From the IMG/VR virus record IMGVR_UViG_3300006923_000008, positions 1-64,000 of that record: 64,000 nt of DNA; one strand, 5' to 3'. Each line of letters starts with the position of its first letter. The stretch's first letter is position 1. This document shows, piece by piece, positions 1 to 64,000 of this stretch. The notes beneath the pieces were generated by a model, which searched no databases, had not been told where the DNA came from, and was given only the letters and a program-made list of their open reading frames with translations. The translations under genes were made by a program, and so were the position numbers. Source of the stretch: a virus.

Positions 1-15
1 AGGAGAAGAATAACG

Positions 16-42
16 ATGTGCCTTTTTAGGCTCAATATTTAG
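16..42 (+). other. Short leader ORF at left edge
   Basis: An eight-codon ORF (MCLFRLNI, then TAG) follows a perfect AGGAG at bases 1-5. The next gene (GTG at 63) has only a weak ribosome site. In the frame of that gene, codons upstream of the GTG are open from base 30 and read AQYLDIKIGKN. So this ATG may be the true start of the downstream gene if a -1 shift, or an ATT-to-ATT hop over 14 bases (37-53), joins them. It may equally be a plain leader peptide. Confidence 0.25.
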
Positions 43-62
43 ATATTAAGATTGGGAAAAAC

Positions 63-335
63 GTGGAATATATTTGGTTGGAAGAACCTGTTCATAAGAA
101 TTACTTTGGAAAATTTGCGTGGGATGAGAATCCGGAGATTAGCGATACGCTACTAATCAGTTTTGATGGCTCAATTATGGCAGTTGCTCGAAATAAAGTT
201 GAGCCTTTTTATAAGAGCGAAGGAGTAGCCGAGGTAAGGCTAGGGCTCAAGGCTCCTCCTAAGCCAGTGAGGAATCCGAAATTTGAAGATGTGGATTCTG
301 TATACAAGATGCTAGCTTACTATGTTGCTCTTTAA
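63..335 (+). CDS. Hypothetical protein, 90 aa
   Basis: I do not recognise this protein. It is a short soluble polypeptide with an acidic, aromatic N-terminal part and a basic, proline-containing stretch near residues 63-72, with no membrane segment or signal peptide. The annotated start is GTG with a poor ribosome-binding site. The open frame extends upstream to base 30, and a well-placed AGGAG/ATG lies in another frame at 16, so the true N terminus is uncertain. A strong terminator follows directly, so it ends its transcript. Confidence 0.5.
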   Translation: MEYIWLEEPVHKNYFGKFAWDENPEISDTLLISFDGSIMAVARNKVEPFYKSEGVAEVRLGLKAPPKPVRNPKFEDVDSVYKMLAYYVAL

Positions 336-357
336 TTAACAAAGAGCCTATCGAAAA

Positions 358-389
358 GGGCTTCGGCAATTTGCCGAAGCCCTTTTTTT
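358..389 (+). terminator. Rho-independent terminator
   Basis: A perfect stem (GGGCTTCGGCAA with its complement, 358-382) is followed by seven T residues. It separates the 63-335 gene from the next gene at 428. Confidence 0.9.
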
Positions 390-427
390 ATCTAGTAATA
401 TGGTCACATAAGGCATAAGGCAGTTTT

Positions 428-832
428 ATGAAGAAAGGGTTTATAAAAAAGGCTGGGCTAGAAGAGTCGGGTGTAACTGATAGCAAAAGTCAGCTACCGA
501 TTAGAGTATCGACCACTGTCAGGCTAAAGTATAGAAAATATTTTGGTAAAGAGTGGGGCGACAGAAGAGACGTTCTGTATGATTTAAATAATCCGGAATT
601 AAATGAGGTAATCGCTCAAGACTTTAAGGCGAATAGCGATGGCGTAGTTCATATGTTCCTGTCAAATCAATCTGATATAGCATCCAAGAAAAGAATGTGG
701 GTTGAGATCAGAAGGGAATCCGCAGCTGGAAGGCCATTTCATTTCTTCTTTTCTATTATTAGACAAGATTCTATTGATATTATTGGAACAACTACTCGCT
801 ATATAAAGCCTAAAAAGGCGAGAACATATTAG
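428..832 (+). CDS. Hypothetical protein, 134 aa
   Basis: Not recognised. It is a basic protein with a Lys-rich N terminus (MKKGFIKKAG) and a basic C terminus (KPKKAR). The middle alternates charged and aromatic residues (FHFFFSIIRQD near residue 103), which suggests a small alpha/beta fold rather than a membrane protein. It is the first gene after a terminator. The AAGGCAG six bases upstream can serve as a ribosome site. Confidence 0.55.
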   Translation: MKKGFIKKAGLEESGVTDSKSQLPIRVSTTVRLKYRKYFGKEWGDRRDVLYDLNNPELNEVIAQDFKANSDGVVHMFLSNQSDIASKKRMWVEIRRESAAGRPFHFFFSIIRQDSIDIIGTTTRYIKPKKARTY

Positions 833-864
833 CATTATTTTTAGCAATAAAATCTGAGGGGCAC

Positions 865-2202
865 ATGTTTGAGAAGAAGGCACACGGGCCGCACTATTGG
901 CCGACAGTCGTAAATAAGGTTAAAGCCTTAGGTCTAAGGCCAGAGATTGTTGCTATGTTAAACAACGTAAATCAGATAGTATGGGAGCAGAGTCCTCCTG
1001 CGGATAATCCAAACGCTATAGCGTATGTTTCTTCTGAAGATAAAAATAATGATGGAAAGATAGACAAGATACACTTTGTTCTTTCTAAGTTTCCGCCTAA
1101 TGCTGGTGAAGATGAGATAAATTCAATTGTAGAAATGGTAGCAAAAACACTGGTTCATGAATATGGACACATTGAGGATTTTGACTCAGAGAAGGGCTTC
1201 CCTGGCGGCGAGGGCGCAGCAGAGGCGGCAGAGAGACAGGCAGAATCACTAATACAAGGCGGAATGAAAGCGCTGGCATCAATTGATGCTTTTGGAGAAA
1301 AGGAAATGACTATACTTGGGGAGCTACAGAAGATAGCAAATCGTTTAGATGAAATTGGTGAAACAGGATTGGCAGACAGGCTTGACGTGATTGTGGCAAT
1401 GGCGGCTATCCGGAAAGAGGCCACAAATCTTTCCAGGCATGACCTTGATGGCTCTGAGTATGCAGAGATAAGCATTATTGATATACTTGAAGAGTTTGGC
1501 CCTGAGATTAGAGGCGCTAAGGCTAGCGAGCTTTATGCCCCAGCCGAAAGAGACTGGGATGAGTTTAGGGCTAAGGTCGGAGATCTTAATCGACCCTTAT
1601 ATGAAGGAGGCCAGAGAGGTGCTTTCTTTGACTGGAGAGGAAACAAGGTTGGCGATGTGCTAGAGACAATTCTCGCTCACAAAATAAATGGCACCCCTCT
1701 TCCTTGGGCGACTGCTTCGGAAGAGACTGAGTCTATGGCTAAAGCAGAAAGAACAAGCAATAGTCTAGAAGAGATCCAAAAGATTATCGGGGCCAGCGCT
1801 GACGGAAAGTGGGGAAGAAATACGGCCGCTGCTTTGAGGACATTTTTAACTAGAAAAGAAAAGTACCTGCTGCCAGTAGGGACTGCCGTGGACAGTGCTA
1901 TGAATTGGGGCAAGGGACACTCTCTTGTTTCGGTAAAAGGCGTATCTAGGCCAGGAGAATATGCCGGCAATTGGGGTGGGCTTCTTAAGTTTCTTGAAGA
2001 CATAGAGAGCGCAGACGTTTCTGAGCTAGCTTTACTGAAATCTCCGGATATTAAGAAAGAGACCGACACTCGAAGTCCTCAGTGGACAGATCAAAGTGTA
2101 GATGAGCCTGAGGCAGAGGCTGTAGCGAGTAATGCCATGGACGATGTTGTAAGCAGCTTATCTTCTGAATTTACCATAAATCTTCCGAAGGTTAGAAGGT
2201 AG
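865..2202 (+). CDS. Putative zinc metallopeptidase with C-terminal peptidoglycan-binding-like domain
   Basis: This 445-residue protein carries HEYGH at residues 98-102, the HExxH zinc motif. It is followed by an E-rich helix (AAERQAESL, near 121-129) that could supply the third ligand, as in gluzincins. Residues about 300-340 match the pattern of the PG_binding_1 repeat (IQKIIGASADGKWGRNTAAAL). The last 80 residues are acidic and look disordered. The ATG follows GAGGGG at 855-861. The same wall-binding pattern recurs in the gene at 2917, so the two may be virion or lysis proteins that contact the cell wall. Both domain calls come from motifs only, and the peptidase could be inactive and structural. 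Confidence 0.55.
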   Translation: MFEKKAHGPHYWPTVVNKVKALGLRPEIVAMLNNVNQIVWEQSPPADNPNAIAYVSSEDKNNDGKIDKIHFVLSKFPPNAGEDEINSIVEMVAKTLVHEYGHIEDFDSEKGFPGGEGAAEAAERQAESLIQGGMKALASIDAFGEKEMTILGELQKIANRLDEIGETGLADRLDVIVAMAAIRKEATNLSRHDLDGSEYAEISIIDILEEFGPEIRGAKASELYAPAERDWDEFRAKVGDLNRPLYEGGQRGAFFDWRGNKVGDVLETILAHKINGTPLPWATASEETESMAKAERTSNSLEEIQKIIGASADGKWGRNTAAALRTFLTRKEKYLLPVGTAVDSAMNWGKGHSLVSVKGVSRPGEYAGNWGGLLKFLEDIESADVSELALLKSPDIKKETDTRSPQWTDQSVDEPEAEAVASNAMDDVVSSLSSEFTINLPKVRR

Positions 2203-2203
2203 G

Positions 2204-2899
2204 GTGGAAGAAGAGGCCGAAGAATTATCTGTAATAGACTTAATAGACTATTACGAAGGAGGTCCTGTAATCAGAGGGAAGACTCCCGACGTAAATAGGG
2301 TGCAATTCGGCCCTGACGAAAATACCTTTAGCAATAAGCCTTCCGAACCACCCCCGGGCAAAAATAATACAGCGAAAAGCAGGCTCGATTATTTTCGCAA
2401 GAAAGCCCTTGGGCTCCTCGATACTCCAGCCGGATCACCCCCTGGGGCACAAAACCACAGGCAAAGGGGATACGGCGGAGATCAGCAGCCTTATGACGCG
2501 GCAGACTTTGAGGCATCTAATCGTAGCGGCTTCGGCGGAGAATCGCTGATAGACATAGATGAGGATAAGCCTCCGGTTAATATAGACAGAAAAACTCCGG
2601 AAGAGCCGGATGAAGAGTGGAGTTTCTTTGACTTTCTAATGCAATCTCTTGGCTGCGAGAACCTTGATCTAATAAAAAAAGAATTTTATATTGCAGATAA
2701 TGGTAAAATCTGGATGAAGAAAGGCTCTGGGCTTATTTATTCTTCAGAATTTTATGATTCTAATAATATATTGTTAACTAATATAAAGAATTGCCTAAGC
2801 AATAGGCAGAAGAAAGATCTAGAAAATAGAATATTTAAAGACGCTTCTATTTCTAACGCAAAAAAAGAAGTTTATAGAGAGATAATCTTTGGCCGCTAG
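2204..2899 (+). CDS. Hypothetical protein, proline-rich, 231 aa
   Basis: Not recognised. The GTG start lies one base after the previous stop, so it is probably translationally coupled. Residues 1-140 are rich in Pro, Gly, Asp and Asn and probably disordered. The C-terminal 90 residues look folded and contain EFYIADNGKIWMKKGSGLIY. A related stretch, EFFAVDNIRMRKSDGALFYV, is found in the C-terminal part of the next protein (2917-4212), which suggests a shared domain. It probably belongs to the same assembly as its neighbours. Confidence 0.5.
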   Translation: MEEEAEELSVIDLIDYYEGGPVIRGKTPDVNRVQFGPDENTFSNKPSEPPPGKNNTAKSRLDYFRKKALGLLDTPAGSPPGAQNHRQRGYGGDQQPYDAADFEASNRSGFGGESLIDIDEDKPPVNIDRKTPEEPDEEWSFFDFLMQSLGCENLDLIKKEFYIADNGKIWMKKGSGLIYSSEFYDSNNILLTNIKNCLSNRQKKDLENRIFKDASISNAKKEVYREIIFGR

Positions 2900-2916
2900 G
2901 TCTATGGGGTAAGAAG

Positions 2917-4212
2917 ATGAGTAATACAAAAACTGAACTATTGAAATTGGCAAAGGCACTGGGTAAGTCTGGATATAAAGAATATGAGGCAAAAGTTTTT
3001 GCCGAACTTTTTTTTGAGCATCGAGCCAACAAGCCTAGATCTACAATAGAGGAGCCACTTCCGGCTAGAGCTTTCTTTGGCGCAGAGCTTGCCTGGGCAG
3101 GGTTTTTGGACAATCGTAAAAATGGCAAAAACAGCGAAGAATATGGGATAGCAGAGAAGGCCTTAGATGGAGATGAAATTGTTCTCTATGTCATGTGGAG
3201 GCATGATAATAATCTTCGCCAATCAGATGTGTTATGGAGGAAGGCGCGAAATAATGAATGGAAAAGCGTTTCAGATGCAAGTGGAGCTCAGCGACCTAAG
3301 GATAAGGAGTATCTTCAAATATTAGACGAAAAGGTAAAGCTGTGGAGAAGGCAGGCAGTAGGATCCAAAGAAGAGTCTGAGAAAAAAGAAGCTCCCAAGC
3401 AGAAGCGTCTGGGTCCCTGGGTTGCAGTTCAAAAGAAGTTGAACGAACTAGGAGCGAGCCTGAAAACTGATGGATGGTGGGGTCCGTTAACTTCTGCGGC
3501 ATGGAATAAGCTTACCAAAGAAAACACGACTTCTGCCGTACCAGCTGATATGAAGCCAACAGAGGCATTGGCTAAGCTGCAGAAACTTTCTCCTGCCGCA
3601 AAAACTGTCCCTCAAGCAGAGCAGACAGAAACTGCAACTGCAACTTCTGACGCACTACTCAGTGCTTATGTCAAGTTTCCAACAGGTGATGGTCGCCTTA
3701 ACTTGTCTCACAGAGACTCTCTTTACAAAAACGTAGCGAAAAGAACTCCAGAGACTATGCCTGAGTATGCAGCCCTTTCTTCAACTTGGAAGAAAAGGAT
3801 CGGAGATCTTTACAAGAAAGATGAGGCAGTAAATCCTGAAATGGAACTTATATTGGGCATGCCCGCTGAGGCAAAGTCGGCAAAACCTACTTTTAATTCT
3901 TCTGAATTTTTTGCCGTAGATAACATACGAATGAGAAAATCAGACGGAGCGTTATTCTACGTTGCGAACCCTAATGATCAAAACACTATTTCTCCGCTTT
4001 CTCAAAGAGATCCGGAATTCTTAAATCTAAGAGAGCAGAGGAGAATGATGGCAGAGATAAGGCGCGAAGAAAAGTCTCCAGCCAAACGAAGGCTTTACCG
4101 CCAGAAGATTTCCGGTCAAAGAAAGCGAAAGAGGGGTCTATCAGCCGTCGAGCGTGGAGTGGGAACGCGCAGAGAGCAAAGAGGAATGGAGGGGCTGACT
4201 GGCAAGAAGTAA
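2917..4212 (+). CDS. Protein with peptidoglycan-binding-like domain, 431 aa
   Basis: Residues about 165-200 (VAVQKKLNELGASLKTDGWW, then GPLTSAAW) fit the PG_binding_1 helical repeat. An Ala/Thr-rich linker follows, and a region near residue 325 resembles the C-terminal domain of the 2204 product. The last 60 residues are very rich in Arg and Lys (KRKRG), as expected for a nucleic-acid- or wall-contacting tail. I infer a virion or cell-wall-associated role. There is no catalytic motif and no signal peptide. Confidence 0.5.
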   Translation: MSNTKTELLKLAKALGKSGYKEYEAKVFAELFFEHRANKPRSTIEEPLPARAFFGAELAWAGFLDNRKNGKNSEEYGIAEKALDGDEIVLYVMWRHDNNLRQSDVLWRKARNNEWKSVSDASGAQRPKDKEYLQILDEKVKLWRRQAVGSKEESEKKEAPKQKRLGPWVAVQKKLNELGASLKTDGWWGPLTSAAWNKLTKENTTSAVPADMKPTEALAKLQKLSPAAKTVPQAEQTETATATSDALLSAYVKFPTGDGRLNLSHRDSLYKNVAKRTPETMPEYAALSSTWKKRIGDLYKKDEAVNPEMELILGMPAEAKSAKPTFNSSEFFAVDNIRMRKSDGALFYVANPNDQNTISPLSQRDPEFLNLREQRRMMAEIRREEKSPAKRRLYRQKISGQRKRKRGLSAVERGVGTRREQRGMEGLTGKK

Positions 4213-4244
4213 TCGCTTGCCATTAAAATCGTAATGTAGACCTC

Positions 4245-4258
4245 CCCTGCACTATATC
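4245..4258 (+). promoter_or_regulatory. Promoter-like motif, copy A
   Basis: CCCTGCACTATATC lies in the 72-base gap before the 4285 gene. The identical 14-mer occurs at 9612-9625, and a related CACTATATT is at 9718-9726. TATATC could be a -10 element. No clear -35 is visible, so a phage-specific sigma factor is possible. Confidence 0.35.
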
Positions 4259-4284
4259 TAGCCGGATAGGCATGGTGATTTTTA

Positions 4285-4917
4285 ATGGTCAAGATTTTCG
4301 GACAAAGCAGCCCCTCAAAACCTCAACAAACGAAAAGAAAGAGAAGAAAGAAGCCTTGCGCTAAAGAGCTGGAGGAAAAGGCCAAGAAGCAGCTTGATAA
4401 GCTCAACCCTATGGTTGTTCCTCTGCTTGCTGTAGCTCTACAAAACCAACCAAAAAATAAGTTCTTTATCTCAAGCAGAGACGTTATTATCGAGACTCCA
4501 CATAGGCTTACCGATAATTGGATTGCATCCTTGAATCGCTGGGCTGATGAGCAGGCAAATGCCGCCATGTTAGAGCCTCCGACATATCTAGTGGTCGGAG
4601 AGAGACGCGCGATTGGCCCGCTTCTGGTCAAGAAGATTGTAGCGTCAAAGGCTGACGCTCAGTTTCCAACACCTGGAATCATGTGTTCCGATAAAGCTGG
4701 TTGGAAGTATTTCTTTAAGACGGGAAAGGCATACGACTTTGAGCCTGGAGAATATATCTCTTTCTCCGGCAAACTGTCTGGTCACGGAGAGGGAATCTCC
4801 TTTTTTAAGCGTCCAACTAAAATCGAAAAAGTTATTTCGATTGATAATTGCGAGCCCTCCACCGAGGGTTATGCTGAAGCTAGCTCGTTCGATGCGAGTA
4901 AGGTCGATATTTTTTAA
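4285..4917 (+). CDS. Hypothetical protein, 210 aa
   Basis: Not recognised. It has a strongly basic N terminus (KRKRRKK at residues 17-23), then a helix containing KELEEKAKKQLDKL. The folded middle has a Gly-rich turn (KLSGHGEGISFFKRP, near 162-176) typical of OB-like or beta-barrel folds. The C terminus is short and acidic. It is the first gene after copy A of the repeated promoter-like motif, so it may start a transcript that continues into the adenylosuccinate synthetase gene 26 bases downstream. A nucleic-acid-binding role is only a guess from charge. Confidence 0.5.
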   Translation: MVKIFGQSSPSKPQQTKRKRRKKPCAKELEEKAKKQLDKLNPMVVPLLAVALQNQPKNKFFISSRDVIIETPHRLTDNWIASLNRWADEQANAAMLEPPTYLVVGERRAIGPLLVKKIVASKADAQFPTPGIMCSDKAGWKYFFKTGKAYDFEPGEYISFSGKLSGHGEGISFFKRPTKIEKVISIDNCEPSTEGYAEASSFDASKVDIF

Positions 4918-4943
4918 ACCAAAATCAAAAAGGAGAATTCAGC

Positions 4944-5974
4944 ATGATCGATAAGGCAGATATTGTCGTCGGTTTATGCTGGGGTTGACCTTCGGGTCAA
5001 TCTCAACATAAAAAGGTGACGAAGCAAAAGGAAAGATTACTGCACATCTGGCGAGTAGTGGCAACTATGATGTTGTGGCAAGATGGGCAGGGGGTAATAA
5101 CGCAGGACACACCGTATGGGTCGATGGAGAAAAGTATAAAACTCACTTAATTCCATCTGGTGTATTTTATGGAGTAACTTCTGTTATTGGCCCTGGGTGC
5201 ATCTTGCATCCAAGCTCCTTTGAAGAAGAGGTTTCTTACTTGGATAAAAATGGATTTGATACTACGCTGATCAAGGTTTCTCCAAAATGTCATATCGTAA
5301 CTGATTCTCAAATAGCCTATGATAAGGAGCATTTGGCTCCAAGGCTTGGAACTACGGGCAGGGGAATAGCCCCTTGCTATGCGGATAAAGCGGCTAGAAT
5401 TGGAATCTTGGCAAAAGATGTATTGGATCCGAAATATATTTGGGATGAGAAGTTAGAGGGAAGGCTTTTGTGTGAAGGAGCGCAGGGCGTTTGGCTTGAT
5501 ATTGATCATGGCCTTTATCCTTATGTAACTTCTTCTATCACCCTGCCTTATGGCGCTTGCTCTCTGGGGTTTCCGCCTCAGAGGGTTAATGCGATTTGGG
5601 GCGCTGCAAAGATATATGATACGAAGTCTGGGGAAGATCCGAGATTTCCAAGCAGTTTGCTTGAAGATAAGGACTTGTCTGTAATCGCTAAAATGGGAGA
5701 AGAGTTTGGAGTAACGACAGGAAGGCCAAGAAAGGTTAATTGGCTGAATCTCGACTATCTGGTTAAGGCAGTTAATCTTACGGGAACAACTAATTTAGTT
5801 ATTAGCAAGTGTGATATCTTAAAAGAGTTTGGAAAGTTTAAGCTTATTCATGAAGGTCTAATTCGATCCTTCTCAAGCTTAAACATTATGTGTGATTTTA
5901 TAACAGAAGTGATAAACGCTAATTGTATTTTAATTGAGGATATTGTGTATTCTTATTCCCCGAAGGAAGTGTAG
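4944..5974 (+). CDS. purA: Adenylosuccinate synthetase (PurA/PurZ family), interrupted by a 32-nt segment
   Basis: The family joins aspartate to IMP (PurA), or to dGMP in the phage PurZ branch, using GTP. The gene starts at ATG 4944 after AAGGAG and reads MIDKADIVVGLCWG, then hits TGA at 4986. Reading resumes at 5018 with DEAKGKITAHLA. Joined, this restores the family motif WGDE-KGK with no residue missing or added, giving 332 residues. Catalytic Asp15 and His45 (NNAGHT) are present, as are GAQGVWLDIDHG, YPYVTSS and TTGRPR. Phage PurZ enzymes usually lack that Asp, so PurA or an intermediate (PurZ0-like) type fits better. The length is near archaeal PurA and PurZ and well below the about 430 of bacterial PurA. 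See 4983-5017 for the likely bypass element. The DHH gene follows directly. Confidence 0.85.
4983..5017 (+). other. Candidate translational bypass element in purA
   Basis: The proposed take-off codon is GGT (4983-4985), followed at once by TGA (4986-4988). The landing codon is GGT (5015-5017), and translation resumes at GAC 5018 in another frame (32 bases skipped). A stem TTGACC/GGTCAA (4985-4990 with 4995-5000) is closed by the tetraloop TTCG. Including G-U pairs it extends to 11 bp (4980-4990 with 4995-5005), so the take-off codon lies within the stem. Matched Gly codons, an immediate stop and a UUCG-capped hairpin are the features known from T4 gene 60. Whether the ribosome truly hops here is inference. 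Confidence 0.7.
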
Positions 5975-5975
5975 A

Positions 5976-6821
5976 GTGTCAAGAGTAACGGTTCTTTATC
6001 ATGCCGGCTGTCCAGATGGCTTCGGCGCAGCGTGGGCTTTTTATCAGAAGTATGGAGCGAAAGCTAAATATGTTCCGGTTCGTCATAGCGACGAGCCTCC
6101 GGTGGTCACTGGACGCGATGTATTTATTGTTGACTTTTGTTATCCTAGGGCTATATTGGAAGAGTTAGAAGAGGAAGCGAACACGCTAACGGTCATTGAC
6201 CACCATAAGACTTCCCAAGAAAGCTGCGGAGATTTGGAGTATTGCCATTTCGATATGAGCCAATCTGGAGCAGTTTTGGCATGGAAGTTTCTCTTTAAAA
6301 GAAAGCCTGTCCCACCTCTTCTTAGGTATATTCAAGACAGAGACTTGTGGACTTGGGAGCTAGATAAGGCCGAAGAGGTATTGTCTGTAGTTGATTCGCA
6401 TAAAAAAAGCTTTTCCGAATGGAACCGCTTGAGCCTGGAGCTTGGGGAGCCGTGCTCTCCAGCGTGGAGCAAGGTTGTTTCTGCTGGAGGGGATATTCTC
6501 AGGTACAAAGAAACTCTGGTGAAGATGATGCTCTCAAATGTTCATCGTCTAAATATTGCAGGGGAAAATGTTCCTGCAGTAAACTCTTCGTCTTTTCAAT
6601 CGGAAATAGGAAACATTCTATGTGAAGATGAAGAATTTGCTGCGGTGTACTACTTCGACGGAGAAAAATTTAGGTTTTCATTAAGGTCAAAGGAGAATAG
6701 GATGGATGTGTCTACTATAGCTCTGGAGTTTGGTGGCGGAGGTCACAAGAATGCTGCGGGTTTTTTTGTAAAAAATATGAATGAACTAGAAACGGAAGGT
6801 GATAGATGCTGTGAGCAATAG
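5976..6821 (+). CDS. DHH-family phosphoesterase
   Basis: This 281-residue protein has the DHH superfamily signature. HAGCPDGFGAAWAF is near residue 9 and IVDF near 47. DHHKT is near 70, GGGGHKNAAGF is near the C terminus (DHHA1-type substrate loop), and YIQDRDLW lies in the middle. Family members are manganese-dependent hydrolases of short oligonucleotides, cyclic dinucleotides or related phosphoesters (nanoRNase, GdpP, RecJ). Substrate cannot be assigned. Start GTG 5976 was chosen because GAAGGA lies six bases upstream and the longer frame reads back into the synthetase gene. It sits directly behind purA and could recycle nucleotides or act on a signalling nucleotide. Confidence 0.85.
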   Translation: MSRVTVLYHAGCPDGFGAAWAFYQKYGAKAKYVPVRHSDEPPVVTGRDVFIVDFCYPRAILEELEEEANTLTVIDHHKTSQESCGDLEYCHFDMSQSGAVLAWKFLFKRKPVPPLLRYIQDRDLWTWELDKAEEVLSVVDSHKKSFSEWNRLSLELGEPCSPAWSKVVSAGGDILRYKETLVKMMLSNVHRLNIAGENVPAVNSSSFQSEIGNILCEDEEFAAVYYFDGEKFRFSLRSKENRMDVSTIALEFGGGGHKNAAGFFVKNMNELETEGDRCCEQ

Positions 6822-7518
6822 TAATAGTAATAGCGAATTTGTAAAGGAGATAAAAAGTGTATTTAGCACCTATGGCAACTGGCAGAGCTTTCGCTCAAGG
6901 GTAGACTCCTTAAAGAGCGGAGCTTCGGAGGAGCAGGCGAGATATCTTCTGGCTTCTAAAAAGAATTATAATGATGCTCTCTTAGGCTCTCATAGGTGGA
7001 GCTCCTACTATGCTAAAGATTTCGTTTTTAGCTTACTAAAAAAGTATCCTACTATCGGAGATAGCGCTCTCTTAACAGGCCCAGAGCCTGTTAGGCTGAT
7101 CTGCTTGTCTAATGGCTTTTACTCGGATATAAAAGTCCTTGACAAGCTAGCAAAGTCCGGGACAATTAATGAGCGAAGAATTGCGGCTAAAGGCTGCTCT
7201 ATAAAAGTATTGCGATCTTTGAAGAAAGATAAGGACAAAGTTGTTCGAAAAACAGTTTTTGAAAGGCTAGGGCCGGCAGAGTGTTTGGATGATATGCTTG
7301 CCGATAAGATGGCAGAGATTCGAGCCATGGGAGCAGAGGCTGCACCATTTGGTTACGAGAAACTAAGTGAGATTATAATGAAGGAGATTGCTAAACGTCC
7401 GTTTTCCATAATGGTAACGAAGGTTCCTCTTGATTTTCTTCCACTTGTATTGGCAAATAGAAATCTAAAGTCAAAGTGGGTCGCCAAGCTTGTACAACAG
7501 AGAATGGAAGCTTCTTAG
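6811..7518 (+). CDS. Helical repeat (HEAT-like) protein
   Basis: Function unknown. After a short Ser/Asn repeat (SNSNSNSE) the protein is all-helical with recurring segments such as RRIAAKGC, VRKTVFERLG and IRAMGAEAA, resembling HEAT-type solenoid repeats. Such proteins usually act as protein-binding scaffolds. The start is uncertain: GTG 6811 sits 11 bases after GGAAGG, while GTG 6799 overlaps that site. It overlaps the end of the DHH gene. The next gene encodes a similar helical protein. Confidence 0.5.
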   Translation: MSNSNSNSEFVKEIKSVFSTYGNWQSFRSRVDSLKSGASEEQARYLLASKKNYNDALLGSHRWSSYYAKDFVFSLLKKYPTIGDSALLTGPEPVRLICLSNGFYSDIKVLDKLAKSGTINERRIAAKGCSIKVLRSLKKDKDKVVRKTVFERLGPAECLDDMLADKMAEIRAMGAEAAPFGYEKLSEIIMKEIAKRPFSIMVTKVPLDFLPLVLANRNLKSKWVAKLVQQRMEAS

Positions 7519-7555
7519 GGCTATTGTCCGGGCTTTCCTCAAGAAAGGATATAAG

Positions 7556-8458
7556 ATGTTTGAAGGGTTTAGTGCTCGTTATGAATATGAAGGCAGTTCT
7601 AACCAGGATATGCCATTGCCGTATGACGAGATTTATAAGTATGCTGTAAAATGTGCAATTAATGAATCGCAATACTATTACAGTAACAATCCTATCATTA
7701 AAGATGAATCTATTCAGCATATTTGGGATAATTGTCCTAATGAAAGAGTGAGATTATTTCATCTAATTGTCAATCAATCTCTTAACATAGGGCACAGGTG
7801 TGATCTATTAAGCTCAGAGAGCTGTTACGCTTGGCTAGAAAAGATGTACTCTTATCTGAAGCAAAAAGCCTCCCTCACAGAAGAGGAATTAGATGCAAAG
7901 GCTGCGTTAATTCCTCTGGTGGATAAGGGGTATGATTATTTAGATGCACTTTCGCGGGCAGATCTCGGAGGAGATAGCCCAGAGGCGATAAGCATTAGAA
8001 GTCTTGGCCTGGAAAACTCAGAAGATCCAAAGTTTTTTGATTATTGCTTTTTTAAAGTAAAGAGAGCCCCGGGTGCTATCGATATTAAGCGACAGATTCT
8101 TTTCAAGGCGGCACAGAAAAACCTTCTGTCAGACAATCTGATTAGGGCAATTGCAAAGTCTTCTCCTGTCAGTCTCAAGAGGCTGGTTGCAGAGCACTTG
8201 TCTCAGAGTATTAGGTCTTGGAGGTACGCAATTATTCGCGATAGGGAAGAGGATAGTGCTGAAGAATTTGAAAATAAAATTGCTCATGCCGAGCGAATGA
8301 TTATGCTCTTTGCAGATACGCCTGACGAACAGGTTATCTCCCGGTTAGCAGAGTGTATATCTAAGGACAACTTTCCATGGATTATGCCTGCTATATCGAT
8401 AATTAATAGTCCCTGGCTGACAAGAAGGGTGGAGAGAGCGCTTGAGGCTCTCGAATAG
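7556..8458 (+). CDS. Hypothetical helical protein, 300 aa
   Basis: Not recognised. ATG 7556 is preferred because AAAGGA precedes it and the upstream extension lies in the gap after the 6811 gene. The sequence is mostly helical, with repeat-like stretches from residue 150 onward (KRQILFKAAQKNL, LIRAIAKSSP, LKRLVAEHLS) similar in style to the preceding HEAT-like product. The two may be diverged copies or partners. No enzymatic motif is visible. Confidence 0.5.
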   Translation: MFEGFSARYEYEGSSNQDMPLPYDEIYKYAVKCAINESQYYYSNNPIIKDESIQHIWDNCPNERVRLFHLIVNQSLNIGHRCDLLSSESCYAWLEKMYSYLKQKASLTEEELDAKAALIPLVDKGYDYLDALSRADLGGDSPEAISIRSLGLENSEDPKFFDYCFFKVKRAPGAIDIKRQILFKAAQKNLLSDNLIRAIAKSSPVSLKRLVAEHLSQSIRSWRYAIIRDREEDSAEEFENKIAHAERMIMLFADTPDEQVISRLAECISKDNFPWIMPAISIINSPWLTRRVERALEALE

Positions 8459-8468
8459 GAGGATGTGT

Positions 8469-8657
8469 ATGAGGTCCGAAAGAGAAGTTTTTCTAAATAT
8501 TAAGGTTACTAACAAGGATACAAACGCAGTTTTTGAACATTCTGGAGTTCCCCTGGACCATGTGGAAAATCTAAAGCTGAATCCTAACCTTAGAGTGGAA
8601 GTTATCGGAAGAGCAAGAAGTGGAAAGAGAAGTGATAAGAACTTTAATAGGCGCTAG
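8469..8657 (+). CDS. Hypothetical protein, 62 aa
   Basis: Small protein of unknown function with a basic C terminus (RARSGKRSDKNFNRR). TAGGAGG at 8456-8462 is correctly spaced for ATG 8469 and too close for ATG 8463. Its 3' end overlaps the start of the exported metallopeptidase-like gene, so the two are probably translationally coupled. Confidence 0.5.
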   Translation: MRSEREVFLNIKVTNKDTNAVFEHSGVPLDHVENLKLNPNLRVEVIGRARSGKRSDKNFNRR

Positions 8658-9246
8658 TATACTTCTTGCTCTAAGTGTTTCTCCGGCTAGCGCAGAGCCC
8701 TATAAATCAAAGTTTATAGGAGATATAGCGACAGAACATATTGTGTCTAAGTCTGTTTCTGTAGCCGGAGAGGCTTTGCCGTATACCGTTTCATATCAGG
8801 CTTATCCGCACTCCTCAAAAAGCAGGCTCCTTGTGGCATATCCTCCGGGAGACATTCACGAGGCCATGGAGGGAATAGTCTTTTTCTATAGGATGTTTGT
8901 AACAGAAACAGTAGGAAGCACGGCTGATTGCAGATATGGATTTAATTTAAATATCTTTATTATAGATAAAGATAAGATGCTATCTGAAGATAGGTTTGCG
9001 GCATACTTTCGTTCAATAGGATGGGGCGGAGGTATTGTATATGCCTTTTATGATACGACTCCAGAGATTAAGGCTAATTCATCTATATTGTTAACTGACT
9101 TGTCTCCTAGGCAGAACTACTTATCTTTAGCACACGAAATGGCCCATTATATGTGGGATAGGCAATGCTTATCCCATCATTACGGAAATGACTCAGAGGC
9201 TTTTGCGAAGAGATTTGAGGCTTATATCAAGAAGAAGACAGAGTAG
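8620..9246 (+). CDS. Exported HExxH metallopeptidase-like protein
   Basis: The N terminus is a textbook signal peptide: basic start, hydrophobic core (TLIGASILLALSV), then a SPASA cleavage site before EP. The C-terminal part holds HEMAHYMWD, an HExxH zinc motif, followed by a Glu-rich helix (SEAFAKRFEAYI). It would act in the periplasm or outside the cell, or be carried there during lysis. GTG 8620 and GTG 8632 are both possible starts; 8632 gives a shorter, more typical signal peptide. It overlaps the preceding small gene. The peptidase family is not identified and the target is unknown. Confidence 0.6.
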   Translation: MEREVIRTLIGASILLALSVSPASAEPYKSKFIGDIATEHIVSKSVSVAGEALPYTVSYQAYPHSSKSRLLVAYPPGDIHEAMEGIVFFYRMFVTETVGSTADCRYGFNLNIFIIDKDKMLSEDRFAAYFRSIGWGGGIVYAFYDTTPEIKANSSILLTDLSPRQNYLSLAHEMAHYMWDRQCLSHHYGNDSEAFAKRFEAYIKKKTE

Positions 9247-9259
9247 ATTGGAGAGAGAC

Positions 9260-9601
9260 ATGACAGAATTTGAAGAATTAGTTGTTGAGAGGCTTGAGGG
9301 GATAGAGCAAAGACTTTCCTCTATAGAAGAGCGATTTGAAGAAGCTACAAGCTTTGCGTCTGATATAATGGGAGAGAAGGACGGAGTATTGGAGTCGTTT
9401 GATTTGGGAGGTTTAGTATCCTCTCTTCTTGGCTCAGGGGCTCAAATTGAGCCTTCTAATGAGGGCTCTGCTGCTCACTCTTTGAGTGAGCTTTCCGGAG
9501 TTCTACAAGGCTTTCGGGACAGACTAGAGGTTGCCAAGCAGGCAATCCTAGATGTATCTGAGGATAGTGCTCCAACAAAGGAGGGCTTGCAAAAAACGTA
9601 A
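9260..9601 (+). CDS. Hypothetical coiled-coil protein, 113 aa
   Basis: Acidic protein with an N-terminal coiled coil (MTEFEELVVERLEGIEQRLS and following heptads) and a second helix near the C terminus. ATG 9260 is preceded by GGAGAGAG; the longer frame overlaps the exported protein. It is the last gene before the promoter-like region at 9602-9775. Function unknown. Confidence 0.5.
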   Translation: MTEFEELVVERLEGIEQRLSSIEERFEEATSFASDIMGEKDGVLESFDLGGLVSSLLGSGAQIEPSNEGSAAHSLSELSGVLQGFRDRLEVAKQAILDVSEDSAPTKEGLQKT

Positions 9602-9611
9602 TATAAATCTG

Positions 9612-9634
9612 CCCTGCACTATATCAGGGCGTGA
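9612..9634 (+). promoter_or_regulatory. Promoter-like motif, copy B
   Basis: CACTATATCAGGGCGTGA (9617-9634) matches copy C in 15 of 18 positions, and its first part is identical to copy A at 4245. GCCCTG/CAGGGC around CACTATAT can form a six-base stem with the TATAT in the loop. It lies in the 174-base gap before the MoxR gene. Confidence 0.4.
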
Positions 9635-9713
9635 GGGATGAGCCCTCGGGTGCTTCAAAAATTTGTTTAAAGATTGAAAATACGCAGCAAAAGATATTGG
9701 AAATATCGCTCTG

Positions 9714-9735
9714 TCCTCACTATATTGGGGCGTGG
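9714..9735 (+). promoter_or_regulatory. Promoter-like motif, copy C
   Basis: CACTATATTGGGGCGTGG (9718-9735) lies 101 bases after copy B and 41 bases before the MoxR start. TATATT would be the -10 element. TTGGAA at 9697-9702, with an 18-base spacer, is a possible -35. Confidence 0.45.
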
Positions 9736-9775
9736 AATCCTCCGCGAATTTGTACAAGCTGTAAGGAGATATACT

Positions 9776-10852
9776 GTGAACATTAGTCAGACCAAAGAGA
9801 TTCTTAAGAACATGCCCAATGATAAGTCTATCATGCTTCACGCGAAGCATGGAGTAGGCAAGTCTTCTGTAGTACGACAAGTTGCCGAAGAACTATCGGC
9901 AGAGTCAGGAGAGGAGTACGGCTTTTGGGACGTAAGGCTTTCTCAGTGCGAAGTTGGTGATATCAAGGGAATGCCTCATAAGGATATCGATAAGGATATC
10001 ATTCGCTTTCTAAAGCAAGAGTGGTGGCCGCGTGCTCAGACTTCAAAGGGAATTCTTTTCTTTGACGAGCTTAACCGCGCATCAAAAGATGTTCTTCAAG
10101 CTGTTTTCGAGATTTGTCTCGACCGCCGCCTTGATGGTGAAAAGCTGCCCGATGGTTGGCGAGTAGTTTCGGCTGTCAACTCGGACGATGATTACGACGT
10201 TGTGGAACTTGACCCGGCGCTCAATGACCGCTGGTTCCACATTGACTTTGATCCCTCTGCTGTAGAGTGGATGGATTGGGCACGGGACAACGGGGTTCAT
10301 AAGGCTGTAGTAGAGTTCGTTAACCGTAACCAGAACCTTCTTGACCCTCCGGTTGGAAACCTGGAGGCTGGCCGAATTTATCCTTCACGTCGAAGTTGGG
10401 TTGCGTTCAGTGACACGCTAACTCATATGGGGCTTGACTCTAGGGCTGAGGACGGAATGCTCACTCAGGTTACGAAGGGATGGCTCGGTCGAGAAATCGC
10501 CGTTATGTTCCAGAAGTTTCTAACGAATGAGTTTTCGCATCTTCGACCGGAAGAAGTCATTGATACCTTCGAGAAGGTCAAGTCGAAGGTTGAGTCTGCC
10601 TGCAATGACATTGAGGTTATCGCCGCTCTGTCAAGGTCCGTTGTTGCGGAGGTTAACAGCCGAAGCCTCACTAAGATGAAGGAAAAGCAGCGGTCTAATC
10701 TGCGCTCTTTCTTCCTGATGCTACCAAATGATGTAGCTTCACAGGCATGGGTTTCTATGCTGGGTGGAAAGAAGACTAAGAAGATCGTAATGGAATGGCA
10801 GTCCGACGAGGACTTCCGCGAGCATCTAAAGCAGATTTATCTCTCAAACTAA
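9776..10852 (+). CDS. MoxR-family AAA+ ATPase
   Basis: A 358-residue AAA+ protein with a Walker A-like HAKHGVGKSS near residue 22 and a Walker B ILFFDELNRA, in which DELNR is typical of MoxR. The sensor region is VVSAVNSDDDYDVVELDPAL, followed by NDRW. MoxR ATPases remodel or load partner proteins and usually work with a von Willebrand A protein; that partner is the next gene. GTG 9776 is chosen because AAGGAG is seven bases upstream; the longer open frame runs through the regulatory repeats. Arginine is mostly encoded by CGN here, whereas most of the window uses AGA/AGG, suggesting selection for high expression or separate ancestry. Confidence 0.85.
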   Translation: MNISQTKEILKNMPNDKSIMLHAKHGVGKSSVVRQVAEELSAESGEEYGFWDVRLSQCEVGDIKGMPHKDIDKDIIRFLKQEWWPRAQTSKGILFFDELNRASKDVLQAVFEICLDRRLDGEKLPDGWRVVSAVNSDDDYDVVELDPALNDRWFHIDFDPSAVEWMDWARDNGVHKAVVEFVNRNQNLLDPPVGNLEAGRIYPSRRSWVAFSDTLTHMGLDSRAEDGMLTQVTKGWLGREIAVMFQKFLTNEFSHLRPEEVIDTFEKVKSKVESACNDIEVIAALSRSVVAEVNSRSLTKMKEKQRSNLRSFFLMLPNDVASQAWVSMLGGKKTKKIVMEWQSDEDFREHLKQIYLSN

Positions 10853-10870
10853 TTTGCTTTAGCCCGCAGG

Positions 10871-10895
10871 CAGGCACGGGGTTATCTGGTGCCTG
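10871..10895 (+). promoter_or_regulatory. Intergenic hairpin
   Basis: CAGGCAC and GTGCCTG form a perfect seven-base stem with an 11-base loop between the ATPase and VWA genes. There is no T tract, so it is not a classical terminator. It may set the ratio or stability of the two halves of the transcript. Confidence 0.4.
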
Positions 10896-10919
10896 AAACA
10901 TCTACTTAATGGAGAACAT

Positions 10920-12056
10920 ATGGCAAACGTAGACGTAAAAAATAAGCTAAACTCAGCTATTTCAAAGCTAGTAGCTTTTCGGCCTCTTTATGGAGAGGTC
11001 TTTCTCTTTTTGAACAAGAAGGAACGAAAGGACCTGCCAACTATGGCGGTTGGAGTAATTCGCCGTGTAGACCTAGCTTTGTACTATAACCCGGATTTCG
11101 TTGCGAAGCTTTCTGCAACGGAGCTTCGAGGAGTGCTGAAGCATGAGGCGCTACACATTCTTCTTCATCACCTGACGCGCTCAAAACATTTTGCGTATAA
11201 CATGAAGGGATATAACCTTGCTGCCGATGCGGCAATCAACTGTCACATTGAAGGACTTCCTGACGGGGCGATTTATCCCGCGACTTTCGGCCTTGAAGAA
11301 AATCAGTCGGCAGAGTGGTACTATGAAAAGCTGAAGAAAGAGGCTGAAGAAAATGAGGATGGATTTGGAGGGCTTGGCGAAAAGTACGGCGAGACTCTAG
11401 ACGACCACTCTATGTGGGAAGACTTCGATGATGATATTGTCGAGGAAAAGATTAGGGGTATTGCCGAAAAGGCGATTAAGGCTCAGGAGAAGAAGGGCTG
11501 GGGGAATATTGCGGGTGGTATTGCCGCGCAAATTATCGCGGCCAATAAGCCTGTAGTTAACTGGAAGAAGGAAGTTCGCTGGTTTATCAACAAGCTTGTA
11601 ATGATGGGACGAAGGAACACTCGTATGCGTCCTAACCGACGTTATGGCTTTACTTCTCCTGGCTCAAAGAGGAACTATACGAGCCGTCTGCTCGTAGCGT
11701 TTGATACTTCGGGCTCTGTTTCTGATAAGCAGCTAGAATACTTTGCGACAGAATTAAACGGAATGATTGATCACGTTGAGGTTGATTTTATTCAGTTTGA
11801 TACGCAGGTATACGGAAAGCCTCAGCCTTTTTCTAAGAAGAAGTCCTCAATTGCTATCAAGGGACGTGGAGGAACTTGCTTCGCTCCAGTTATCCAGATG
11901 GTTGATGAGCTGAAGTACGATGGTCTTGCTGTGTTTACAGACGGTTATGCTCCATTTCCAGACAAGCCGAAGGCTCGTGTTCTATGGGCCGTATGTAAGC
12001 AGGACGAGGGTGTAAACTTTCCTTACGGCAAAAAGGTCGTAATCGAACAAAAGTAG
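10920..12056 (+). CDS. DUF2201-type putative metallopeptidase with VWA-like domain
   Basis: The N-terminal half carries HEALH at residues 75-79 followed by LLHH, the pattern of the DUF2201 N-terminal metallopeptidase-like domain. The C-terminal half has DTSGS at 262-266, a MIDAS-type DxSxS metal site, then GRGGT and FTDGY as in VWA-like domains. It pairs with the MoxR ATPase upstream, as in bacterial MoxR/VWA modules. The likely role is ATPase-driven assembly, maturation or removal of a protein complex; the substrate is unknown. Codon use (CGN arginine) matches the ATPase gene and differs from most of the window. ATG 10920 follows GGAG. Confidence 0.8.
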   Translation: MANVDVKNKLNSAISKLVAFRPLYGEVFLFLNKKERKDLPTMAVGVIRRVDLALYYNPDFVAKLSATELRGVLKHEALHILLHHLTRSKHFAYNMKGYNLAADAAINCHIEGLPDGAIYPATFGLEENQSAEWYYEKLKKEAEENEDGFGGLGEKYGETLDDHSMWEDFDDDIVEEKIRGIAEKAIKAQEKKGWGNIAGGIAAQIIAANKPVVNWKKEVRWFINKLVMMGRRNTRMRPNRRYGFTSPGSKRNYTSRLLVAFDTSGSVSDKQLEYFATELNGMIDHVEVDFIQFDTQVYGKPQPFSKKKSSIAIKGRGGTCFAPVIQMVDELKYDGLAVFTDGYAPFPDKPKARVLWAVCKQDEGVNFPYGKKVVIEQK

Positions 12057-12067
12057 CGAAAACAATA

Positions 12068-12131
12068 AGCCGGAAACAAGCTTCTGGCTCAGGAAGAGGG
12101 CAAAGGGGTATCTCTTTGTCCTCTTTTTTTT
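12068..12131 (+). terminator. Tandem hairpins with rho-independent terminator
   Basis: A first stem (AGCCGGAA/TTCTGGCT, 12068-12089) is followed by AGAGGGCAAAG/CTTTGTCCTCT (12095-12124) and eight T residues. It ends the MoxR/VWA transcript. The T tract runs into the TGGAG ribosome site of the next gene, so no space is left for a promoter downstream of it. Confidence 0.85.
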
Positions 12132-12141
12132 GGAGAATTTA

Positions 12142-13335
12142 ATGATTCATGAGATTTCAAAAACCCATAGTCGCATAGCCACTGTTATGGTTGCGTTTAA
12201 TGCAGGGTCACGAGTTGAGTCTAGAGGAAAGTATAGTTCTGGAATGGCCCATATGCTTGAGCACTCTTTATTTAAGGGGACGGCAACAAGAACGGCATCG
12301 GAGATTCAGAGGAAGATAGGGTTTTTGGGAGGATCATCTAACGCATTTACCTCGCATGAGGCAGTAGTATATTTTATCACGGTCCCTTATGAGAACCTAG
12401 AGCCTTGCGTAGAGATTTTGTCGGATATGGTTTTTAATCCGATTTTTCCAGAGGAAGAGATTCTGAGGGAGATTGAGGTTGTTAAAGAGGAGGAGATTTC
12501 TTCTCTGGATAGTGTATCCTCATATATGTGGAATATGTTTTCGGAAAGCTTTTTCGACAATTATCTAACAACTCCTGTTATTGGAACTCAGGAGTCTATC
12601 TCTAAGTTTTCTGTAGATGAGATTAAGCGCTTTCACTCTCAGTTCTGTAATAGAAAAGACGCGATTGTCTCTATCTGCAGCAATCTAAAGAAGAAGGATA
12701 TGAAGAACTTGTTGAATCGATACTTCGGAAGGGCCACTGGCAAGACGAGAAATCCCTATAAATTTAAAGAGTCTGGTTATATGGGCAAGCGATATGGAGA
12801 GCTAGAGAAGGGCGGCATTGAACATGCATATGTTTGGCTTGGAATGCCGTCAAAGCCTACTGGATCTGAACTTCGCAGTTCTATGATGGTATTGACAACC
12901 ATTTTAGGACGAGGAATGGACTCTAGGCTGTTCGAAGAAGTAAGGGAAAAGAGTGGTCTTGTGTATTCTATTTCTGCTGGAACAACAGATTTTCAGGGAG
13001 GCGGAGCTTCTATGGTAGAGTTCTCAACAAGGGAAGAGAACATAACTCCGGCAATAGAAATTGTCGGAAAAGAGCTTTCTAGAGTTAAGGCGAACATGCC
13101 AAGTGCAGAAGAGGTTCAGAGGGCCAAGAACAAGATTAGGTCTTCATTCTATTCTGCGATGGAAGATAGTTATAGTCTGGCATATTGGGCGGTTAAGCGT
13201 AGGCTTAGCGGACTTCCTTCTATTGAAGACTATATCTCTGGAGTAGAGGCGGTTACTCCGGCCGATGTTTCTGAGGCGGCTGTAGAAATCTTTGATCAAG
13301 AAAAGCAGTTCACTGTTATTTGTCGGGGAACGTGA
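12142..13335 (+). CDS. M16-family (insulinase-like) zinc peptidase
   Basis: This 397-residue protein shows the inverted zinc motif HMLEH at residues 37-41 and the typical M16 neighbourhood (AHMLEHSLFKGT, FGGSSNAFTSHE-like). A second inactive-type half contains GLVYSISAGT. Family members degrade peptides in a clam-shell chamber, often as dimers of single 400-residue subunits like this one. ATG 12142 is chosen over an in-frame TTG at 12130 that overlaps the ribosome site TGGAG. It lacks a signal peptide, so it should act in the host cytoplasm. An M16 peptidase is unusual in a phage. Confidence 0.85.
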   Translation: MIHEISKTHSRIATVMVAFNAGSRVESRGKYSSGMAHMLEHSLFKGTATRTASEIQRKIGFLGGSSNAFTSHEAVVYFITVPYENLEPCVEILSDMVFNPIFPEEEILREIEVVKEEEISSLDSVSSYMWNMFSESFFDNYLTTPVIGTQESISKFSVDEIKRFHSQFCNRKDAIVSICSNLKKKDMKNLLNRYFGRATGKTRNPYKFKESGYMGKRYGELEKGGIEHAYVWLGMPSKPTGSELRSSMMVLTTILGRGMDSRLFEEVREKSGLVYSISAGTTDFQGGGASMVEFSTREENITPAIEIVGKELSRVKANMPSAEEVQRAKNKIRSSFYSAMEDSYSLAYWAVKRRLSGLPSIEDYISGVEAVTPADVSEAAVEIFDQEKQFTVICRGT

Positions 13336-13526
13336 TGAAGGACTGTTGGCTATTTGTTTTTGCGACAGCGCCAGATTATCCCGTAGTTATTATGGCAGTT
13401 TTCCCTCCAGAAATGTTAGAGGAAGCCATCGAATATAGAGACAAAGCATCAGGATATAGGACGCTTAGAAAGGCCCCCTGGAGACTTGGCCCTCTGCCGA
13501 GTTACTCAGAGACATTAGAGGTTTGA
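13335..13526 (+). CDS. Hypothetical protein, 63 aa
   Basis: Small protein whose ATG overlaps the stop of the M16 gene (TGATG), so translation is probably coupled. It begins MKDCWLFVFATAPDYPVVIM and has a Pro-rich C terminus. Not recognised; it may be a small partner of the peptidase. Confidence 0.5.
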   Translation: MKDCWLFVFATAPDYPVVIMAVFPPEMLEEAIEYRDKASGYRTLRKAPWRLGPLPSYSETLEV

Positions 13527-13541
13527 TAAAAAATGAAGTTA

Positions 13542-13645
13542 CCCCGCTTGTAGCGGGCGGGCCGAAAGGCGCGGTTAGGTGGGTGGTTGCCTAGCCAAAT
13601 ATTTAGAATAAATTAATGTGAAGATTTTGCCCGGCGCCCGCGGGG
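13542..13645 (+). promoter_or_regulatory. GC-rich structured leader upstream of thyX
   Basis: This non-coding stretch is far more GC-rich than its surroundings and folds on inspection. GCC-GAAA-GGC (13561-13570) is a GNRA hairpin. GGTTAGG/CCTAGCC (13573-13579 with 13590-13596) is a seven-pair stem with a ten-base loop. CCCCGC (13542-13547) can pair with GCGGGG (13640-13645), closing the domain just before the ribosome site. That layout suits a riboswitch or another cis-acting RNA controlling ThyX. It matches no riboswitch consensus that I know. Confidence 0.4.
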
Positions 13646-13659
13646 GAAGGAAGTTTAGT

Positions 13660-14307
13660 ATGACTCATGAAAATAGCGTAGAATTAATTGGCGTTTATGG
13701 AAACGACCTGACCCATGCTTGCTCCGCTTGGACAAGTACAAACAGAGAGCTAACGCCCAAGAAACTAGGAAGGGTTGATAAGCTACTACGTATGCTTGCA
13801 ACAGAATTTCATCATACTCCTTTCGAGAAGTCTAGTTTACACTTCTTGATTACAACGGATATTGCATCGCACATCCACCTTCTAAAGCATCGCTCTGGCG
13901 TTTCGCTGAATGCAGAATCTTCCCGATATAAGGAGTTTACAGAGGACAAATATTACGTTCCAAGCGATTGGCCGATAAGTCAGCAGTGCGCCTTGAGAGC
14001 TCATGTGGAAGAGTCATATTTAAGATACCATTCTTGCATTAAACGGCTGGAAAAGGCTGGAATCTCAAGAAAGAGAGCTAAAGAAAGTGCCAGATTTTAT
14101 CTCCCATATGGAATTCAGATAACTTCTGATGTTATGTTTAATTGGAGGTCGTTCGCTCACTTTCAAAATCTAAGAAATGATGAGCACGCACAAGTAGAGA
14201 TAAGGGAAATTGCAGAGAAAATGCTTGCGTTAGTTGAGGAGGAAGGAAGCTTTCCGCTTACTATAGATGCTATGCGGGCGGCTGGAATGCTGCCAGAAAA
14301 GGCTTAG
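13660..14307 (+). CDS. thyX: Flavin-dependent thymidylate synthase ThyX
   Basis: ThyX makes dTMP from dUMP with methylene-tetrahydrofolate and FAD. The 215-residue product carries the ThyX signature as HRSGVSLNAESSRY near residues 77-90, plus EFHHTPFEKSSLHF and a C-terminal region with RNDEHAQVEIRE. ATG 13660 follows GGAAGG; the longer GTG frame from 13618 would run through the structured leader. It supplies thymidylate for phage DNA synthesis and fits with the purine genes in this window. ThyX is common in large phages. Confidence 0.92.
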   Translation: MTHENSVELIGVYGNDLTHACSAWTSTNRELTPKKLGRVDKLLRMLATEFHHTPFEKSSLHFLITTDIASHIHLLKHRSGVSLNAESSRYKEFTEDKYYVPSDWPISQQCALRAHVEESYLRYHSCIKRLEKAGISRKRAKESARFYLPYGIQITSDVMFNWRSFAHFQNLRNDEHAQVEIREIAEKMLALVEEEGSFPLTIDAMRAAGMLPEKA

Positions 14308-14311
14308 AGCA

Positions 14312-14551
14312 GTGAGCAGCAGGCACGAATTTGACGGCCAAAAGGTCTTGGGCGATCACTGCAATCGTTGCAGCAAGACTGTAAAGTGGTTTCATATTCC
14401 AGACTCACTCGCGTCCGCGTGCAAAGAGTGTGGCTTTGTTCGCATCGGCAGCGGAAGAAAGAATGAAGATGGAGTCAGGGAGTATGAGGCAGGCCCGACT
14501 GTTCAAGAGTGGCTCAAAGATAGTTACGGAGATAAGAAAGCAGGGAAATAA
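14312..14551 (+). CDS. Small zinc-ribbon protein
   Basis: A 79-residue protein with two Cys pairs, CNRC near residue 16 and CKEC near 37, spaced as in a zinc ribbon. The end is polar and acidic. The start is uncertain: GTG 14312 is just past the thyX stop, while an in-frame ATG lies inside thyX at 14267. Such small ribbons often bind nucleic acid or protein; no specific role is evident. Confidence 0.5.
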   Translation: MSSRHEFDGQKVLGDHCNRCSKTVKWFHIPDSLASACKECGFVRIGSGRKNEDGVREYEAGPTVQEWLKDSYGDKKAGK

Positions 14552-15261
14552 TGGCGTCTACAGAATACAGAATTGACTATGATGAGTTAGACTTTGTTTC
14601 GAAGTTAGCGGAGACTCCCATACTACTTGATAAGAAGCAGAGGCTTCTTGCTAATTCATATATTAAAAAACCATATCTTAAAAAATGGAAGAAAAAAGAT
14701 ATGAAGAGTCTCCTTGGTTTCTCTATAGAGCGAGTTATTTTAACTTTAAAACAAATGCTTGACGAGAAAGACCTGATAACGCAAGAGGGGAAGAGAGTTT
14801 CTGATGAAGTCGAGAAGTATATGATGAAAAATAAGCTTGAGTCATTTCTGCTTGACTCGAAAGAGCATGGAAGAGTCCTTGTCCGCTTTAAGAGAGGCCG
14901 GTATGAGAGGCATCCAATAACATACCGCTCTTATCCAGGGAAGAACAAAGTGATTAATGGAAAAGAATACTATATTCTGACCGATGATCTTCCAGACAAA
15001 GTCGGGACTGCTCCTATAATTGAGGAGTTGATTTCGAGAAAAGACGTCTGGACGAATTTCTTCAAGAAATACATTGGGCTTAAAAAGAATATTTATTTCT
15101 TTCTTGGAATTGAGACTCCTAATGGGTGTGATCACCCTCCGGAGGCTATGGGGCCGGTTGTATTAGGCGGCCTTGGTGAAGGGCTTATAATCACCCCTTC
15201 TAAAAGAGCTTATGCGGAGCCCAGGATTATAAGGACAAAAGATGTCACGATTAAGCTATAA
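14551..15261 (+). CDS. Hypothetical protein, 236 aa
   Basis: Not recognised. The start overlaps the previous stop (TAATG). It is a highly charged, Lys-rich protein with a helical N-terminal half (KKPYLKKWKKKDMKSLL near residues 40-56). A more beta-rich C-terminal half contains RYERHPITYRSYPGKNK and Gly-rich turns. There are no membrane segments. Confidence 0.5.
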   Translation: MASTEYRIDYDELDFVSKLAETPILLDKKQRLLANSYIKKPYLKKWKKKDMKSLLGFSIERVILTLKQMLDEKDLITQEGKRVSDEVEKYMMKNKLESFLLDSKEHGRVLVRFKRGRYERHPITYRSYPGKNKVINGKEYYILTDDLPDKVGTAPIIEELISRKDVWTNFFKKYIGLKKNIYFFLGIETPNGCDHPPEAMGPVVLGGLGEGLIITPSKRAYAEPRIIRTKDVTIKL

Positions 15262-15565
15262 AAGTTTTTTGTGTAAAACGTGTGGAATTCCTATAAATCC
15301 ATCAGTTATGACTAACAGCAGGGAGATTGCCTATCAGGAGGGTCCGAATGGGTTGCGGAAGACGCCGGCTATTGTGGCCTCATGTGAGAGCGGACACGTT
15401 GGTGTGTTCCCGATGTTTCAGGCGGTAGAAGCTTATATGAAATATATAAGCGAAATTACGCCCTTTTATGTAGGCCGTGTAAAGTGGGTCAAACATTTTA
15501 TTCTAAAGGAGAAGATTCTTACTCCAGAGGAAGTGCGGCTTGCAGAAGTTTGTGAGCGTGATTAA
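15242..15565 (+). CDS. Hypothetical protein, 107 aa
   Basis: Overlaps the preceding gene by 20 bases. The N terminus holds a CKTC pair (near residue 11) and a later CESGH (near 48), which could form a zinc site. The remainder is amphipathic. Not recognised; probably co-translated with its neighbours. Confidence 0.5.
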   Translation: MSRLSYKSFLCKTCGIPINPSVMTNSREIAYQEGPNGLRKTPAIVASCESGHVGVFPMFQAVEAYMKYISEITPFYVGRVKWVKHFILKEKILTPEEVRLAEVCERD

Positions 15566-15593
15566 AATATTGATAAATTTTAGGAAAAATTAA

Positions 15594-16160
15594 ATGGACA
15601 ACACGGTAATTCCGGCCCCAAAGCAGAGAAATCTTTATCTTCCAGATCAGGTTACTCAAAAAACGATGAATGATCTTACGAAAAATATTGTCATGATTAA
15701 TGAGCATGATGTTTTTCTCAAGAAGACATATAAGATTCATAATATCAAATATAAGCTAAATCCTATTAAGATTTACATTGACTCTTATGGCGGGGCAGTC
15801 TATCAGTGTCTTGGCCTCTTGGGTGTCATGGAGAAAAGTAGGACCCCGATTCATACGATTGTGACCGGCGCAGCTATGTCTTGTGGCTTTATGATTTTGA
15901 TATCTGGACATAAGCGCTTTGGCTATTCTCAATCAACTCCGCTATATCATCAGGTTTCTACAGGCTTTTACGGAACGATAAAAGGCATGGAAGAAAAAGT
16001 CAAGGAAAGCAAGCGACTTCAGCATAAGATTGAAGAAATAACTTTAAATAGAACAAAGATTACCAAGAAGAAGCTAAAGAAGGTTATGAAGAATAAATTC
16101 GATTGGTTTATGACTGCGGAAGAGGCTTTGCTTCTTGGCGTCATAGATGAGATTCTGTAA
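15594..16160 (+). CDS. clpP: ClpP-like serine protease
   Basis: The 188-residue product has the crotonase-like ClpP fold pattern: IYIDSYGGAVYQCLG (near residues 60-74), the nucleophile in TGAAMSCGF (Ser96), the catalytic His in YHQVS (His119) and Asp170 in DWFMTAEEALLLGVIDEIL. ClpP forms tetradecamers fed by AAA+ unfoldases. In phages, related proteins mature the prohead or act as accessory proteases. No ClpX-like gene is nearby, so it may use host unfoldases or act alone. Spacing and gene order do not place it in a head-assembly cluster. Confidence 0.85.
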   Translation: MDNTVIPAPKQRNLYLPDQVTQKTMNDLTKNIVMINEHDVFLKKTYKIHNIKYKLNPIKIYIDSYGGAVYQCLGLLGVMEKSRTPIHTIVTGAAMSCGFMILISGHKRFGYSQSTPLYHQVSTGFYGTIKGMEEKVKESKRLQHKIEEITLNRTKITKKKLKKVMKNKFDWFMTAEEALLLGVIDEIL

Positions 16161-16161
16161 G

Positions 16162-16623
16162 ATGAATCCCAAGAAGCCAAAAAAACCGAGAAAGCCAAGT
16201 GCTCCGCCCAGGCCAAAGGAAGTGCTTGAAAAGCACATTATGATAACTGAGTGGGTTCAGGATCGAGAGAGCTATTCCCTAGAAGATGTTCTTCCAGATG
16301 GGGTTCCTTTGTCGCAAATATTTCTAGTGATTGATCATGAGGCTTCATATGATTATGAAGGATGTTCCGGAGCTTCAATGTTCATAGTCTATGACATTCA
16401 AAATCCTAATCTTGAAAAAGATAATCAAATTTATGAAGCCAAACTGAAAGAGTATTTGAAGAATATGTCTTCTTATGAAGAAAAGTTAAAGGATTATGAG
16501 GTTAAAATGCAGAAGTGGAAGCTGGCAGTTGCTCCGCAACTGTTAAGCGATGCCGAGAAAAAGCGTGATAAGCTTCAGTCTGAATTAAAAAAGCTTGAAA
16601 AGAAAATTGAAGACTTAAAATGA
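16162..16623 (+). CDS. Hypothetical coiled-coil protein, 153 aa
   Basis: Begins with a Pro/Lys-rich tract (MNPKKPKKPRKPSAPPRPKE), then a short folded part. The last 60 residues form a long coiled coil (KLKEYLKNMSSYEEKLKDYE and later EKKRDKLQSELKKLEKKIE). ATG 16162 follows the ClpP stop closely. Function unknown; the shape suggests a scaffold or linker protein. Confidence 0.5.
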   Translation: MNPKKPKKPRKPSAPPRPKEVLEKHIMITEWVQDRESYSLEDVLPDGVPLSQIFLVIDHEASYDYEGCSGASMFIVYDIQNPNLEKDNQIYEAKLKEYLKNMSSYEEKLKDYEVKMQKWKLAVAPQLLSDAEKKRDKLQSELKKLEKKIEDLK

Positions 16624-16654
16624 GGTTAGCTGAGCCAGAAAGAGGTAGAGAAAG

Positions 16655-16780
16655 ATGATCAATTTTGTTAAAAAGACTGCGCTGGTAGCAATGATTCTCT
16701 ATGGAGCTGGCTATTGCATTTATCACACCAATGAAATTGTTCCAAAACTTATTAAGTTTATGGATCTCATTTACGGATAG
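16655..16780 (+). CDS. Small membrane protein, 41 aa
   Basis: A 41-residue ORF with AGAGGTAGAG upstream of its ATG. It has a short basic start (MINFVKK) and one hydrophobic segment (TALVAMILYGAGYCIY) that can span the membrane once. The gap it fills is otherwise empty. Possible roles include inner-membrane accessory or lysis control, but nothing in the sequence decides this. Confidence 0.5.
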   Translation: MINFVKKTALVAMILYGAGYCIYHTNEIVPKLIKFMDLIYG

Positions 16781-16789
16781 GGGACTAAA

Positions 16790-17755
16790 ATGAAGACGAT
16801 AGTTAAGATGCTCTTTGGAAGCAAGGTCTATGGAACGAATCTTCCATCTTCCGACACGGACTATAAAGAAGTTTTCCTGCCAGATCCTCGTGACATATTT
16901 CTCTTTAAAACTAAAAGGATTATGTCTTCAGCCACTAGCTCAGGGAAGAATTCTTCTGAAGATATTGATGTAGAGTCAATAGAGTTTGGTAGATTCTTAG
17001 AGCTTTGTATGGCCGGGCAAACAAATGCTTTAGATATGCTTTTTACTCCAAAGGAATTTTGGCTAGAATCCTCTCCTGTTTGGGAGAGAGTCTTGGAGCT
17101 TCGGCCGCATATCTTGAACAAAAAGGTTCACGCTATGGTTGGATATTGTAAATCTCAAGCTTCCAAATATTCTTTGAAGGGCGACCGAATGAACGATGCA
17201 AAGGCTGTGCTTGGTTTGTTCCGGTCTATGCCCTCTGATGCAAGGCTATCGGAACACTTAGACGACCTCGCACATCTTGCTGAGAGAAAGCACGTTGAGC
17301 TTACTGACGTGATTCTTAATAAGAAGTCTGGAAAGAAAGCTCCTGCCCTAATGGTTTGCGGCAGATATATGCCCGTAACCACTACTTTTGGATATTGCAT
17401 TGATAGCACCCTAACTCCTTTATGTGAGAGGTATGGTCGTCGTTCACAGGCGGCGGCAGAAGCTAGTGGAGCAGACTATAAAGCTATGATGCACGCGCTT
17501 AGAATCTCCGGCGAAGCAATCGAGCTATTAGAGACAGGCTCTATTACCCTTCCCTTAAAGGAAGCTGATTATCTTCTGAGAGTTCGCAAAGGAGAAGTTT
17601 CTGTTGAGGAAATTTCTGAAGAAATCGAAAGCAGGCTTAAGAGCGTAACTGCCGCAGTCGCAACAAGCTCTCTTCCGGAAGAATCAGATAGGAAAGTGAT
17701 TGAGCAGATAATATATGACACTTATCGATATCATTTTCTGCAAGAATTAAATTGA
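16790..17755 (+). CDS. Predicted nucleotidyltransferase (RlaP/PF10127-like)
   Basis: The N terminus MLFGSKVYGTNLPSSDTDYK shows the nucleotidyltransferase pattern GS followed by DxD, in the form typical of the PF10127 family (RlaP and phage relatives). Residues 60-110 continue with the usual DMLF/EFWLE region. The rest is helical. T4 RlaP-type proteins are linked to RNA repair or modification, but substrate and reaction are unproven. At 321 residues it is near full length. The GGGGAC just before the ATG is a modest ribosome site. Confidence 0.75.
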   Translation: MKTIVKMLFGSKVYGTNLPSSDTDYKEVFLPDPRDIFLFKTKRIMSSATSSGKNSSEDIDVESIEFGRFLELCMAGQTNALDMLFTPKEFWLESSPVWERVLELRPHILNKKVHAMVGYCKSQASKYSLKGDRMNDAKAVLGLFRSMPSDARLSEHLDDLAHLAERKHVELTDVILNKKSGKKAPALMVCGRYMPVTTTFGYCIDSTLTPLCERYGRRSQAAAEASGADYKAMMHALRISGEAIELLETGSITLPLKEADYLLRVRKGEVSVEEISEEIESRLKSVTAAVATSSLPEESDRKVIEQIIYDTYRYHFLQELN

Positions 17756-17765
17756 GATTTTATAG

Positions 17766-17945
17766 ATGAAATATTATATCAAAAGAGTAAGGTTGAGGCG
17801 TTTAGAGAGGCGAGTTATTGAGGCGGCAAAGCGAGCTTGCGGAGCCTTTGCGACCTATGATGAATTAAACAACGCAGAAGAGCACTTGAGGTTTGCAGTC
17901 AGAGATCTTGAGAAATTTGAAAGGAAGAACGAAAGTGAGTCATAA
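17766..17945 (+). CDS. Small basic protein, 59 aa
   Basis: A 59-residue ORF with an Arg-rich N terminus (KRVRLRRLERRVIEAAKRAC) and an acidic helical C terminus. It fills a gap and overlaps the next start by 11 bases. The ribosome site is weak. Function unknown. Confidence 0.45.
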   Translation: MKYYIKRVRLRRLERRVIEAAKRACGAFATYDELNNAEEHLRFAVRDLEKFERKNESES

Positions 17946-18375
17946 CTGTTATAGCGATATTGTCCCATTTGTAAAGCATTGCTTTTTCGAGGGAGATCCG
18001 AACAAGGATAGGCAGGCATCAAAGCTTTTCAACACGGATTGTTATCTCGAAGGAGAGTGTGACTGGCAGTGGGATTTTTCTGATGAAGATATCAGCAATA
18101 TAACGAATCAGAAATTAGTTGTTAATGATTGGACTCATATGGGTTATGTTAATTTCGGGAAGAGAGGCTATATTTATGCTTCGCTTTGGACTAAGGATGA
18201 TAGCCAAAAAGTTTGGATTGTAAATTCTTCTCAGTACTCTAATGTTGGAGAATTTGATATGGCAATTATGGCGAATGACAGAACCTCTGTAGTGGAGTTT
18301 TCTAAGGATTTTTCGCATCTTATGACGACAGATATTCCGATCGAAGAAACAGACGTAGTTCAGTGCTGGAGTTGA
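17935..18375 (+). CDS. Hypothetical protein, 146 aa
   Basis: GTG 17935 is preceded by AAGGAAG with good spacing. The product is acidic and Trp-rich (CDWQWDFSDEDI near residue 42) and mostly beta in character. Not recognised. It belongs to a run of small genes of unknown function from 17.7 to 23.6 kb. Confidence 0.5.
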   Translation: MSHNCYSDIVPFVKHCFFEGDPNKDRQASKLFNTDCYLEGECDWQWDFSDEDISNITNQKLVVNDWTHMGYVNFGKRGYIYASLWTKDDSQKVWIVNSSQYSNVGEFDMAIMANDRTSVVEFSKDFSHLMTTDIPIEETDVVQCWS

Positions 18376-18390
18376 GCTTTGGAGAGAAAA

Positions 18391-18825
18391 ATGAATGATA
18401 AACAGTTTTTGTTTTGGTTAGCAGAAGGTCTTGTGCCGGTTTATGGAATAGAGGATGAAAAGGTTATAGGTCGAGTGAGGGCTATAGCCGAAGCAAGCCC
18501 TGACGATCAAACTTCAATGCCTCAAATTGCAGAGAGGCAGATTCCAGATGCAGAGCTTTTTGGGTTAACTCAAGAGTATCGAAAAATCAACGAGGGAATT
18601 GAAGGTACTGTGACTATTCGGGGAATTGAGTTTGGTTACACGGCCCAATGGGAAGAGTGTGATTATCCTAGTTACACGTCAGACATTCCAGACATTTTTG
18701 GATTTGTAATTACTCAAGATATTCCGTTTGTAGCATATTCCAAGAGGATCAAAGGCTTTTGCGAAAAGCTCAAAGCTTTTGAGGAGGAATATATTGAGTT
18801 TGATTCTGACATTATCTTTGGGTAA
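18391..18825 (+). CDS. Hypothetical protein, 144 aa
   Basis: ATG 18391 follows GGAGAG. A charged helix leads into a compact acidic domain containing GTVTIRGIEFGYTAQWEECD. Not recognised. Pro-rich turns near residue 115 suggest a globular fold without membrane segments. Confidence 0.5.
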   Translation: MNDKQFLFWLAEGLVPVYGIEDEKVIGRVRAIAEASPDDQTSMPQIAERQIPDAELFGLTQEYRKINEGIEGTVTIRGIEFGYTAQWEECDYPSYTSDIPDIFGFVITQDIPFVAYSKRIKGFCEKLKAFEEEYIEFDSDIIFG

Positions 18826-18831
18826 GAAGTT

Positions 18832-19065
18832 ATGAAATATTTTCTTTTAATTGCTGGCGAAAATTATTATCCAGATATCGGAACTGAAGATTGGATTGCC
18901 ACTTTTGAAACCAAGGAAGAGGCGGAGGACGAAATTAAGATCGAAATGTCTCCTTCTACAAATGAGTGGTACTATGGAAAGCATTTGATTCGCGGCTGTC
19001 ATTATGATTGGTACGAGATTGTCGACTTGAGAAAGTGGATTAATGAAGATGGGGAGGGAAAATGA
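18832..19065 (+). CDS. Hypothetical protein, 77 aa
   Basis: Starts six bases after the previous stop. It is a small acidic protein (MKYFLLIAGENYYPDIGTED) with an alternating pattern typical of a beta-alpha-beta mini-fold and Trp/Tyr-rich segments. Not recognised. Confidence 0.5.
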   Translation: MKYFLLIAGENYYPDIGTEDWIATFETKEEAEDEIKIEMSPSTNEWYYGKHLIRGCHYDWYEIVDLRKWINEDGEGK

Positions 19066-19066
19066 T

Positions 19067-19726
19067 ATGGGAGCTCATGATTACACTATTACGGTAAATG
19101 CATCAGATAAAGAGGCTGTCAGAAAAGCATGGAGCAGACGTGTTGAAGAGGATGCTCGTGAATCTGGAAGAGGAGCTTATGCTGGTAACGCAACAACTTT
19201 TTCTTCAGGAATAGAGTTTATTCATCGCGGTTTTGATTCTGAGGTAAAGGCTGAAGAGTATGTTTTGGATCACCATAGCAAACGAATGGCGCCTATTGCG
19301 TGCTCTTTTTATGCCCCTCAGGCGGTAACTGAAAAGCAGAGAAAGAAAGTCGAAGATGCAAGGTTAGACTTGAGAAGGGTCATGGAAAAGAAATATCATG
19401 GAATGGTGGCCATATGTGAATCATTCTTTGGAAGAAAGTCAACGCTCGTAGGATGTTCGGAATGTTCTTCTCGCCTTAGTCTAGATAGGCTTAAGGCAAA
19501 ACATATCTTTCCGTATAGAAGCGAGATATCTTCTGGCTATATATCTTATCCGCAGCTTCCAAAGTGTCCGCTTTGTAGCTCTGATTTGCTTAGCGATACA
19601 GCTATCAAAAGGATTGCTGCCTGGACAGAGAGGGAGGCCAAGGCCTTGGAGAAGGTGGAGCAGGCCGCAACCCAAAAGCCAAGCAAAAAGCTATCTTGGG
19701 TAGTCGGCGGTTGGGCGGCTTGTTAG
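19067..19726 (+). CDS. Hypothetical protein with zinc ribbon, 219 aa
   Basis: The N-terminal 110 residues look alpha/beta (MGAHDYTITVNASDKEAVRK). Residues 130-180 carry two Cys pairs, CSECS and CPLCS, spaced as in a zinc ribbon. The end is a Lys/Ala-rich helix. GGGAGG upstream supports ATG 19067. Function unknown. Confidence 0.5.
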   Translation: MGAHDYTITVNASDKEAVRKAWSRRVEEDARESGRGAYAGNATTFSSGIEFIHRGFDSEVKAEEYVLDHHSKRMAPIACSFYAPQAVTEKQRKKVEDARLDLRRVMEKKYHGMVAICESFFGRKSTLVGCSECSSRLSLDRLKAKHIFPYRSEISSGYISYPQLPKCPLCSSDLLSDTAIKRIAAWTEREAKALEKVEQAATQKPSKKLSWVVGGWAAC

Positions 19727-19729
19727 CTC

Positions 19730-19966
19730 ATGTGTGAGGGTGTACATACAGAGCATTGTTGTGTCATTCACGGATGCAAATATAGAGATGAGGACTGCAC
19801 GGTTGTAACCTATCAGAAGCGACAAAGCTTTTTGTGCGAAGATTGCTCTTGGACTCTAGGGGAATTTGAAGATATGAAAGAGGCACATAATAGAATCATT
19901 GAACTTAAGACTCTACTAGATTGCGTTAGGGCTGGGAGTCCTCATTCTTGGCTAAAAGCGAATTAG
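19730..19966 (+). CDS. Cysteine-rich small protein, 78 aa
   Basis: It has eight Cys and several His residues within about 65 residues (HTEHCCVIHGC, then CEDC), so it is probably zinc-binding, followed by a helix. It begins three bases after the preceding stop. Not recognised; it may work with the zinc-ribbon protein upstream. Confidence 0.5.
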   Translation: MCEGVHTEHCCVIHGCKYRDEDCTVVTYQKRQSFLCEDCSWTLGEFEDMKEAHNRIIELKTLLDCVRAGSPHSWLKAN

Positions 19967-20054
19967 AGTTGCGGCTGCCCGTGCAGGGTTTAAGATTTTT
20001 AGGCTAGCCAAATTGGGCTGAGCAGATTGAGCGAACCAAGAATAGGGGTTAAGT
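19967..20054 (+). promoter_or_regulatory. Leader of the IMPDH/GMP reductase gene
   Basis: This 88-base gap contains CTGC-CCGT-GCAG (a short hairpin), the palindrome GGCTAGCC and the 10-mer CTAGCCAAAT (20004-20013), which also occurs in the thyX leader at 13591-13600. A regulatory role is possible but unproven; no purine riboswitch consensus is seen. Confidence 0.25.
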
Positions 20055-21101
20055 ATGAAGCTAAAAGAAGGTTTGAGTTACCAAGACGTTTTAATTGTTC
20101 CACAGTTTTCTGATATACGCAGCAGAAAGGAAGTTGATCTAAGGTCAAGCCTCGGAAGCACCGTATGCAGTCTCCCGATTATATCGAGCCCAATGGACAC
20201 TGTTACAGAAGATAGGATGGCTTTGGCTATGGCAAAAGCCGGAGGAGTATCTGTGATTCACAGATATAATTCACCAGAGCAGCAGGCCCTAATCGTAAGG
20301 CGCGTTCTTGAGTCTGGCCTTGATATCGATGCGACAGCACATACTGCCGCTGCAATAGGAACTTCTTCAGACGAGTTAGCGCGCGCACGGACGCTCGTAG
20401 ACGCTGGTATCCGAATTCTATGTGTTGATGTTGCACATGGGCATCATGTTTTAATGCGGAATGCTCTAAGAAATCTGCGAAAAGACTTCGGAGACCATAT
20501 TCATATTATTGCGGGAAATATTGCGACGAAAGATGGATATGAAGCTCTGGTTGATTGGGGCGCGAATAGTGTTCGTGCGAATATTGGTTCAGGCTCAATC
20601 TGTTCTACAAAAATTCAAACAGGGCATGGAGTTCCTGGGTTGCAGACAATCTTTGATTGTGCCGAATCAAGTTATGACGCCCCTATCATTGCAGATGGTG
20701 GAATCAGAAATTCTGGAGATATAGTTAAGGCATTAGCTGCTGGAGCAAACTTTGTTATGTGCGGCTCCCTTCTGTCAGGAACAGACGAGACCCCAGGGGA
20801 CGTTCTGGAGACTTCAGAGGGTAAGTTCAAAGCCTATCGTGGGATGGCGTCAAAAGACGCTCAGATAGCCTGGAGGGGCCGCGCTGCTTCTCTAGAGGGC
20901 ATCGCAACAAGAGTAAGGCTTAAGGGGTCAGTTGCAGATGTTCTTGGAGATTTGGAAAGAGGAATTCGCTCTGGCCTTTCTTACTCTGGAGCAAGAACCA
21001 TCCACGAGCTTCAAGATAAGGCGGTCTTTATGAGGCAAACGAATGCCGGTCAGATAGAGAGCTCAACGCATATCTTTAATGCAGAAGGAGAGCGCCGATG
21101 A
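20055..21101 (+). CDS. guaB: IMP dehydrogenase / GMP reductase family protein without CBS domains
   Basis: The 348-residue TIM-barrel protein has the catalytic-Cys loop [13 protein letters not shown] (Cys183), [10 protein letters not shown] near residue 43, [11 protein letters not shown] and [15 protein letters not shown] oxidises IMP to XMP; GMP reductase runs GMP to IMP. Length and lack of CBS domains resemble GMP reductase, while the loop and the NAGQIES end resemble IMPDH, so direction is undecided. Either way it controls the IMP/GMP branch and would set supply for the adenylosuccinate synthetase at 4.9 kb. It is preceded by a leader sharing a 10-mer with the thyX leader. Confidence 0.85.
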
Positions 21102-21259
21102 CTTCATCTGACGCTTTGGAGAAAGCCATCCAATCTATGAAGAAAGAAGAGGAACATTTCAGCTCTAGTGCGCAGAAGATCTTAAGGGCCCGCGCCAAGA
21201 CTTGGATTAAGATTCATAAGGCTCTGGCGAAGAAAGAGAGGGGTGGTCGTGAAAAATAA
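21098..21259 (+). CDS. Small basic helical protein, 53 aa
   Basis: The ATG overlaps the previous stop (ATGA), so translation is coupled. The product is a charged single helix (KAIQSMKKEEEHFSSSAQKI) ending in KKERGGREK. Function unknown. Confidence 0.5.
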   Translation: MTSSDALEKAIQSMKKEEEHFSSSAQKILRARAKTWIKIHKALAKKERGGREK

Positions 21260-21632
21260 GTACACGAAACCCAAGTTTGTTGTTTATGATAATATAACTA
21301 ATGAATATTTGATAAAATATGAAAGCCACTCTATAGCTAAAGGCTGGGCATGGGCGACAGAGCGAGTCTGGATTGATGATAGAGCTATATTTAACACTCT
21401 AAACGACGCAGAAGATGTCATTCGGGTGGCTTCTGTTGAGTTCCAAAAAAATGGAGTTACTAAGCTAGAGTTTGAGGTAAGAGAACATTTTGTTGGCAGT
21501 AAGACATATGAGGCCATTCGCCAAGCTTTGGTTCAGTCATATGGGCTTGATCTTATCGAATATGATAGAGATCATTATATGACTGCGGCGGTTATGGATG
21601 GATTAATTGAGCAGGGCTATATTCGAGAATAA
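21249..21632 (+). CDS. Hypothetical protein, 127 aa
   Basis: GTG 21249 is chosen because GAGAGGGG precedes it; GTG 21243 overlaps that site. The protein is alpha/beta with a C-terminal amphipathic part (YDRDHYMTAAVMDGLIEQGY). Not recognised. Confidence 0.45.
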   Translation: MKNKYTKPKFVVYDNITNEYLIKYESHSIAKGWAWATERVWIDDRAIFNTLNDAEDVIRVASVEFQKNGVTKLEFEVREHFVGSKTYEAIRQALVQSYGLDLIEYDRDHYMTAAVMDGLIEQGYIRE

Positions 21633-21657
21633 GCGCAGAGTAAAGCGGAATTGAATA

Positions 21658-21858
21658 ATGGCAATTATAATTCGAAAATGTAATGAGTGCGGCAAAGAAT
21701 ATAAAACATATTTTCCGCTGTCATATAGCCAGTTTTGCTCTATTGGATGCCAGTCTGCAGAGGCTCACAAGGAGCACGCAGAAGAGTGTCCTTGGCCCCA
21801 AGGCTGGCACACATGTAATTGCGGAGCCTTTGATTTACCGGAGAAAGAAAGTGAGTGA
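21658..21858 (+). CDS. Small zinc-finger protein, 66 aa
   Basis: Contains CNECGKEY near residue 8, then CSIGC, then CPWPQGWHTCNC, giving at least three Cys pairs and His residues for one or two zinc sites. The end overlaps the next gene by eight bases. The first 10 residues plus CSIGC resemble zinc-ribbon modules in HNH-type proteins, but no nuclease core is present. Confidence 0.5.
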   Translation: MAIIIRKCNECGKEYKTYFPLSYSQFCSIGCQSAEAHKEHAEECPWPQGWHTCNCGAFDLPEKESE

Positions 21859-22453
21859 AAAAGAAACGGGGACTTGTACAAGTTGTAAGAAAGAGTGCGA
21901 TAGCCTAAGTGAAGTTGGGTCGCGCGGCTCAAGGCGTGTTACCTTGTGCGAAGATTGCATGACCTGGGAGGCTCGATTGACTGTGAAATATTCAGATCTC
22001 TTGAGCAATTGCTACCCCTGCGTTGGAGAGGGGTGGTCGAATCTTCTTGAGGCAATGTGCGCGCATATTGAGCACTACCTTAAGTATACGGGAAAGGCCA
22101 TCATAGAGGACGGTGCAGAGCCGCCTTTGAATGGATACTATATGCATTCGTTTTCCTTCTGCCAAATAAAAGAAAAATTCGGAGGACTTAGAGCTTATTA
22201 CTATGGAGGTGATGAGTTTATTGAAGGAGTAGTCAGTCTAACTGAGGCGATGTCTCTTCAGGCCTGCGAGGTTTGCGGCGAGCGAGGAGAGCGCAGAGAC
22301 ACAAGTTGGATATCGACTCTATGCGATAGTCATTATGAGGAGAGAAAGGTTTTTGACGAATCAAGGAAAGTGGGACATAAACCAAAGAAGGTAGAGTATG
22401 AGCCCCAACAGTTGGACTTATTTAAGTTTAATATAATGAAGATGGTCCAATAA
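21851..22453 (+). CDS. Hypothetical zinc-ribbon protein, 200 aa
   Basis: GTG 21851 overlaps the end of the previous gene. The N terminus has CTSCKKEC and CEDC pairs. The middle contains SFCQIKEKFGGLRAYYYGGD, a segment often seen in small phage proteins that I cannot name, and a second CEVCG pair near residue 148. It is probably a two-zinc protein of unknown role. Confidence 0.5.
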   Translation: MSEKETGTCTSCKKECDSLSEVGSRGSRRVTLCEDCMTWEARLTVKYSDLLSNCYPCVGEGWSNLLEAMCAHIEHYLKYTGKAIIEDGAEPPLNGYYMHSFSFCQIKEKFGGLRAYYYGGDEFIEGVVSLTEAMSLQACEVCGERGERRDTSWISTLCDSHYEERKVFDESRKVGHKPKKVEYEPQQLDLFKFNIMKMVQ

Positions 22454-22692
22454 TGGGAGTTGATATAAAAATAGACACATGGCTTCAGGACGCAATTATA
22501 GATCATCTTGTAGATGTGGTTAGAGAAGAAGTTGGAGAGGAATATTATGTGCATTTTAAAGATGCAGAATATGGAATCCTTACGATAACTTGTTATTCCA
22601 AAACAAAACGGAACTATTACGCTGATAAACGCAAACAGTTCTCTTACAGAGAAGCTTTAAAGCTATTTCTTGAAAGTGAAGATAAATTTTAG
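22453..22692 (+). CDS. Hypothetical protein, 79 aa
   Basis: The start overlaps the previous stop (TAATG). It is a small alpha/beta protein (HLVDVVREEVGEEYYVHFKD) with a basic middle. Not recognised. Confidence 0.5.
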   Translation: MGVDIKIDTWLQDAIIDHLVDVVREEVGEEYYVHFKDAEYGILTITCYSKTKRNYYADKRKQFSYREALKLFLESEDKF

Positions 22693-22715
22693 CATAATTT
22701 CAAAGGAGGATAATT

Positions 22716-23180
22716 ATGAAGAAGAGATTGCATCCACAACTGACTACGCGCTCATATTCTGATTCTGGGAATGGAGAATATTCGGGCGGAACCTTTAATT
22801 TTTTTGGAATTGAGTTAGAAATTGCTTGGGACCCCAGAGAGGAGTCTTGGGAGCTTAGCTGTCCTCACCTAGTAGATGATAGCGAAATCATAAAATCCCT
22901 TAAAGCATTTGAGAAGAGTCTTTCGAAAGAGAGTGTGGAGACAGTATTTGGAGGAGAAAGGCAAGTCAGGTTTGTAGACCTAGGAGAAGGCCAGGAAAAC
23001 TTTTGGTCTGAAGACGGTGCCAAGTGGATGGTTGGAAAGGCTTCGTACAGCCACCTAGAGCCTCTTATCGGATATAATATCTGCATAAGAGTTTCGGGCC
23101 TAAACGATCTTCCGACCGGAGAAGTTAGGCATTTTGAAAATGAAACTTTCGTTTATATATACCCAGAGGATAATGAGTAA
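22716..23180 (+). CDS. Hypothetical protein, 154 aa
   Basis: AAAGGAGG directly upstream is one of the best ribosome sites in the window, suggesting strong translation. The protein is acidic and beta-rich (YSGGTFNFFGIELEIAWDPR near residue 22) and ends in acidic residues. Not recognised. Confidence 0.5.
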   Translation: MKKRLHPQLTTRSYSDSGNGEYSGGTFNFFGIELEIAWDPREESWELSCPHLVDDSEIIKSLKAFEKSLSKESVETVFGGERQVRFVDLGEGQENFWSEDGAKWMVGKASYSHLEPLIGYNICIRVSGLNDLPTGEVRHFENETFVYIYPEDNE

Positions 23181-23452
23181 TGGGAAAGAAGTCGAAAAAG
23201 CCATGGAAGGAAGATATCTACTATTTAATCATCGAGAATAGCTGCAAGATTATGCCCAGAAGTTATTTTGAGATAGTAGAGCTTCATGTTCCGGCCGGAT
23301 TTGATAAGAGCAAAGTTGGAGAGGCATTCTCGGAAGGAGAGGCTTTCTTGGATGGAGATCCTACTGTAAGCAAGACTGTGGTTTCTTGGTTTCACGAAAC
23401 TGAGTTTCCGGCCTATAAGCTTAAGCAGAGTTTTTATTTACAGGAGTTATAG
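23180..23452 (+). CDS. Hypothetical protein, 90 aa
   Basis: TAATG coupling with the gene upstream. Basic start (MGKKSKKPWKED), then an alpha/beta body (YFEIVELHVPAGFDKSKVGE). Not recognised. Confidence 0.5.
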   Translation: MGKKSKKPWKEDIYYLIIENSCKIMPRSYFEIVELHVPAGFDKSKVGEAFSEGEAFLDGDPTVSKTVVSWFHETEFPAYKLKQSFYLQEL

Positions 23453-23617
23453 GTGATTGTTTATATTATAACAGAAGAATCTTTTAGAAATGAAGCAAGA
23501 ATCGTTGCGGTCTTCTCCAGCGAAGAGGCAGCAGAGGAATTCTTATTCGAAAACGAAGGCGACGGCGAGACCACTCTTTGCGTAGAAGAGTGGTCTGTAG
23601 ATGAGGAGCTTCTGTAG
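23453..23617 (+). CDS. Small acidic protein, 54 aa
   Basis: GTG start directly after the previous stop, with GGAG nine bases upstream. Sequence MIVYIITEESFRNEARIVAV continues into an acidic helix (SSEEAAEEFLFENEGDGE). It ends directly before the aldolase-like gene. Function unknown. Confidence 0.5.
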   Translation: MIVYIITEESFRNEARIVAVFSSEEAAEEFLFENEGDGETTLCVEEWSVDEELL

Positions 23618-24202
23618 ATGTTAACTGCTATTGGCGATGTTATGCGAGAGGCATACGATAGAAACTGGATAACTACCAAGGACGGGAACTGCTCTTTAAA
23701 GAGGTCAGAGAAAAAAACTCTCTACATAACTCCGTCTGGAGTTAGAAAGAATATCATTTATCCAGAATCTATTCTTAGAATTCCAATTTCCAGAGGAAAG
23801 CTTGGCCTGAATAAGAATGCCTCTGGAGAGCTAGAGATGCATTGGCTTTTGCAGAAGAGTCACAAGGGAACGAGATGCGTGCTTCATCTGCATCCAACCT
23901 ATATTGTTGCAGCGATGATGGCAGGGTGGAATCTGCAGGCATTAGCAAAGAAGTTTCCGGAAGTATATCGCTATACAAAAGTTGGGAAGAATGTAGGACT
24001 TTGGGAGGCGACAAGTAAAGGCTTGGCAGATGATACATTTTTTCAAATGCAACGTAATGGAGAGGTCTATTATGATATTGTTGGCCAAACTGCGCATGGA
24101 GCTTGTGCTATTGGGAAAAACCCGTGGGAAGCATTTTGTCACATAGAAAGGCTAGAGCATATTTGCAAAATAGCATTAGCCTCTGGAGTTAAGCCAGAAT
24201 AA
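23618..24202 (+). CDS. Class II aldolase/adducin family protein
   Basis: The 194-residue product carries the family pattern: TTKDGNCSLK near residue 19, ITPSGVRK near 37, the catalytic Glu region ELEMHWLLQK, and the zinc site HLHP at residues 90-93, with a later His in GQTAHGACAIG. Family members are aldolases for sugar phosphates, or related epimerases and dehydratases such as MtnB. The substrate in a phage is unknown; sugar or nucleotide-sugar metabolism are possibilities. It is a plausible full-length single-domain member. Confidence 0.75.
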   Translation: MLTAIGDVMREAYDRNWITTKDGNCSLKRSEKKTLYITPSGVRKNIIYPESILRIPISRGKLGLNKNASGELEMHWLLQKSHKGTRCVLHLHPTYIVAAMMAGWNLQALAKKFPEVYRYTKVGKNVGLWEATSKGLADDTFFQMQRNGEVYYDIVGQTAHGACAIGKNPWEAFCHIERLEHICKIALASGVKPE

Positions 24203-24222
24203 ATATAAAGGAGAAAAGGAAG

Positions 24223-24898
24223 ATGAATTCTATTATATTAGAGATTAGAGCCGCTGAAGGCGGAAAAGAAAGCAAACTTCTTGTTAAAGATCAACTCGGC
24301 ATTTACGGCAAGGTCTGCCGCCGAAATTATCTTTAGCCTGAAAATAATAGAATCACGCCCAGGAATTAGCATAGCTTTGATCGAAGGAAAGAACGCTTTA
24401 AAGATCTTTGAGAAAGAAGCAGGAGGCCATCGCTGGCAAAGAGTTTCTCCCCTTGACAAACGAGGCAGAGTTCACACTTCGACTATAACGGTTGCAATTC
24501 TAACAGAGCCAAAAAGAGCATCAGTAAAGATCGACAAGAAAGACCTTGAGTGGAAGACTTGCCGTGGATCTGGAGCGGGCGGGCAGCATAGAAATGTAAC
24601 TGACTCTGCCGTTCAGCTGAAACATATTCCAACACAAATAAGCATTCGATGCGAATCAGAGCGTTCACAACACTTGAACAAAGACTATGCTCTAAGGCTT
24701 CTTCGAGCTAAGCTATATGAGATCGAAAGGAGCGCAGCCAGCAGACGAAGGTCTGAGCTGAGAGCCTCTCAGGTTGGCTCTGGAATGAGAGGAGATAAGA
24801 TAAGGACTTATCAAGTTCAGCGAGACAAGGTGACCGATCATCGAACCGGAAAAACTCAAAAGCTAAGTAGGTTCGTCAAAGGTGAAATTACAATATAA
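24223..24898 (+). CDS. Peptide chain release factor-like protein, read through a +1 frameshift
   Basis: The ATG at 24223 follows AAAGGAGA. Frame 0 reads MNSIILEIRAAEGGKESKLL, typical of release-factor domain 2, but ends at TAG after 37 codons. Reading one base forward after CTT (24331-24333) continues with SLKIIESRPGIS and a full class I core to TAA, giving 224 residues with no gap. The catalytic GGQ is at residues 119-121 (GSGAGGQH). The stop-recognition position reads RVSPLDKRGR, closer to RF2 (SPF) than RF1 (PAT). Domain 1 is absent, as in RF-H and rescue factors. It may release stalled or host-depleted ribosomes, or tune the recoding seen elsewhere. A disrupted pseudogene is the main alternative. 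Confidence 0.8.
24328..24337 (+). other. Candidate +1 programmed frameshift site
   Basis: TAT CTT TAG C matches the prfB site TAT CTT TGA C except for the second and third stop bases. The skipped base would be T24334, with AGC (24335-24337) as the next codon. The Shine-Dalgarno-like stimulator (AGGGGG) known upstream of prfB sites is absent, so efficiency could differ. Confidence 0.65.
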
Positions 24899-24913
24899 TA
24901 AAGGAGATATTAA

Positions 24914-25183
24914 ATGAGCAATGTAAAACATCCTAGCCATTATCAGAGTGGTGACCCTCAGGGAGAGTCCACGGTTTATGAGACGATCAAGGTTATTGAG
25001 GCTTGGCGGTTAGGGTTTCACCTTGGAAACACAGTTAAATATATATCAAGAGCGGGAAGGAAGCACGGTAATGTCCTAGAGGATTTAAAGAAGGCAAAGT
25101 GGTATCTGGATCGATTTATTGGCCTTTGTGAAAAGGAGTCTGCAGCGACTCTTGACGAGTCAAAACCTGCGCCTAAAATATAA
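24914..25183 (+). CDS. DUF3310 family protein
   Basis: The 89-residue product matches the DUF3310 pattern: HPSHYQSG at the N terminus, YETIKVIEAW, then FHLGNTVKYISRAGRKHGN and DLKKAKWYLDR. Proteins with this domain are common in phages, often annotated as nucleotide-kinase-like, but the reaction is not established. AAAGGAG lies eight bases before the ATG. It sits near the other nucleotide genes of the window. Confidence 0.8.
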   Translation: MSNVKHPSHYQSGDPQGESTVYETIKVIEAWRLGFHLGNTVKYISRAGRKHGNVLEDLKKAKWYLDRFIGLCEKESAATLDESKPAPKI

Positions 25184-25186
25184 ATA

Positions 25187-25217
25187 GGGCCGGGGCGGCA
25201 AACAACCGCCCCGGCCC
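25187..25217 (+). terminator. GC-rich 12-bp hairpin
   Basis: GGGCCGGGGCGG and CCGCCCCGGCCC form a perfect stem with a seven-base loop just after the DUF3310 stop. There is no T tract, so it could be a processing or stability element rather than a classical terminator. Its GC content stands out against the AT-rich surroundings. Confidence 0.5.
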
Positions 25218-25268
25218 CTCGGGCAAAAGCTTTGCAGAATCCGTGAAGATTTTAGGAATATCAATAAG

Positions 25269-25296
25269 TTGACATAATATTGTTGATAATTAAAAG
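25269..25296 (+). promoter_or_regulatory. Possible sigma-70-type promoter
   Basis: A perfect TTGACA (25269-25274) is followed after 16 bases by TAAAAG (25291-25296). It would drive the gene at 25312, which has no visible ribosome site. The -10 is weak. Confidence 0.3.
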
Positions 25297-25311
25297 ACGT
25301 TAAAGTATATT

Positions 25312-25644
25312 ATGAGTGAGGATGAGTTGGTGCAGTTTACCGAGTTTTTAATGTTCTGCTTAAGCTCTGCCGGGATGACTCTGGTACTGGTTGTATCAGA
25401 TATTGCGGAGCCACTGAGAAGGTTCTTATCTCGAAGCCTATGGGCTGAGAAGTTAATAAACTGCTCTATGTGTACCGGGGTTTGGGTTGGCGCTTTCTTG
25501 TCCTTATATTTTGAGATAAGTCCAGTAATCGGCGCATTTATTACAAGCGTTGTAAGCTGGTCAATTCACAACATTGTTGATGCGGCAGATTCAATTGCTG
25601 CCAATCTCGATGAGCCTGTTAACCTATATGAAGAAGAGGAATAG
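25312..25644 (+). CDS. DUF1360-like membrane protein
   Basis: The 110-residue product has hydrophobic segments around residues 11-29 and 52-84. Between them lies LINCSMCTGVWVGAFL, the CxxCxGvWvG pattern of the DUF1360 family of small membrane proteins found in phages and bacteria. The C terminus is acidic. Function unknown. The ATG has no clear ribosome site and follows a region with a possible promoter, so initiation may be leaderless or weak. Confidence 0.6.
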   Translation: MSEDELVQFTEFLMFCLSSAGMTLVLVVSDIAEPLRRFLSRSLWAEKLINCSMCTGVWVGAFLSLYFEISPVIGAFITSVVSWSIHNIVDAADSIAANLDEPVNLYEEEE

Positions 25645-25650
25645 TTTGAT

Positions 25651-26151
25651 ATGAAAGATGTTATTAGCAGGGTCTCAATTCCGGCTAGAGTTCTAGATTT
25701 GCTGTGGATAGATGATGAGTTCTTCAGAGAGGTTTCTTCTAATAAGAAGGTTTCTTCATCAGGAAAGTTTCCAAGGTGTGATCAGTGGTGTGATGTCGAG
25801 GGGTTTCATATGGCCTTTGCGCTTGCAGGGTATTCTCCTGATGACATTGTGCTCAAAGCAAAGGGCAATGAAGTTTTTATAACTGGATCTGGAAACAAAA
25901 TAGACGCAGAGGAAATGCATGAGGCATTATCTGATCAAGAAGAATACCCTGCAAAGGCTCCAAATATAGTGGTGCAAAGAGGGATGATCGTAAGGGGAAT
26001 TGCCAGAAGAAACTTTAAGGCTAAGTTTTACATAAATCCAACATTTAATGTTGGACGTATGTCTGCTTCGATGAAAAATGGACTTTTAGAATTAGTAATT
26101 CCGCGCAAAGCAGAAGAAGAGCCGAAAACAATAACTATAAAGGAGATTTAA
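25651..26151 (+). CDS. Hsp20/alpha-crystallin-like small heat shock protein
   Basis: The 166-residue product follows the Hsp20 pattern: FPRCDQW, FHMAFALAGYSPDDIVLKA (beta strands near residues 51-70), NEVFITGSG, an inserted acidic loop, then FYINPTFNVGRMSASMKNGL with LELVIPR and KTITI near the end. Small heat shock proteins hold unfolding proteins in an ATP-independent way. Cyanophages are known to carry similar genes. Here it could support virion protein folding together with the GroEL at 55.5 kb. It is the first gene of a short run with the KH protein. Confidence 0.8.
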   Translation: MKDVISRVSIPARVLDLLWIDDEFFREVSSNKKVSSSGKFPRCDQWCDVEGFHMAFALAGYSPDDIVLKAKGNEVFITGSGNKIDAEEMHEALSDQEEYPAKAPNIVVQRGMIVRGIARRNFKAKFYINPTFNVGRMSASMKNGLLELVIPRKAEEEPKTITIKEI

Positions 26152-26152
26152 A

Positions 26153-26410
26153 ATGGAAAATGTACAAGCGCTACTAGTTGAGATGGTAAAGAATATTGTT
26201 GACGACGAAGAATCTGTTCAGGTTCTCAAGACCGAATCAGAGAAGGGACTTTTATTAGAAGTTAGAGTTGGAAAAGAAGATGTCGGCAAGGTAATTGGAA
26301 AGCAAGGGCGTATAGCGGCGGCCCTAAGAACTGTGATTAAGGCAGCGGGAGCTAAGGCCGGCCAGCGCATTATGGTGAATGTATTTAACAAGCCAGTAGG
26401 CGAGGAGTAA
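26153..26410 (+). CDS. khpA: KH-domain RNA-binding protein (KhpA-like)
   Basis: The 85-residue product is a single KH domain of the KhpA/YlqC type: LVEMVKNIVDDEESVQV, then VGKEDVGKVIGKQGRIAAAL, with the GKQG loop that contacts RNA or DNA, and a basic end. Bacterial KhpA binds many RNAs, often with KhpB. AAAGGAG precedes the ATG, and it follows the Hsp20 gene by one base, so both are probably co-expressed. A phage copy could act on phage or host RNA. Confidence 0.85.
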   Translation: MENVQALLVEMVKNIVDDEESVQVLKTESEKGLLLEVRVGKEDVGKVIGKQGRIAAALRTVIKAAGAKAGQRIMVNVFNKPVGEE

Positions 26411-26416
26411 TCCGAG

Positions 26417-26788
26417 GTGAACTGGAGACAGAAGTGCATGGAGCATCCGAATCTGATGTTCGGTAGCTCTCTCAGATCTGCGAGGAAAAGAGCTCTAAAG
26501 AGAGATCTTCCCTTTGGTATTAACCGAGAGTATATTGTCGATTTGTTTGAAAAGCAAGAAGGAAGATGCCATTACTCCGGTATTAAGCTTAATGTGATTA
26601 AATCAGATGAGTATGGAGTTCATGATCCGCTGAAGATGTCTCTAGACTGCGTGGATCCGAAGAAGGGGTATGTAAGGGGAAACCTTGTATGGTGTGCCTA
26701 TTGTATCAATTCTTTTAAATTAAAAATGCCAGTAGAAAACATGCTAGATATCTGCAGGCAAATAATAAAAAGAGCAGATGAAAAATGA
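26417..26788 (+). CDS. HNH/endonuclease VII-like protein
   Basis: The 123-residue product contains RCHYSGIKL (near residue 50) and MSLDCVDPKKGYVRGNLVWC followed by AYCINSFK. This pattern, with an Asp/Cys in place of the usual catalytic His region, is seen in small phage HNH nucleases and free-standing homing enzymes. Two Cys pairs may bind zinc. GTG 26417 lies after CGAGG. It could be a selfish homing gene. No intron or interrupted gene is visible next to it. Confidence 0.65.
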   Translation: MNWRQKCMEHPNLMFGSSLRSARKRALKRDLPFGINREYIVDLFEKQEGRCHYSGIKLNVIKSDEYGVHDPLKMSLDCVDPKKGYVRGNLVWCAYCINSFKLKMPVENMLDICRQIIKRADEK

Positions 26789-27006
26789 TAGGTTCATGGG
26801 CTACGTTAGATAAAGAAGGTGCATTGTTAAAGGTTGTTGAAAAAGTAGGTGAAATATATGAAAATTATGGGATAGACCCAAGAAGTATGGATGAAGCAGA
26901 TTTAGTAGTGATTTATGACTATTACCTACGTAAGTTGAACGAACTGGAAGAGGATCTTGCGAGGTCCAGAAAGCATGCCGGTAAGTTTGATGATGATATC
27001 CTTTAA
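26785..27006 (+). CDS. Hypothetical protein, 73 aa
   Basis: ATGA overlap with the HNH gene indicates coupled translation. It is a helical acidic protein (LLKVVEKVGEIYENYGIDPR) with a coiled-coil-like end. Not recognised. Confidence 0.5.
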   Translation: MIGSWATLDKEGALLKVVEKVGEIYENYGIDPRSMDEADLVVIYDYYLRKLNELEEDLARSRKHAGKFDDDIL

Positions 27007-27042
27007 TTTACTATTAATAATTAAAGATTTATAGGTACAAGG

Positions 27043-27064
27043 CATGCACGCATATGCGTGCATG
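27043..27064 (+). repeat. Perfect 22-bp palindrome
   Basis: CATGCACGCATATGCGTGCA plus TG reads identically on both strands. It lies in the short gap before the HU-like gene, with no T tract. A protein-binding operator or a replication-related site is plausible. Confidence 0.6.
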
Positions 27065-27087
27065 TGCAAAAATGGTAGACCAAACTT

Positions 27088-27375
27088 ATGATGAACAAAA
27101 AGAAATTAGCAAAAAGAATAGCATCAAAAACTCTGCTGACCCAAAAGGAGTCCTACCAAGTTCTAGAGGCTACAATCGAATCAATAATAGAAGGCCTAGA
27201 GGAAGATGGAGAGGTCTCTATTGTAGGGTTTGGAAAATACTACCTATATACACATGCTCCTAGGCCAGTTAGGAATCCGAAGACTCAAGAGAAAATGGTC
27301 CTTGACGCCTATCAGTCAGTTAAATTTAAAGTTAGTGACAAAATTAAAAAGTATTTCAAAAGTCGTAAAAAGTAA
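27088..27375 (+). CDS. HU/IHF-family DNA-binding protein
   Basis: The 95-residue product is a full-length HU/IHF member: helical N terminus (KKLAKRIASKTLLTQKESYQ), GEVSIVGFGKYY, the arm region with RPVRNPKTQE (Arg-Asn-Pro at the DNA-intercalating tip), and FKVSDKIKKYF. It would bend and compact DNA. It follows a perfect palindrome that could be its operator. ATG 27088 and ATG 27091 are both possible. Confidence 0.9.
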   Translation: MMNKKKLAKRIASKTLLTQKESYQVLEATIESIIEGLEEDGEVSIVGFGKYYLYTHAPRPVRNPKTQEKMVLDAYQSVKFKVSDKIKKYFKSRKK

Positions 27376-29045
27376 TGGCAAGCGATTCCTCAGGCGTACT
27401 AACTAAGTTTAAATCTGCGGTAACAATTGTTACAGCAGATTTTGCTAATTCATTATATGGAGGAGAATTCGGAACATCATCTGGAGATTTGCTAGCAGCT
27501 GATGATCCCAGGGTTGCCGGCCATGTTCATGACGGAGCCAGAGCAGACGGTCATGCAGGGAAGATCGATTTGATCGACCATGTTTCTGGTCAGTTACAGA
27601 ATCAAAACCTTGGAGATAAAGCCGTTACAAAGAGAACGGTTTTTGATACGATAACTGTTAGCGAGGCAATTCCAGAGTATACAGAAGACGGATCTATTAC
27701 AAAGTACCTTCTGGACCTGAGAGGTCTTAGGGCAGACCTGACCTTTCAGGAAGACTCTGACCCCTCAAGTGCCGCGTCTGCTATAACAGAGAATAAGATT
27801 ATAAGGCAGAAGGATCAGACATGGAATGGATCAAGCCTTGAGGCTATAGAGGATGTTTGGTCTAGCGCAGAAGGGTTTGACTTTGTATTTGGCTCCTCAT
27901 CGCTTGAGGATCTTGATCTAGGCGGTGACGGAGACAGTCGATTCTTTTTTGACAAATCCAATTCCGCATTTAGAGCAGGAACAGTTGATCATACACAGTG
28001 GGATGAAGCAAATCGCGGCATAGCCTCTGTAGCTCTTGGGGCAGATACGGAAGCGTCTGGAGATTATTCTGTTATTTCCGGTGGAAAAGAAAATCTTGTT
28101 GAGGCGGCCCTCTCTGCTGTAGTTAGTGGAACGAAAAATACGATTAAGTCAGGAGCTGAGACCTCAGTTGTATTGGGCGGAAAGAGCAATACCATAGAGG
28201 CGGGTGAGGCTTCTATGGTATGTGGAGCCAGCAATCTTATAGAGGCCTCTGAAGAGGCTGCAGACTCCCCTGATAGTTCCTCTGTAATTGGATTTCGAGG
28301 CCACTCTCACATGTGGGGACAAAACACGCAAGCCTCAGGAGCATATAATCCAGAAAATCCAGTTTTATCAGATTTCCCATTAAATTCCAGCTCTGCAGGT
28401 CTTTGGACTTTGTTTACAAAGGATGTCGGAAGTGCTCAGGTTTTTAGCGCAACAATGTTTGGTCACTTCAACTATAGTCGAGCAAATATTGCTACATCTT
28501 CCGTTCCGTATCCAACAACAACTGTTGCATATTTGGATGGAGCAGAAGACACAGCGTCCCCTAAGAGAGCCTTTTTTCCAAGGGCTAATTGCTCTTATTC
28601 CATAAGAATAGAAGCAACAATATCATATACATATTGGGATCAAAATACGCTAAATGTAAGTGAGCATAACTCTACAGCTTTCCTGATGAATGGAGGCGTT
28701 GTTTGCAAAAATGATGGATCATTCGATTACAAGATGACCTCTCTTTTGGAAACATTTGACTCTGGAGCCCTTATTCCATTGGCGATGGGAACGAGCGGCT
28801 CTAGAGTTACAAGTCCCGCAGCCCCTGTCGGAGGCGGCGCTTCTGATTTTGAAGTATTCTTCTGTCACGATGAGACTGCTCCAACCGATGCGGGTACCGG
28901 CATCGCAAAGGGGAGTAGCCTTAAGTTCGTAATGCTAAATCAATCTGACCAAGTAGGCTCCAATCTGCTTGTCGGTGAAAGCGTTGCTGTCAAACTCACT
29001 GTTGTTGAAAATATGCTGAACGTATTTAGGGAGCCTACGGTTTAA
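27375..29045 (+). CDS. Tail-fibre-like virion protein with YadA-head-like repeats
   Basis: The N-terminal 70 residues (FKSAVTIVTADFANSLYGGE and VAGHVHDGARADGHAGKI) are shared with the next gene and probably form the virion-attachment part. Residues about 215-290 contain short Gly/Ala repeats of the style GIASVALGADTEASGDYS, VISGGKENLVE and VVLGGKSNTIE. They resemble the left-handed beta roll of trimeric adhesin heads. The C-terminal 220 residues look like a globular trimer-type domain. I infer a fibre or decoration protein facing the host surface. The GTAATGG overlap couples it to the HU-like gene. Confidence 0.65.
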   Translation: MASDSSGVLTKFKSAVTIVTADFANSLYGGEFGTSSGDLLAADDPRVAGHVHDGARADGHAGKIDLIDHVSGQLQNQNLGDKAVTKRTVFDTITVSEAIPEYTEDGSITKYLLDLRGLRADLTFQEDSDPSSAASAITENKIIRQKDQTWNGSSLEAIEDVWSSAEGFDFVFGSSSLEDLDLGGDGDSRFFFDKSNSAFRAGTVDHTQWDEANRGIASVALGADTEASGDYSVISGGKENLVEAALSAVVSGTKNTIKSGAETSVVLGGKSNTIEAGEASMVCGASNLIEASEEAADSPDSSSVIGFRGHSHMWGQNTQASGAYNPENPVLSDFPLNSSSAGLWTLFTKDVGSAQVFSATMFGHFNYSRANIATSSVPYPTTTVAYLDGAEDTASPKRAFFPRANCSYSIRIEATISYTYWDQNTLNVSEHNSTAFLMNGGVVCKNDGSFDYKMTSLLETFDSGALIPLAMGTSGSRVTSPAAPVGGGASDFEVFFCHDETAPTDAGTGIAKGSSLKFVMLNQSDQVGSNLLVGESVAVKLTVVENMLNVFREPTV

Positions 29046-29046
29046 G

Positions 29047-30855
29047 ATGGCAGATAGCAGCGATACTAATTTGACAAAGTATACGTCGGCCGTAACGGTT
29101 GTTACTGCAGACGTAATGAATCGCATTTTCGGAGGAGAGTATGGATCTAATACTTCGGTTGATGAATTTCATCCTCTTGTGGCAGGACACGTTCATGATG
29201 GGACCCATGCGAATGGAAGAGCCTCCAAGATACTTCTGACAGAGGGGGCTCATGTAAGAGGTCAGCTGGCTCATGCAAACCTCGGTGGATACGGAGGCTC
29301 AACTCCGGCAGTACAATATATTAATTTGCAAAGCTATTCTGACTTAGTTTATGGAACGCCAGCAGCAAGAAGGGCTGCTGCAATTGCTGCTGGAGAAGAT
29401 CTTGAAAATCTCGCGATACCAGAATATATAGAGAATACTACAACTGGGGAAAAGAAGTATTTCTTAGATTTATCAGGCTCTGCAGGCGGAGACAACACCA
29501 ACATACAGTTCAATAACGCAGGAGCGTTTGGCGGAAACAACGGATTTGTATACGACTATACGAATACGCGAGTTGGAATAGGAATTTCTTCTCCAGACAG
29601 AAGATTGCACATAAAGGACTTGGTAAATCCTCCATTAAGAGTGGTCGGGCTGTCAGCAGGAAGTGGAACGGCTGTTGTTGTCGATGCGAGCGGAGATTTT
29701 TACACAAGTTCTTCTGTAGGCGTTCAAAATTTATTTGAAAATATTGCTGTAGTTGCGGACGGCGGTTCGGCGTCAGGCGGCCCTGTAGTCGCTGATAGCG
29801 TTACGGATACGGTTACCTTTTCTGCCGGAACTGGAATTACCCTAACTGCAACCGCTGACACAGATACCGTTAAGATTGAGTCTAGTACAACGCCGTCTAC
29901 TCCTGGCGGAGCAGATACAAATATTCAGTATAATGACTCTGGATCATTTGGAGGAAACAGCTCTTTTCTTTATAACAAAGTTGCAGGAGGAACGGGAGAA
30001 GGCACTGGGCCGATTATTTCTCTGGAAAACACAACTAATGGCCCAGGAGATTTTGATAAATATTCTGCATTTAATTTCATCGGAAATTCCGGAACCTTAT
30101 CATCCGGCCCTATAGCTAGGATCGCCGGCTTTCATCATACTTATGGGGGAAGCGCAAATGATTATGGAAATCTATATTTACAGACGTACCATGATACTGA
30201 TGCGGCCCTCAAGACTGCGATCATTATAGATGGAGGCAAAGATTCTCTGGATAAGGCGGGATATGTAGGGATCGGCCCCATCACTCCTGGCGAGGTTATA
30301 GGTCCAGATCTCTTAACTGCTCCGGCAAGAAGGATTCATATTGTTGAAAGAGCTACGGGAGGAGAATCTGCTCCTGCCGACCATTCTCCGATTAGAATTA
30401 ATGATTTGAAGAAGGGGAAAGGGCATATTACCCTTTGGAATTCGAATCCAAGTGAATCAACCGCGTTTCCTGATAGTGGAGATATTTATTACTTAGAGAC
30501 AGGGACTCCAGGGCAGGTTGTTACGGCAGACGCGAATCGGCAACCGGCCTGGAAGACTCCGTCTATTGCCACTCCAACTATTACGGAGACTGCCGCAGAT
30601 CCTTATGTGGTCTTGGCAACAGATGACTACGTGTTAGCAACAGGCACGGCGCAAGTTATAACTCTTTTGGCTGGAGCTGATCATAATACTGGAGTTTTAA
30701 CAATAAAAGATAAAGCTGGGTCAGCTTTCGCTAGCAATATAACGATTAATACAGATGGCGCAGAGACAATTGATGGTGCAGCCTCTCTTGTTCTTGACGC
30801 AGATTATGCAAGTGTTATGCTGGCTTTTTCTGGCACAGAGTGGAGTATAGTATAA
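29047..30855 (+). CDS. Tail-fibre-like virion protein, paralogue
   Basis: The N terminus (YTSAVTVVTADVMNRIFGGE, VAGHVHDGTHANGRASKI) is clearly homologous to the 27375 product. The shaft contains two copies of a segment like TNIQFNNAGAFGGNNGFVYD and TNIQYNDSGSFGGNSSFLYN, plus VGIGISSPDRRLHI, a style common in phage fibres. The C-terminal domain ends ASVMLAFSGTEWSIV, a frequent phage fibre ending. It starts one base after the previous stop. The two proteins may form alternative or hetero-fibres. Confidence 0.7.
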   Translation: MADSSDTNLTKYTSAVTVVTADVMNRIFGGEYGSNTSVDEFHPLVAGHVHDGTHANGRASKILLTEGAHVRGQLAHANLGGYGGSTPAVQYINLQSYSDLVYGTPAARRAAAIAAGEDLENLAIPEYIENTTTGEKKYFLDLSGSAGGDNTNIQFNNAGAFGGNNGFVYDYTNTRVGIGISSPDRRLHIKDLVNPPLRVVGLSAGSGTAVVVDASGDFYTSSSVGVQNLFENIAVVADGGSASGGPVVADSVTDTVTFSAGTGITLTATADTDTVKIESSTTPSTPGGADTNIQYNDSGSFGGNSSFLYNKVAGGTGEGTGPIISLENTTNGPGDFDKYSAFNFIGNSGTLSSGPIARIAGFHHTYGGSANDYGNLYLQTYHDTDAALKTAIIIDGGKDSLDKAGYVGIGPITPGEVIGPDLLTAPARRIHIVERATGGESAPADHSPIRINDLKKGKGHITLWNSNPSESTAFPDSGDIYYLETGTPGQVVTADANRQPAWKTPSIATPTITETAADPYVVLATDDYVLATGTAQVITLLAGADHNTGVLTIKDKAGSAFASNITINTDGAETIDGAASLVLDADYASVMLAFSGTEWSIV

Positions 30856-31173
30856 TGGCATATCAAGTGAGGTAACGATTGATGCAGGAAATTCTCATCC
30901 TTTAGGCTATATCTGAATCCAGACTTGGTCGGAGCTGCATCGTGGACTGACTTTGGAGATTATATAGAATACGATACTTCTTCCACAGGGATCATGACTT
31001 CTGATAAGGGGCGATTATTGGCAGCCTGGGCTCTTCCGAAGGACAGTGGAATTTCCCCTAATATTGCAGAGCTTCAACTAGACGGCACAACTGGAGATAT
31101 GTTTGTAATTACTGCAGATCCAAATTCAACAGATGTAATGAGCGTCTCTTTCGGAGGATATATAGATATCTAA
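30855..31173 (+). CDS. Small gene with interrupted start, possible virion protein
   Basis: ATG 30855 overlaps the previous stop and has GTGGAG upstream, but reads only MAYQVR before TAA. A convincing protein (LNPDLVGAASWTDFGDYIEY to the TAA at 31171) lies in another frame and lacks its own start and ribosome site. Two readings are possible. One is a bypass from AGG (30870-30872) to AGG (30904-30906), giving MAYQVRLYLNPDL and 94 residues. The other is two -1 shifts through a third frame that encodes ISSEVTIDAGNSHPLGYI. The latter looks like real coding sequence, so a decayed gene or sequence errors are also possible. Confidence 0.45.
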
Positions 31174-31235
31174 GAGAGGCACTTCCTAACGATTGTTTCG
31201 ATTTATTAAACATGTAAAATACAGAGAAGATGTAG

Positions 31236-31565
31236 GTGAAGATTTTGATATTATTTGGATGCAATGGACATGTTGAAAGCTCTGGATTTATTTGCTGCAA
31301 TTCTATTGTTAATCCAATTGCAGACTTGTCCAAATTAAACAGAGAGACGAAAGATAAGTTGATGCCTTTTTTAGAAAATGCTTGCGGCTTATTTGACGCG
31401 CCCTGTAACGACCATAACAAGTGCATTAACATAATCAACTTTTTATATAGACAGTTTGGTATCATAGGAGAAGATAGGCTGCACGAGATACAGGCATTTT
31501 TAAAAATGCATAAAAGATGCGGTATATACATAATGTTAATGCTGGAGGAAGATTTTCATGTCTAA
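31236..31565 (+). CDS. Hypothetical protein, 109 aa
   Basis: GTG start after GTAG. The product has six or more Cys residues (FGCNGHVESSGFICCNSI), a helical C terminus and no signal peptide. It may bind metal. Not recognised. It overlaps the next gene by eight bases. Confidence 0.5.
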   Translation: MKILILFGCNGHVESSGFICCNSIVNPIADLSKLNRETKDKLMPFLENACGLFDAPCNDHNKCINIINFLYRQFGIIGEDRLHEIQAFLKMHKRCGIYIMLMLEEDFHV

Positions 31566-31911
31566 CGTAAAGATGCCTGCGAATAGCAAGTATATGGACT
31601 CAAAGAAGAGCAAGGCACAAAGCGGAGTAGAGAGTGCCTTTGACGACTTCAAGAGACTCTTGTCCGACAAAACTCATCCCGACAACCAGACTCCGGGCTA
31701 CCACAAAAATGTAGTATCTATCCTCAATAGATTGCTGGTTGCGGCCGACGACCTTGATGGAATCAATCCTGGGGAAGGAATTTTTGGCCTTATAGTTTTA
31801 TCTCTAAGATCCTCTCTTAAGCTTAGGGATGATAACATCAAGCTTGAGGCAGAGCTCCGAGATCTAAAAAGAGAGCTCGGCCGAGTTAAGAAGAACCAGG
31901 GATCCAAGTGA
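31558..31911 (+). CDS. Hypothetical protein, 117 aa
   Basis: GGAGG seven to eleven bases upstream is a good ribosome site. The product is helical and charged, ending in a coiled coil (DDNIKLEAELRDLKRELGRV). The middle contains DKTHPDNQTPGYHKNVV. Not recognised; it belongs to the cluster leading into the FtsK-like gene. Confidence 0.5.
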   Translation: MSNVKMPANSKYMDSKKSKAQSGVESAFDDFKRLLSDKTHPDNQTPGYHKNVVSILNRLLVAADDLDGINPGEGIFGLIVLSLRSSLKLRDDNIKLEAELRDLKRELGRVKKNQGSK

Positions 31912-32126
31912 GCTTCAAGGAAGAGACAATCTCCCTAATTCTAGGCAAAATATCAAAAAACAATACCCTTATTAGAGGGCTGGAAGACGAGGCTCGCAAG
32001 TTTTCTCTTGACCCAACAAAGGACGGTGCCTATATTGCTCGTATAGGGTACCGCGAGGCGCTGCAGGATATTTTGGAAGAAATAAGGAGTTCTAATGCCG
32101 GAAGAGGGTCGAGTTCAGATTTTTGA
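31908..32126 (+). CDS. Hypothetical protein, 72 aa
   Basis: GTGA overlap with the previous gene (GTG start, TGA stop). The product is helical (ISLILGKISKNNTLIRGLED) with a Ser/Gly-rich end and overlaps the FtsK-like gene by 32 bases. Not recognised. Confidence 0.45.
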   Translation: MSFKEETISLILGKISKNNTLIRGLEDEARKFSLDPTKDGAYIARIGYREALQDILEEIRSSNAGRGSSSDF

Positions 32127-33183
32127 AAAAACAAAAGAAAAAGTATTTTCAGAATTACTTAGTGCATTTAAGATCAAGGCAGACTCTGTTTCTTTAAAAG
32201 AGCAAGAATATTTCGATATTTATGACATAAGGCTAAGGCACGGAGAGAAGGCCTCCAAAGTGGATCGAGCCCTTGGAGACTTAGGGCTTTCTCTTATGGC
32301 TCACGCTTACCCCACTGGATCTATGATGATGGATCGGGGAATATATAGGGTTCACGTTCAGACCAAGCAAATTTCGCCGCCCTCTTTTGAGCAGGCATAC
32401 AGCTCTCTTGACGAGAATCACTATATTCCCATAACTCTTGGGGCAGACTCTCACAGCAAAATGCTAAGCTTAGATATGAACAAGATGCCAAACGTTTTGA
32501 TAGGAGGGACGACCGGGTCTGGAAAGAGTGTTTTGCTGCATAACTTCATTCTTTCTCTCATAGGAAAGAAGTCTGCAGTCTACTTGGTAGATCCGAAGAT
32601 GGTTGAGTTCTCTATATATAAAGATGTACCATCTGTCGCGAAAATAGTACATTCCGTAGAAGACTCAATAGATGTGATTGGCGAAATTACAGTTATTATG
32701 GAGGAGCGTTTTGCGATACTTCAGAAGGCGAGAGCAAGGGATGCAAGGGAGTTTAATTTAAGCTTCCCAAAGAAGCCAAGAATGAACCCGATTATTCTGG
32801 TTATTGATGAATGGGCAGATTTAACTTTGCAAAATAAGGCAATTCAAAAAAAGCTATGCCTCCTTGCTCAGAAAGGCAGGGCCGCTGGAATCTCCATAAT
32901 CCTAGCAACGCAGAGGCCTTCTTCAAATGTAGTTTCCGGCCTTATTAAGGCAAATTTTCCGGCCAGGATAGCACTAAAGGTTGCTTCCGCTGTAGATAGT
33001 CGTGTCATTCTGGATTCTAATGGGGCAGAGAAGATAACGGACATTGGAACAGGCCTCTATATAGACGCATCACTCTCTACTCCGAGACTTTTTCGTGCGC
33101 CGAAGATTACTGACATCGAGGAAGAGCTGAGTAGGCTAGGGGTTAAGAGGCGTAAGCCATCTTTTTGGAGCAAATTCTTTTGA
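32095..33183 (+). CDS. FtsK/SpoIIIE-like DNA translocase ATPase
   Basis: The 362-residue product has Walker A GGTTGSGKS at residues 137-145, Walker B IILVIDEWADL near 235-245, and AAGISIILATQRPS near 268, all typical of the FtsK motor. It lacks membrane segments and the gamma DNA-reading domain, so it is a soluble motor only. FtsK-like ATPases pump double-stranded DNA. In a phage this could aid genome segregation, transfer or packaging. AAGGAG precedes the ATG. It heads a row of replication and repair genes with overlapping ends. Confidence 0.85.
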   Translation: MPEEGRVQIFEKTKEKVFSELLSAFKIKADSVSLKEQEYFDIYDIRLRHGEKASKVDRALGDLGLSLMAHAYPTGSMMMDRGIYRVHVQTKQISPPSFEQAYSSLDENHYIPITLGADSHSKMLSLDMNKMPNVLIGGTTGSGKSVLLHNFILSLIGKKSAVYLVDPKMVEFSIYKDVPSVAKIVHSVEDSIDVIGEITVIMEERFAILQKARARDAREFNLSFPKKPRMNPIILVIDEWADLTLQNKAIQKKLCLLAQKGRAAGISIILATQRPSSNVVSGLIKANFPARIALKVASAVDSRVILDSNGAEKITDIGTGLYIDASLSTPRLFRAPKITDIEEELSRLGVKRRKPSFWSKFF

Positions 33184-33719
33184 GGCGTTATTCAAAGCAG
33201 GATATATTGGCTTCTGTTAAAATTTCTGAAATAGCAGAAAGTCAGGGGATTGCCCTTTCTGAGGCAAATAGCGGAAACTTTACACATAAGTGCAAATGTC
33301 CAGGAACAGAGCATAAATCTGGACTAGAAAGAACCGGATCATTATACATCGATAATCAAAACAATAATTTTTATTGTTTTGGATGTGGAGCCTCAAATAA
33401 TGCTATAGACTTCTATATGCTCTGTACTGATCGAACTTTTACAGAGGCAATAGAAGACCTCTCTGTATGTGTAGATCCCAATAAGGCCCGAGTCGGCGTG
33501 CATGAAAAGAAGCAAAGTACTTTGTTTGTGCTTTTGGAGATATCAGAAATTCTTCGCAATCTCCAAAGAAAGCACTCGGATGATGCGGCTTGGATAGAAT
33601 CTTTGATTAAAAAAATGGATTCAAAGATAAGCTTGTTGGATAGGTATGACGTTGCTGGAGCGAAAAGAATTCAGGAAAAACTGAAGAAGATCTTGCACAG
33701 GAGGTATTTCAAACTATGA
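33180..33719 (+). CDS. DnaG-type primase zinc-finger (CHC2) protein, split primase
   Basis: The N-terminal 95 residues match the DnaG zinc domain: CKCPGTEHKSG, then a strand ending NNFYCFGCGASNNAIDFYM. It has no TOPRIM core; the rest is helical. The catalytic core is a separate gene at 58692. TTG 33180 is preferred because GGAG lies nine bases upstream; a TTG at 33165 is the longer alternative. It overlaps the FtsK-like stop and the SbcD start. It probably cooperates with the distant core to prime DNA synthesis. Confidence 0.75.
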   Translation: MRRYSKQDILASVKISEIAESQGIALSEANSGNFTHKCKCPGTEHKSGLERTGSLYIDNQNNNFYCFGCGASNNAIDFYMLCTDRTFTEAIEDLSVCVDPNKARVGVHEKKQSTLFVLLEISEILRNLQRKHSDDAAWIESLIKKMDSKISLLDRYDVAGAKRIQEKLKKILHRRYFKL

Positions 33720-34885
33720 GAGCTATAGTATGTGGAGATGTGCATATCGGCGCAGTATTTGGCCTAGGAAGGTCGAATGGAAAGGGCGGTAACACAAGAG
33801 TGGACGACTATGAGAGAAGCCTCAACTATGTAGTTGACCATGCAATCGAAACAAAGGCTGAAATCTTCATTCAAACAGGAGATATGTTTGAGTTTAGGGA
33901 TCCGGAACCGGAGCACATGGGAATTGTAGATCGGGCCCTGAAGAAGCTTTCAAACGCAAATATTGCGTCGTTCATTTTAATGGGAAATCATGACTACAAG
34001 AGAAGCGGAGATAACTTTACAAGCTCTATCTCTTCTCTTGGAGCCTGTGAGTACCCTAATGTTCGCATGGTTCTCAATCCAGATGTAATTCAGGTCTCCA
34101 ATAAGGACAACAAAAGAGTCAATCTACTGTTGCTTCCGTATAGAGACAAAAGGATGTATCCCGGAAAGACTACTGCAGAGCAGTCAGGGGGGTATGACGC
34201 AGAAGTTCGATCTTTGATCGAAACATGTGAGCAGGATATACCGATTATAGCTGTGGGGCACAACTTCTTTTACGAAGGAAGTTATAATAACTACGGCGGC
34301 TCAGAGATTATGGCAAAACCCTTGGCCTTTGCTGGGTGCGATGTCGCTATGATGGGTCATGTGCATCAGTTTAGAGTCTTAAGAAAAAGCTCTCCGGTCT
34401 GTATATATACAGGTTCTATGGAAAAGTCTAATTTCGGAGATTCCAATATTGAGAAATATTTCATAGATTATAACGTTGAGAAAAAGAGAGCAAAATTTTG
34501 CAAAATACCGGTACGCAATCTGCTGGATATTTCCTATGATCTAACTGGGCATGATTTTTCGGGAATTACAAAAGCTCTTGACGACGCAGTAGAAGCGTAT
34601 GACGTAGAAGATAGAATCGTAAGATTCAAGGTTACTATAGACGAAAAGGTTGCCCCTGCAGTTGATCGGAAGGCTATTCAGTCGAAGCTTTATGACAACG
34701 GAGCCTTTTATGTTTCAAAGGTTTTGGTCGAAATTATAACCAAGAGAACAGTTCGGGATATCGGAATACTCAATCACAAAGATGATTTCTCTATGTTTGA
34801 GGCCTTTGCAAAGTCACAAGGAATTGAGGATGCATATCAAAAACTCTTATTAAAAGAGGCTAAGATAATTATGGGAGACGCATGA
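33716..34885 (+). CDS. sbcD: SbcD/Mre11-type nuclease subunit
   Basis: The 389-residue product shows all calcineurin-like phosphoesterase motifs in order: GDVHIG (residues 8-13), GDMFEF, GNHDY, GHNFF and MGHVHQF. These bind two metal ions for 3'-5' exonuclease and end-opening activity. It is the counterpart of T4 gp47. Its partner SbcC follows with an ATGA overlap. The pair processes double-strand ends for recombination and repair. Confidence 0.92.
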   Translation: MRAIVCGDVHIGAVFGLGRSNGKGGNTRVDDYERSLNYVVDHAIETKAEIFIQTGDMFEFRDPEPEHMGIVDRALKKLSNANIASFILMGNHDYKRSGDNFTSSISSLGACEYPNVRMVLNPDVIQVSNKDNKRVNLLLLPYRDKRMYPGKTTAEQSGGYDAEVRSLIETCEQDIPIIAVGHNFFYEGSYNNYGGSEIMAKPLAFAGCDVAMMGHVHQFRVLRKSSPVCIYTGSMEKSNFGDSNIEKYFIDYNVEKKRAKFCKIPVRNLLDISYDLTGHDFSGITKALDDAVEAYDVEDRIVRFKVTIDEKVAPAVDRKAIQSKLYDNGAFYVSKVLVEIITKRTVRDIGILNHKDDFSMFEAFAKSQGIEDAYQKLLLKEAKIIMGDA

Positions 34886-37800
34886 TTCCTCTTAATATAA
34901 AGATGATAAATTTCTTTTCACATTCAGAAAGCGAAATTGATTTCACGAAATTTAATTCTGCTCTTTTAATTGGAAATACAGAGGGTGATTATACGAAAAG
35001 TAATGGCTCAGGGAAGTGCTTGTCTGGCAACACCATATTGACAGACGCATATACCGGAGAAAAAACTTCTGTAAAAGAACTGCATGAAAATTTTCGGGAT
35101 TTTTATGTATGGGGCCTTGACGAAGATCTCAAGCTGAGGCCAGCCAAAGTTGTTGCGACTCAGGTATCTGGAGTAAAGAGTATGCTAGAAGTGACTATGG
35201 TCTCTGGCATTTCTGAGCGTGTTTCTAAAACACATCCAATTTTATCTGATGACCTAAACTGTAAGAAGGCCTCACTTCTTACGGAAGGAGACTTTGTTGC
35301 AACACCAAGAAGCCTTGGAGTTATCTGTCCGAAGACAACCCTTGAGGCTCCTGAGGCTAGACTGCTTGGTTTGTTCGCCGCAGAAGGCGGCCTGACGGGC
35401 ATGTCTCCGAAGTTTACAAATGCAGATGAAGAGATCGTTGAAGTAGCAAGGAAAGACGTAAAGGACATCTTTGGAGGAGCGCTTAGCAAGCAGGAGCTAA
35501 CGTATACGATAACATCAGCCAATGACAGAAGGGGAAATGGGGCGGCTATTTTGAAGAGAATGCAAGAGCTCGGAATCTCTTTAGAAGAAATGTCTCCAAA
35601 TAACTGGAGTAGAATAAAGGCGCTTCAACATGCGCTAAATTATGATAAGCTGCTATCGTTTAATGATCCCATTATAACGAGAGCCGCAAAGTCTTTGTCT
35701 TCAGCTAGGGCCTCTAGAGATTTCTTCAAAAAATATAATCTTATGGGGAAGAAGGCGATTGACAAAACTTTACCCACAATATTCTTTTCTGAAAGCAAAG
35801 AAAATGTTGGCGCTTTTTTGGGAATGTTTTTTTCTGGCGATGGATACATTGCGAACACCGAAAAGAGTCGAGAGGTATCTTTTAGACTTGAATCTCGGCA
35901 ACTAGCATATGATATACAGAGTCTGTTGCTGAGATTTGGGGTGACAGGTACGGTTAGGCGCAAGCTAATTGCTAAAAAACATAATTCTTGGACCCTGTCT
36001 TTGCACACCGAGGCCGGCAACTTCGATAGGTTTTTCGACTTAGTAGAGGGACACGTTTACGGTCCAAAGAAGGCTAGGCTATTGGCTATGAGAAAGAAAA
36101 TTCAATCTATTCGTGGAAATCCGAATAAGGACGTAGTCCCTTCGAGCTTATTCCGGGATGAAATACAGGAGAGCATTAAGTCTGGTGCTTTTTATGGGAA
36201 TAGGGATAGGTTTAATTTGTCGAGAAGTCAAATTCGTAACAAAAACATGTCAAGAAGCAAGCTTGGCAAATATGCCGCCTTCATGAAGAGCGATAGACTA
36301 ACTGCCCTATCAAATGCCGATATATATTGGGACAAGGTCAAGGCAATAAAAGAGATTCCTGATGAGCAAACATATGATATACAGATAGACAATCATACAA
36401 AACTGTATGCGTTAAATGGATTCATAACCCATAACTCGGTTATCTTTGAGGGTATACTGTGGTGCCTATTTAATAAGTCCAGATCAGCTATGATGGATGA
36501 CATTATTCGATGGGGAGAGTCGATCTGTTCTGTTGCTATGGAATTCAAGCATGAAGACAAAGTTTACAGGGTAAAGAGAACTAGAAATAGAGTAAACTCA
36601 ACGTCAGAAGTTGAGCTACATTGCCTAGATAAGGCTGGCGATTGGATCGATAAGTCTGGCTCAACATCTGGCAGTACCAACAAGAAAATAGAAGAGACTA
36701 TTAGGCTTGATCACAAGACCTTTGTGAACTCTATTTACTTTCGGCAGAATGATATCTCTGAGTTTGCAGAAGTAGAGGCCTCTAGGAAAAAAGAGATTTT
36801 AAAATCAATAGTTGATGTATCAAGATGGGACTCTTACGAAAAGGAGGCCAAGAAGAAGGCCAAAGAGCTTTCTATGGAATGCAAGATTCTAAAGAAATCC
36901 GTAGAAGATTATGATGTAACATTCGAAGAGCTGGAAGACGTACGCCTTAATGTCAGCCAGTCAAAGGAAAGGGTAGGAGAGCTTCAGTCTAAGAGGAGCG
37001 CCTACTCCAAAGATATCTCTTCATTGGAGGTCAAGTACTCAAAACTAAAGAGCAGCCTTGATACGGACGCCTATGATAAGGCAACTGAGGAAATTTTAAT
37101 CCTCAATGAAAAGAGAGGAAGGCTGCTAGGACAGGTGACAGATTGTAAGAAGAGAATTTTTGATCTAGAGACAGAAGAAGCTCCAATTCTGGTCTTAGCC
37201 GGAAAGCTGGAGCTATACCTCAAGGAAAAGGTCCTTGAGGAAGTTGACGAGCTAAAAGTAGAGGATCTAACTAGCGAACTATCCTTTTATAAAGTTGAGA
37301 AAGCCTCTTCACAGGAGCTGATTAGAAGCTTAGACGATATAGAGATAGCTCAAGATCGTTGCTATGTTTGCAGTCAAGATATTGACCAAGAGCTGTATGA
37401 TTCTCTAAAGAAAGATATCCTCTGCAAGAGAGGGACGTACTCCGAGAGAAATAGTGTGGCTATAAGAGAATTGCGAAACACAGAAGATGCCCTAAATGCT
37501 TTGCTCAAAACAAAGGCTGAAAATGTCAAGATCCTAAAGGCGAGAGAAAAATTAGAGATAGAAAACCATAAGCTGTCAATTTTGAAAAAGAATATAGCGC
37601 AGTACAAACAAGAGTTGAGCGCTGCGGAGATTGCCGCAGTGGAGGCGGCTGATCGTCTAAAAAGAAATAAATCTCAACTAGAATCAATCAAGAATGAAGA
37701 CTTTCAGGCTATCAGAAAAAACCTAAAAATCTTTAGAGCAGAGTTGTCTGTGTTGCTAGAGAATATTTCCAAAGAGAATGTGAGTATTGGACGATTACTC

Positions 37801-38406
37801 GAAAGAGAAAGCACTCTGTCTGCTAAGCTTAAGAAGATGTCAGAGGACAAAAAGAGCATAGCTAAGAAGATGGCCGCAGTATCAACCTTTGATAAGCTTG
37901 CCAAGATGTTTGGAAAAAATGGGATACAAGCAGTTCTTTTAGATACAATTATTGAAGATTTAGAGAAGACTTCAAACGTAATTTTGTCCTCAATTTGCAA
38001 CGAGCCAGCATCTATAGTCTTAGAGACACAGCGGGTCGGTTCAGACGGAGTTTCTACCATAGAAACCTTGGACTTAAAGGTACAGAAGGATGGACACCTA
38101 CAAAGCTTTAAGTCTCTAAGCGGAGGGGAGAAGTTCCGGATATCACTTGCGCTCAGAATAGGCTTAAGTGATATGTCCTCTAGATACGGAGGCTCTTCGC
38201 TTGAGTTCTTGCTCCTTGATGAGGTTAATTCTCCTCTTGATCGTTATGGAGTTGAGACTCTTTTTGTTAACGTAATTAAGGCTCTAGAAGATAAGTACAA
38301 GATACTGGTAATAACCCATGACGAATCTTTGAAAGAGAAGTTTGATAACATAATTGATATAACGAAAGTCAATGGAGAAAGTTCTATAAAATTTACGACT
38401 AGGTGA
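34882..38406 (+). CDS. sbcC: SbcC/Rad50-type ATPase subunit containing an intein
   Basis: The 1174-residue precursor is an SMC-like ATPase (T4 gp46 type). The extein is about 701 residues. The Walker A is split after GSGK (residue 45) by a 473-residue intein, with S as the first C-extein residue, restoring GSGKS. Long coiled coils flank a zinc-hook CYVC (DRCYVCSQDI). Near the C terminus are the signature LSGGEKFRISLALRI and the Walker B FLLLDEVNSPLD. With SbcD it processes DNA ends. Splicing is needed for ATP binding, so intein activity controls enzyme activity. Confidence 0.93.
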   Translation: MIPLNIKMINFFSHSESEIDFTKFNSALLIGNTEGDYTKSNGSGKCLSGNTILTDAYTGEKTSVKELHENFRDFYVWGLDEDLKLRPAKVVATQVSGVKSMLEVTMVSGISERVSKTHPILSDDLNCKKASLLTEGDFVATPRSLGVICPKTTLEAPEARLLGLFAAEGGLTGMSPKFTNADEEIVEVARKDVKDIFGGALSKQELTYTITSANDRRGNGAAILKRMQELGISLEEMSPNNWSRIKALQHALNYDKLLSFNDPIITRAAKSLSSARASRDFFKKYNLMGKKAIDKTLPTIFFSESKENVGAFLGMFFSGDGYIANTEKSREVSFRLESRQLAYDIQSLLLRFGVTGTVRRKLIAKKHNSWTLSLHTEAGNFDRFFDLVEGHVYGPKKARLLAMRKKIQSIRGNPNKDVVPSSLFRDEIQESIKSGAFYGNRDRFNLSRSQIRNKNMSRSKLGKYAAFMKSDRLTALSNADIYWDKVKAIKEIPDEQTYDIQIDNHTKLYALNGFITHNSVIFEGILWCLFNKSRSAMMDDIIRWGESICSVAMEFKHEDKVYRVKRTRNRVNSTSEVELHCLDKAGDWIDKSGSTSGSTNKKIEETIRLDHKTFVNSIYFRQNDISEFAEVEASRKKEILKSIVDVSRWDSYEKEAKKKAKELSMECKILKKSVEDYDVTFEELEDVRLNVSQSKERVGELQSKRSAYSKDISSLEVKYSKLKSSLDTDAYDKATEEILILNEKRGRLLGQVTDCKKRIFDLETEEAPILVLAGKLELYLKEKVLEEVDELKVEDLTSELSFYKVEKASSQELIRSLDDIEIAQDRCYVCSQDIDQELYDSLKKDILCKRGTYSERNSVAIRELRNTEDALNALLKTKAENVKILKAREKLEIENHKLSILKKNIAQYKQELSAAEIAAVEAADRLKRNKSQLESIKNEDFQAIRKNLKIFRAELSVLLENISKENVSIGRLLERESTLSAKLKKMSEDKKSIAKKMAAVSTFDKLAKMFGKNGIQAVLLDTIIEDLEKTSNVILSSICNEPASIVLETQRVGSDGVSTIETLDLKVQKDGHLQSFKSLSGGEKFRISLALRIGLSDMSSRYGGSSLEFLLLDEVNSPLDRYGVETLFVNVIKALEDKYKILVITHDESLKEKFDNIIDITKVNGESSIKFTTR
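35017..36435 (+). mobile_element. Intein with LAGLIDADG homing endonuclease
   Basis: The intein starts with Cys46 (CLSGNTILTDAYTGE, block A) and continues with block B (VSKTHPIL). Two LAGLIDADG-type motifs follow, LLGLFAAEGGL and FLGMFFSGDGYI. It ends LYALNGFITHN before Ser519. All splice-junction residues needed (Cys, His-Asn, Ser) are present. Both endonuclease motifs keep an acidic residue near the end, so homing may be active. Confidence 0.93.
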
Positions 38407-38441
38407 CATGCTAATTATATTGAGCATATTGCGAGGAAAAT

Positions 38442-39317
38442 ATGATAACGCTAACATTAGTCGAAAGTGAAATAGAGTTTATTTCGGAAATTCCATCTTT
38501 CGTAACTTTTTCTACGGACGTTCCTGCGACAGTGTATTATACTCTTGACGGAGAAACCCCAACTTCAGCAGATTTAATTGCAGTTGGAAATGTCCACCTA
38601 CCAACGTCCCCTGGGGCAGTTACTTTGAAGGCAATAGCAATCTCACCTACAGATAGCTCTGCTGTTCTGACTGAGTCTTACGCTACAAGCTCTACAGATC
38701 TAAATGGCCCAAGGAGAATCGGTGAGGAGGGAATTTCGATTCTATCTTCTTCGGCGGTTGTGCTAGATAATTTATCCGTAAACTCCGTTGGAGAGCCAGC
38801 TCAAGAGACTTCGATAGCGTTTGAGGACTTAGATATAAAGGCGTCCCTGGTTAACTCAAGCGGAGTAAAGCTTTCAGGAAACAAGACTTCTGTTTCATTT
38901 ATAAACTTTCCTGAAATCAACTCTGCAGATGATCGTTTTTCTATTTCTTCTGTAAATAATAATTCAGAATTTGATCCAAAGGCAAAGTACATAACTATAG
39001 ACGGATCAACCCAAGAAATGATGGACAACCAAGTCGTTAAGATTATTAATCGCACTTATAGTACTTTCGGTCCAACTGCCAAATTCTATGAGGAAAGATT
39101 AGGGGAGCCCGAGCCTATAGTTACTGGAAATTATGTTAGAAGCTTTTATGACGCAGAGAAACAGCTCTATATATCTTACTATTGGGAGAGTCTAGAATCT
39201 AGATGGATAAAGTCTGTTCAGAGAGTCGAGAGAAAGACCTCAAAAAACGGGGTTGGTAGCAAAAATCGTTTTGTATATCGCTGGATACAGGATAGGTCTG
39301 TTAGTCGAGCGTTTTAA
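38442..39317 (+). CDS. Hypothetical protein with chitobiase C-terminal-like fold
   Basis: Residues about 15-65 (FVTFSTDVPATVYYTLDGET, then PTSADL) match the CHB_HEX_C_1 type beta-sandwich pattern found in surface proteins. The middle is beta-rich and Ser/Asn-rich; the end is basic. There is no signal peptide. It could be a virion decoration or adhesin-like protein, though it sits between repair genes. A short palindromic stretch (ATGCT/AGCAT) precedes it. Confidence 0.5.
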   Translation: MITLTLVESEIEFISEIPSFVTFSTDVPATVYYTLDGETPTSADLIAVGNVHLPTSPGAVTLKAIAISPTDSSAVLTESYATSSTDLNGPRRIGEEGISILSSSAVVLDNLSVNSVGEPAQETSIAFEDLDIKASLVNSSGVKLSGNKTSVSFINFPEINSADDRFSISSVNNNSEFDPKAKYITIDGSTQEMMDNQVVKIINRTYSTFGPTAKFYEERLGEPEPIVTGNYVRSFYDAEKQLYISYYWESLESRWIKSVQRVERKTSKNGVGSKNRFVYRWIQDRSVSRAF

Positions 39318-39332
39318 AATTAGGAGTTTAAT

Positions 39333-40097
39333 TTGTTAAAGTTATCTGTTTCGTCTATGGACACTCACAAAAAGTGTCCCAAAAAATATCATTATAGGTA
39401 TATTGAAAAGCCAGACATTCCAAAGCAAGAATGGAACTTCACAGAGCTAGGCTCTTGTGCTCACAGAATTTTGGAAATCTTTCATGAAAGAATTATAGCG
39501 GAAAGCATTCCCTCGAAAGATTACTCGATTTTAATGAAGCAGTGCTTTGTAGCCGGAGTAAAAGAGTTTAACATAAACTTGCTGCAGGAATCTACTTGGA
39601 TGCCAGACGGAGATATGTCTGGAATGCTTGCTCTCAGGATAATGATGCAAGATTATCTCAATAAGATCAGAGCAGAAGGAACCCCTGATGTAATTGCCAC
39701 AGAAATGAAGTATGAGTTTAATATAAACCCAACGACAATAGTGCGAGGCTTTATAGATAGAGTCGACAGAATAAGTCCAGGCGTGTATGGAGTTCTAGAT
39801 TACAAGACAAGTAAAAATCCGAAATACTTAAATGAATTTCAGCTTCTAGTATACGCTGAGGCTTTAAATCGGAAATTTAAAGATGTCAAGGAGGTACATG
39901 GGTCTTATCTTATGTTAAAGCACAAGAGCTCTACCAAAGAGTATCGTTTTAATCGCAGTGATTTAAGCAGATGTGTAGACACCGTAACAAAACGAGCTTC
40001 AGCAATTGAAAGTGACAAGAATTGGGTCAAGAAGCCGTCTATGTTGTGTAGGTGGTGCGACTATATGCCAATATGCCAAGATGCTTGGGCGGAATAG
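39333..40097 (+). CDS. PD-(D/E)XK nuclease, Cas4/RecB-like
   Basis: The 254-residue product has the RecB-family nuclease core: GSCAHRILE near residue 47, GFIDRVDRI near 139, VLDYKTSK (the D-YK motif) near 154 and QLLVYAEAL. A KKCPKKYHYRY Cys near the start and CRWCDYMPIC at the end supply four Cys residues for an Fe-S cluster as in Cas4 and AddB. No CRISPR genes are nearby, so a role in recombination or end processing is likely. TTG start with TAGGAG upstream. Confidence 0.85.
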   Translation: MLKLSVSSMDTHKKCPKKYHYRYIEKPDIPKQEWNFTELGSCAHRILEIFHERIIAESIPSKDYSILMKQCFVAGVKEFNINLLQESTWMPDGDMSGMLALRIMMQDYLNKIRAEGTPDVIATEMKYEFNINPTTIVRGFIDRVDRISPGVYGVLDYKTSKNPKYLNEFQLLVYAEALNRKFKDVKEVHGSYLMLKHKSSTKEYRFNRSDLSRCVDTVTKRASAIESDKNWVKKPSMLCRWCDYMPICQDAWAE

Positions 40098-40105
40098 GAA
40101 GATAT

Positions 40106-40870
40106 ATGAAGAGCGAGCACGAACACCTTGTTAGGATGTACGAAGAAGAGTTTCTTATTAATACAAAAACTAAGGAAGGATATGATAGGGTTCTCAAAAA
40201 GATATACCCCTTGGTATGCAAATGGGCGTCTAAAATATATATTTCCGGATATCACACCGAAGACTTGAGGCAAGAGTTCTCGGTGATGATAATTGAGGGA
40301 ATTAACGCATTTAACCCTGAAAAGAAAGTTAAGCTAAGTACGTTCCTCCACAACCACTTGAAAAATAAAATAATTTCAAAACTAAAGAGCGCAAATAAAT
40401 TGTCAAATGATGCCTACGGGTATCTTCATCAAAAGGAGGCAAGCCTTTGCTCTTGTGGCGGTGTCATTCAGAAGAAAAAAAGCCTTAAGGTGTGTGTGGA
40501 GTGCGGCGCAGAGCATGGCTCTGCGTATAGAGTCTCAAGAGATGAGCTTATCTTTAGTGCGATGCCCAAGAAAAATCCGATGAACGGAGAGGAGTATGAT
40601 AATTTCGAATCCAGCCTATCATCATCTGATGGAATTTATTCCATAGAGAGAACAGCTCAAGAAGAGGTCGACCTATCTATGATGATGGATCGACTCGAAA
40701 GACAAGTTGATGAGAAAACTCTGGCCATCTTAAAAATGGTCTGCCTTGAGGGGCACTCTATAAAAGATGCTGCCAAACAAGTTGGGATAACTGGCTGGGC
40801 AGCAAGTATGCGGTTAAAGAGAATTAAGACCAATAAGGCTGTAGTAGATTTTCTGGAAGACTTCGTCTAA
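40106..40870 (+). CDS. RNA polymerase sigma factor with internal zinc ribbon
   Basis: The 254-residue product has sigma region 2 features (TEDLRQEFSVMIIEGINAFN, STFLHNHLKNKI). A four-Cys ribbon (CSCGGVIQKKKSLKVCVECG) lies near residues 112-131, and a C-terminal region 4 helix-turn-helix (ILKMVCLEGHSIKDAAKQVG). A zinc ribbon between regions 2 and 4 is unusual. It may direct host polymerase to phage promoters such as the CACTATAT motif, in the manner of T4 gp55. ATG 40106 is chosen because AGGAAG precedes it and the longer frame overlaps the nuclease gene. Confidence 0.8.
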   Translation: MKSEHEHLVRMYEEEFLINTKTKEGYDRVLKKIYPLVCKWASKIYISGYHTEDLRQEFSVMIIEGINAFNPEKKVKLSTFLHNHLKNKIISKLKSANKLSNDAYGYLHQKEASLCSCGGVIQKKKSLKVCVECGAEHGSAYRVSRDELIFSAMPKKNPMNGEEYDNFESSLSSSDGIYSIERTAQEEVDLSMMMDRLERQVDEKTLAILKMVCLEGHSIKDAAKQVGITGWAASMRLKRIKTNKAVVDFLEDFV

Positions 40871-40878
40871 GACTAAAA

Positions 40879-42231
40879 ATGAAAAAAGAAATGCTGGCCT
40901 TTCTAAGAGAGGAGAGGTCTATATCAGAATATAAGATTCTAACTTTAGAAAGAGGAAGGCCTAAGCCCTATAAGGCTCGACTCCTTTCTATTGAAAGAGA
41001 CTTTTTGAAGTTCCCCTTTGACTCGCTTGGGCTAGACAGCCTGAGCGAGCTTAGGTCCGCTGTATCAGCGTTCAAAGCAGACAGGGCCTTGTTTGATTCC
41101 AAATACAGCAGCGGCTTATTAAGAGAGCGCGCATCTTCTCCGAGGCATATCTCATCCTTGAGAAGGCGAATTGCTTTTTTTAAGAGTTTATATAAGTATC
41201 TTCTGGAAGATAAGATAAGAAAGATTGATCCACTAGAGGGAAAAACTTCGATTAGCAAGAGAGCGTTAAGCCCAAAGAGGCCAAGTTCTGTGAGAGCTGT
41301 CGAAGGAGCGCTTTCTGCAAAGAAAAGAGCCAGAATACAAATTCTGTTGTACTCTTTTGCTAGAATTATCAGAAGAGAGGCTTTAGACATAGAAGCTACG
41401 CTCGATCTTCTTGAGAAAGAGAACGGAGAGGCCTCTATTGAACTGGAGGCTAGACTGGATGGTTTATTCGATTTTGGCGTTATAAATATATTCAGATATT
41501 ACAACGCAGGAATTATGGAGACTCCACTTCTGACGAACGGCACTATGGGGCACAATAATTATATATCTTGTATATATCCTCTTTCAGACATTACAGATTC
41601 TCTTGAGCGGTCGATCTGCATAGAGAGAACTTTACCGTTAGAAAGAGGCTTCTTCTCCAAAGCGGGAGCTCCTATAAATAAGAAGTTTGTAAAAAGAGGG
41701 TTCTCAATAAAGCTTCCGATTGCTAGAGTTGGAAATGAGACGATGAAGCTCTTATATCTAGATCTTTTTAGCACCCAGAGAACGTGCGTAACCCCGCTGA
41801 TGGAAAAAGACTTTTATAATATTAAAATTAGAGGAGATTACTACAAGGCAATATCTACGATTCCAGTTTGGGAATTCCCCAAAAAAGTGGTTGGCCCATA
41901 TCTGAACAGAGAGATCTTGAGGCTTCTTGAACTAGAGGAGGCCTCTCTTATTGGAACGGTAGATTTTGCTGACGATCAGTTCTGTATAGCTGCAAATAAA
42001 AGCTCTAAGGGGAAAATTGAAATAGATCCTGTTGAAAGCAGAATCTTAGTTGCCGCAACAAGGTCTGAAGATTCTCATATAAATCAAGCTTATTCGTGGA
42101 TTAAATTACTAATAAAAGAAATAAAAGATGATTACGAAGAAAGCTTTCTTCGTAAGGAAGCCGTAGAATCCTCAGAGAATAGATTGGCTAAATATCAAAA
42201 GTTTTTGGAAAATAAAGAATATGAACAGTAA
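40879..42231 (+). CDS. Hypothetical protein, 450 aa
   Basis: Not recognised. It is rich in Arg, Lys, Leu and Ser. The N-terminal 170 residues are helical and basic (RERASSPRHISSLRRRIAFF); the C-terminal half is more globular, containing KKVVGPYLNREILRLLELEE. It overlaps the giant gene by 11 bases. Both probably belong to one transcript starting with the nuclease or sigma gene, so a structural or assembly role beside the giant protein is likely. Confidence 0.5.
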   Translation: MKKEMLAFLREERSISEYKILTLERGRPKPYKARLLSIERDFLKFPFDSLGLDSLSELRSAVSAFKADRALFDSKYSSGLLRERASSPRHISSLRRRIAFFKSLYKYLLEDKIRKIDPLEGKTSISKRALSPKRPSSVRAVEGALSAKKRARIQILLYSFARIIRREALDIEATLDLLEKENGEASIELEARLDGLFDFGVINIFRYYNAGIMETPLLTNGTMGHNNYISCIYPLSDITDSLERSICIERTLPLERGFFSKAGAPINKKFVKRGFSIKLPIARVGNETMKLLYLDLFSTQRTCVTPLMEKDFYNIKIRGDYYKAISTIPVWEFPKKVVGPYLNREILRLLELEEASLIGTVDFADDQFCIAANKSSKGKIEIDPVESRILVAATRSEDSHINQAYSWIKLLIKEIKDDYEESFLRKEAVESSENRLAKYQKFLENKEYEQ

Positions 42232-45200
42232 ATCAAAACTAGAGACTGCAGTAGAGGCGAGCAAAGAGCATTTTCCCGAAACTTTTGAAGAGGCCCGCTT
42301 AGACGACTCTCTCTCCACCCTCGAAGAATACCATAAATACTTAAACCAAGTATTTAATATTCTTCCAATGCTGATGTCTGAAGAGGAAGATTCTTATGAA
42401 GAAAGAGGCGAGGAGGAGATAGGCTTTTACGGAGAAGAGTCTTATGAAGAAGGGTCTTACGGAGAAGAGTCTTATGAAGAAGGGTCTTACGAGGAGGGTC
42501 TGAGTGAGGCTGAGGTAGAATATGATTACGAGCAACAAAAAGATATTCTTATAGAAGCTGCCGAAAAGGCGTTTCTCTCTTCTGGCTCAAGCGGTATTAC
42601 GGAGGCTCTTTCGGCAGCTTATGACGATTTTGTTATTCGGTTTCAGGGCTATTCGCTTCCCGATCATCTTGAGGCCCCAGTATTACTCTTATTCCGGATA
42701 GCCGGAATAAGAGGCTTTATAGAGACGCCCTTTGAAGAAGTTAGGTCTTACTTCTTAAGCGAAAAAAAAGAAGCAGAAAAGGAGCCTATACCTGACGCGA
42801 TTAATATTTTCGAAGAAGAATCAGGTGAGAAAGATCTGCCCTCAGCCTTGCTAGAAGAGCTAGAGCCTAGAGAGCATCCTCCGAAAGGCATGGTAGAGAT
42901 TTCGGTCTTCGACAAAGAGCTTGTTCGTAAGCCTGCCCTATTTAAGAGAAAGACCTATGGTAGATTGCAGCGATCACTGGTAACATCTTCTCGGGCATTT
43001 ATCTCAGATACGTCGCCCTACTCCTATAAGTCCTTGTTTGACAAGGCCATACAGGAAGGTGCAGAAGTTACTCCGATTACATTTTCTGCATTTTTCAAGA
43101 AGTATAACGAAAAGGCTTTAGGAGGAAAGACTGGTCCAGATGGAGTTTTTGTATATTCAACTGAATATACAAATGAGTTGCTATCTGGCATAAAAGTAGA
43201 GTTAAAAAGTTTCGAAGAAAAAGCGAAAGAATGGTCGGACTATACTCGTAACAATGAGAAGCATGGGGATCGTGATACAGTTGAAAGAGTAGAGGCTCAT
43301 CGTCAGAATCTAGCAGATAACTTTGATAGATTTGTATCATCTATTAAAATGAGAGATCTTTTTGTAAAAAATCAAGGAGAAAAACTAGACGATAAGATCT
43401 ACTTGACGAATCATTTAATAGAGGATCCTTATCTCTCCTCAATATATTCAATTTTATATCATATAGCGCTTCCAGATCTTAGCCTAGGCACCTTTCTCCA
43501 GAAGAAAATTGATGAGTTTAAGTATAGCAAGAAATACTCAGAGAGTATTAAGAAAATGTATGAGTATGGCTTCTCATCAACTTTTCACGATAAAATCTAT
43601 AATGCTTTTCGCAAGAGTATAGAGAGTAAGGCCAAAGAGTATTTGGCAGGAGAATCTTTTTCTAGCTCAAGAGGAATGTGCGGCTTTATAACCTCTAATA
43701 TTGGAAAAGAGAGAATTTATTATACAATAAAAAAGGAGTCTGTCCCTCAGATTAAGGCTGAGCTTATAAGCTGTACTGTATGTGGAAAGACTATTGTCAA
43801 TGGGTTCGAGAAACAGCCTGGCACTGAAGAACAGAGAAAAAGAAAAACGATTGAAGCCAAGATGAGCAAGATTGACATTCAGGTGCAAACTTACTCTCTC
43901 TTTAAGAAGGAGACTAAAAAGGATAAGGACGGCAGGCTTGTTGTTGGAAAAGTTGAACCTCTCCCTATCGAGAAGATTAGAGCGTCAGGGGCTAGATTTG
44001 CGCCTCCCAAAAGCTACATTTCCGTAGTAGGCGGAAAGAGAATCAAAGAGGCCTGGAGCTCCATATATAAGAGGTCAAACGAAAGCATGACTTGGGATGA
44101 AATCGAAGACCTAATTTCTTCGGATAGGTTTGAGAAATCGGCAGAGGGGCTTTTGAGGCGAGCAGAAGCTATGAGATTTCTTGGGTGCATACCTTTGACT
44201 ACAAGAGGTATTTCGATAAAGGGCCAACGCTTCTTCTGCCCTTACCCAGAAGGTGATGGAAGAAATAGCGCCTTTCCTTATGAAGAGGTGGCTTCCTCTC
44301 TATCTCGCGAATCCTTTGGTCAATGTGGATTTTCTGTAGATCTCTCCGGAGTTATAGATGGTTCGGCACCTTCCGATAAGACCTCCCTCCCAATACTAGC
44401 TGCCAGCTCCTTTTCCGACAAGAACGTCTACCGGAGCAAGGCAAGCTTAGATGGTGCATTGGAGCGGGCCGTAAAGGAAGAGAAGGTAGATGAGGCTACT
44501 GCAGAAAAGATAAGGAGATACTATAAGTCGAAAAGCAGTGGCGGATGGAAGTTTTCCAAAAATTATTTTAGATGTCCAACCCATCTTTCTTTTTCAAATA
44601 AAGAAGAATTTGAATCTCTTATAAGAAAGTATAGAATGGCCGCAGAGGGTCTCTATCTGGTAACTCCGCTGGCCGGCCCAATTAGCGAGGCCCCATTAGC
44701 GATAGATGAATTTGACTTTGAAAGCGGCATTATCCCTCCTCCGTCTGATGGTATGGGTGGGTTTAAGAACCTTCCAGAAGGGACGTCCGTATTCCCCGTA
44801 TGCGGGGCGGGGGTTAGCGCGTCTTCAATCGATCCCGCTGGGTTCAGTGCTCTTATCGGAAATCTTAGTGCAGAAGGAAGAATGGCCGTTATTGATTTCA
44901 TGCTAAAGCTTGGAGTAGATGTGTCAGATATGGCATTCTTTATAGATTTGCTTGGAGAAGAAGGCGGAGGCGGCAGCCTAGAATCCGTCGAAGCTGCAGA
45001 GCGAACAGAAAAGCTTGCATCTATTCTTCGTATGGCAGCAAGCAGTAAAAGATTTGGTCTTACTGGAGCGGCAAAAAGAGTTACTTCCGTAAAGTTTTCT
45101 GCAGAAGATCTAAGTATTATCGGCGGGGTAGTATTGAGGTGCAGGCATGGACACAAATTTACTATAAACAACTCTGTGCATTTTGGAGCGAAGCATTACC

Positions 45201-48200
45201 TACATGATATAACCAAACTCTATCATAGGACTAGCACTGGAAGCACATCTACAGAAGACATCTTAGCAAAGAACTCTCTATACAAGCTTCTCCAAGCCTC
45301 TGGCGAGGCTTCTGTGAAAGCAGCAGTTGATCAAGGCCTCCTTGTTAAGGGCGTCCCTGAAACGACCAGAAGAGATGCCCGTCGCTCATATGCGGAAGTA
45401 CGGTCTAAGCGTGGGCTTAGACCTAAGGACGTAAAGTTTGAATATAACGGAGAAGAGTACAGCTTTCCTCGGAAGGGAGCGCGAGATGTAAAGCTTGCTT
45501 GGGGTGCCCCGAATAGCTCAGAGGCAGGAACTGTTACTATGACCCACGGAACAGTTTTAAAAAGACATATTCTTGAAGAATACTACGAAGCCTCTGAAGA
45601 TATGGGAATAGGTACTGGAAAAGGCATACGCTTTGAGGCATCTGATAGAGCCAAGAAGTATGCAGACACAGGTGGAATTGATTTTAGAGCTTCAGCTGAT
45701 GATGGCTCAGTTCTTGATTCCAAAAGTATAGCCTCCGAGCAAATTTTTGATCTAATGAATAAATTTATTGCACGCGTTATGTCAGAAATGCTTAGTTCAT
45801 GCTCTAATTTTTTAAGGCTTTCTTCATCCTCTGTTATTCGAGCGCCATTGCTTGGAGATAAGCTCGTTTCGTTTTCAGACTCATACAAAGGTAATAAGAG
45901 TGAGTTCGAAAAGGCCATCATTCAGCTGATTGACTTTTCTAGAAATCATTTATTTGAAGAAATAAGCTCAACTCATCAATATCTAGAGCCTCTATTAGGC
46001 AGAGTATCAGGGAGGGCAGTTTTTGACAAATATGACTTCTCAAGCTTCCTTGAGAGCTTTGAGTCTGAAAAAAGATTTTTATTCTTTTTGGATCAAGATT
46101 TTCTAAGAACGGTTACAGAAAAGGTTTTCGAAGCTTTGCTAAAAGAAATATCCTCCTTAATAAATAATGACAAAACTCTATCAAAAGGTGAAGTTGCACG
46201 GGGAATTGGAGCAATTGGAAGCTATTTGATTTCAGGCAGACGAAAGCATGGTAAATTCGAAAGCTCAGTTTTCGAATCCCCTGGAGCGATTGCATTATAC
46301 AAGTTGATTGGGCCGGAAAACAAGGATCTTGCACATCTCACAAAGGGGTTGATATCGGCAGATACTACCTTAAAGTTGTCTAAGCAATATGGAAGAGAGT
46401 ATTACGGAAGAGTGGCTGCTGCTGCCTCTGCTCATTATATTGCAGAAAAGCTTTCTATAATTTATAATCTATACTTTAGGGACATATCTCCAAGATATGT
46501 ATATTATGAATTCGTAGGAGTAGAAGAGGATGTCTTTTTGACGCCCGAGTCTATAATCGAATATTGCTCTGTATCTCCAATCGTTGAGCCGGTTATTCTC
46601 GAAGTGCCAGAAGACGAAGATTCATTGGATGATATTTTTGACACAATTATGACGAATATTGGTTTATTGAAAATTGATATAAAACAAATTCCAATTGGAC
46701 TTAATTCTGCTTCTTTAAACGAGTATCACCAAGACTTGGCGATAAAATATATTCGAACTCAACTTTCTGCCGAACTAGACACCCAGAGGGTCAGCTTTCC
46801 GCATGGACTAGAGAATGAGGGAGCGGGCTTAAACGCAGACTCCATAACAGGCCTCCTGAAGGATTTTGGATACTCACATACGCCTCCGGTAAGAGGTAAG
46901 GCCACCCCTCATCTTTCCAAGCTAGCTCCAGAGTTAGGGTCTTTCTGGAAGGGAAGGGATGGCTCCGTATACGTAGTTCAGCCAGGAGATACGGAGACTA
47001 TATACAGGATAACTCCCAGAAGAGAAGGAGGCCCTGTCGTAAGTCTTGGTGTATCTGCAGCAGGTGAAGATGAAGACGCGTTAATACGAGAGTTCTCTCT
47101 GCTTCCTGCAAAAGCCTCTTTGGTCTTAAATAAGATTCTTAGTGTGCGACCTGTTACTAAAATTCTTATGGGGAAAGATTCTAAGTATGCAAGAAAGCTT
47201 TCTCCAAGTGGCTTTCTTTCTGCTGAACATGAGTCCCTCAGACAGGAGGGGGTCATGGCAGTCCCAACATGGAGCGCCATGCATTACGAGTTTAAAAAGA
47301 ATAAGTTTACTCATCCTGTTTTTAGAATTTGCGATCAGAAAGGAAAGGAGAATCCGTTTGGAATAATAGACCCTTCTTTTGATGGGTTTTTGGCAGCTGG
47401 CTTTATTATAATTATGACGGCAACAAGCCAGGACGAGCTAAGAAGTGCCATAGGAGAGGCTCCGGTTCTTTTGGAAGAGGGCGTTTATCGCAAGCTGCTG
47501 ACAGATGCCGGAATTGGCCCGGAGTACTCTTTGTATAGAGTTCCTAGTCGAACGGTCGGCCTCAAGATTGCCTCAAAAAGCCTTCTGAGCCTTCTGGATC
47601 ACCCAATGACAAGAGTCGTGTCTGGGAGCGAAGGTTCTGCTGTTATAAATGATAAATTTGGATTTAACAGTTCAAGTGGATTTGCAATAGGCCCTCAGGA
47701 GGTCAGGCATGGAGAGGCCAACTTAGTTCCGCCTACTATCGGCGCCCCTAGTTTTACTGGAATTTCTATTCCGATAGAAGTTGATCCAAAAAATTTCAAA
47801 GCCAATGATCTCTCAATTATAACCGCAAATATAGAGGTTGCAATATCTGAGGGAAATGTCATTGAGATCTCTGACATGCTGCAGAGAAGACCTCTGCAGT
47901 ATGCTAATGGCCTTTTGATGAATATAATGAGGGTTTATAATGACTTCCAAGACAGAAAGGACAAGTTGGGGGTCAAGAGTCGAGAGAAAGCGGAGGCCTA
48001 TGCTAAGGCTAGAACGAAGAGTTTGTTTAGCGAGTATCGTGGGTTGCCATTTAATGTTAGTATGGGGTCAGGTCTAACGAGTTTCCAGAGAAAGAAAAAA
48101 GATATAGTAGAAACGGGGCCTATAGGGTTCGGAGAAAAGGCCGGAGGATACGAGGTTGCGTCTGGAATATATATTCCGTTGAATAACTATGTTTTGCTAA

Positions 48201-49063
48201 ATAAGATGCTAACTCTAGAATGCTTCTCTGAAGAGTGGGCGGGACAGCAAATTTTGCTTGGAGATGACATATATGACTCAGACGTTAAGACTCTCGTAAA
48301 AGACTTCTTAATTAAGAGTCACGGACTTGACCATATTGCAAATAAGATTGGAGTTAAAAATCCAGAAATCTTGCTTGATCCTTATGGGAATAGGCACGAG
48401 CCCGATCTAAAGGGGAAAGTTGAAGAGGGCGACTACAACAGCCTTGGCCTAAGAATTAAGGGTAAGACTTCAGAAGTCAAGAATATGAGGAATAAGCTGA
48501 GAGACACTTCTGGTGGTAATTTCTATTTTGTTAGCGGCAGTAATGAAGATGAAAGATCTTACATGCAGATAAGGAACTTACTGTATGACTATAAATCTAC
48601 AACCCATTCTACTGAAGATGTTCTATCTGAGATCCAAGACAAGGATTCAGATAGAACCCTGACTATGCAAGAGATCTATTCCCTTCATTCAGAAACCCTT
48701 GCTGGATACGGAGTTTATCAAGAGCCTATTGGTCCTGTTTATCCCACCCTCCCTTCTGCTGCAAAAAAGGGGAAGAAAGTTATGGGTGTTAAAAATGTAG
48801 AGAAGGCCCTCGCCAAGTACTATACTGATAGAATCGAGGACGCTTACAGTGAGTTTACAGCCTACCAGAAGAAGAGGGAGCTCGAAAAAAATAGCTCTCA
48901 AAATGTCGAGAACACCTTGAGAAAGGACGCGAAAATTAGCGATCAATGGCCTGTTGGCAAAAAACCTGAAGTTTTAAAGGCGAGCAAGTATTCTGAGGCT
49001 ATTATTGTAAGCGAAGGCCTCCGGAGAACCTGGGAGCTGATCATCGGAACAGAAGTACAATAA
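42221..49063 (+). CDS. Giant protein of unknown function, 2280 aa
   Basis: The largest gene in the window and not recognised. An acidic low-complexity N terminus (residues 60-100) carries a Tyr-Glu-Glu-Gly repeat. At least four Cys/His metal-type clusters occur: SCTVCGK near 520, FFCPYPEGD near 670, RCPTHLSF near 785 and LRCRHGHKF near 970. The remaining sequence is mixed helix and strand with no recognisable enzyme motif, signal peptide or membrane segment. Size and position suggest a virion component (tail, internal or injected protein) or a large assembly factor. It is continuous with no frame break. Confidence 0.55.
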   Translation: MNSKSKLETAVEASKEHFPETFEEARLDDSLSTLEEYHKYLNQVFNILPMLMSEEEDSYEERGEEEIGFYGEESYEEGSYGEESYEEGSYEEGLSEAEVEYDYEQQKDILIEAAEKAFLSSGSSGITEALSAAYDDFVIRFQGYSLPDHLEAPVLLLFRIAGIRGFIETPFEEVRSYFLSEKKEAEKEPIPDAINIFEEESGEKDLPSALLEELEPREHPPKGMVEISVFDKELVRKPALFKRKTYGRLQRSLVTSSRAFISDTSPYSYKSLFDKAIQEGAEVTPITFSAFFKKYNEKALGGKTGPDGVFVYSTEYTNELLSGIKVELKSFEEKAKEWSDYTRNNEKHGDRDTVERVEAHRQNLADNFDRFVSSIKMRDLFVKNQGEKLDDKIYLTNHLIEDPYLSSIYSILYHIALPDLSLGTFLQKKIDEFKYSKKYSESIKKMYEYGFSSTFHDKIYNAFRKSIESKAKEYLAGESFSSSRGMCGFITSNIGKERIYYTIKKESVPQIKAELISCTVCGKTIVNGFEKQPGTEEQRKRKTIEAKMSKIDIQVQTYSLFKKETKKDKDGRLVVGKVEPLPIEKIRASGARFAPPKSYISVVGGKRIKEAWSSIYKRSNESMTWDEIEDLISSDRFEKSAEGLLRRAEAMRFLGCIPLTTRGISIKGQRFFCPYPEGDGRNSAFPYEEVASSLSRESFGQCGFSVDLSGVIDGSAPSDKTSLPILAASSFSDKNVYRSKASLDGALERAVKEEKVDEATAEKIRRYYKSKSSGGWKFSKNYFRCPTHLSFSNKEEFESLIRKYRMAAEGLYLVTPLAGPISEAPLAIDEFDFESGIIPPPSDGMGGFKNLPEGTSVFPVCGAGVSASSIDPAGFSALIGNLSAEGRMAVIDFMLKLGVDVSDMAFFIDLLGEEGGGGSLESVEAAERTEKLASILRMAASSKRFGLTGAAKRVTSVKFSAEDLSIIGGVVLRCRHGHKFTINNSVHFGAKHYLHDITKLYHRTSTGSTSTEDILAKNSLYKLLQASGEASVKAAVDQGLLVKGVPETTRRDARRSYAEVRSKRGLRPKDVKFEYNGEEYSFPRKGARDVKLAWGAPNSSEAGTVTMTHGTVLKRHILEEYYEASEDMGIGTGKGIRFEASDRAKKYADTGGIDFRASADDGSVLDSKSIASEQIFDLMNKFIARVMSEMLSSCSNFLRLSSSSVIRAPLLGDKLVSFSDSYKGNKSEFEKAIIQLIDFSRNHLFEEISSTHQYLEPLLGRVSGRAVFDKYDFSSFLESFESEKRFLFFLDQDFLRTVTEKVFEALLKEISSLINNDKTLSKGEVARGIGAIGSYLISGRRKHGKFESSVFESPGAIALYKLIGPENKDLAHLTKGLISADTTLKLSKQYGREYYGRVAAAASAHYIAEKLSIIYNLYFRDISPRYVYYEFVGVEEDVFLTPESIIEYCSVSPIVEPVILEVPEDEDSLDDIFDTIMTNIGLLKIDIKQIPIGLNSASLNEYHQDLAIKYIRTQLSAELDTQRVSFPHGLENEGAGLNADSITGLLKDFGYSHTPPVRGKATPHLSKLAPELGSFWKGRDGSVYVVQPGDTETIYRITPRREGGPVVSLGVSAAGEDEDALIREFSLLPAKASLVLNKILSVRPVTKILMGKDSKYARKLSPSGFLSAEHESLRQEGVMAVPTWSAMHYEFKKNKFTHPVFRICDQKGKENPFGIIDPSFDGFLAAGFIIIMTATSQDELRSAIGEAPVLLEEGVYRKLLTDAGIGPEYSLYRVPSRTVGLKIASKSLLSLLDHPMTRVVSGSEGSAVINDKFGFNSSSGFAIGPQEVRHGEANLVPPTIGAPSFTGISIPIEVDPKNFKANDLSIITANIEVAISEGNVIEISDMLQRRPLQYANGLLMNIMRVYNDFQDRKDKLGVKSREKAEAYAKARTKSLFSEYRGLPFNVSMGSGLTSFQRKKKDIVETGPIGFGEKAGGYEVASGIYIPLNNYVLLNKMLTLECFSEEWAGQQILLGDDIYDSDVKTLVKDFLIKSHGLDHIANKIGVKNPEILLDPYGNRHEPDLKGKVEEGDYNSLGLRIKGKTSEVKNMRNKLRDTSGGNFYFVSGSNEDERSYMQIRNLLYDYKSTTHSTEDVLSEIQDKDSDRTLTMQEIYSLHSETLAGYGVYQEPIGPVYPTLPSAAKKGKKVMGVKNVEKALAKYYTDRIEDAYSEFTAYQKKRELEKNSSQNVENTLRKDAKISDQWPVGKKPEVLKASKYSEAIIVSEGLRRTWELIIGTEVQ
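42431..42490 (+). repeat. Tandem 30-bp repeat inside the giant gene
   Basis: Two identical copies of a 30-base unit beginning GGAGAAGAGTCTTATGAAGA lie head to tail, each encoding GEESYEEGSY, followed by a partial third. Copy number may vary between isolates. Confidence 0.9.
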
Positions 49064-49072
49064 GGAGCTTAT

Positions 49073-49369
49073 ATGAACGAAGAAGAAACAGAGTCGACTG
49101 GTATGGTTAGAATTTTCAACGAATCAGAGGGAGGCTCAACTACGTGGTCAATGGATGACGTAAAAGAATATGTAAAGCAATATATGGTTTATGAGGTTTC
49201 GATCAAGGATCTGCAAGAAGCCCGAAGAGAGTGGTCCGCAGACTATATAAAGTCAAAAAGCCTTCCGAAAAAAGAGCTATCGCAGGCCCTTCGTAGTGCA
49301 AAGCAAGATATTGATATGGATATCGTAAATGAAATTTATGACCATATTCACAGCTTGGTGTCTGAATAA
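49073..49369 (+). CDS. Hypothetical protein, 98 aa
   Basis: AAGGAG upstream supports the ATG. The product is acidic and helical (DDVKEYVKQYMVYEVSIKDL, LRSAKQDIDMDIVNEIYDHI). A strong terminator follows. Not recognised; it is last in the transcript of the giant gene. Confidence 0.5.
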   Translation: MNEEETESTGMVRIFNESEGGSTTWSMDDVKEYVKQYMVYEVSIKDLQEARREWSADYIKSKSLPKKELSQALRSAKQDIDMDIVNEIYDHIHSLVSE

Positions 49370-49397
49370 TCTTAGGACAAAGTAAAAAACGTGCCTA

Positions 49398-49444
49398 ATA
49401 TAGGCGTGGAGGGCCATATCGGCTCCCACGCCTATATCTTTTTT
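49398..49444 (+). terminator. Rho-independent terminator before dnaE
   Basis: ATATAGGCGTGG (49398-49409) pairs perfectly with CCACGCCTATAT (49426-49437), followed by TCTTTTTT. The ribosome site AAGGAG of dnaE starts directly after the T tract, leaving no room for a separate promoter. The 5' side (TAATATAGGCGTGG) resembles the repeated promoter-like motif at 9718. Confidence 0.9.
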
Positions 49445-49454
49445 AAGGAGAAAA

Positions 49455-52400
49455 ATGTCAAAAGGACCATTTGTATCGCTTCACAATCACACAGAACTAG
49501 GAAGCCCTCTAGACGGAATGAACGATACACTCGATCTCTTTAAGAGGGCGAAGGAGGTGGGGCACCCAGCTGTAGCTGTAACAGATCACGGAACATTAAC
49601 TGCCAGTTATGACGCATATCTTGCGTCTCAAAAGACCGGAGTGAAATATATTCCTGGAATTGAAGCTTATTTCGCGAATGATCTTTCAGAGAGAAAGAGT
49701 CACCACCTTGTTCTTCTTGCTCAAAATGCAGTTGGGTATAAAAATATCTTAACTTTAAATTATCTGGCATTTCAAAATCAAGTTGCTGGCTACATGGGAA
49801 AGAAGACGCCCAGAATTTCCTGGGAGCATATCGAAAAGTACAATGAGGGCGTTTTTGCCCTTACCGCCTGCAGCAATGGTCTAATCGGAAAAACTCTTGT
49901 AACAGAAGAAGACGAAGAGCTTGCCACGCAATACGTCAAGAGATTTCACTCTATTTTTAATGATAGATTCTTTTTGGAGTTGCAGCCGCACGCTTTACAC
50001 GCTGTTAATAAAAATGGAAAAGAGGTTAATCAAGTTAGGCTAAACGAATCTTTGCTCAAGATATCCAGCGAATTAGGAATTCCATACGTCATAACATGCG
50101 ACGCTCATTATCGAGATAAAGAGCACGCAAAATATCACGACTTCATGTTGGCCATCAAGGACAAGAAGGCTGTTGACGATCCTGATAGATTCCGCTATGG
50201 AGTTCAGGATATGTACCTGAAGGAGCCTTCTGAAATAGTTGACTTTTTTGGCCAAAAAGTAGCGTCAAAAGGCATGGAGAATACAATTAAAATTATGGAG
50301 GCTTGTGAGGAGCCTCACTACATAAAGCCAAAGGGAGCAAGGCTGCCCTCTTTTCCTGTGCATGGAGAGCCGGACTATAAAGAGTTTTCGGCATGGTACA
50401 AGAAAACTAGATCAACCTTATCTGAGGATAAGGCTCTTCTGAGATATCGGTGCATCCAAGGGTTTAAAGATAAGCTTGGCGGCTTAGAAAAAGAGGAAAA
50501 AGAGCGCTATTGGGATCGTGTCAAAGTCGAGCTCTCTGTTCTGGAGGATAAGAACTTTTCTTCCTACATGCTTATCGTTGCAGACTACATAAATTGGGCG
50601 AAAAAGAAGATGCCCGTTGGCGCCGGAAGGGGATCAGCATCCGGTTCTTTGGTCGCATATTTGGCCGGAATTACAGACGTAGACCCAATTAAATACGATT
50701 TAATTTTTGAGAGATTTCATAATAATCAGAAGACATCTTTTCCAGACATTGATACAGATTTTTCGGATCCAGGCGCAGTCAAGGAATACGTAAAAGAAAA
50801 GTACGGAGAAGATAAGGTCGCCTCCATCTCAAACTGGAGTACTTTGTCTCCAAAAGTTGTTATAAAAGACGTAGCCAGAAGCCTTCGTCTGGGAGGAGAT
50901 AAGTCGGCGGCATTTAAGATATCAAATAACATTACATCTATCATGCCTGATTCAAAAACCTTAGACAAGGCTATGGCGGATAGCCCTCAGTTTTCTGCGT
51001 ATATGAGCAAGTACCCCGAGCTTTATCAATATGGAAATAAGCTACAGAATCTCACAAGAAACTGGTCCATTCACGCCGCAGGTTTGGTTATCGGTGAGAA
51101 TCCGCTTTACGAAACAGTCCCTCTGAGAATTGATGGAGACAACAACGTCGTAACTCAGTGGGAGAAGACTAGGTGTGAAGACAATGGTCTTATTAAGATG
51201 GATCTTCTGGGCCTAAAAACGCTGACTGTTATCGACAATACCTTCAAGCTAATCGAGAGCTCTACGGGGAAAAAGCTGACAACAGAAGACATAGACTTTG
51301 CCGATCAAAAAGTCTATGCGATGTTAGGGCGAGGAGAAACTCTTGGAGTTTTTCAGCTTGAGTCTTCTCTGACCCCATTCTGTATAAAGCTAAAGCCAAA
51401 AACCATTGAGGATATCTCTGTTATTAACGCAATTGGAAGACCATCTTGTCTGCCGGCAGAAAGAAAGAAGTACGCAAAGCGTCGGCTTGGGCTGGAAGAG
51501 GCGACTTATGAGCATCCCAAACTCAAGAGGGCTTTAAAGAAGACCTTTGGAGTCCTAATTTATGAGGAGCAGGCAATGTTTATTGCCCAAGATTGTGCCG
51601 GATGGGACCTGAACCAAGCGGATGCCCTTAGAAAGATCAGCAAGCTAAAGGGCAAGGATGAAGATCTGGTTCTTAGGACTGAAGCGAATTTCGTAAAGGA
51701 TTGCATGTCTTTTTCTGGGATGGATTACAAAACAGGCTCCTTAATATGGAAGCATTATATTGAGCCTCTTGGCCTGTACAGCTTTAACAAATCTCACTCA
51801 ATATCCTATTCGAAGATATCTTTTCAGACAGCTTGGCTAAGATGTCATTATCCTGTGCAGTTTATGTGCGCGCTAATCAACTCTGAAGACCCAAATAGCG
51901 ACAAGGCGCAGGAGTATGTCTCTGAATGCAAAAACATGAAAATTGACGTAACTCATCCCAACGTTAATAAGTCGGCAGGAGAGTATCGCGTTCTAAACGC
52001 TAAATCGATAGCAATTGGGCTTTCCGCCGTAAAAGGGCTCGGAGAAAAGGCCATAGAGAGCATCACGGAAAATCGTCCTTATAAGAGCTTTGCTGATTTT
52101 GTCTCCAGAAACAATAGCCGCACAGTTGGAAAGACCGTAATTCAATCCTTGGCAAAGGCCGGCGCTCTTGATGACTTCGGGCTGACCAGAATGGATATGC
52201 ACGATAATTACCAAAAATACAGAACCAAAATGAAGGCAGCCCTGAAGAAGGCTATTACAAAGGATATTCTTGCTGCGAATCCAACATGGAAAAAAATTCC
52301 GAAAGAAAACATTCCCGAGCTAACGGCAAAATTTGACATACCTCTTGGCTCAAAGCGGTTTTTAGAGATAATGGACTCACTTACATTTACTACTTCCGAA

Positions 52401-52826
52401 GAGGAGTGGGATAGAAAGGAGACTCTTTTAAAAGAGAGAGAAGTAATGGGGAGATCTTTGTCGGGAAGTCTGCATGAAGTTTTTAAGGACTTTTTCACAG
52501 GAGGTCCAATGGTAACGCCTTTATCAGGTGTTGCGGCTCAAGGAGATGGTGCTCGATTAAAAATCGAGGCAATTATCAAGACAAAGATCAAAGAATTTAA
52601 AATTAAAAATGGTAAAAATATAGGAAAGAAATTCGCAAAATACTTAGTAGAAGATGTTAACGGAGATACTTGTGGTTTGACTATTTGGGCTGATGACTAT
52701 GCCTTATATCGTACCATTCTAAAAGATGGAACTCCTATTAAGGCAATATGCAAAGTAAATAATTATTTGGATCAAAAAGATCTTGCTCTCTCTAGTCTTG
52801 AGAGAGTTTATGGAAAATCACTATGA
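49455..52826 (+). CDS. dnaE: DNA polymerase III alpha subunit (DnaE)
   Basis: The 1123-residue product is a C-family replicative polymerase. The N-terminal PHP domain begins FVSLHNHTELGSPLDGMNDT, with VTDHGTL and GIEAYF. The catalytic palm has GAGRGSASGSLVAYL and PDIDTDFSD, with Asp431 and Asp433. Fingers, a helix-hairpin-helix region near GLGEKAIESI and a C-terminal OB-like fold (LTIWADDYALY) follow. No proofreading exonuclease domain is seen. A C-family polymerase as the phage replicase is less common than A or B family. Confidence 0.95.
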   Translation: MSKGPFVSLHNHTELGSPLDGMNDTLDLFKRAKEVGHPAVAVTDHGTLTASYDAYLASQKTGVKYIPGIEAYFANDLSERKSHHLVLLAQNAVGYKNILTLNYLAFQNQVAGYMGKKTPRISWEHIEKYNEGVFALTACSNGLIGKTLVTEEDEELATQYVKRFHSIFNDRFFLELQPHALHAVNKNGKEVNQVRLNESLLKISSELGIPYVITCDAHYRDKEHAKYHDFMLAIKDKKAVDDPDRFRYGVQDMYLKEPSEIVDFFGQKVASKGMENTIKIMEACEEPHYIKPKGARLPSFPVHGEPDYKEFSAWYKKTRSTLSEDKALLRYRCIQGFKDKLGGLEKEEKERYWDRVKVELSVLEDKNFSSYMLIVADYINWAKKKMPVGAGRGSASGSLVAYLAGITDVDPIKYDLIFERFHNNQKTSFPDIDTDFSDPGAVKEYVKEKYGEDKVASISNWSTLSPKVVIKDVARSLRLGGDKSAAFKISNNITSIMPDSKTLDKAMADSPQFSAYMSKYPELYQYGNKLQNLTRNWSIHAAGLVIGENPLYETVPLRIDGDNNVVTQWEKTRCEDNGLIKMDLLGLKTLTVIDNTFKLIESSTGKKLTTEDIDFADQKVYAMLGRGETLGVFQLESSLTPFCIKLKPKTIEDISVINAIGRPSCLPAERKKYAKRRLGLEEATYEHPKLKRALKKTFGVLIYEEQAMFIAQDCAGWDLNQADALRKISKLKGKDEDLVLRTEANFVKDCMSFSGMDYKTGSLIWKHYIEPLGLYSFNKSHSISYSKISFQTAWLRCHYPVQFMCALINSEDPNSDKAQEYVSECKNMKIDVTHPNVNKSAGEYRVLNAKSIAIGLSAVKGLGEKAIESITENRPYKSFADFVSRNNSRTVGKTVIQSLAKAGALDDFGLTRMDMHDNYQKYRTKMKAALKKAITKDILAANPTWKKIPKENIPELTAKFDIPLGSKRFLEIMDSLTFTTSEEEWDRKETLLKEREVMGRSLSGSLHEVFKDFFTGGPMVTPLSGVAAQGDGARLKIEAIIKTKIKEFKIKNGKNIGKKFAKYLVEDVNGDTCGLTIWADDYALYRTILKDGTPIKAICKVNNYLDQKDLALSSLERVYGKSL

Positions 52827-53320
52827 TAAAATGCAGAAACTGCAAATTTGAGGTAAAGGCCTCAATGAGACACTCTCTAGTAAAGAATTGCTGCCCAGCT
52901 TGCGGCGGCGCGCTCCTGGGGGAGCTTCACAGCAGAAGGCTGTCTCTCTTTAGGCAAAGGCTTGTTAATCAGCCATTTTCGGAAAAGCTAGAGAGCGATG
53001 ATATTTTCGATATAGCTCTTTTTATGCTCGTAGAGTTCTTTCCGCCTGATATCGAGCCCCCCGTCCCCAACGACGAGGAGGCCGCGCCAGAGGGCTCGGA
53101 GGCAGCGGAGGAGGCTTCGGAGGCGGTGGCCGACGTGCCAACCGAAGAAGAATCCTACGAGGCCATACGGGATCAGGTGCGCGTCGAGGCCCTCTCCAAT
53201 GAGGCTTTATCCCCGGATCTTTTAGACGCAGAACTAAAGGTTCAAAGGCTAAAGAGAATTGCCAAAGAAAGCAAGATTAGGAGCCCCGGAACATTTGTAA
53301 GGAGACTTTCAAGTGATTAG
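52823..53320 (+). CDS. Zinc-ribbon protein with GC-rich acidic linker
   Basis: The 165-residue product starts with CRNCKFEV and CPACGG, a zinc ribbon, then has a Glu/Ala/Pro-rich linker (residues 75-115) and a basic helical C terminus. The linker DNA (about 53040-53210) is strikingly GC-rich with third positions in C and G, unlike its neighbours. The ATGA overlap with dnaE suggests a polymerase-linked accessory role, but this is inference. Confidence 0.5.
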   Translation: MIKCRNCKFEVKASMRHSLVKNCCPACGGALLGELHSRRLSLFRQRLVNQPFSEKLESDDIFDIALFMLVEFFPPDIEPPVPNDEEAAPEGSEAAEEASEAVADVPTEEESYEAIRDQVRVEALSNEALSPDLLDAELKVQRLKRIAKESKIRSPGTFVRRLSSD

Positions 53321-53657
53321 AGCGGTTGGGAATAAGCGATTGGATTTGAGCGAATCTGAGTTTCTTTACTATAAATCTTTGGTAAAAGAGTTTGGAGACA
53401 AAGGCTTTTTAGGCTTGTTTACGACTGATAAAAATGGTATAATAACATCAGTAACTCCGCCTGTAAATAACACGGTGAATGTTGGTATTATTTACTATAT
53501 TTTGAATGTGATGATGAACCAACGAGTTAGAATGTTAGACGATGAACTGAAAAAAGTCAGCGAAAATATTGCCGCTCAGGGATCCGTGGCTAAGCTAAAT
53601 GCACGGATCGAGCGCCTGGAGGCGACGATTTTTGGAGCTGACGATGAAACTGCATAA
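53313..53657 (+). CDS. Hypothetical protein, 114 aa
   Basis: GTG start overlapping the previous stop. It contains a short hydrophobic segment (VGIIYYILNVMM, near residue 54) and a C-terminal coiled coil (LDDELKKVSENIAAQGSVAK). It overlaps the next gene by 14 bases. Not recognised. Confidence 0.5.
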   Translation: MIRAVGNKRLDLSESEFLYYKSLVKEFGDKGFLGLFTTDKNGIITSVTPPVNNTVNVGIIYYILNVMMNQRVRMLDDELKKVSENIAAQGSVAKLNARIERLEATIFGADDETA

Positions 53658-54198
53658 TAAATTATCAATAGATAATTTCTCTATACAGAATATAGATATT
53701 AAATCCATAGAAGAGGTTGCTGCATCGCTTCCTACAAATGGAGTAGTTGACCTTAATATCGCTGAGGTTGGCCTCCTCAGAACCCTAGAGGGACAGAATC
53801 TTTGTCAAGAGAGGATCGTCCAGATTGATAGATGGATTGGTCATCTTGAGTCATTGAAGAACAAAGCTTGGTCTGATGCCGCCCTAAGCAAGGCAATTAA
53901 GTCTGGACTGAAGACTGCAAAGGACAAAGAGTGGTTTGCGCAAGCAGATGACGATTATATAGAAGCTTGCAATAATTTAATTCTAGCTAAGGCTTCAAAA
54001 AAGTGGCTAGAAAATAAGGCAGGATATTTTTTGGGCTGGCATTACGCTCTCAAGACATTCCTAAAAAGAGATTATTCAATTGAAGTTGCAAGTAGCGCAG
54101 GCTACGGAGCTTCTGCGGCTGACACTTCTACCTTCCCCGGAAGTTCTCGGCCAAATGATTTTGGAGCAGAATCCGAAGAAATAGAGTGGGGAAAATAA
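53644..54198 (+). CDS. Hypothetical protein upstream of SSB, 184 aa
   Basis: ATG 53644 overlaps the preceding gene; the longer frame begins inside it. The product is helical (QERIVQIDRWIGHLESLKNK, AGYFLGWHYALKTFLKRD), with a disordered Ser/Gly/Pro end. Size, helical nature and position just before the single-strand binding protein suggest a recombination mediator of UvsY type, but I see no diagnostic motif, so this is a guess. Confidence 0.5.
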   Translation: MKLHNKLSIDNFSIQNIDIKSIEEVAASLPTNGVVDLNIAEVGLLRTLEGQNLCQERIVQIDRWIGHLESLKNKAWSDAALSKAIKSGLKTAKDKEWFAQADDDYIEACNNLILAKASKKWLENKAGYFLGWHYALKTFLKRDYSIEVASSAGYGASAADTSTFPGSSRPNDFGAESEEIEWGK

Positions 54199-54291
54199 AT
54201 CCACAATAATAAGGCCAAAAAATAACACGCAATACCGCGTAATAAAACAAAAGGCCAAGAGTGTTAATATAACACCACAAGGAGTATTTAT

Positions 54292-54915
54292 ATGTCAAAT
54301 ATGGTTTTTGGAGAAGTTGATTGGAACGCTGCAGATTCTGATTCAGGTCAGAAGTCTGACTTTGCAAGGCTAGTTGAGGGAGAGAACGTTGTACGAGTGA
54401 TGGGAAACCCCGTTCAGTTTTACATCCATTGGGTAACCACTCCCGCTGGCGCGAAGAGCAAGATCAACTCTCCCGCGAATCACCCGGAGCTGGTTCGTCG
54501 CCTAGAAGATTCAGGCTTTAAGCGACAGGCTCGATGGCTCGTCAAGATCCTTGATCGAAATGACGATACCTTCAAGCTTCTGGAGATTGGACCTCAGATT
54601 TATAATTCGATTAAATCGCTTTATAACAATTCAAAATGGGGCAAGGTTACTGGATATGACATCTCTATCAATAGAGGTCCCAAGGGTCAGCAGCCGCTTT
54701 ATAGCGTAACTCCGAATCCGAAGGAGCCGCTATCTAGCGATTTCAAGAGTAAATTCGTTGACTTCAATGACAGGGTCAACCTAGAGAAGCTAATCTCCCC
54801 TTCCACGCCAGAGGCGGTAGCAACCAAGATGGGTTGGGATACTTCTTCTGCAACTCAGGGCGCAGATACAGCTACTGCTAACAGCGAGGATTTCGACTTC
54901 GACTTCGAGGACTAA
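54292..54915 (+). CDS. Single-stranded DNA-binding protein (T4 gp32-like)
   Basis: The 207-residue product follows the gp32-like pattern: LVEGENVVRVMGNPVQFYIH, a basic central part (GFKRQARWLVKILDRND, KVTGYDISINRG), then VTPNPKEPLSS and an acidic tail ending EDFDFDFED, which in SSBs recruits partners. It would coat single strands in replication and recombination. Arginine codons are mostly CGN, unlike most genes here, as expected for a highly expressed protein. A strong AAGGAG and a small hairpin (GTGTTA/TAACAC, 54261-54275) precede it. Confidence 0.8.
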   Translation: MSNMVFGEVDWNAADSDSGQKSDFARLVEGENVVRVMGNPVQFYIHWVTTPAGAKSKINSPANHPELVRRLEDSGFKRQARWLVKILDRNDDTFKLLEIGPQIYNSIKSLYNNSKWGKVTGYDISINRGPKGQQPLYSVTPNPKEPLSSDFKSKFVDFNDRVNLEKLISPSTPEAVATKMGWDTSSATQGADTATANSEDFDFDFED

Positions 54916-54937
54916 GATCCTTTTGCATGATTAATTT

Positions 54938-54976
54938 AAAAGGGCGTATAGAGTATAATCTCTATACGCCCTTTTT
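54938..54976 (+). terminator. Rho-independent terminator before ruvC
   Basis: AAAGGGCGTATAGAG pairs with CTCTATACGCCCTTT, followed by T residues ending at 54976. The ATG of the ruvC-like gene is the very next base, so that gene has no ribosome site of its own. Confidence 0.9.
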
Positions 54977-55516
54977 ATGAAGAAAATATTAGGTTTAGAC
55001 ATATCCTCTTCAACTGTCGGTTGGAGCTTAGTAGAGTATGATGATAAGTCGGAAATTCTTTTGGAGTACGGCCACATCAAGCCGCCTAAATCGAAGAAAG
55101 GCTCTCTGGCCTTTCGTGCTGCAGATTATTTCGATACGATCAAGGACTTCTTGAAGAAAAAGGATCCAGATTTCGTGGCAATTGAGGCTTACGCAAGTAG
55201 ATTTCCGAAGGGCAGAAGTACAGCAAGGACAATAATTACACTTTCGTTTTTTAACGAGATAACCTCTGTAGCTTGCCTGAAAGCATTAAATGTGGAGCCA
55301 GAAAGCTATGCTGTAGTTACGATTAGGTCTTGCCTCAGCAAGCTTGCAAAAACAAAAATATCTTCAAAAGAAGAAGCTTTTGAATATGTTAAGACTTATT
55401 TTTCTAACTTTAAAGTTAGAGATAATCGAGCAGGGAATCTTGCAAAAGAATGTCTTGACGAGGCAGACGCTATTGCGGTTTGTCTGACTTATATCTATAA
55501 ACATAGGAACAAATAA
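54977..55516 (+). CDS. ruvC: RuvC-like Holliday junction resolvase
   Basis: The 179-residue product shows the RNase H-fold RuvC pattern: KKILGLDISSSTVGWSL (Asp8), VAIEAYASRFPKG (Glu near 74) and ECLDEADAIAVCLTYIY near the C terminus, supplying the acidic metal ligands. It would cut branched recombination intermediates before packaging. Oddly, the ATG touches the T tract of the upstream terminator and no ribosome site exists. A 17-codon ORF (ATG 54927) ends on a TGA overlapping this ATG and could couple translation. The stop overlaps the GroEL start. Confidence 0.8.
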   Translation: MKKILGLDISSSTVGWSLVEYDDKSEILLEYGHIKPPKSKKGSLAFRAADYFDTIKDFLKKKDPDFVAIEAYASRFPKGRSTARTIITLSFFNEITSVACLKALNVEPESYAVVTIRSCLSKLAKTKISSKEEAFEYVKTYFSNFKVRDNRAGNLAKECLDEADAIAVCLTYIYKHRNK

Positions 55517-57162
55517 TGGCCAAAGATTTAACCTTTAAGAGTGAAGCAAGAAAGAAGATTCTTTCCGGCGCTGAAAAGTTAGCCAAAGTTGTGGCAGTAA
55601 CGATGGGCCCTCAAGGAAAGAATGTAATTCTGGGCAAATATGTTGGAGCTCCAGTTCTCACTAAAGACGGAGTCACTGTTGCAAGGGAGATTACTTTAGA
55701 AGAGCCCGTAGAAGAGCTTGCGTGTCAACTCATAAAAGAGGTAGCGGGAAGGACGGCTGCCGTAGCAGGTGACGGAACCACTACAGCTACAGTTTTGACT
55801 CATGAAATTTTGAAGCGGGGATGTAAGCTTATTGATGAAAACTATAGTCCCTTGAACTTTAGGATTGGAATAGAGTGGGCTCTAAAACAGATTACCAAGA
55901 ATCTAAACACAATGGCTATCGATGTATCCTCCTTGGAGGATCTTGTGAATATTGCGTCAATATCTGCAAATAATGATCCGGAGCTTGGCAGCAAAATAGC
56001 AGAAGCATTTCATGCAGTAGGTATGGACGGAACAGTTGTTGCAGAGGCATTTCCTGGCGCAGGAAATTCTGTTAGATTTGCAGATGGAGTTGAAATAAAA
56101 TCTGGATTTGTAACTCCTGCCTTCCTAACCGAAGAAGGCCAAACAGATGTTAGGCTTAATAATTGCAAAATTCTCATTTGCAATGATGATATTTCAAATC
56201 TGACATCTTGCCTGGGGTTATTTAATCAATTATCTGAAGACAATATTCCCGTCTTAATCCTCGCCAAATCCGTAAAGCAGGAGGTTCTCGCTACTCTTGT
56301 TGCGAACAATAAGCTTGGTAGGTTGAGGGCTGTCGCTGTAAGCCTTCCGATATTTGGATCCGCTCAAAATGAATGGCTAGAAGCCCTCTCTGTTCTCGTC
56401 GGCACAAAAGTATTCTCAGGAGAAGGAGGCGTTCCCCTTAAGGAGGCCAAGGTTTCTGACCTAGGATCTGCCAAGAGAGTGACGGTTGATAGATATTCCA
56501 CAAAAATATTAGAAGGAAATAGGGATCAGGCCAGATTCGAAGAAAAGCTTGAGCTTTACAAAAAAGACTTGTTGACGCTTATTGGAGACAATGAAAGGCT
56601 CGATACAAAAAAGAGGATAGCTTTTATCCAGAATAAAGCGGCAGTTGTTGCTGTCGGATATTCTACGGAGTTAGAGCTTAGGGAGAAGGGCGACAGGGTT
56701 GACGACTCTATTTGCGCAACAAGAGCTGCAATAGAAGAGGGGTACGTTCCTGGCGGAGGTACGGCTCTTCTTCGTGCGGCAAGTCAAGTAGATCTAAGCC
56801 TTCTGGATGAAGAGCTTGTTCCAGCCGCACGCGTACTCATAGACGCGTGTGAAAGGCCTATGCGACAAATTGCTGCAAATGCTTATGCTGATGGCGATAA
56901 AATTGTGGACAAAGTATTGAAGAAGCTTAATAATAACTATGGATATAATGCTGCTACAAATTCATTTGAAGACTTAGTTAAATCAGGCGTTATTGACCCG
57001 AAAAAAGTTACAAAGACTGCTCTAGAAAACGCAACAAGCATATCTCTTTTACTCATAAATACTGACGCTGTAGTTTCCGAGCAGCCAGAAAATCCATCAA
57101 GCTGGCAGGCTCCTGCCGGCTGGAGGCCCCCTCAAGAGGGAACCTTAGCACACAAATACTAG
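55516..57162 (+). CDS. groL: GroEL chaperonin
   Basis: The 548-residue product is a full-length group I chaperonin: VTMGPQGKNVILGK near residue 30, DGVTVAREI, GDGTTTATVL near 86 (ATP-binding Asp), GGGTALLRA near 412 and VSEQPE near the end. The usual GGM-repeat tail is replaced by a Pro-rich end (QAPAGWRPPQEG). No GroES gene is in this window, so it may work with host GroES or act as a single ring, as some phage GroELs do. TAATG overlap with ruvC. Confidence 0.95.
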   Translation: MAKDLTFKSEARKKILSGAEKLAKVVAVTMGPQGKNVILGKYVGAPVLTKDGVTVAREITLEEPVEELACQLIKEVAGRTAAVAGDGTTTATVLTHEILKRGCKLIDENYSPLNFRIGIEWALKQITKNLNTMAIDVSSLEDLVNIASISANNDPELGSKIAEAFHAVGMDGTVVAEAFPGAGNSVRFADGVEIKSGFVTPAFLTEEGQTDVRLNNCKILICNDDISNLTSCLGLFNQLSEDNIPVLILAKSVKQEVLATLVANNKLGRLRAVAVSLPIFGSAQNEWLEALSVLVGTKVFSGEGGVPLKEAKVSDLGSAKRVTVDRYSTKILEGNRDQARFEEKLELYKKDLLTLIGDNERLDTKKRIAFIQNKAAVVAVGYSTELELREKGDRVDDSICATRAAIEEGYVPGGGTALLRAASQVDLSLLDEELVPAARVLIDACERPMRQIAANAYADGDKIVDKVLKKLNNNYGYNAATNSFEDLVKSGVIDPKKVTKTALENATSISLLLINTDAVVSEQPENPSSWQAPAGWRPPQEGTLAHKY

Positions 57163-57180
57163 ATAACGATTGGAGAATAA

Positions 57181-58341
57181 ATGTCAAAGTTATTGAGTCC
57201 TTCTGAGGCGCAGAAGGAAATTACGAAGTTCTTCGGAGAAGACGCGATCTTTTTTGATGGAAATATATCTACAAAATACGAGGCTATAAGCACCGGAAGC
57301 CCCTCTTTGGATGAAGCAATTGGAATCGGAGGTATTCCGCGAGGAAGAATCACCCAGCTTGCAGGCCAAGAGAGCTCTGGCAAGACCATGCTTTCTCTTT
57401 CATGTATAAGAGAATATCTGAATGAAAATCCTGATAATACGGCATTATTTATCGATGCAGAGTATACTTACGATCCAGCGTGGGCCGCAAAGCAGGGTGT
57501 TGATACGTCTCGCGTAATGGTCATCAAAACGAATGATGCAAAGATGATATTTGAAGGTTTGCTGGGAAAGGTGAAAGTAAATAAGGCTACAAAGAAAGTC
57601 TCAAAGGGTATGAGAGGAATCTTGGATCATGTAATTGAAGGCACTGATCCAAGATTTAAGAACCTTGGCATTATAGTTTTGGACTCTATTGCAGTTTTGA
57701 ACACCCCTCTTGAAATTAGAGCCGAAGTCGGAAAAGCCAACATGGCTCCTATCCCAAGATTTTTGTCGACAGAACTGAAAAAGCTAACTCCTGTAATTGC
57801 TCATGCAAATATTGCGTTTATAGGAATCAATCAGGTGCGAGTAGACTTGGGGAAGATGTTTGGAGACCCGACCTCATCTCCCGGAGGAAGAGCCCTAAAG
57901 CACGCATGCAGCCTCATGATTAATATGGCTCCAAACTTTTCCTCTGACTCTGTTATCGCCAATGAGGATGGAGAGAGAATAGGGCATACCGTTCGGGCTA
58001 AAGTTGAAAAAAATAAGGTTGGAACACCATTTTCAAAAGCTGAGTATAAAATAGAGTATCAAAAAGGAGTTGTTCAGAAGGACAGAGAGGTTTTTGACTT
58101 AGCAATCAAGTATGGCCTTATAACGAGGCCATCTTCTCAGTCTTATGAAATTGGAGGAAAAAAAGTTAGAGGTGCAGACGCTGCTTTCGAGTTCCTAACG
58201 AAGGAGCATCCTGACCTTATCGAAGAGTACGCCTCCTCAATTCGAGAGGCTTACCTTGGAGAGGGCGACTCAGAGACATCAGTAGAAAATGGAATAGAAA
58301 ACGTGGAAGAGGAAAATCCGTTAATAGCGAGGTTAAAATAA
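57181..58341 (+). CDS. recA: RecA/UvsX-family recombinase
   Basis: The 386-residue product has Walker A GQESSGKT at residues 62-69, GGIPRGRITQLAG before it, FIDAEYTYDP near 96, IIVLDSIAVL near 160 and NQVRVDLGKMFGDPTSSPGG near 221. It forms the strand-exchange filament on single-stranded DNA. With SSB, the SbcC/SbcD pair and RuvC it makes up a full recombination system. The C-terminal tail is acidic, as is usual. Confidence 0.92.
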   Translation: MSKLLSPSEAQKEITKFFGEDAIFFDGNISTKYEAISTGSPSLDEAIGIGGIPRGRITQLAGQESSGKTMLSLSCIREYLNENPDNTALFIDAEYTYDPAWAAKQGVDTSRVMVIKTNDAKMIFEGLLGKVKVNKATKKVSKGMRGILDHVIEGTDPRFKNLGIIVLDSIAVLNTPLEIRAEVGKANMAPIPRFLSTELKKLTPVIAHANIAFIGINQVRVDLGKMFGDPTSSPGGRALKHACSLMINMAPNFSSDSVIANEDGERIGHTVRAKVEKNKVGTPFSKAEYKIEYQKGVVQKDREVFDLAIKYGLITRPSSQSYEIGGKKVRGADAAFEFLTKEHPDLIEEYASSIREAYLGEGDSETSVENGIENVEEENPLIARLK

Positions 58342-58342
58342 T

Positions 58343-58681
58343 ATGCTAGTTCGTTGTACGCCTGGGTGTAAAAAAAGTGATGGGATGACAGATGCATCTC
58401 TTGATGTGGAAGCAGATTCTGTTGTTTGCAATAATTGTGGAGATACACTAGAAGGAATCTCTTCTTATGCAAAGCTTTCAATGAAGGCCGCTGGAGATAT
58501 TGTTCGAAATAGCAAAAGAAAGGCATTCATGTTTCCGTGCAAAACATGCGATAAATCAGTTGAAGCCACAACTTCTACGGGAACTCTAACCGGAAAGGGC
58601 TGTCCCAATAATGGAGATGGCTGCAAGATAGACATTACTAGCTACATGCTTAATACGCTAGAAACCTTAGAAGAGAAATAG
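58343..58681 (+). CDS. Hypothetical zinc-ribbon protein, 112 aa
   Basis: Two metal-type sites: CTPGC with VVCNNCGDT, and FPCKTCDKS with GCPNNGDGC. The double ribbon suggests nucleic-acid or protein contacts. It starts one base after the recA-like gene and precedes the primase core, so it may belong to the replication complex. Family not recognised. Confidence 0.5.
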   Translation: MLVRCTPGCKKSDGMTDASLDVEADSVVCNNCGDTLEGISSYAKLSMKAAGDIVRNSKRKAFMFPCKTCDKSVEATTSTGTLTGKGCPNNGDGCKIDITSYMLNTLETLEEK

Positions 58682-58691
58682 GGACTATTAA

Positions 58692-59453
58692 GTGGTTACA
58701 GATCTTGAAAATCTCTCTAAGCTAGTTAGCATCTGTCACTCCAATCTAAGATCCTCTCAAGATTGCTTGAGGTATCTTCTTAAGGAGCGAGGTTTGTCCA
58801 AAGAACTTATCAGAAGTAATAGGCTGGGATACTTTCCGCAAAGCATAGATATGCTAAAGAAACATGTGTCAGAAGAAGCTTTGGCGAGATTGAACATCAC
58901 AAATTTTACTGGAGGCAGTGACTTTGCGAGTTACTTCTATCTAGTCTTTCCTATTTTCTCAGAGCATAATGATCCAGTTGGAATTAGTGGCAGATCACTT
59001 CTTGCCGACATAGAGAGGAAGAGTATTGGAATCCCTAAGTATAAAAACTCCTCTTATAAAAAGGGCGATATACTATATGGGCTGAATCATTCAAAAAGCT
59101 CAATTTTAAAAAAGAATAATGTATATGTTGTAGAAGGGTTTTTTGATTACCTCTCTATGGCCCAGAACTCTATTAAAAATACTGTAGCGATATGTGGAAC
59201 TGCATTTTCGCAAAAACATTTCATAAAACTAGCCAGATATACAGATAAGATTACGTTTATTATGGATAGTGATGCAGCAGGAAAAGCTTCTGCCGAAAGA
59301 ATATATGAAAAGTATATCAACAAAGGCATGAGGCTTAGATTTCTGACTCTTCCCGCTGGAGCCAAGGATGTAGATGAATACTTCTCTGCTCCCAATAAAA
59401 CTAAGGAGTCTTTCTTTTCAGACTTCAAGCAAAGTATTCCGGAGATTTGGTAA
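58692..59453 (+). CDS. DnaG-type primase TOPRIM catalytic core
   Basis: The 253-residue product lacks the zinc domain and begins with the DnaG pre-core (CLRYLLKERGLSKELIRSNR, LGYFPQS). It then shows VFPIFSEHNDPVGISGRSL, and the TOPRIM motifs VVEGFFDYLSM (Glu) and FIMDSDAAGKAS (Asp-x-Asp). It synthesises RNA primers. The matching zinc domain is encoded separately at 33180, so the primase is split. GTG start 58692. Confidence 0.88.
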   Translation: MVTDLENLSKLVSICHSNLRSSQDCLRYLLKERGLSKELIRSNRLGYFPQSIDMLKKHVSEEALARLNITNFTGGSDFASYFYLVFPIFSEHNDPVGISGRSLLADIERKSIGIPKYKNSSYKKGDILYGLNHSKSSILKKNNVYVVEGFFDYLSMAQNSIKNTVAICGTAFSQKHFIKLARYTDKITFIMDSDAAGKASAERIYEKYINKGMRLRFLTLPAGAKDVDEYFSAPNKTKESFFSDFKQSIPEIW

Positions 59454-59456
59454 ACG

Positions 59457-59897
59457 ATGAAAAAGAAAAAGGGCAAATCATATCAGTATAAAATTGTCGA
59501 AATATCGTTTGAGTCTGCAAAATTAAATAATTTTTCATCTGATCGTGGCATGGGCCAAGTTATGATGGCAAATACATCGGACGAGAGGATTCTAGATCTT
59601 AAGCAGGAGCTTCTTGACGAAATTTACGAAATAGTAAACGGACCTCACCTGACTGATCATCAGAAGAAGATATTGTTTATGAGGCTAATGGGCAAAACGC
59701 AAAATGATATAGCAGAACACCTAGGAATCACTCAGTCTGCAGTCCATAAGGCAATGCATGGAAACATTGATTATAAGAACCATAAAAAAAGATATGGCGG
59801 GATAGTCAAGAAGCTTCAGAAGATCTGCAAAAATAACAATAGAATCAAGGACATACTGGAAAAAATTCAAGAGATAAACAGAGAGGAAGCTGATTAG
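59457..59897 (+). CDS. Sigma region-4-like helix-turn-helix protein
   Basis: The 146-residue product has a helix-turn-helix near residues 62-100 (LTDHQKKILFMRLMGKTQND, IAEHLGITQSAVHKAMHGN) resembling sigma region 4. No region 2 is visible, so it is not a complete sigma factor; it may be an anti- or co-sigma or a transcription regulator. It starts three bases after the primase core stop. Confidence 0.65.
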   Translation: MKKKKGKSYQYKIVEISFESAKLNNFSSDRGMGQVMMANTSDERILDLKQELLDEIYEIVNGPHLTDHQKKILFMRLMGKTQNDIAEHLGITQSAVHKAMHGNIDYKNHKKRYGGIVKKLQKICKNNNRIKDILEKIQEINREEAD

Positions 59898-59917
59898 CTA
59901 CTAATTATATTTAGATA

Positions 59918-59923
59918 TATAAT
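59918..59923 (+). promoter_or_regulatory. Consensus -10 hexamer in the gap before 59998
   Basis: TATAAT sits 74 bases before the 59998 gene. No good -35 is at the proper distance, so it is only a candidate. A short AACAG-CC-CTGTT inverted repeat follows. Nothing else is seen in this 100-base gap. Confidence 0.25.
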
Positions 59924-59997
59924 AGCGAAACAGCCCTGTTAGTCGAACTTGTTTGTTTCTATTAATAAAGATAAATTTTACAGCGAGGAATAAATTG

Positions 59998-60474
59998 ATG
60001 TCAGACCTAGATGAGGTGCTCTTAAAGTTAGCTAAGGATAAGGTAACCGATTTATCGGAAAAAGATCGAATTCAACTAACTGATGATCTGCCGATAAAAA
60101 AGGTTGCGTTTGATATGTACAAGGTATTTGGCGATCAATATGATGACCTCTGGAGGTCCGAAGATATTAATGGAGAAAGCTTTTTAGTAAGAAGTTCTGA
60201 TCCTAAATATCAAACAAAAGAGGGTGGAGACTGGAGCGCTTCCAGCAATTACGATCATAATAGTGTAACTTTATCCTATAAAAATGTTCCTATTTGCGCT
60301 TTTTCCTCTGATGAATACGGATATTCATCAGAGGATATTTTTATATTCAAATCAGCACTACTGGATATGGCCACAGACGATAGTTCTTTTGTAAGTAAAG
60401 TTTTAGACTCCCAAACACAGGCAAAGGCCTCCGCAATAAGGGGTCTTTTCCCCGAAATCTTTAAGACAAACTAG
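59998..60474 (+). CDS. Hypothetical protein, 158 aa
   Basis: ATG 59998 follows GAGGA; the longer frame enters the promoter gap. It is an acidic alpha/beta protein (DDLPIKKVAFDMYKVFGDQY). It opens a new gene cluster at 60-64 kb that looks structural. Not recognised. Confidence 0.5.
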   Translation: MSDLDEVLLKLAKDKVTDLSEKDRIQLTDDLPIKKVAFDMYKVFGDQYDDLWRSEDINGESFLVRSSDPKYQTKEGGDWSASSNYDHNSVTLSYKNVPICAFSSDEYGYSSEDIFIFKSALLDMATDDSSFVSKVLDSQTQAKASAIRGLFPEIFKTN

Positions 60475-60484
60475 AGGGAATGTA

Positions 60485-62041
60485 ATGGATCAACTAAAGA
60501 AAATTGTAGAGCAGGCCAAGAAGGCCCTGGATAAGCTCAACAATGGCAAAACTTATCCCACTAGCTATGTGGCGGGAAGGCTTGAGGCTTCTGCGGCGAA
60601 CAACCCTGGCGATGCCCTAATTGGACATATGAGAGATGTTTTTGTCAAGAAAGCATCTAGCCAAACATTCGTTTCTCAAAAAGAAATTTCTGAAACTTAC
60701 GATCATCTTTATGGGATGTCAGGTGGACGATCCGCATTTAGAACCGAGCTAGAAGATTTGCTTGTTTCCAAGCAAGCAACTGAGCCGGCAAAGAGAAGCG
60801 AAGTTTCTTCTAGAATTCCTTACGAGAATAAGCTTGAGCCGCTTTACGCTTCTTCCAAGCTTTCTGATGAGCTCTCTGGAGCATTTTCCCTAAACAAGAA
60901 GGCGGCATTTACTGCAGCCTCTGACAATACCCTCAGAAAGGCAGAGAAGTTTGCAAAACTACAGTTAAGCGCACTCGGATATCAGCCGTCTGAGGTTACT
61001 GCAGTCAAGTCAAACGAGCATTTCGTTTTATGCAATGCCTCCATAAGTACAACAGACTTTATGCAGGTAAATGTTCCGATTCCGGTTCAGGTATCTAACG
61101 GTCTGCCGACACTTCCTACTTCATTCATTCAGCAGGACGAACTGGTCAGTCTTAATAGGGAAAATCTTTTTATCTTTGTTAAAGACGCAAGCAACTTTAC
61201 CAAAAAGTCTTCTCAAAAGAAATATGAGGCGCAAAGAGCCTACGGAGAACTGAAGATAGAGAGCCCGGCTATTCCATCTGCTTTAGAGAAGTACGCAAAT
61301 CTGGATAATGATCTAGTCGCTGCGGCAACTATATTTAGTAGAGATCAGGTAAGTGCTGCAATCAATATCGTTTCTGCAGAACTTTCTAGCTTGGGCCTAA
61401 ATAGAGCTCAGATTAAGCTTGCATCTGCTAATAAGAAGACTCTGGAGCTTAGGGCTTCAATCCCCTCTTCTCTAGGCCAAGTAGAAGTCTCTATTCCTGT
61501 CGATATGCCAAACGGAAATCCGGTTATTCCCTCTCATTTTTCTGTTGCCGGACAGAAGTATCGCCTGAATACAGCTGGGCTAAAGAGCGTGCTTTCGCAT
61601 GCGGCAAAGACCGAATCTATTAACAAGGTCTCTAGGGAAGCAGAAGAGATGGGCAGAATGACCTACTCTCAGCTTGTTAACCAGATTGATGGTGGAGTAG
61701 CTGAGTCAAACCTGAAGCAGGCAGAGGCTGCACTCAAAGTAATTGAGGAAAAATTTGGAGGCCAAAAATACATTGCCTCTTTGGATCGTTTTTCAAAACT
61801 TCTCAAGCATGCATCGGGAAGCACGGAAAGAGATGAGCTTATAAAGGCTGCATTTGACAGAGGCGATCTGATTAATGTTCCAACTTCCGTACAGCTTTAC
61901 TGCCCTCGTCTTGGCCTGCCTGTAAGCAAGGTTGCCTTTGATGCGAAGGGCCGAGTTGTGCCGATGACCAGAAAAACACAGACAAAAGATTCAGACGCTA
62001 CAGGGGTTCTGATCTCTACATCTAAAGTATCATTGACATAA
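60485..62041 (+). CDS. Protein with an internal tandem domain duplication, 518 aa
   Basis: Not recognised, but residues about 165-250 (AKLQLSALGYQPSEVTAVKS ... VPIPVQVSNGLPTLPTSF) and about 292-376 (VSAELSSLGLNRAQIKLASA ... VSIPVDMPNGNPVIPSHF) are clearly homologous copies. Both end in a GL/NL motif after the inserted loop. A helical N terminus precedes them and a Cys-containing C terminus follows. The repeats suggest a virion protein with a duplicated domain. It begins 10 bases after the previous stop. Confidence 0.55.
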   Translation: MDQLKKIVEQAKKALDKLNNGKTYPTSYVAGRLEASAANNPGDALIGHMRDVFVKKASSQTFVSQKEISETYDHLYGMSGGRSAFRTELEDLLVSKQATEPAKRSEVSSRIPYENKLEPLYASSKLSDELSGAFSLNKKAAFTAASDNTLRKAEKFAKLQLSALGYQPSEVTAVKSNEHFVLCNASISTTDFMQVNVPIPVQVSNGLPTLPTSFIQQDELVSLNRENLFIFVKDASNFTKKSSQKKYEAQRAYGELKIESPAIPSALEKYANLDNDLVAAATIFSRDQVSAAINIVSAELSSLGLNRAQIKLASANKKTLELRASIPSSLGQVEVSIPVDMPNGNPVIPSHFSVAGQKYRLNTAGLKSVLSHAAKTESINKVSREAEEMGRMTYSQLVNQIDGGVAESNLKQAEAALKVIEEKFGGQKYIASLDRFSKLLKHASGSTERDELIKAAFDRGDLINVPTSVQLYCPRLGLPVSKVAFDAKGRVVPMTRKTQTKDSDATGVLISTSKVSLT

Positions 62042-62045
62042 TATT

Positions 62046-62567
62046 ATGAAAGATCGAAAATCTAAACTCCTAAACATTATGGCCGGAACCTCTGCGAAGA
62101 ACCTCTCTAAGCTTGAGGATCTTCACAAAGTCGCTGCAGCTGATCAGCATGGTATTTTTCAATCTTTCCAATCAAATGTTGAAGATTATGTGACTAGACA
62201 AAAGTACCTCTCCCAAAGAGGCGGAGAAGTTCCGTCCAGAGAGACAGAGGCTCTTTATGATCTCGGCTCAGATCATGAAGACTCAAAGGCGGAAGTACGA
62301 GAGGTAAGTCCCTCTCTGTCAACCAGATACTCTCCTGATAGAGTGGGGGTTCAGGCTAGGCGCATTGGTGACGGTATAATGCAGGATCCATATACAAATA
62401 AGATCTACGATTATAACGAAGGATTCAAAACTGAAGATGGAAGAGAAATCGCAGGCGGCAGTGTTGGACTGCAAACTGATCTTATGAATCTTGCAAGCCA
62501 ATTGGACGAAAAAGGCCTGATAAAAGAAGCGGACATGTTAGACTGGGTTATCAAGAAAGCCTTCTAA
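62046..62567 (+). CDS. Hypothetical protein, 173 aa
   Basis: Starts four bases after the previous stop. A helical basic start (KDRKSKLLNIMAGTSAKNLS) leads to a polar, probably flexible middle. A C-terminal helix (LMNLASQLDEKGLIKEADML) resembles short conserved tails in phage structural proteins. Not recognised. Confidence 0.5.
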   Translation: MKDRKSKLLNIMAGTSAKNLSKLEDLHKVAAADQHGIFQSFQSNVEDYVTRQKYLSQRGGEVPSRETEALYDLGSDHEDSKAEVREVSPSLSTRYSPDRVGVQARRIGDGIMQDPYTNKIYDYNEGFKTEDGREIAGGSVGLQTDLMNLASQLDEKGLIKEADMLDWVIKKAF

Positions 62568-62629
62568 AGAGGGTTGGGAGCTAAGTGCTGTATTGAAAAT
62601 TATAGCAATATTAATTCTCGTAGACGCTT

Positions 62630-62668
62630 AAGGCTCTGACTTGGTAAAATAAGTCAGAGCCTTTTTCT
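62630..62668 (+). terminator. Rho-independent terminator
   Basis: AAGGCTCTGACTT pairs perfectly with AAGTCAGAGCCTT around an eight-base loop, then TTTTCTTTC. It ends the 59998-62567 transcript; the next gene starts 24 bases later. Confidence 0.92.
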
Positions 62669-62691
62669 TTCAAGAGGTTACCAGGGGAAAT

Positions 62692-63384
62692 ATGAGTAAG
62701 AAAGTTTTAAATCATCCAGATAAGGAAGATATTATCTCAAAGTTACTGGAAGGCGACTCAGTAAAGTCAGTTGAGGCTTGGCTGAAAAAGAAGTATCCAA
62801 GAACAAGAAGGCTCCATGTGTCATATATGACGCTTCAAAAGTTTAGAGGAGAGAACCTAAACCTGAAAGGCAACCTTCTTGATGACGTAAAAAACAGAAG
62901 AACAGAGATAGATAAAAAAGCTTTAGAGGCAGAGACTAAGATGGTTATAAACTCATCTTCTGCCTATCAAAGAAAAATAGATGAAATAGCCGGAGCAGAG
63001 CTTGACGTTTCTCGAAGACTTCTGGAGATGGATAAGCTGATCGGATCAAGGATAGAGTATTATTATAATCTTCTGGAAAGCGGTGCAACAACTACCATTA
63101 GAGATGACAAAGTTTTTATCGAATATATAAATACAATGAAGACTTTGATGCAAGATTGGAAAAAGTATATTGAGGGTGTTGCTGATAAGAGAATTGATCA
63201 TAATGTCAATATCAATGTAGTTAACGAGCAGGCAAGAGTTCTGAAGGAAGCCGTTCTTAGCGTTCTGCAGGAGATAGACCCAAGTCTAGTCACAGTATTT
63301 GTAACGAGATTAGATAACAAATTAAATATGTTAGATGCTAATAATAGGGCTCTTATAGAAGGAGAGGTCATAGATGTTTACTGA
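62692..63384 (+). CDS. Possible terminase small subunit or DNA-binding protein
   Basis: The 230-residue product starts with a helix-turn-helix-like region (KEDIISKLLEGDSVKSVEAW, VSYMTLQKFRG), followed by long helices. This layout is common in phage small terminases, which recognise DNA for packaging, but no large terminase is seen in the window, so the assignment is tentative. The ATG is nine bases after CCAGGGG. Confidence 0.45.
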   Translation: MSKKVLNHPDKEDIISKLLEGDSVKSVEAWLKKKYPRTRRLHVSYMTLQKFRGENLNLKGNLLDDVKNRRTEIDKKALEAETKMVINSSSAYQRKIDEIAGAELDVSRRLLEMDKLIGSRIEYYYNLLESGATTTIRDDKVFIEYINTMKTLMQDWKKYIEGVADKRIDHNVNINVVNEQARVLKEAVLSVLQEIDPSLVTVFVTRLDNKLNMLDANNRALIEGEVIDVY

Positions 63385-63628
63385 TGGCAAGCTTCGTAAA
63401 ACTTTTCGCCTAGAAGATATCAATAGCCTGATATCTTTTGAGAAGTGGATCCGAGATAACACGAAGCTATACAAAGAAGATCAGGTCATAGATTCAGATC
63501 ACTTTAGAATCTTTATTGAATACTTGAAAAATGAAATGAATAAAGTTAGGCTACTAGACAAGAAAGAGTGGCTTAGTCAATTTGGAGTTCTTTTGGAGCG
63601 ACTAGAAAAGGACGATGAAGATCAATAA
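63374..63628 (+). CDS. Hypothetical protein, 84 aa
   Basis: Overlaps the preceding gene by 11 bases. It is a charged helical protein (INSLISFEKWIRDNTKLYKE) with an acidic end. Probably co-translated with its neighbours. Not recognised. Confidence 0.5.
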   Translation: MFTDGKLRKTFRLEDINSLISFEKWIRDNTKLYKEDQVIDSDHFRIFIEYLKNEMNKVRLLDKKEWLSQFGVLLERLEKDDEDQ

Positions 63629-64000
63629 GTATTTTTATGAAAAGCTAGTAAAGCTTTCTTCCGGAGTTGGTAGCGACGAATTTGTGGGGCTAACCAAGCG
63701 TGCTCGTTATCTTTCTTCGTTGTCGATTAGCTCTGATGAAAAATTATCCCAATATCTTACAGTAAAGAGTGCGGCTTCAGAGATAGGCGCTGCGCTTACC
63801 GACAGTAATATAAGAAAGATATTAGAATCTGATATTAAAAGCAAAAATGATGCTTACTATATGATTGTAAAGGCAAGGATGACTTCGAAGGGAATAACAA
63901 AACTTGCCTATCCAAATTACGGGCTCTCTCCAGAGGCAATAACAGAAGAATATAATGTTAACGCGTGGCTAGAACTTGTATATAAAATATATAACTCAGT
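63615..64000 (+). CDS. Hypothetical protein, truncated by the window end
   Basis: Opens at ATG 63615 inside the preceding gene's 3' end and remains open to base 64000 (at least 128 residues). It has a helical start (YFYEKLVKLSSGVGSDEFVG) and a regular coding pattern. The C terminus lies outside the window. Not recognised. Confidence 0.6.
   Translation, partial: MKINKYFYEKLVKLSSGVGSDEFVGLTKRARYLSSLSISSDEKLSQYLTVKSAASEIGAALTDSNIRKILESDIKSKNDAYYMIVKARMTSKGITKLAYPNYGLSPEAITEEYNVNAWLELVYKIYNS

Follow-up and report, generated by a model that had tools for sequence, protein, structure and literature searches.

The adenylosuccinate synthetase gene (purA) of a group of phages is interrupted by a short insert that, in our assessment, very likely signals programmed translational bypassing as in T4 gene 60, and that probably shields the DNA encoding the P-loop from a homing endonuclease. 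Ribosomes very probably jump over the insert; gene 60 is the single phage example for which such a jump is well proven. This reading, proposed for one gene in an initial annotation, gained support from the comparison of seven phage lineages and from a 5' stem-loop restricted to the genes that carry the insert.

A 32-nt insert splits the P-loop of a phage purA gene

The window (the whole 64,000-nt stretch analysed) is part of a 106-kb phage record that matches the 211-kb record G001 except at one position; G001, a second record of the same virus, carries the identical element. The reading frame of purA starts with ATG at 4944 and comprises 14 codons (MIDKADIVVGLCWG), the last two being TGG (4980–4982) and GGT (4983–4985), after which TGA (4986–4988) follows. 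The insert of 32 nt changes the frame. Past a second GGT (5015–5017), the frame GACGAAGCAAAAGGAAAG (DEAKGK...) opens at 5018 and extends over 318 codons to 5974. The initial annotation had described the positions, stop, hairpin and frame change of this element accurately in every detail.

Features of the window (positions, strand):
4930..4935, +, Shine–Dalgarno-like AAGGAG of purA, seen in the sequence
4939..4982, +, 5' stem-loop with a 9-bp outer stem (4939–4947/4974–4982) and a 5-bp inner stem (4948–4952/4968–4972)
4944..4985, +, first coding block of purA, 14 codons, MIDKADIVVGLCWG, homologous to the N-terminal part of ~30 uninserted relatives
4980..5005, +, take-off stem-loop of up to 11 bp with a UUCG loop (4991–4994), from folding
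4983..4985, +, putative take-off codon GGU (Gly12 equivalent), GGT in 7/7 insert lineages
4986..5017, +, proposed bypassed segment, 32 nt; same site in 7 lineages, lengths 12–32
4986..4988, +, UGA stop directly 3' of the take-off codon; a stop in 7/7 lineages, UAA in the 12/13-nt forms
5006..5014, +, A-rich spacer ACAUAAAAA, seen in the sequence; shorter or missing in other lineages
5015..5017, +, putative landing triplet GGU; RGY in all insert lineages
5018..5974, +, second coding block of purA, 318 codons and stop, from the catalytic Asp13 (PF00709, 1ade alignment, purifying selection)

The 318-aa downstream frame is an adenylosuccinate synthetase (PF00709, E = 4e-77) and also aligns with solved PurA chains. 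It is nearer to PurA than to PurZ models, though under the NCBIfam cut-offs; the PF00709 match and the catalytic residues together identify it as PurA. The first residue of this frame, D, corresponds to residue 13 of E. coli PurA, at which the alignment to 1ade starts. In E. coli PurA numbering, the break thus lies between the equivalents of Gly12 and Asp13, the latter having an established catalytic role. The insert is a non-coding gap inside one protein frame, both sides of which are needed. Directly downstream of purA (5979–6818) lies a DHH/DHHA1 phosphoesterase gene, which is syntenic in most relatives, insert or not.

Seven phage lineages carry inserts at one codon junction

In viral_contigs, 18 loci were retrieved by a scan using the downstream protein and 47 by a profile scan; the junction was read in each. 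In seven lineages an insert was found at one and the same codon junction, flanked throughout by TGG GGT on the 5' side and GAY GAA GCA on the 3' side; ~30 other relatives from these scans had no insert there.

Inserts by record:
Window and G001, 32 nt, TGACCTTCGGGTCAATCTCAACATAAAAAGGT
L002, 30 nt, TGACCTTCGGGTCAATCTCAATATAAAAGC
L011, 29 nt, TGACCCTTCGGGGTTAACAACAACAAAGC
L008 and L018, 13 nt, TAACTACCCCGGC
L003 and L017, 12 nt, TAAAACCCCAGT
L067 and L089, 12 nt, TAAACCCCAGGC

The seven lengths (32, 30, 29, 13, 13, 12 and 12 nt) are 0, 1 and 2 modulo 3, so that all three frames are represented and the gap is not tied to any of them. In all seven lineages the insert begins with a stop codon, directly after GGU, UGA and UAA being interchangeable, and ends with RGY, directly before the resume codon. 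The RGY triplet is GGU or GGC in four lineages and AGC or AGU in three. The matched GGT codons emphasized in the initial annotation thus hold for the window and are not general. The codon ahead of the insert is GGT in 7/7 insert lineages vs 7/32 uninserted relatives (Fisher p = 0.0002). In sum, the segment has a fixed position and a retained stop, its length and frame vary, and the protein downstream is conserved, a pattern that favours bypassing.

A pattern built from the upstream side alone recovered from viral_contigs exactly the nine known insert records and none else. Broader stop and residue patterns revealed no further case in viral_contigs. A stop-containing pattern gave 14 matches in genome_contigs as candidates for cellular purA with an insert, all of them false. 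The relatives in INPHARED are ≤39% identical and uninformative on the insert.

In the gene tree, five of the seven carrier types group together (88/80), the other two having no resolved placement, and a single origin of the insert was not rejected (AU p = 0.21). Upstream of purA, L003, L008 and L018 have a common leader, in which an inverted repeat precedes the Shine–Dalgarno site AGGAGGTG. L067 has the AGGAGGTGCTTNATGTCC start in common with them though its gene branches elsewhere, which suggests that the 5' cassette may have been exchanged.

Two covarying stem-loops surround the take-off codon

The take-off hairpin of the window has a 6-bp core (4985–4990/4995–5000) that G–U pairs extend to 11 bp (4980–4990/4995–5005). 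The element folds at −15.2 kcal/mol, and 0/500 shuffles were as stable. A hairpin lies over the take-off codon in all insert lineages, with 0–2/500 shuffles as stable. The long forms fold as GUUGACC-UUCG-GGUCAAU, continued through the GGU codon; both arms differ in L011 (GUUGACCC/GGGUUAAC). In the short forms UGGGGU is paired with ACCCCA or ACCCCG, and the stop UAA is in the loop. The landing triplet is directly 3' of the hairpin in the short forms and beyond the A-rich spacer in the long forms. The UUCG-capped stem first noticed in the window (6 bp, 11 bp with G–U pairs, overlapping the take-off codon) is where it had been placed, and relatives keep a hairpin there by different sequences. A search for copies of the UUCG hairpin elsewhere gave a sole match, which was due to chance and lay in an unrelated coding region.

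A second hairpin had been missed. It spans 44 nt from close to the start codon, and its 3' arm reaches the base adjoining the take-off GGU. When the upstream side was folded, the same outer stem was obtained in 7/7 carriers vs 0/32 relatives lacking the insert. In the ungapped alignment A3, the seven lineages form 95.9% of the pair cells of the 14-bp stem-loop, vs 15–47% with the arms slid. The covariation score was 0.51 with 13 double-change cells, values reached by 0/500 shuffles, seven lineages being a small set for covariation. The arms are CCAAGCUAA/UUAGCUUGG in L008, CCAGGUUAG/UUAGCCUGG in L003 and UCAGCAUGA/UUAUGCUGG in the window. Eight or nine of the outer nine pairs are formed in carriers vs at most seven (mostly five) in uninserted relatives. 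Only carriers have invariant codons at −5, −4 and 0, namely GGT, TTA and GGT (Fisher p = 0.0003, 0.0006 and 0.0002), which is explained by the needs of the 5' stem. Tested against synonymous recoding, the per-sequence z-scores reached significance on their own in just the window virus and L067; the case for this stem-loop is built on conservation, restriction to carriers and covariation. The amino acids ahead of the site are identical in carriers and their nearest non-carriers, which places the signal in the RNA and not in the peptide.

Selection on the enzyme and alternatives to bypassing

Between insert carriers, the part of purA after the insert shows dN of 0.19–0.34 and dS from 1.2 to saturated, mostly saturated. 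DEAKGK and the other catalytic residues are invariant in this purA family. Purifying selection on the enzyme downstream of the insert is strong. Since the protein has stayed conserved over long evolution in the presence of the insert, full-length PurA should be made from the insert-bearing genes. The insert lengths of 0, 1 and 2 modulo 3 indicate machinery indifferent to frame, and inserts in all three frames at the same site leave only a mechanism that ignores frame.

The main rival is a tiny intron cut from the mRNA by an endonuclease and an RNA ligase. An insert that disregards frame and has hairpins at its flanks could also be excised at the RNA level, and RNA ligases are encoded in two of the seven contigs (G002 and G007). 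We consider this explanation improbable. Inserts of 12 nt are far below any intron that we know, and no known intron core or splicing enzyme was recognized for these inserts of only 12–32 nt. The cut sites would fall inside the take-off stem, and no bulge–helix–bulge is apparent. RtcB was not found in the seven contigs, nor was a PF09414/PF09511 ligase in G001, G004, G005 and G009; splicing is unlikely because RtcB is absent and RNA ligases are patchy. Furthermore, an intron does not predict that the insert opens with UGA or UAA and closes with RGY in 7/7 lineages.

It is considerably less probable that the gene yields two products, a short peptide ending at the stop and the rest made by restart downstream (a split gene or a regulatory stop). 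GTG at 5075 and like codons downstream in some lineages could serve a restart, but there is no conserved start codon with a Shine–Dalgarno sequence after the insert. Restart would also drop the catalytic Asp13 and the P-loop, yet DEAKGK and the catalytic residues are invariant and under purifying selection. We give even less credence to readthrough of the stop, plus frameshifting where needed, which would yield a protein with 4–10 extra residues. The 12- and 30-nt inserts are in frame, but the 13-, 29- and 32-nt forms are not, the window and L011 inserts hold another stop in the final frame, and the extra residues would sit within a P-loop that is invariant in this family. Finally, sequencing or assembly error or a decaying gene, which the initial annotation had kept as alternatives, would account for a broken frame and nothing more, and is excluded by same-site inserts in seven diverged lineages, by low dN against saturated dS and by the recurrence of the same insert in G000/G001, in G008/G009 as separate records and in G003/G004 as different genomes (29 of 1155 bases around purA differ).

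Proposed mechanism

Bypassing could proceed as follows. Ribosomes would make 14–17 residues and halt on the Gly codon GGU, the A site being filled by the stop codon embedded in the hairpin. Peptidyl-tRNA-Gly would then release and the mRNA slide by 12–32 nt. The mRNA may be pulled one way as the take-off hairpin forms and as the 5' stem-loop, behind the ribosome, closes its outer bases. By this geometry, the inner 5-bp stem would sit close to the mRNA exit, ~11–15 nt 5' of the P-site codon, and the outer nine pairs could close only once the mRNA has moved. The tRNA would re-pair with the RGY triplet just ahead of GAY, and decoding would restart at Asp13 to give intact PurA.

The AGC and AGU landing triplets in three of the seven lineages have a first-position mismatch to tRNA-Gly(GCC), which counts against bypassing. 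For gene 60, minimal re-pairing is reportedly enough for resumption (Herr et al. 2004, cited in PMC3014915).

A phage-encoded tRNA-Gly(GCC) was considered as an explanation and rejected, since it was found only in G007 and G001 is without a tRNA-Gly. G007 (L161–L165) is a 332-kb phage with the 29-nt insert and has >20 tRNA genes, including tRNA-Gly(GCC) and a CUA-anticodon tRNA called tRNA-Pyl. A tmRNA with the tag ANNNYHYNSVALAA is present in G005 (L130:12650-13026), a phage with a 13-nt insert.

Comparison with T4 gene 60 and other bypassing systems

In the published model for T4 gene 60, the A site holds the stop codon together with a small hairpin, EF-G drives release, and 5' structures arising behind the ribosome set the direction (PMC11194080, PMC5009743). 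As a control, the purA folding procedure was applied to the T4 gene 60 region. This gave GGA, TAGCCTTCGGGCTA and an upstream stem-loop, that is, the same layout as in purA, and bears out the likeness first pointed out for the window. Both genes have a Gly take-off codon, a stop right after it, a UUCG-capped stem-loop over it (UUCG in the long purA forms), a 5' stem-loop upstream and a landing triplet directly ahead of the resume codon.

The two also differ. The gap is 50 nt in gene 60 and 12–32 nt in purA, the take-off codon is GGA vs GGU, and take-off follows 46 codons vs 14–17. The purA landing triplet is often non-identical to the take-off codon, and the purA 5' stem-loop abuts that codon, unlike in gene 60. 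Because only 14–17 codons precede take-off, purA has no KKYK-type nascent peptide, and no signal is found 25–30 residues before take-off. Such a signal, on which gene 60 also depends, is a stimulator of that gene and lies outside the general definition of bypassing. In purA, the peptidyl-tRNA must then, if the hop occurs, be held by something else. Whereas the T4 case has been described as apparently unique to T4 (PMC3014915), the purA insert is found in seven lineages of a metabolic gene.

The mobile bypassing elements (byps) of Magnusiomyces capitatus mitochondria resemble the purA inserts as short inserts of protein genes skipped in translation with imperfect landing codons tolerated (PMC5009743). 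There are 81 byps in many genes, whereas the purA insert occupies one site in one gene; purA also has a dedicated upstream stem-loop and bacterial-type ribosomes, unlike byps. By description, two more cases are comparable. The terminase of Streptomyces phage Hau3, a candidate for bypassing, is also a phage gene with a short gap and Trp-Gly codons just before the site (PMC5009743), but the gene is a different one and its key codon is UUA, not a stop. The adhesin gene of Prevotella loescheii has a reported 29-nt hop, similar in length to those of purA (PMC5009743). No report of bypassing in purA was found in open PubMed Central papers.

A homing endonuclease gene beside purA

In L018, the gene just upstream of purA and in opposite orientation encodes a homing endonuclease (phrog_3339, E = 1.3e-16; L018:2011-2859, minus strand) with DUF7487 and a weak TnsA-like match. 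Its sister L008 has an internally deleted remnant at the same place (L008:2779-2862, minus strand; 28 aa at 82% identity, 95 nt aligned). phrog_3339 occurs in 6/18 contigs, 6/10 insert-bearing and 0/8 uninserted, the contigs being incomplete and of different sizes. It is mostly far from purA. That the endonuclease gene neighbours purA in a single lineage, and a remnant of it in one more, counts against the proposed explanation.

Gene 60, like purA in one lineage, has an endonuclease gene as neighbour, the defective mobA (PMC3014915), and protection against cleavage has been put forward as the role of the gene 60 insert (PMC5009743). By analogy, the purA insert interrupts highly conserved P-loop DNA and so likely protects it from a homing endonuclease; the same protective origin as for gene 60 is plausible. 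More tentatively, bypass elements may have arisen repeatedly in phages as a device wherever conserved active-site sequences come under attack by a homing endonuclease. purA might then be a conserved and compact version, with a hop down to 12 nt achieved by RNA structure alone, no long nascent-peptide signal and tRNA-Gly landing on AGC or AGU.

Bypassing has been studied for decades almost wholly on one phage gene. A natural family with seven variants, hops of 12–32 nt and phylogenetic covariation would reveal the essential parts of the signal. Test constructs could be much shorter, bypassing would be seen to proceed without a long nascent peptide, and the endonuclease-protection idea for bypass inserts would become testable. 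The purA case also illustrates that gene finders can miss intact phage enzymes.

Screens for other interrupted phage genes

A second copy of the purA element was not found in phages by screens that can miss coding blocks of less than ~25 aa. A split-alignment screen for other interrupted phage genes gave five candidates, none convincing, and the hits of a second screen, for displaced N-termini, were mostly antisense frames and differences in start site; both are blind to blocks of less than ~25 aa. purA itself was only a weak hit in the interrupted-gene screens.

A conserved phage protein of ~200 aa has an in-frame UAA in G004 (L125 minus strand, offset ~16350) and G003 (L227:13429-14228) where G001 reads on (SLTER*NKKIEDAKL vs AVTEKQRKKVEDARL). 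Conservation continues past the stop in the two genomes, and readthrough, a split gene or a recent nonsense mutation are possible.
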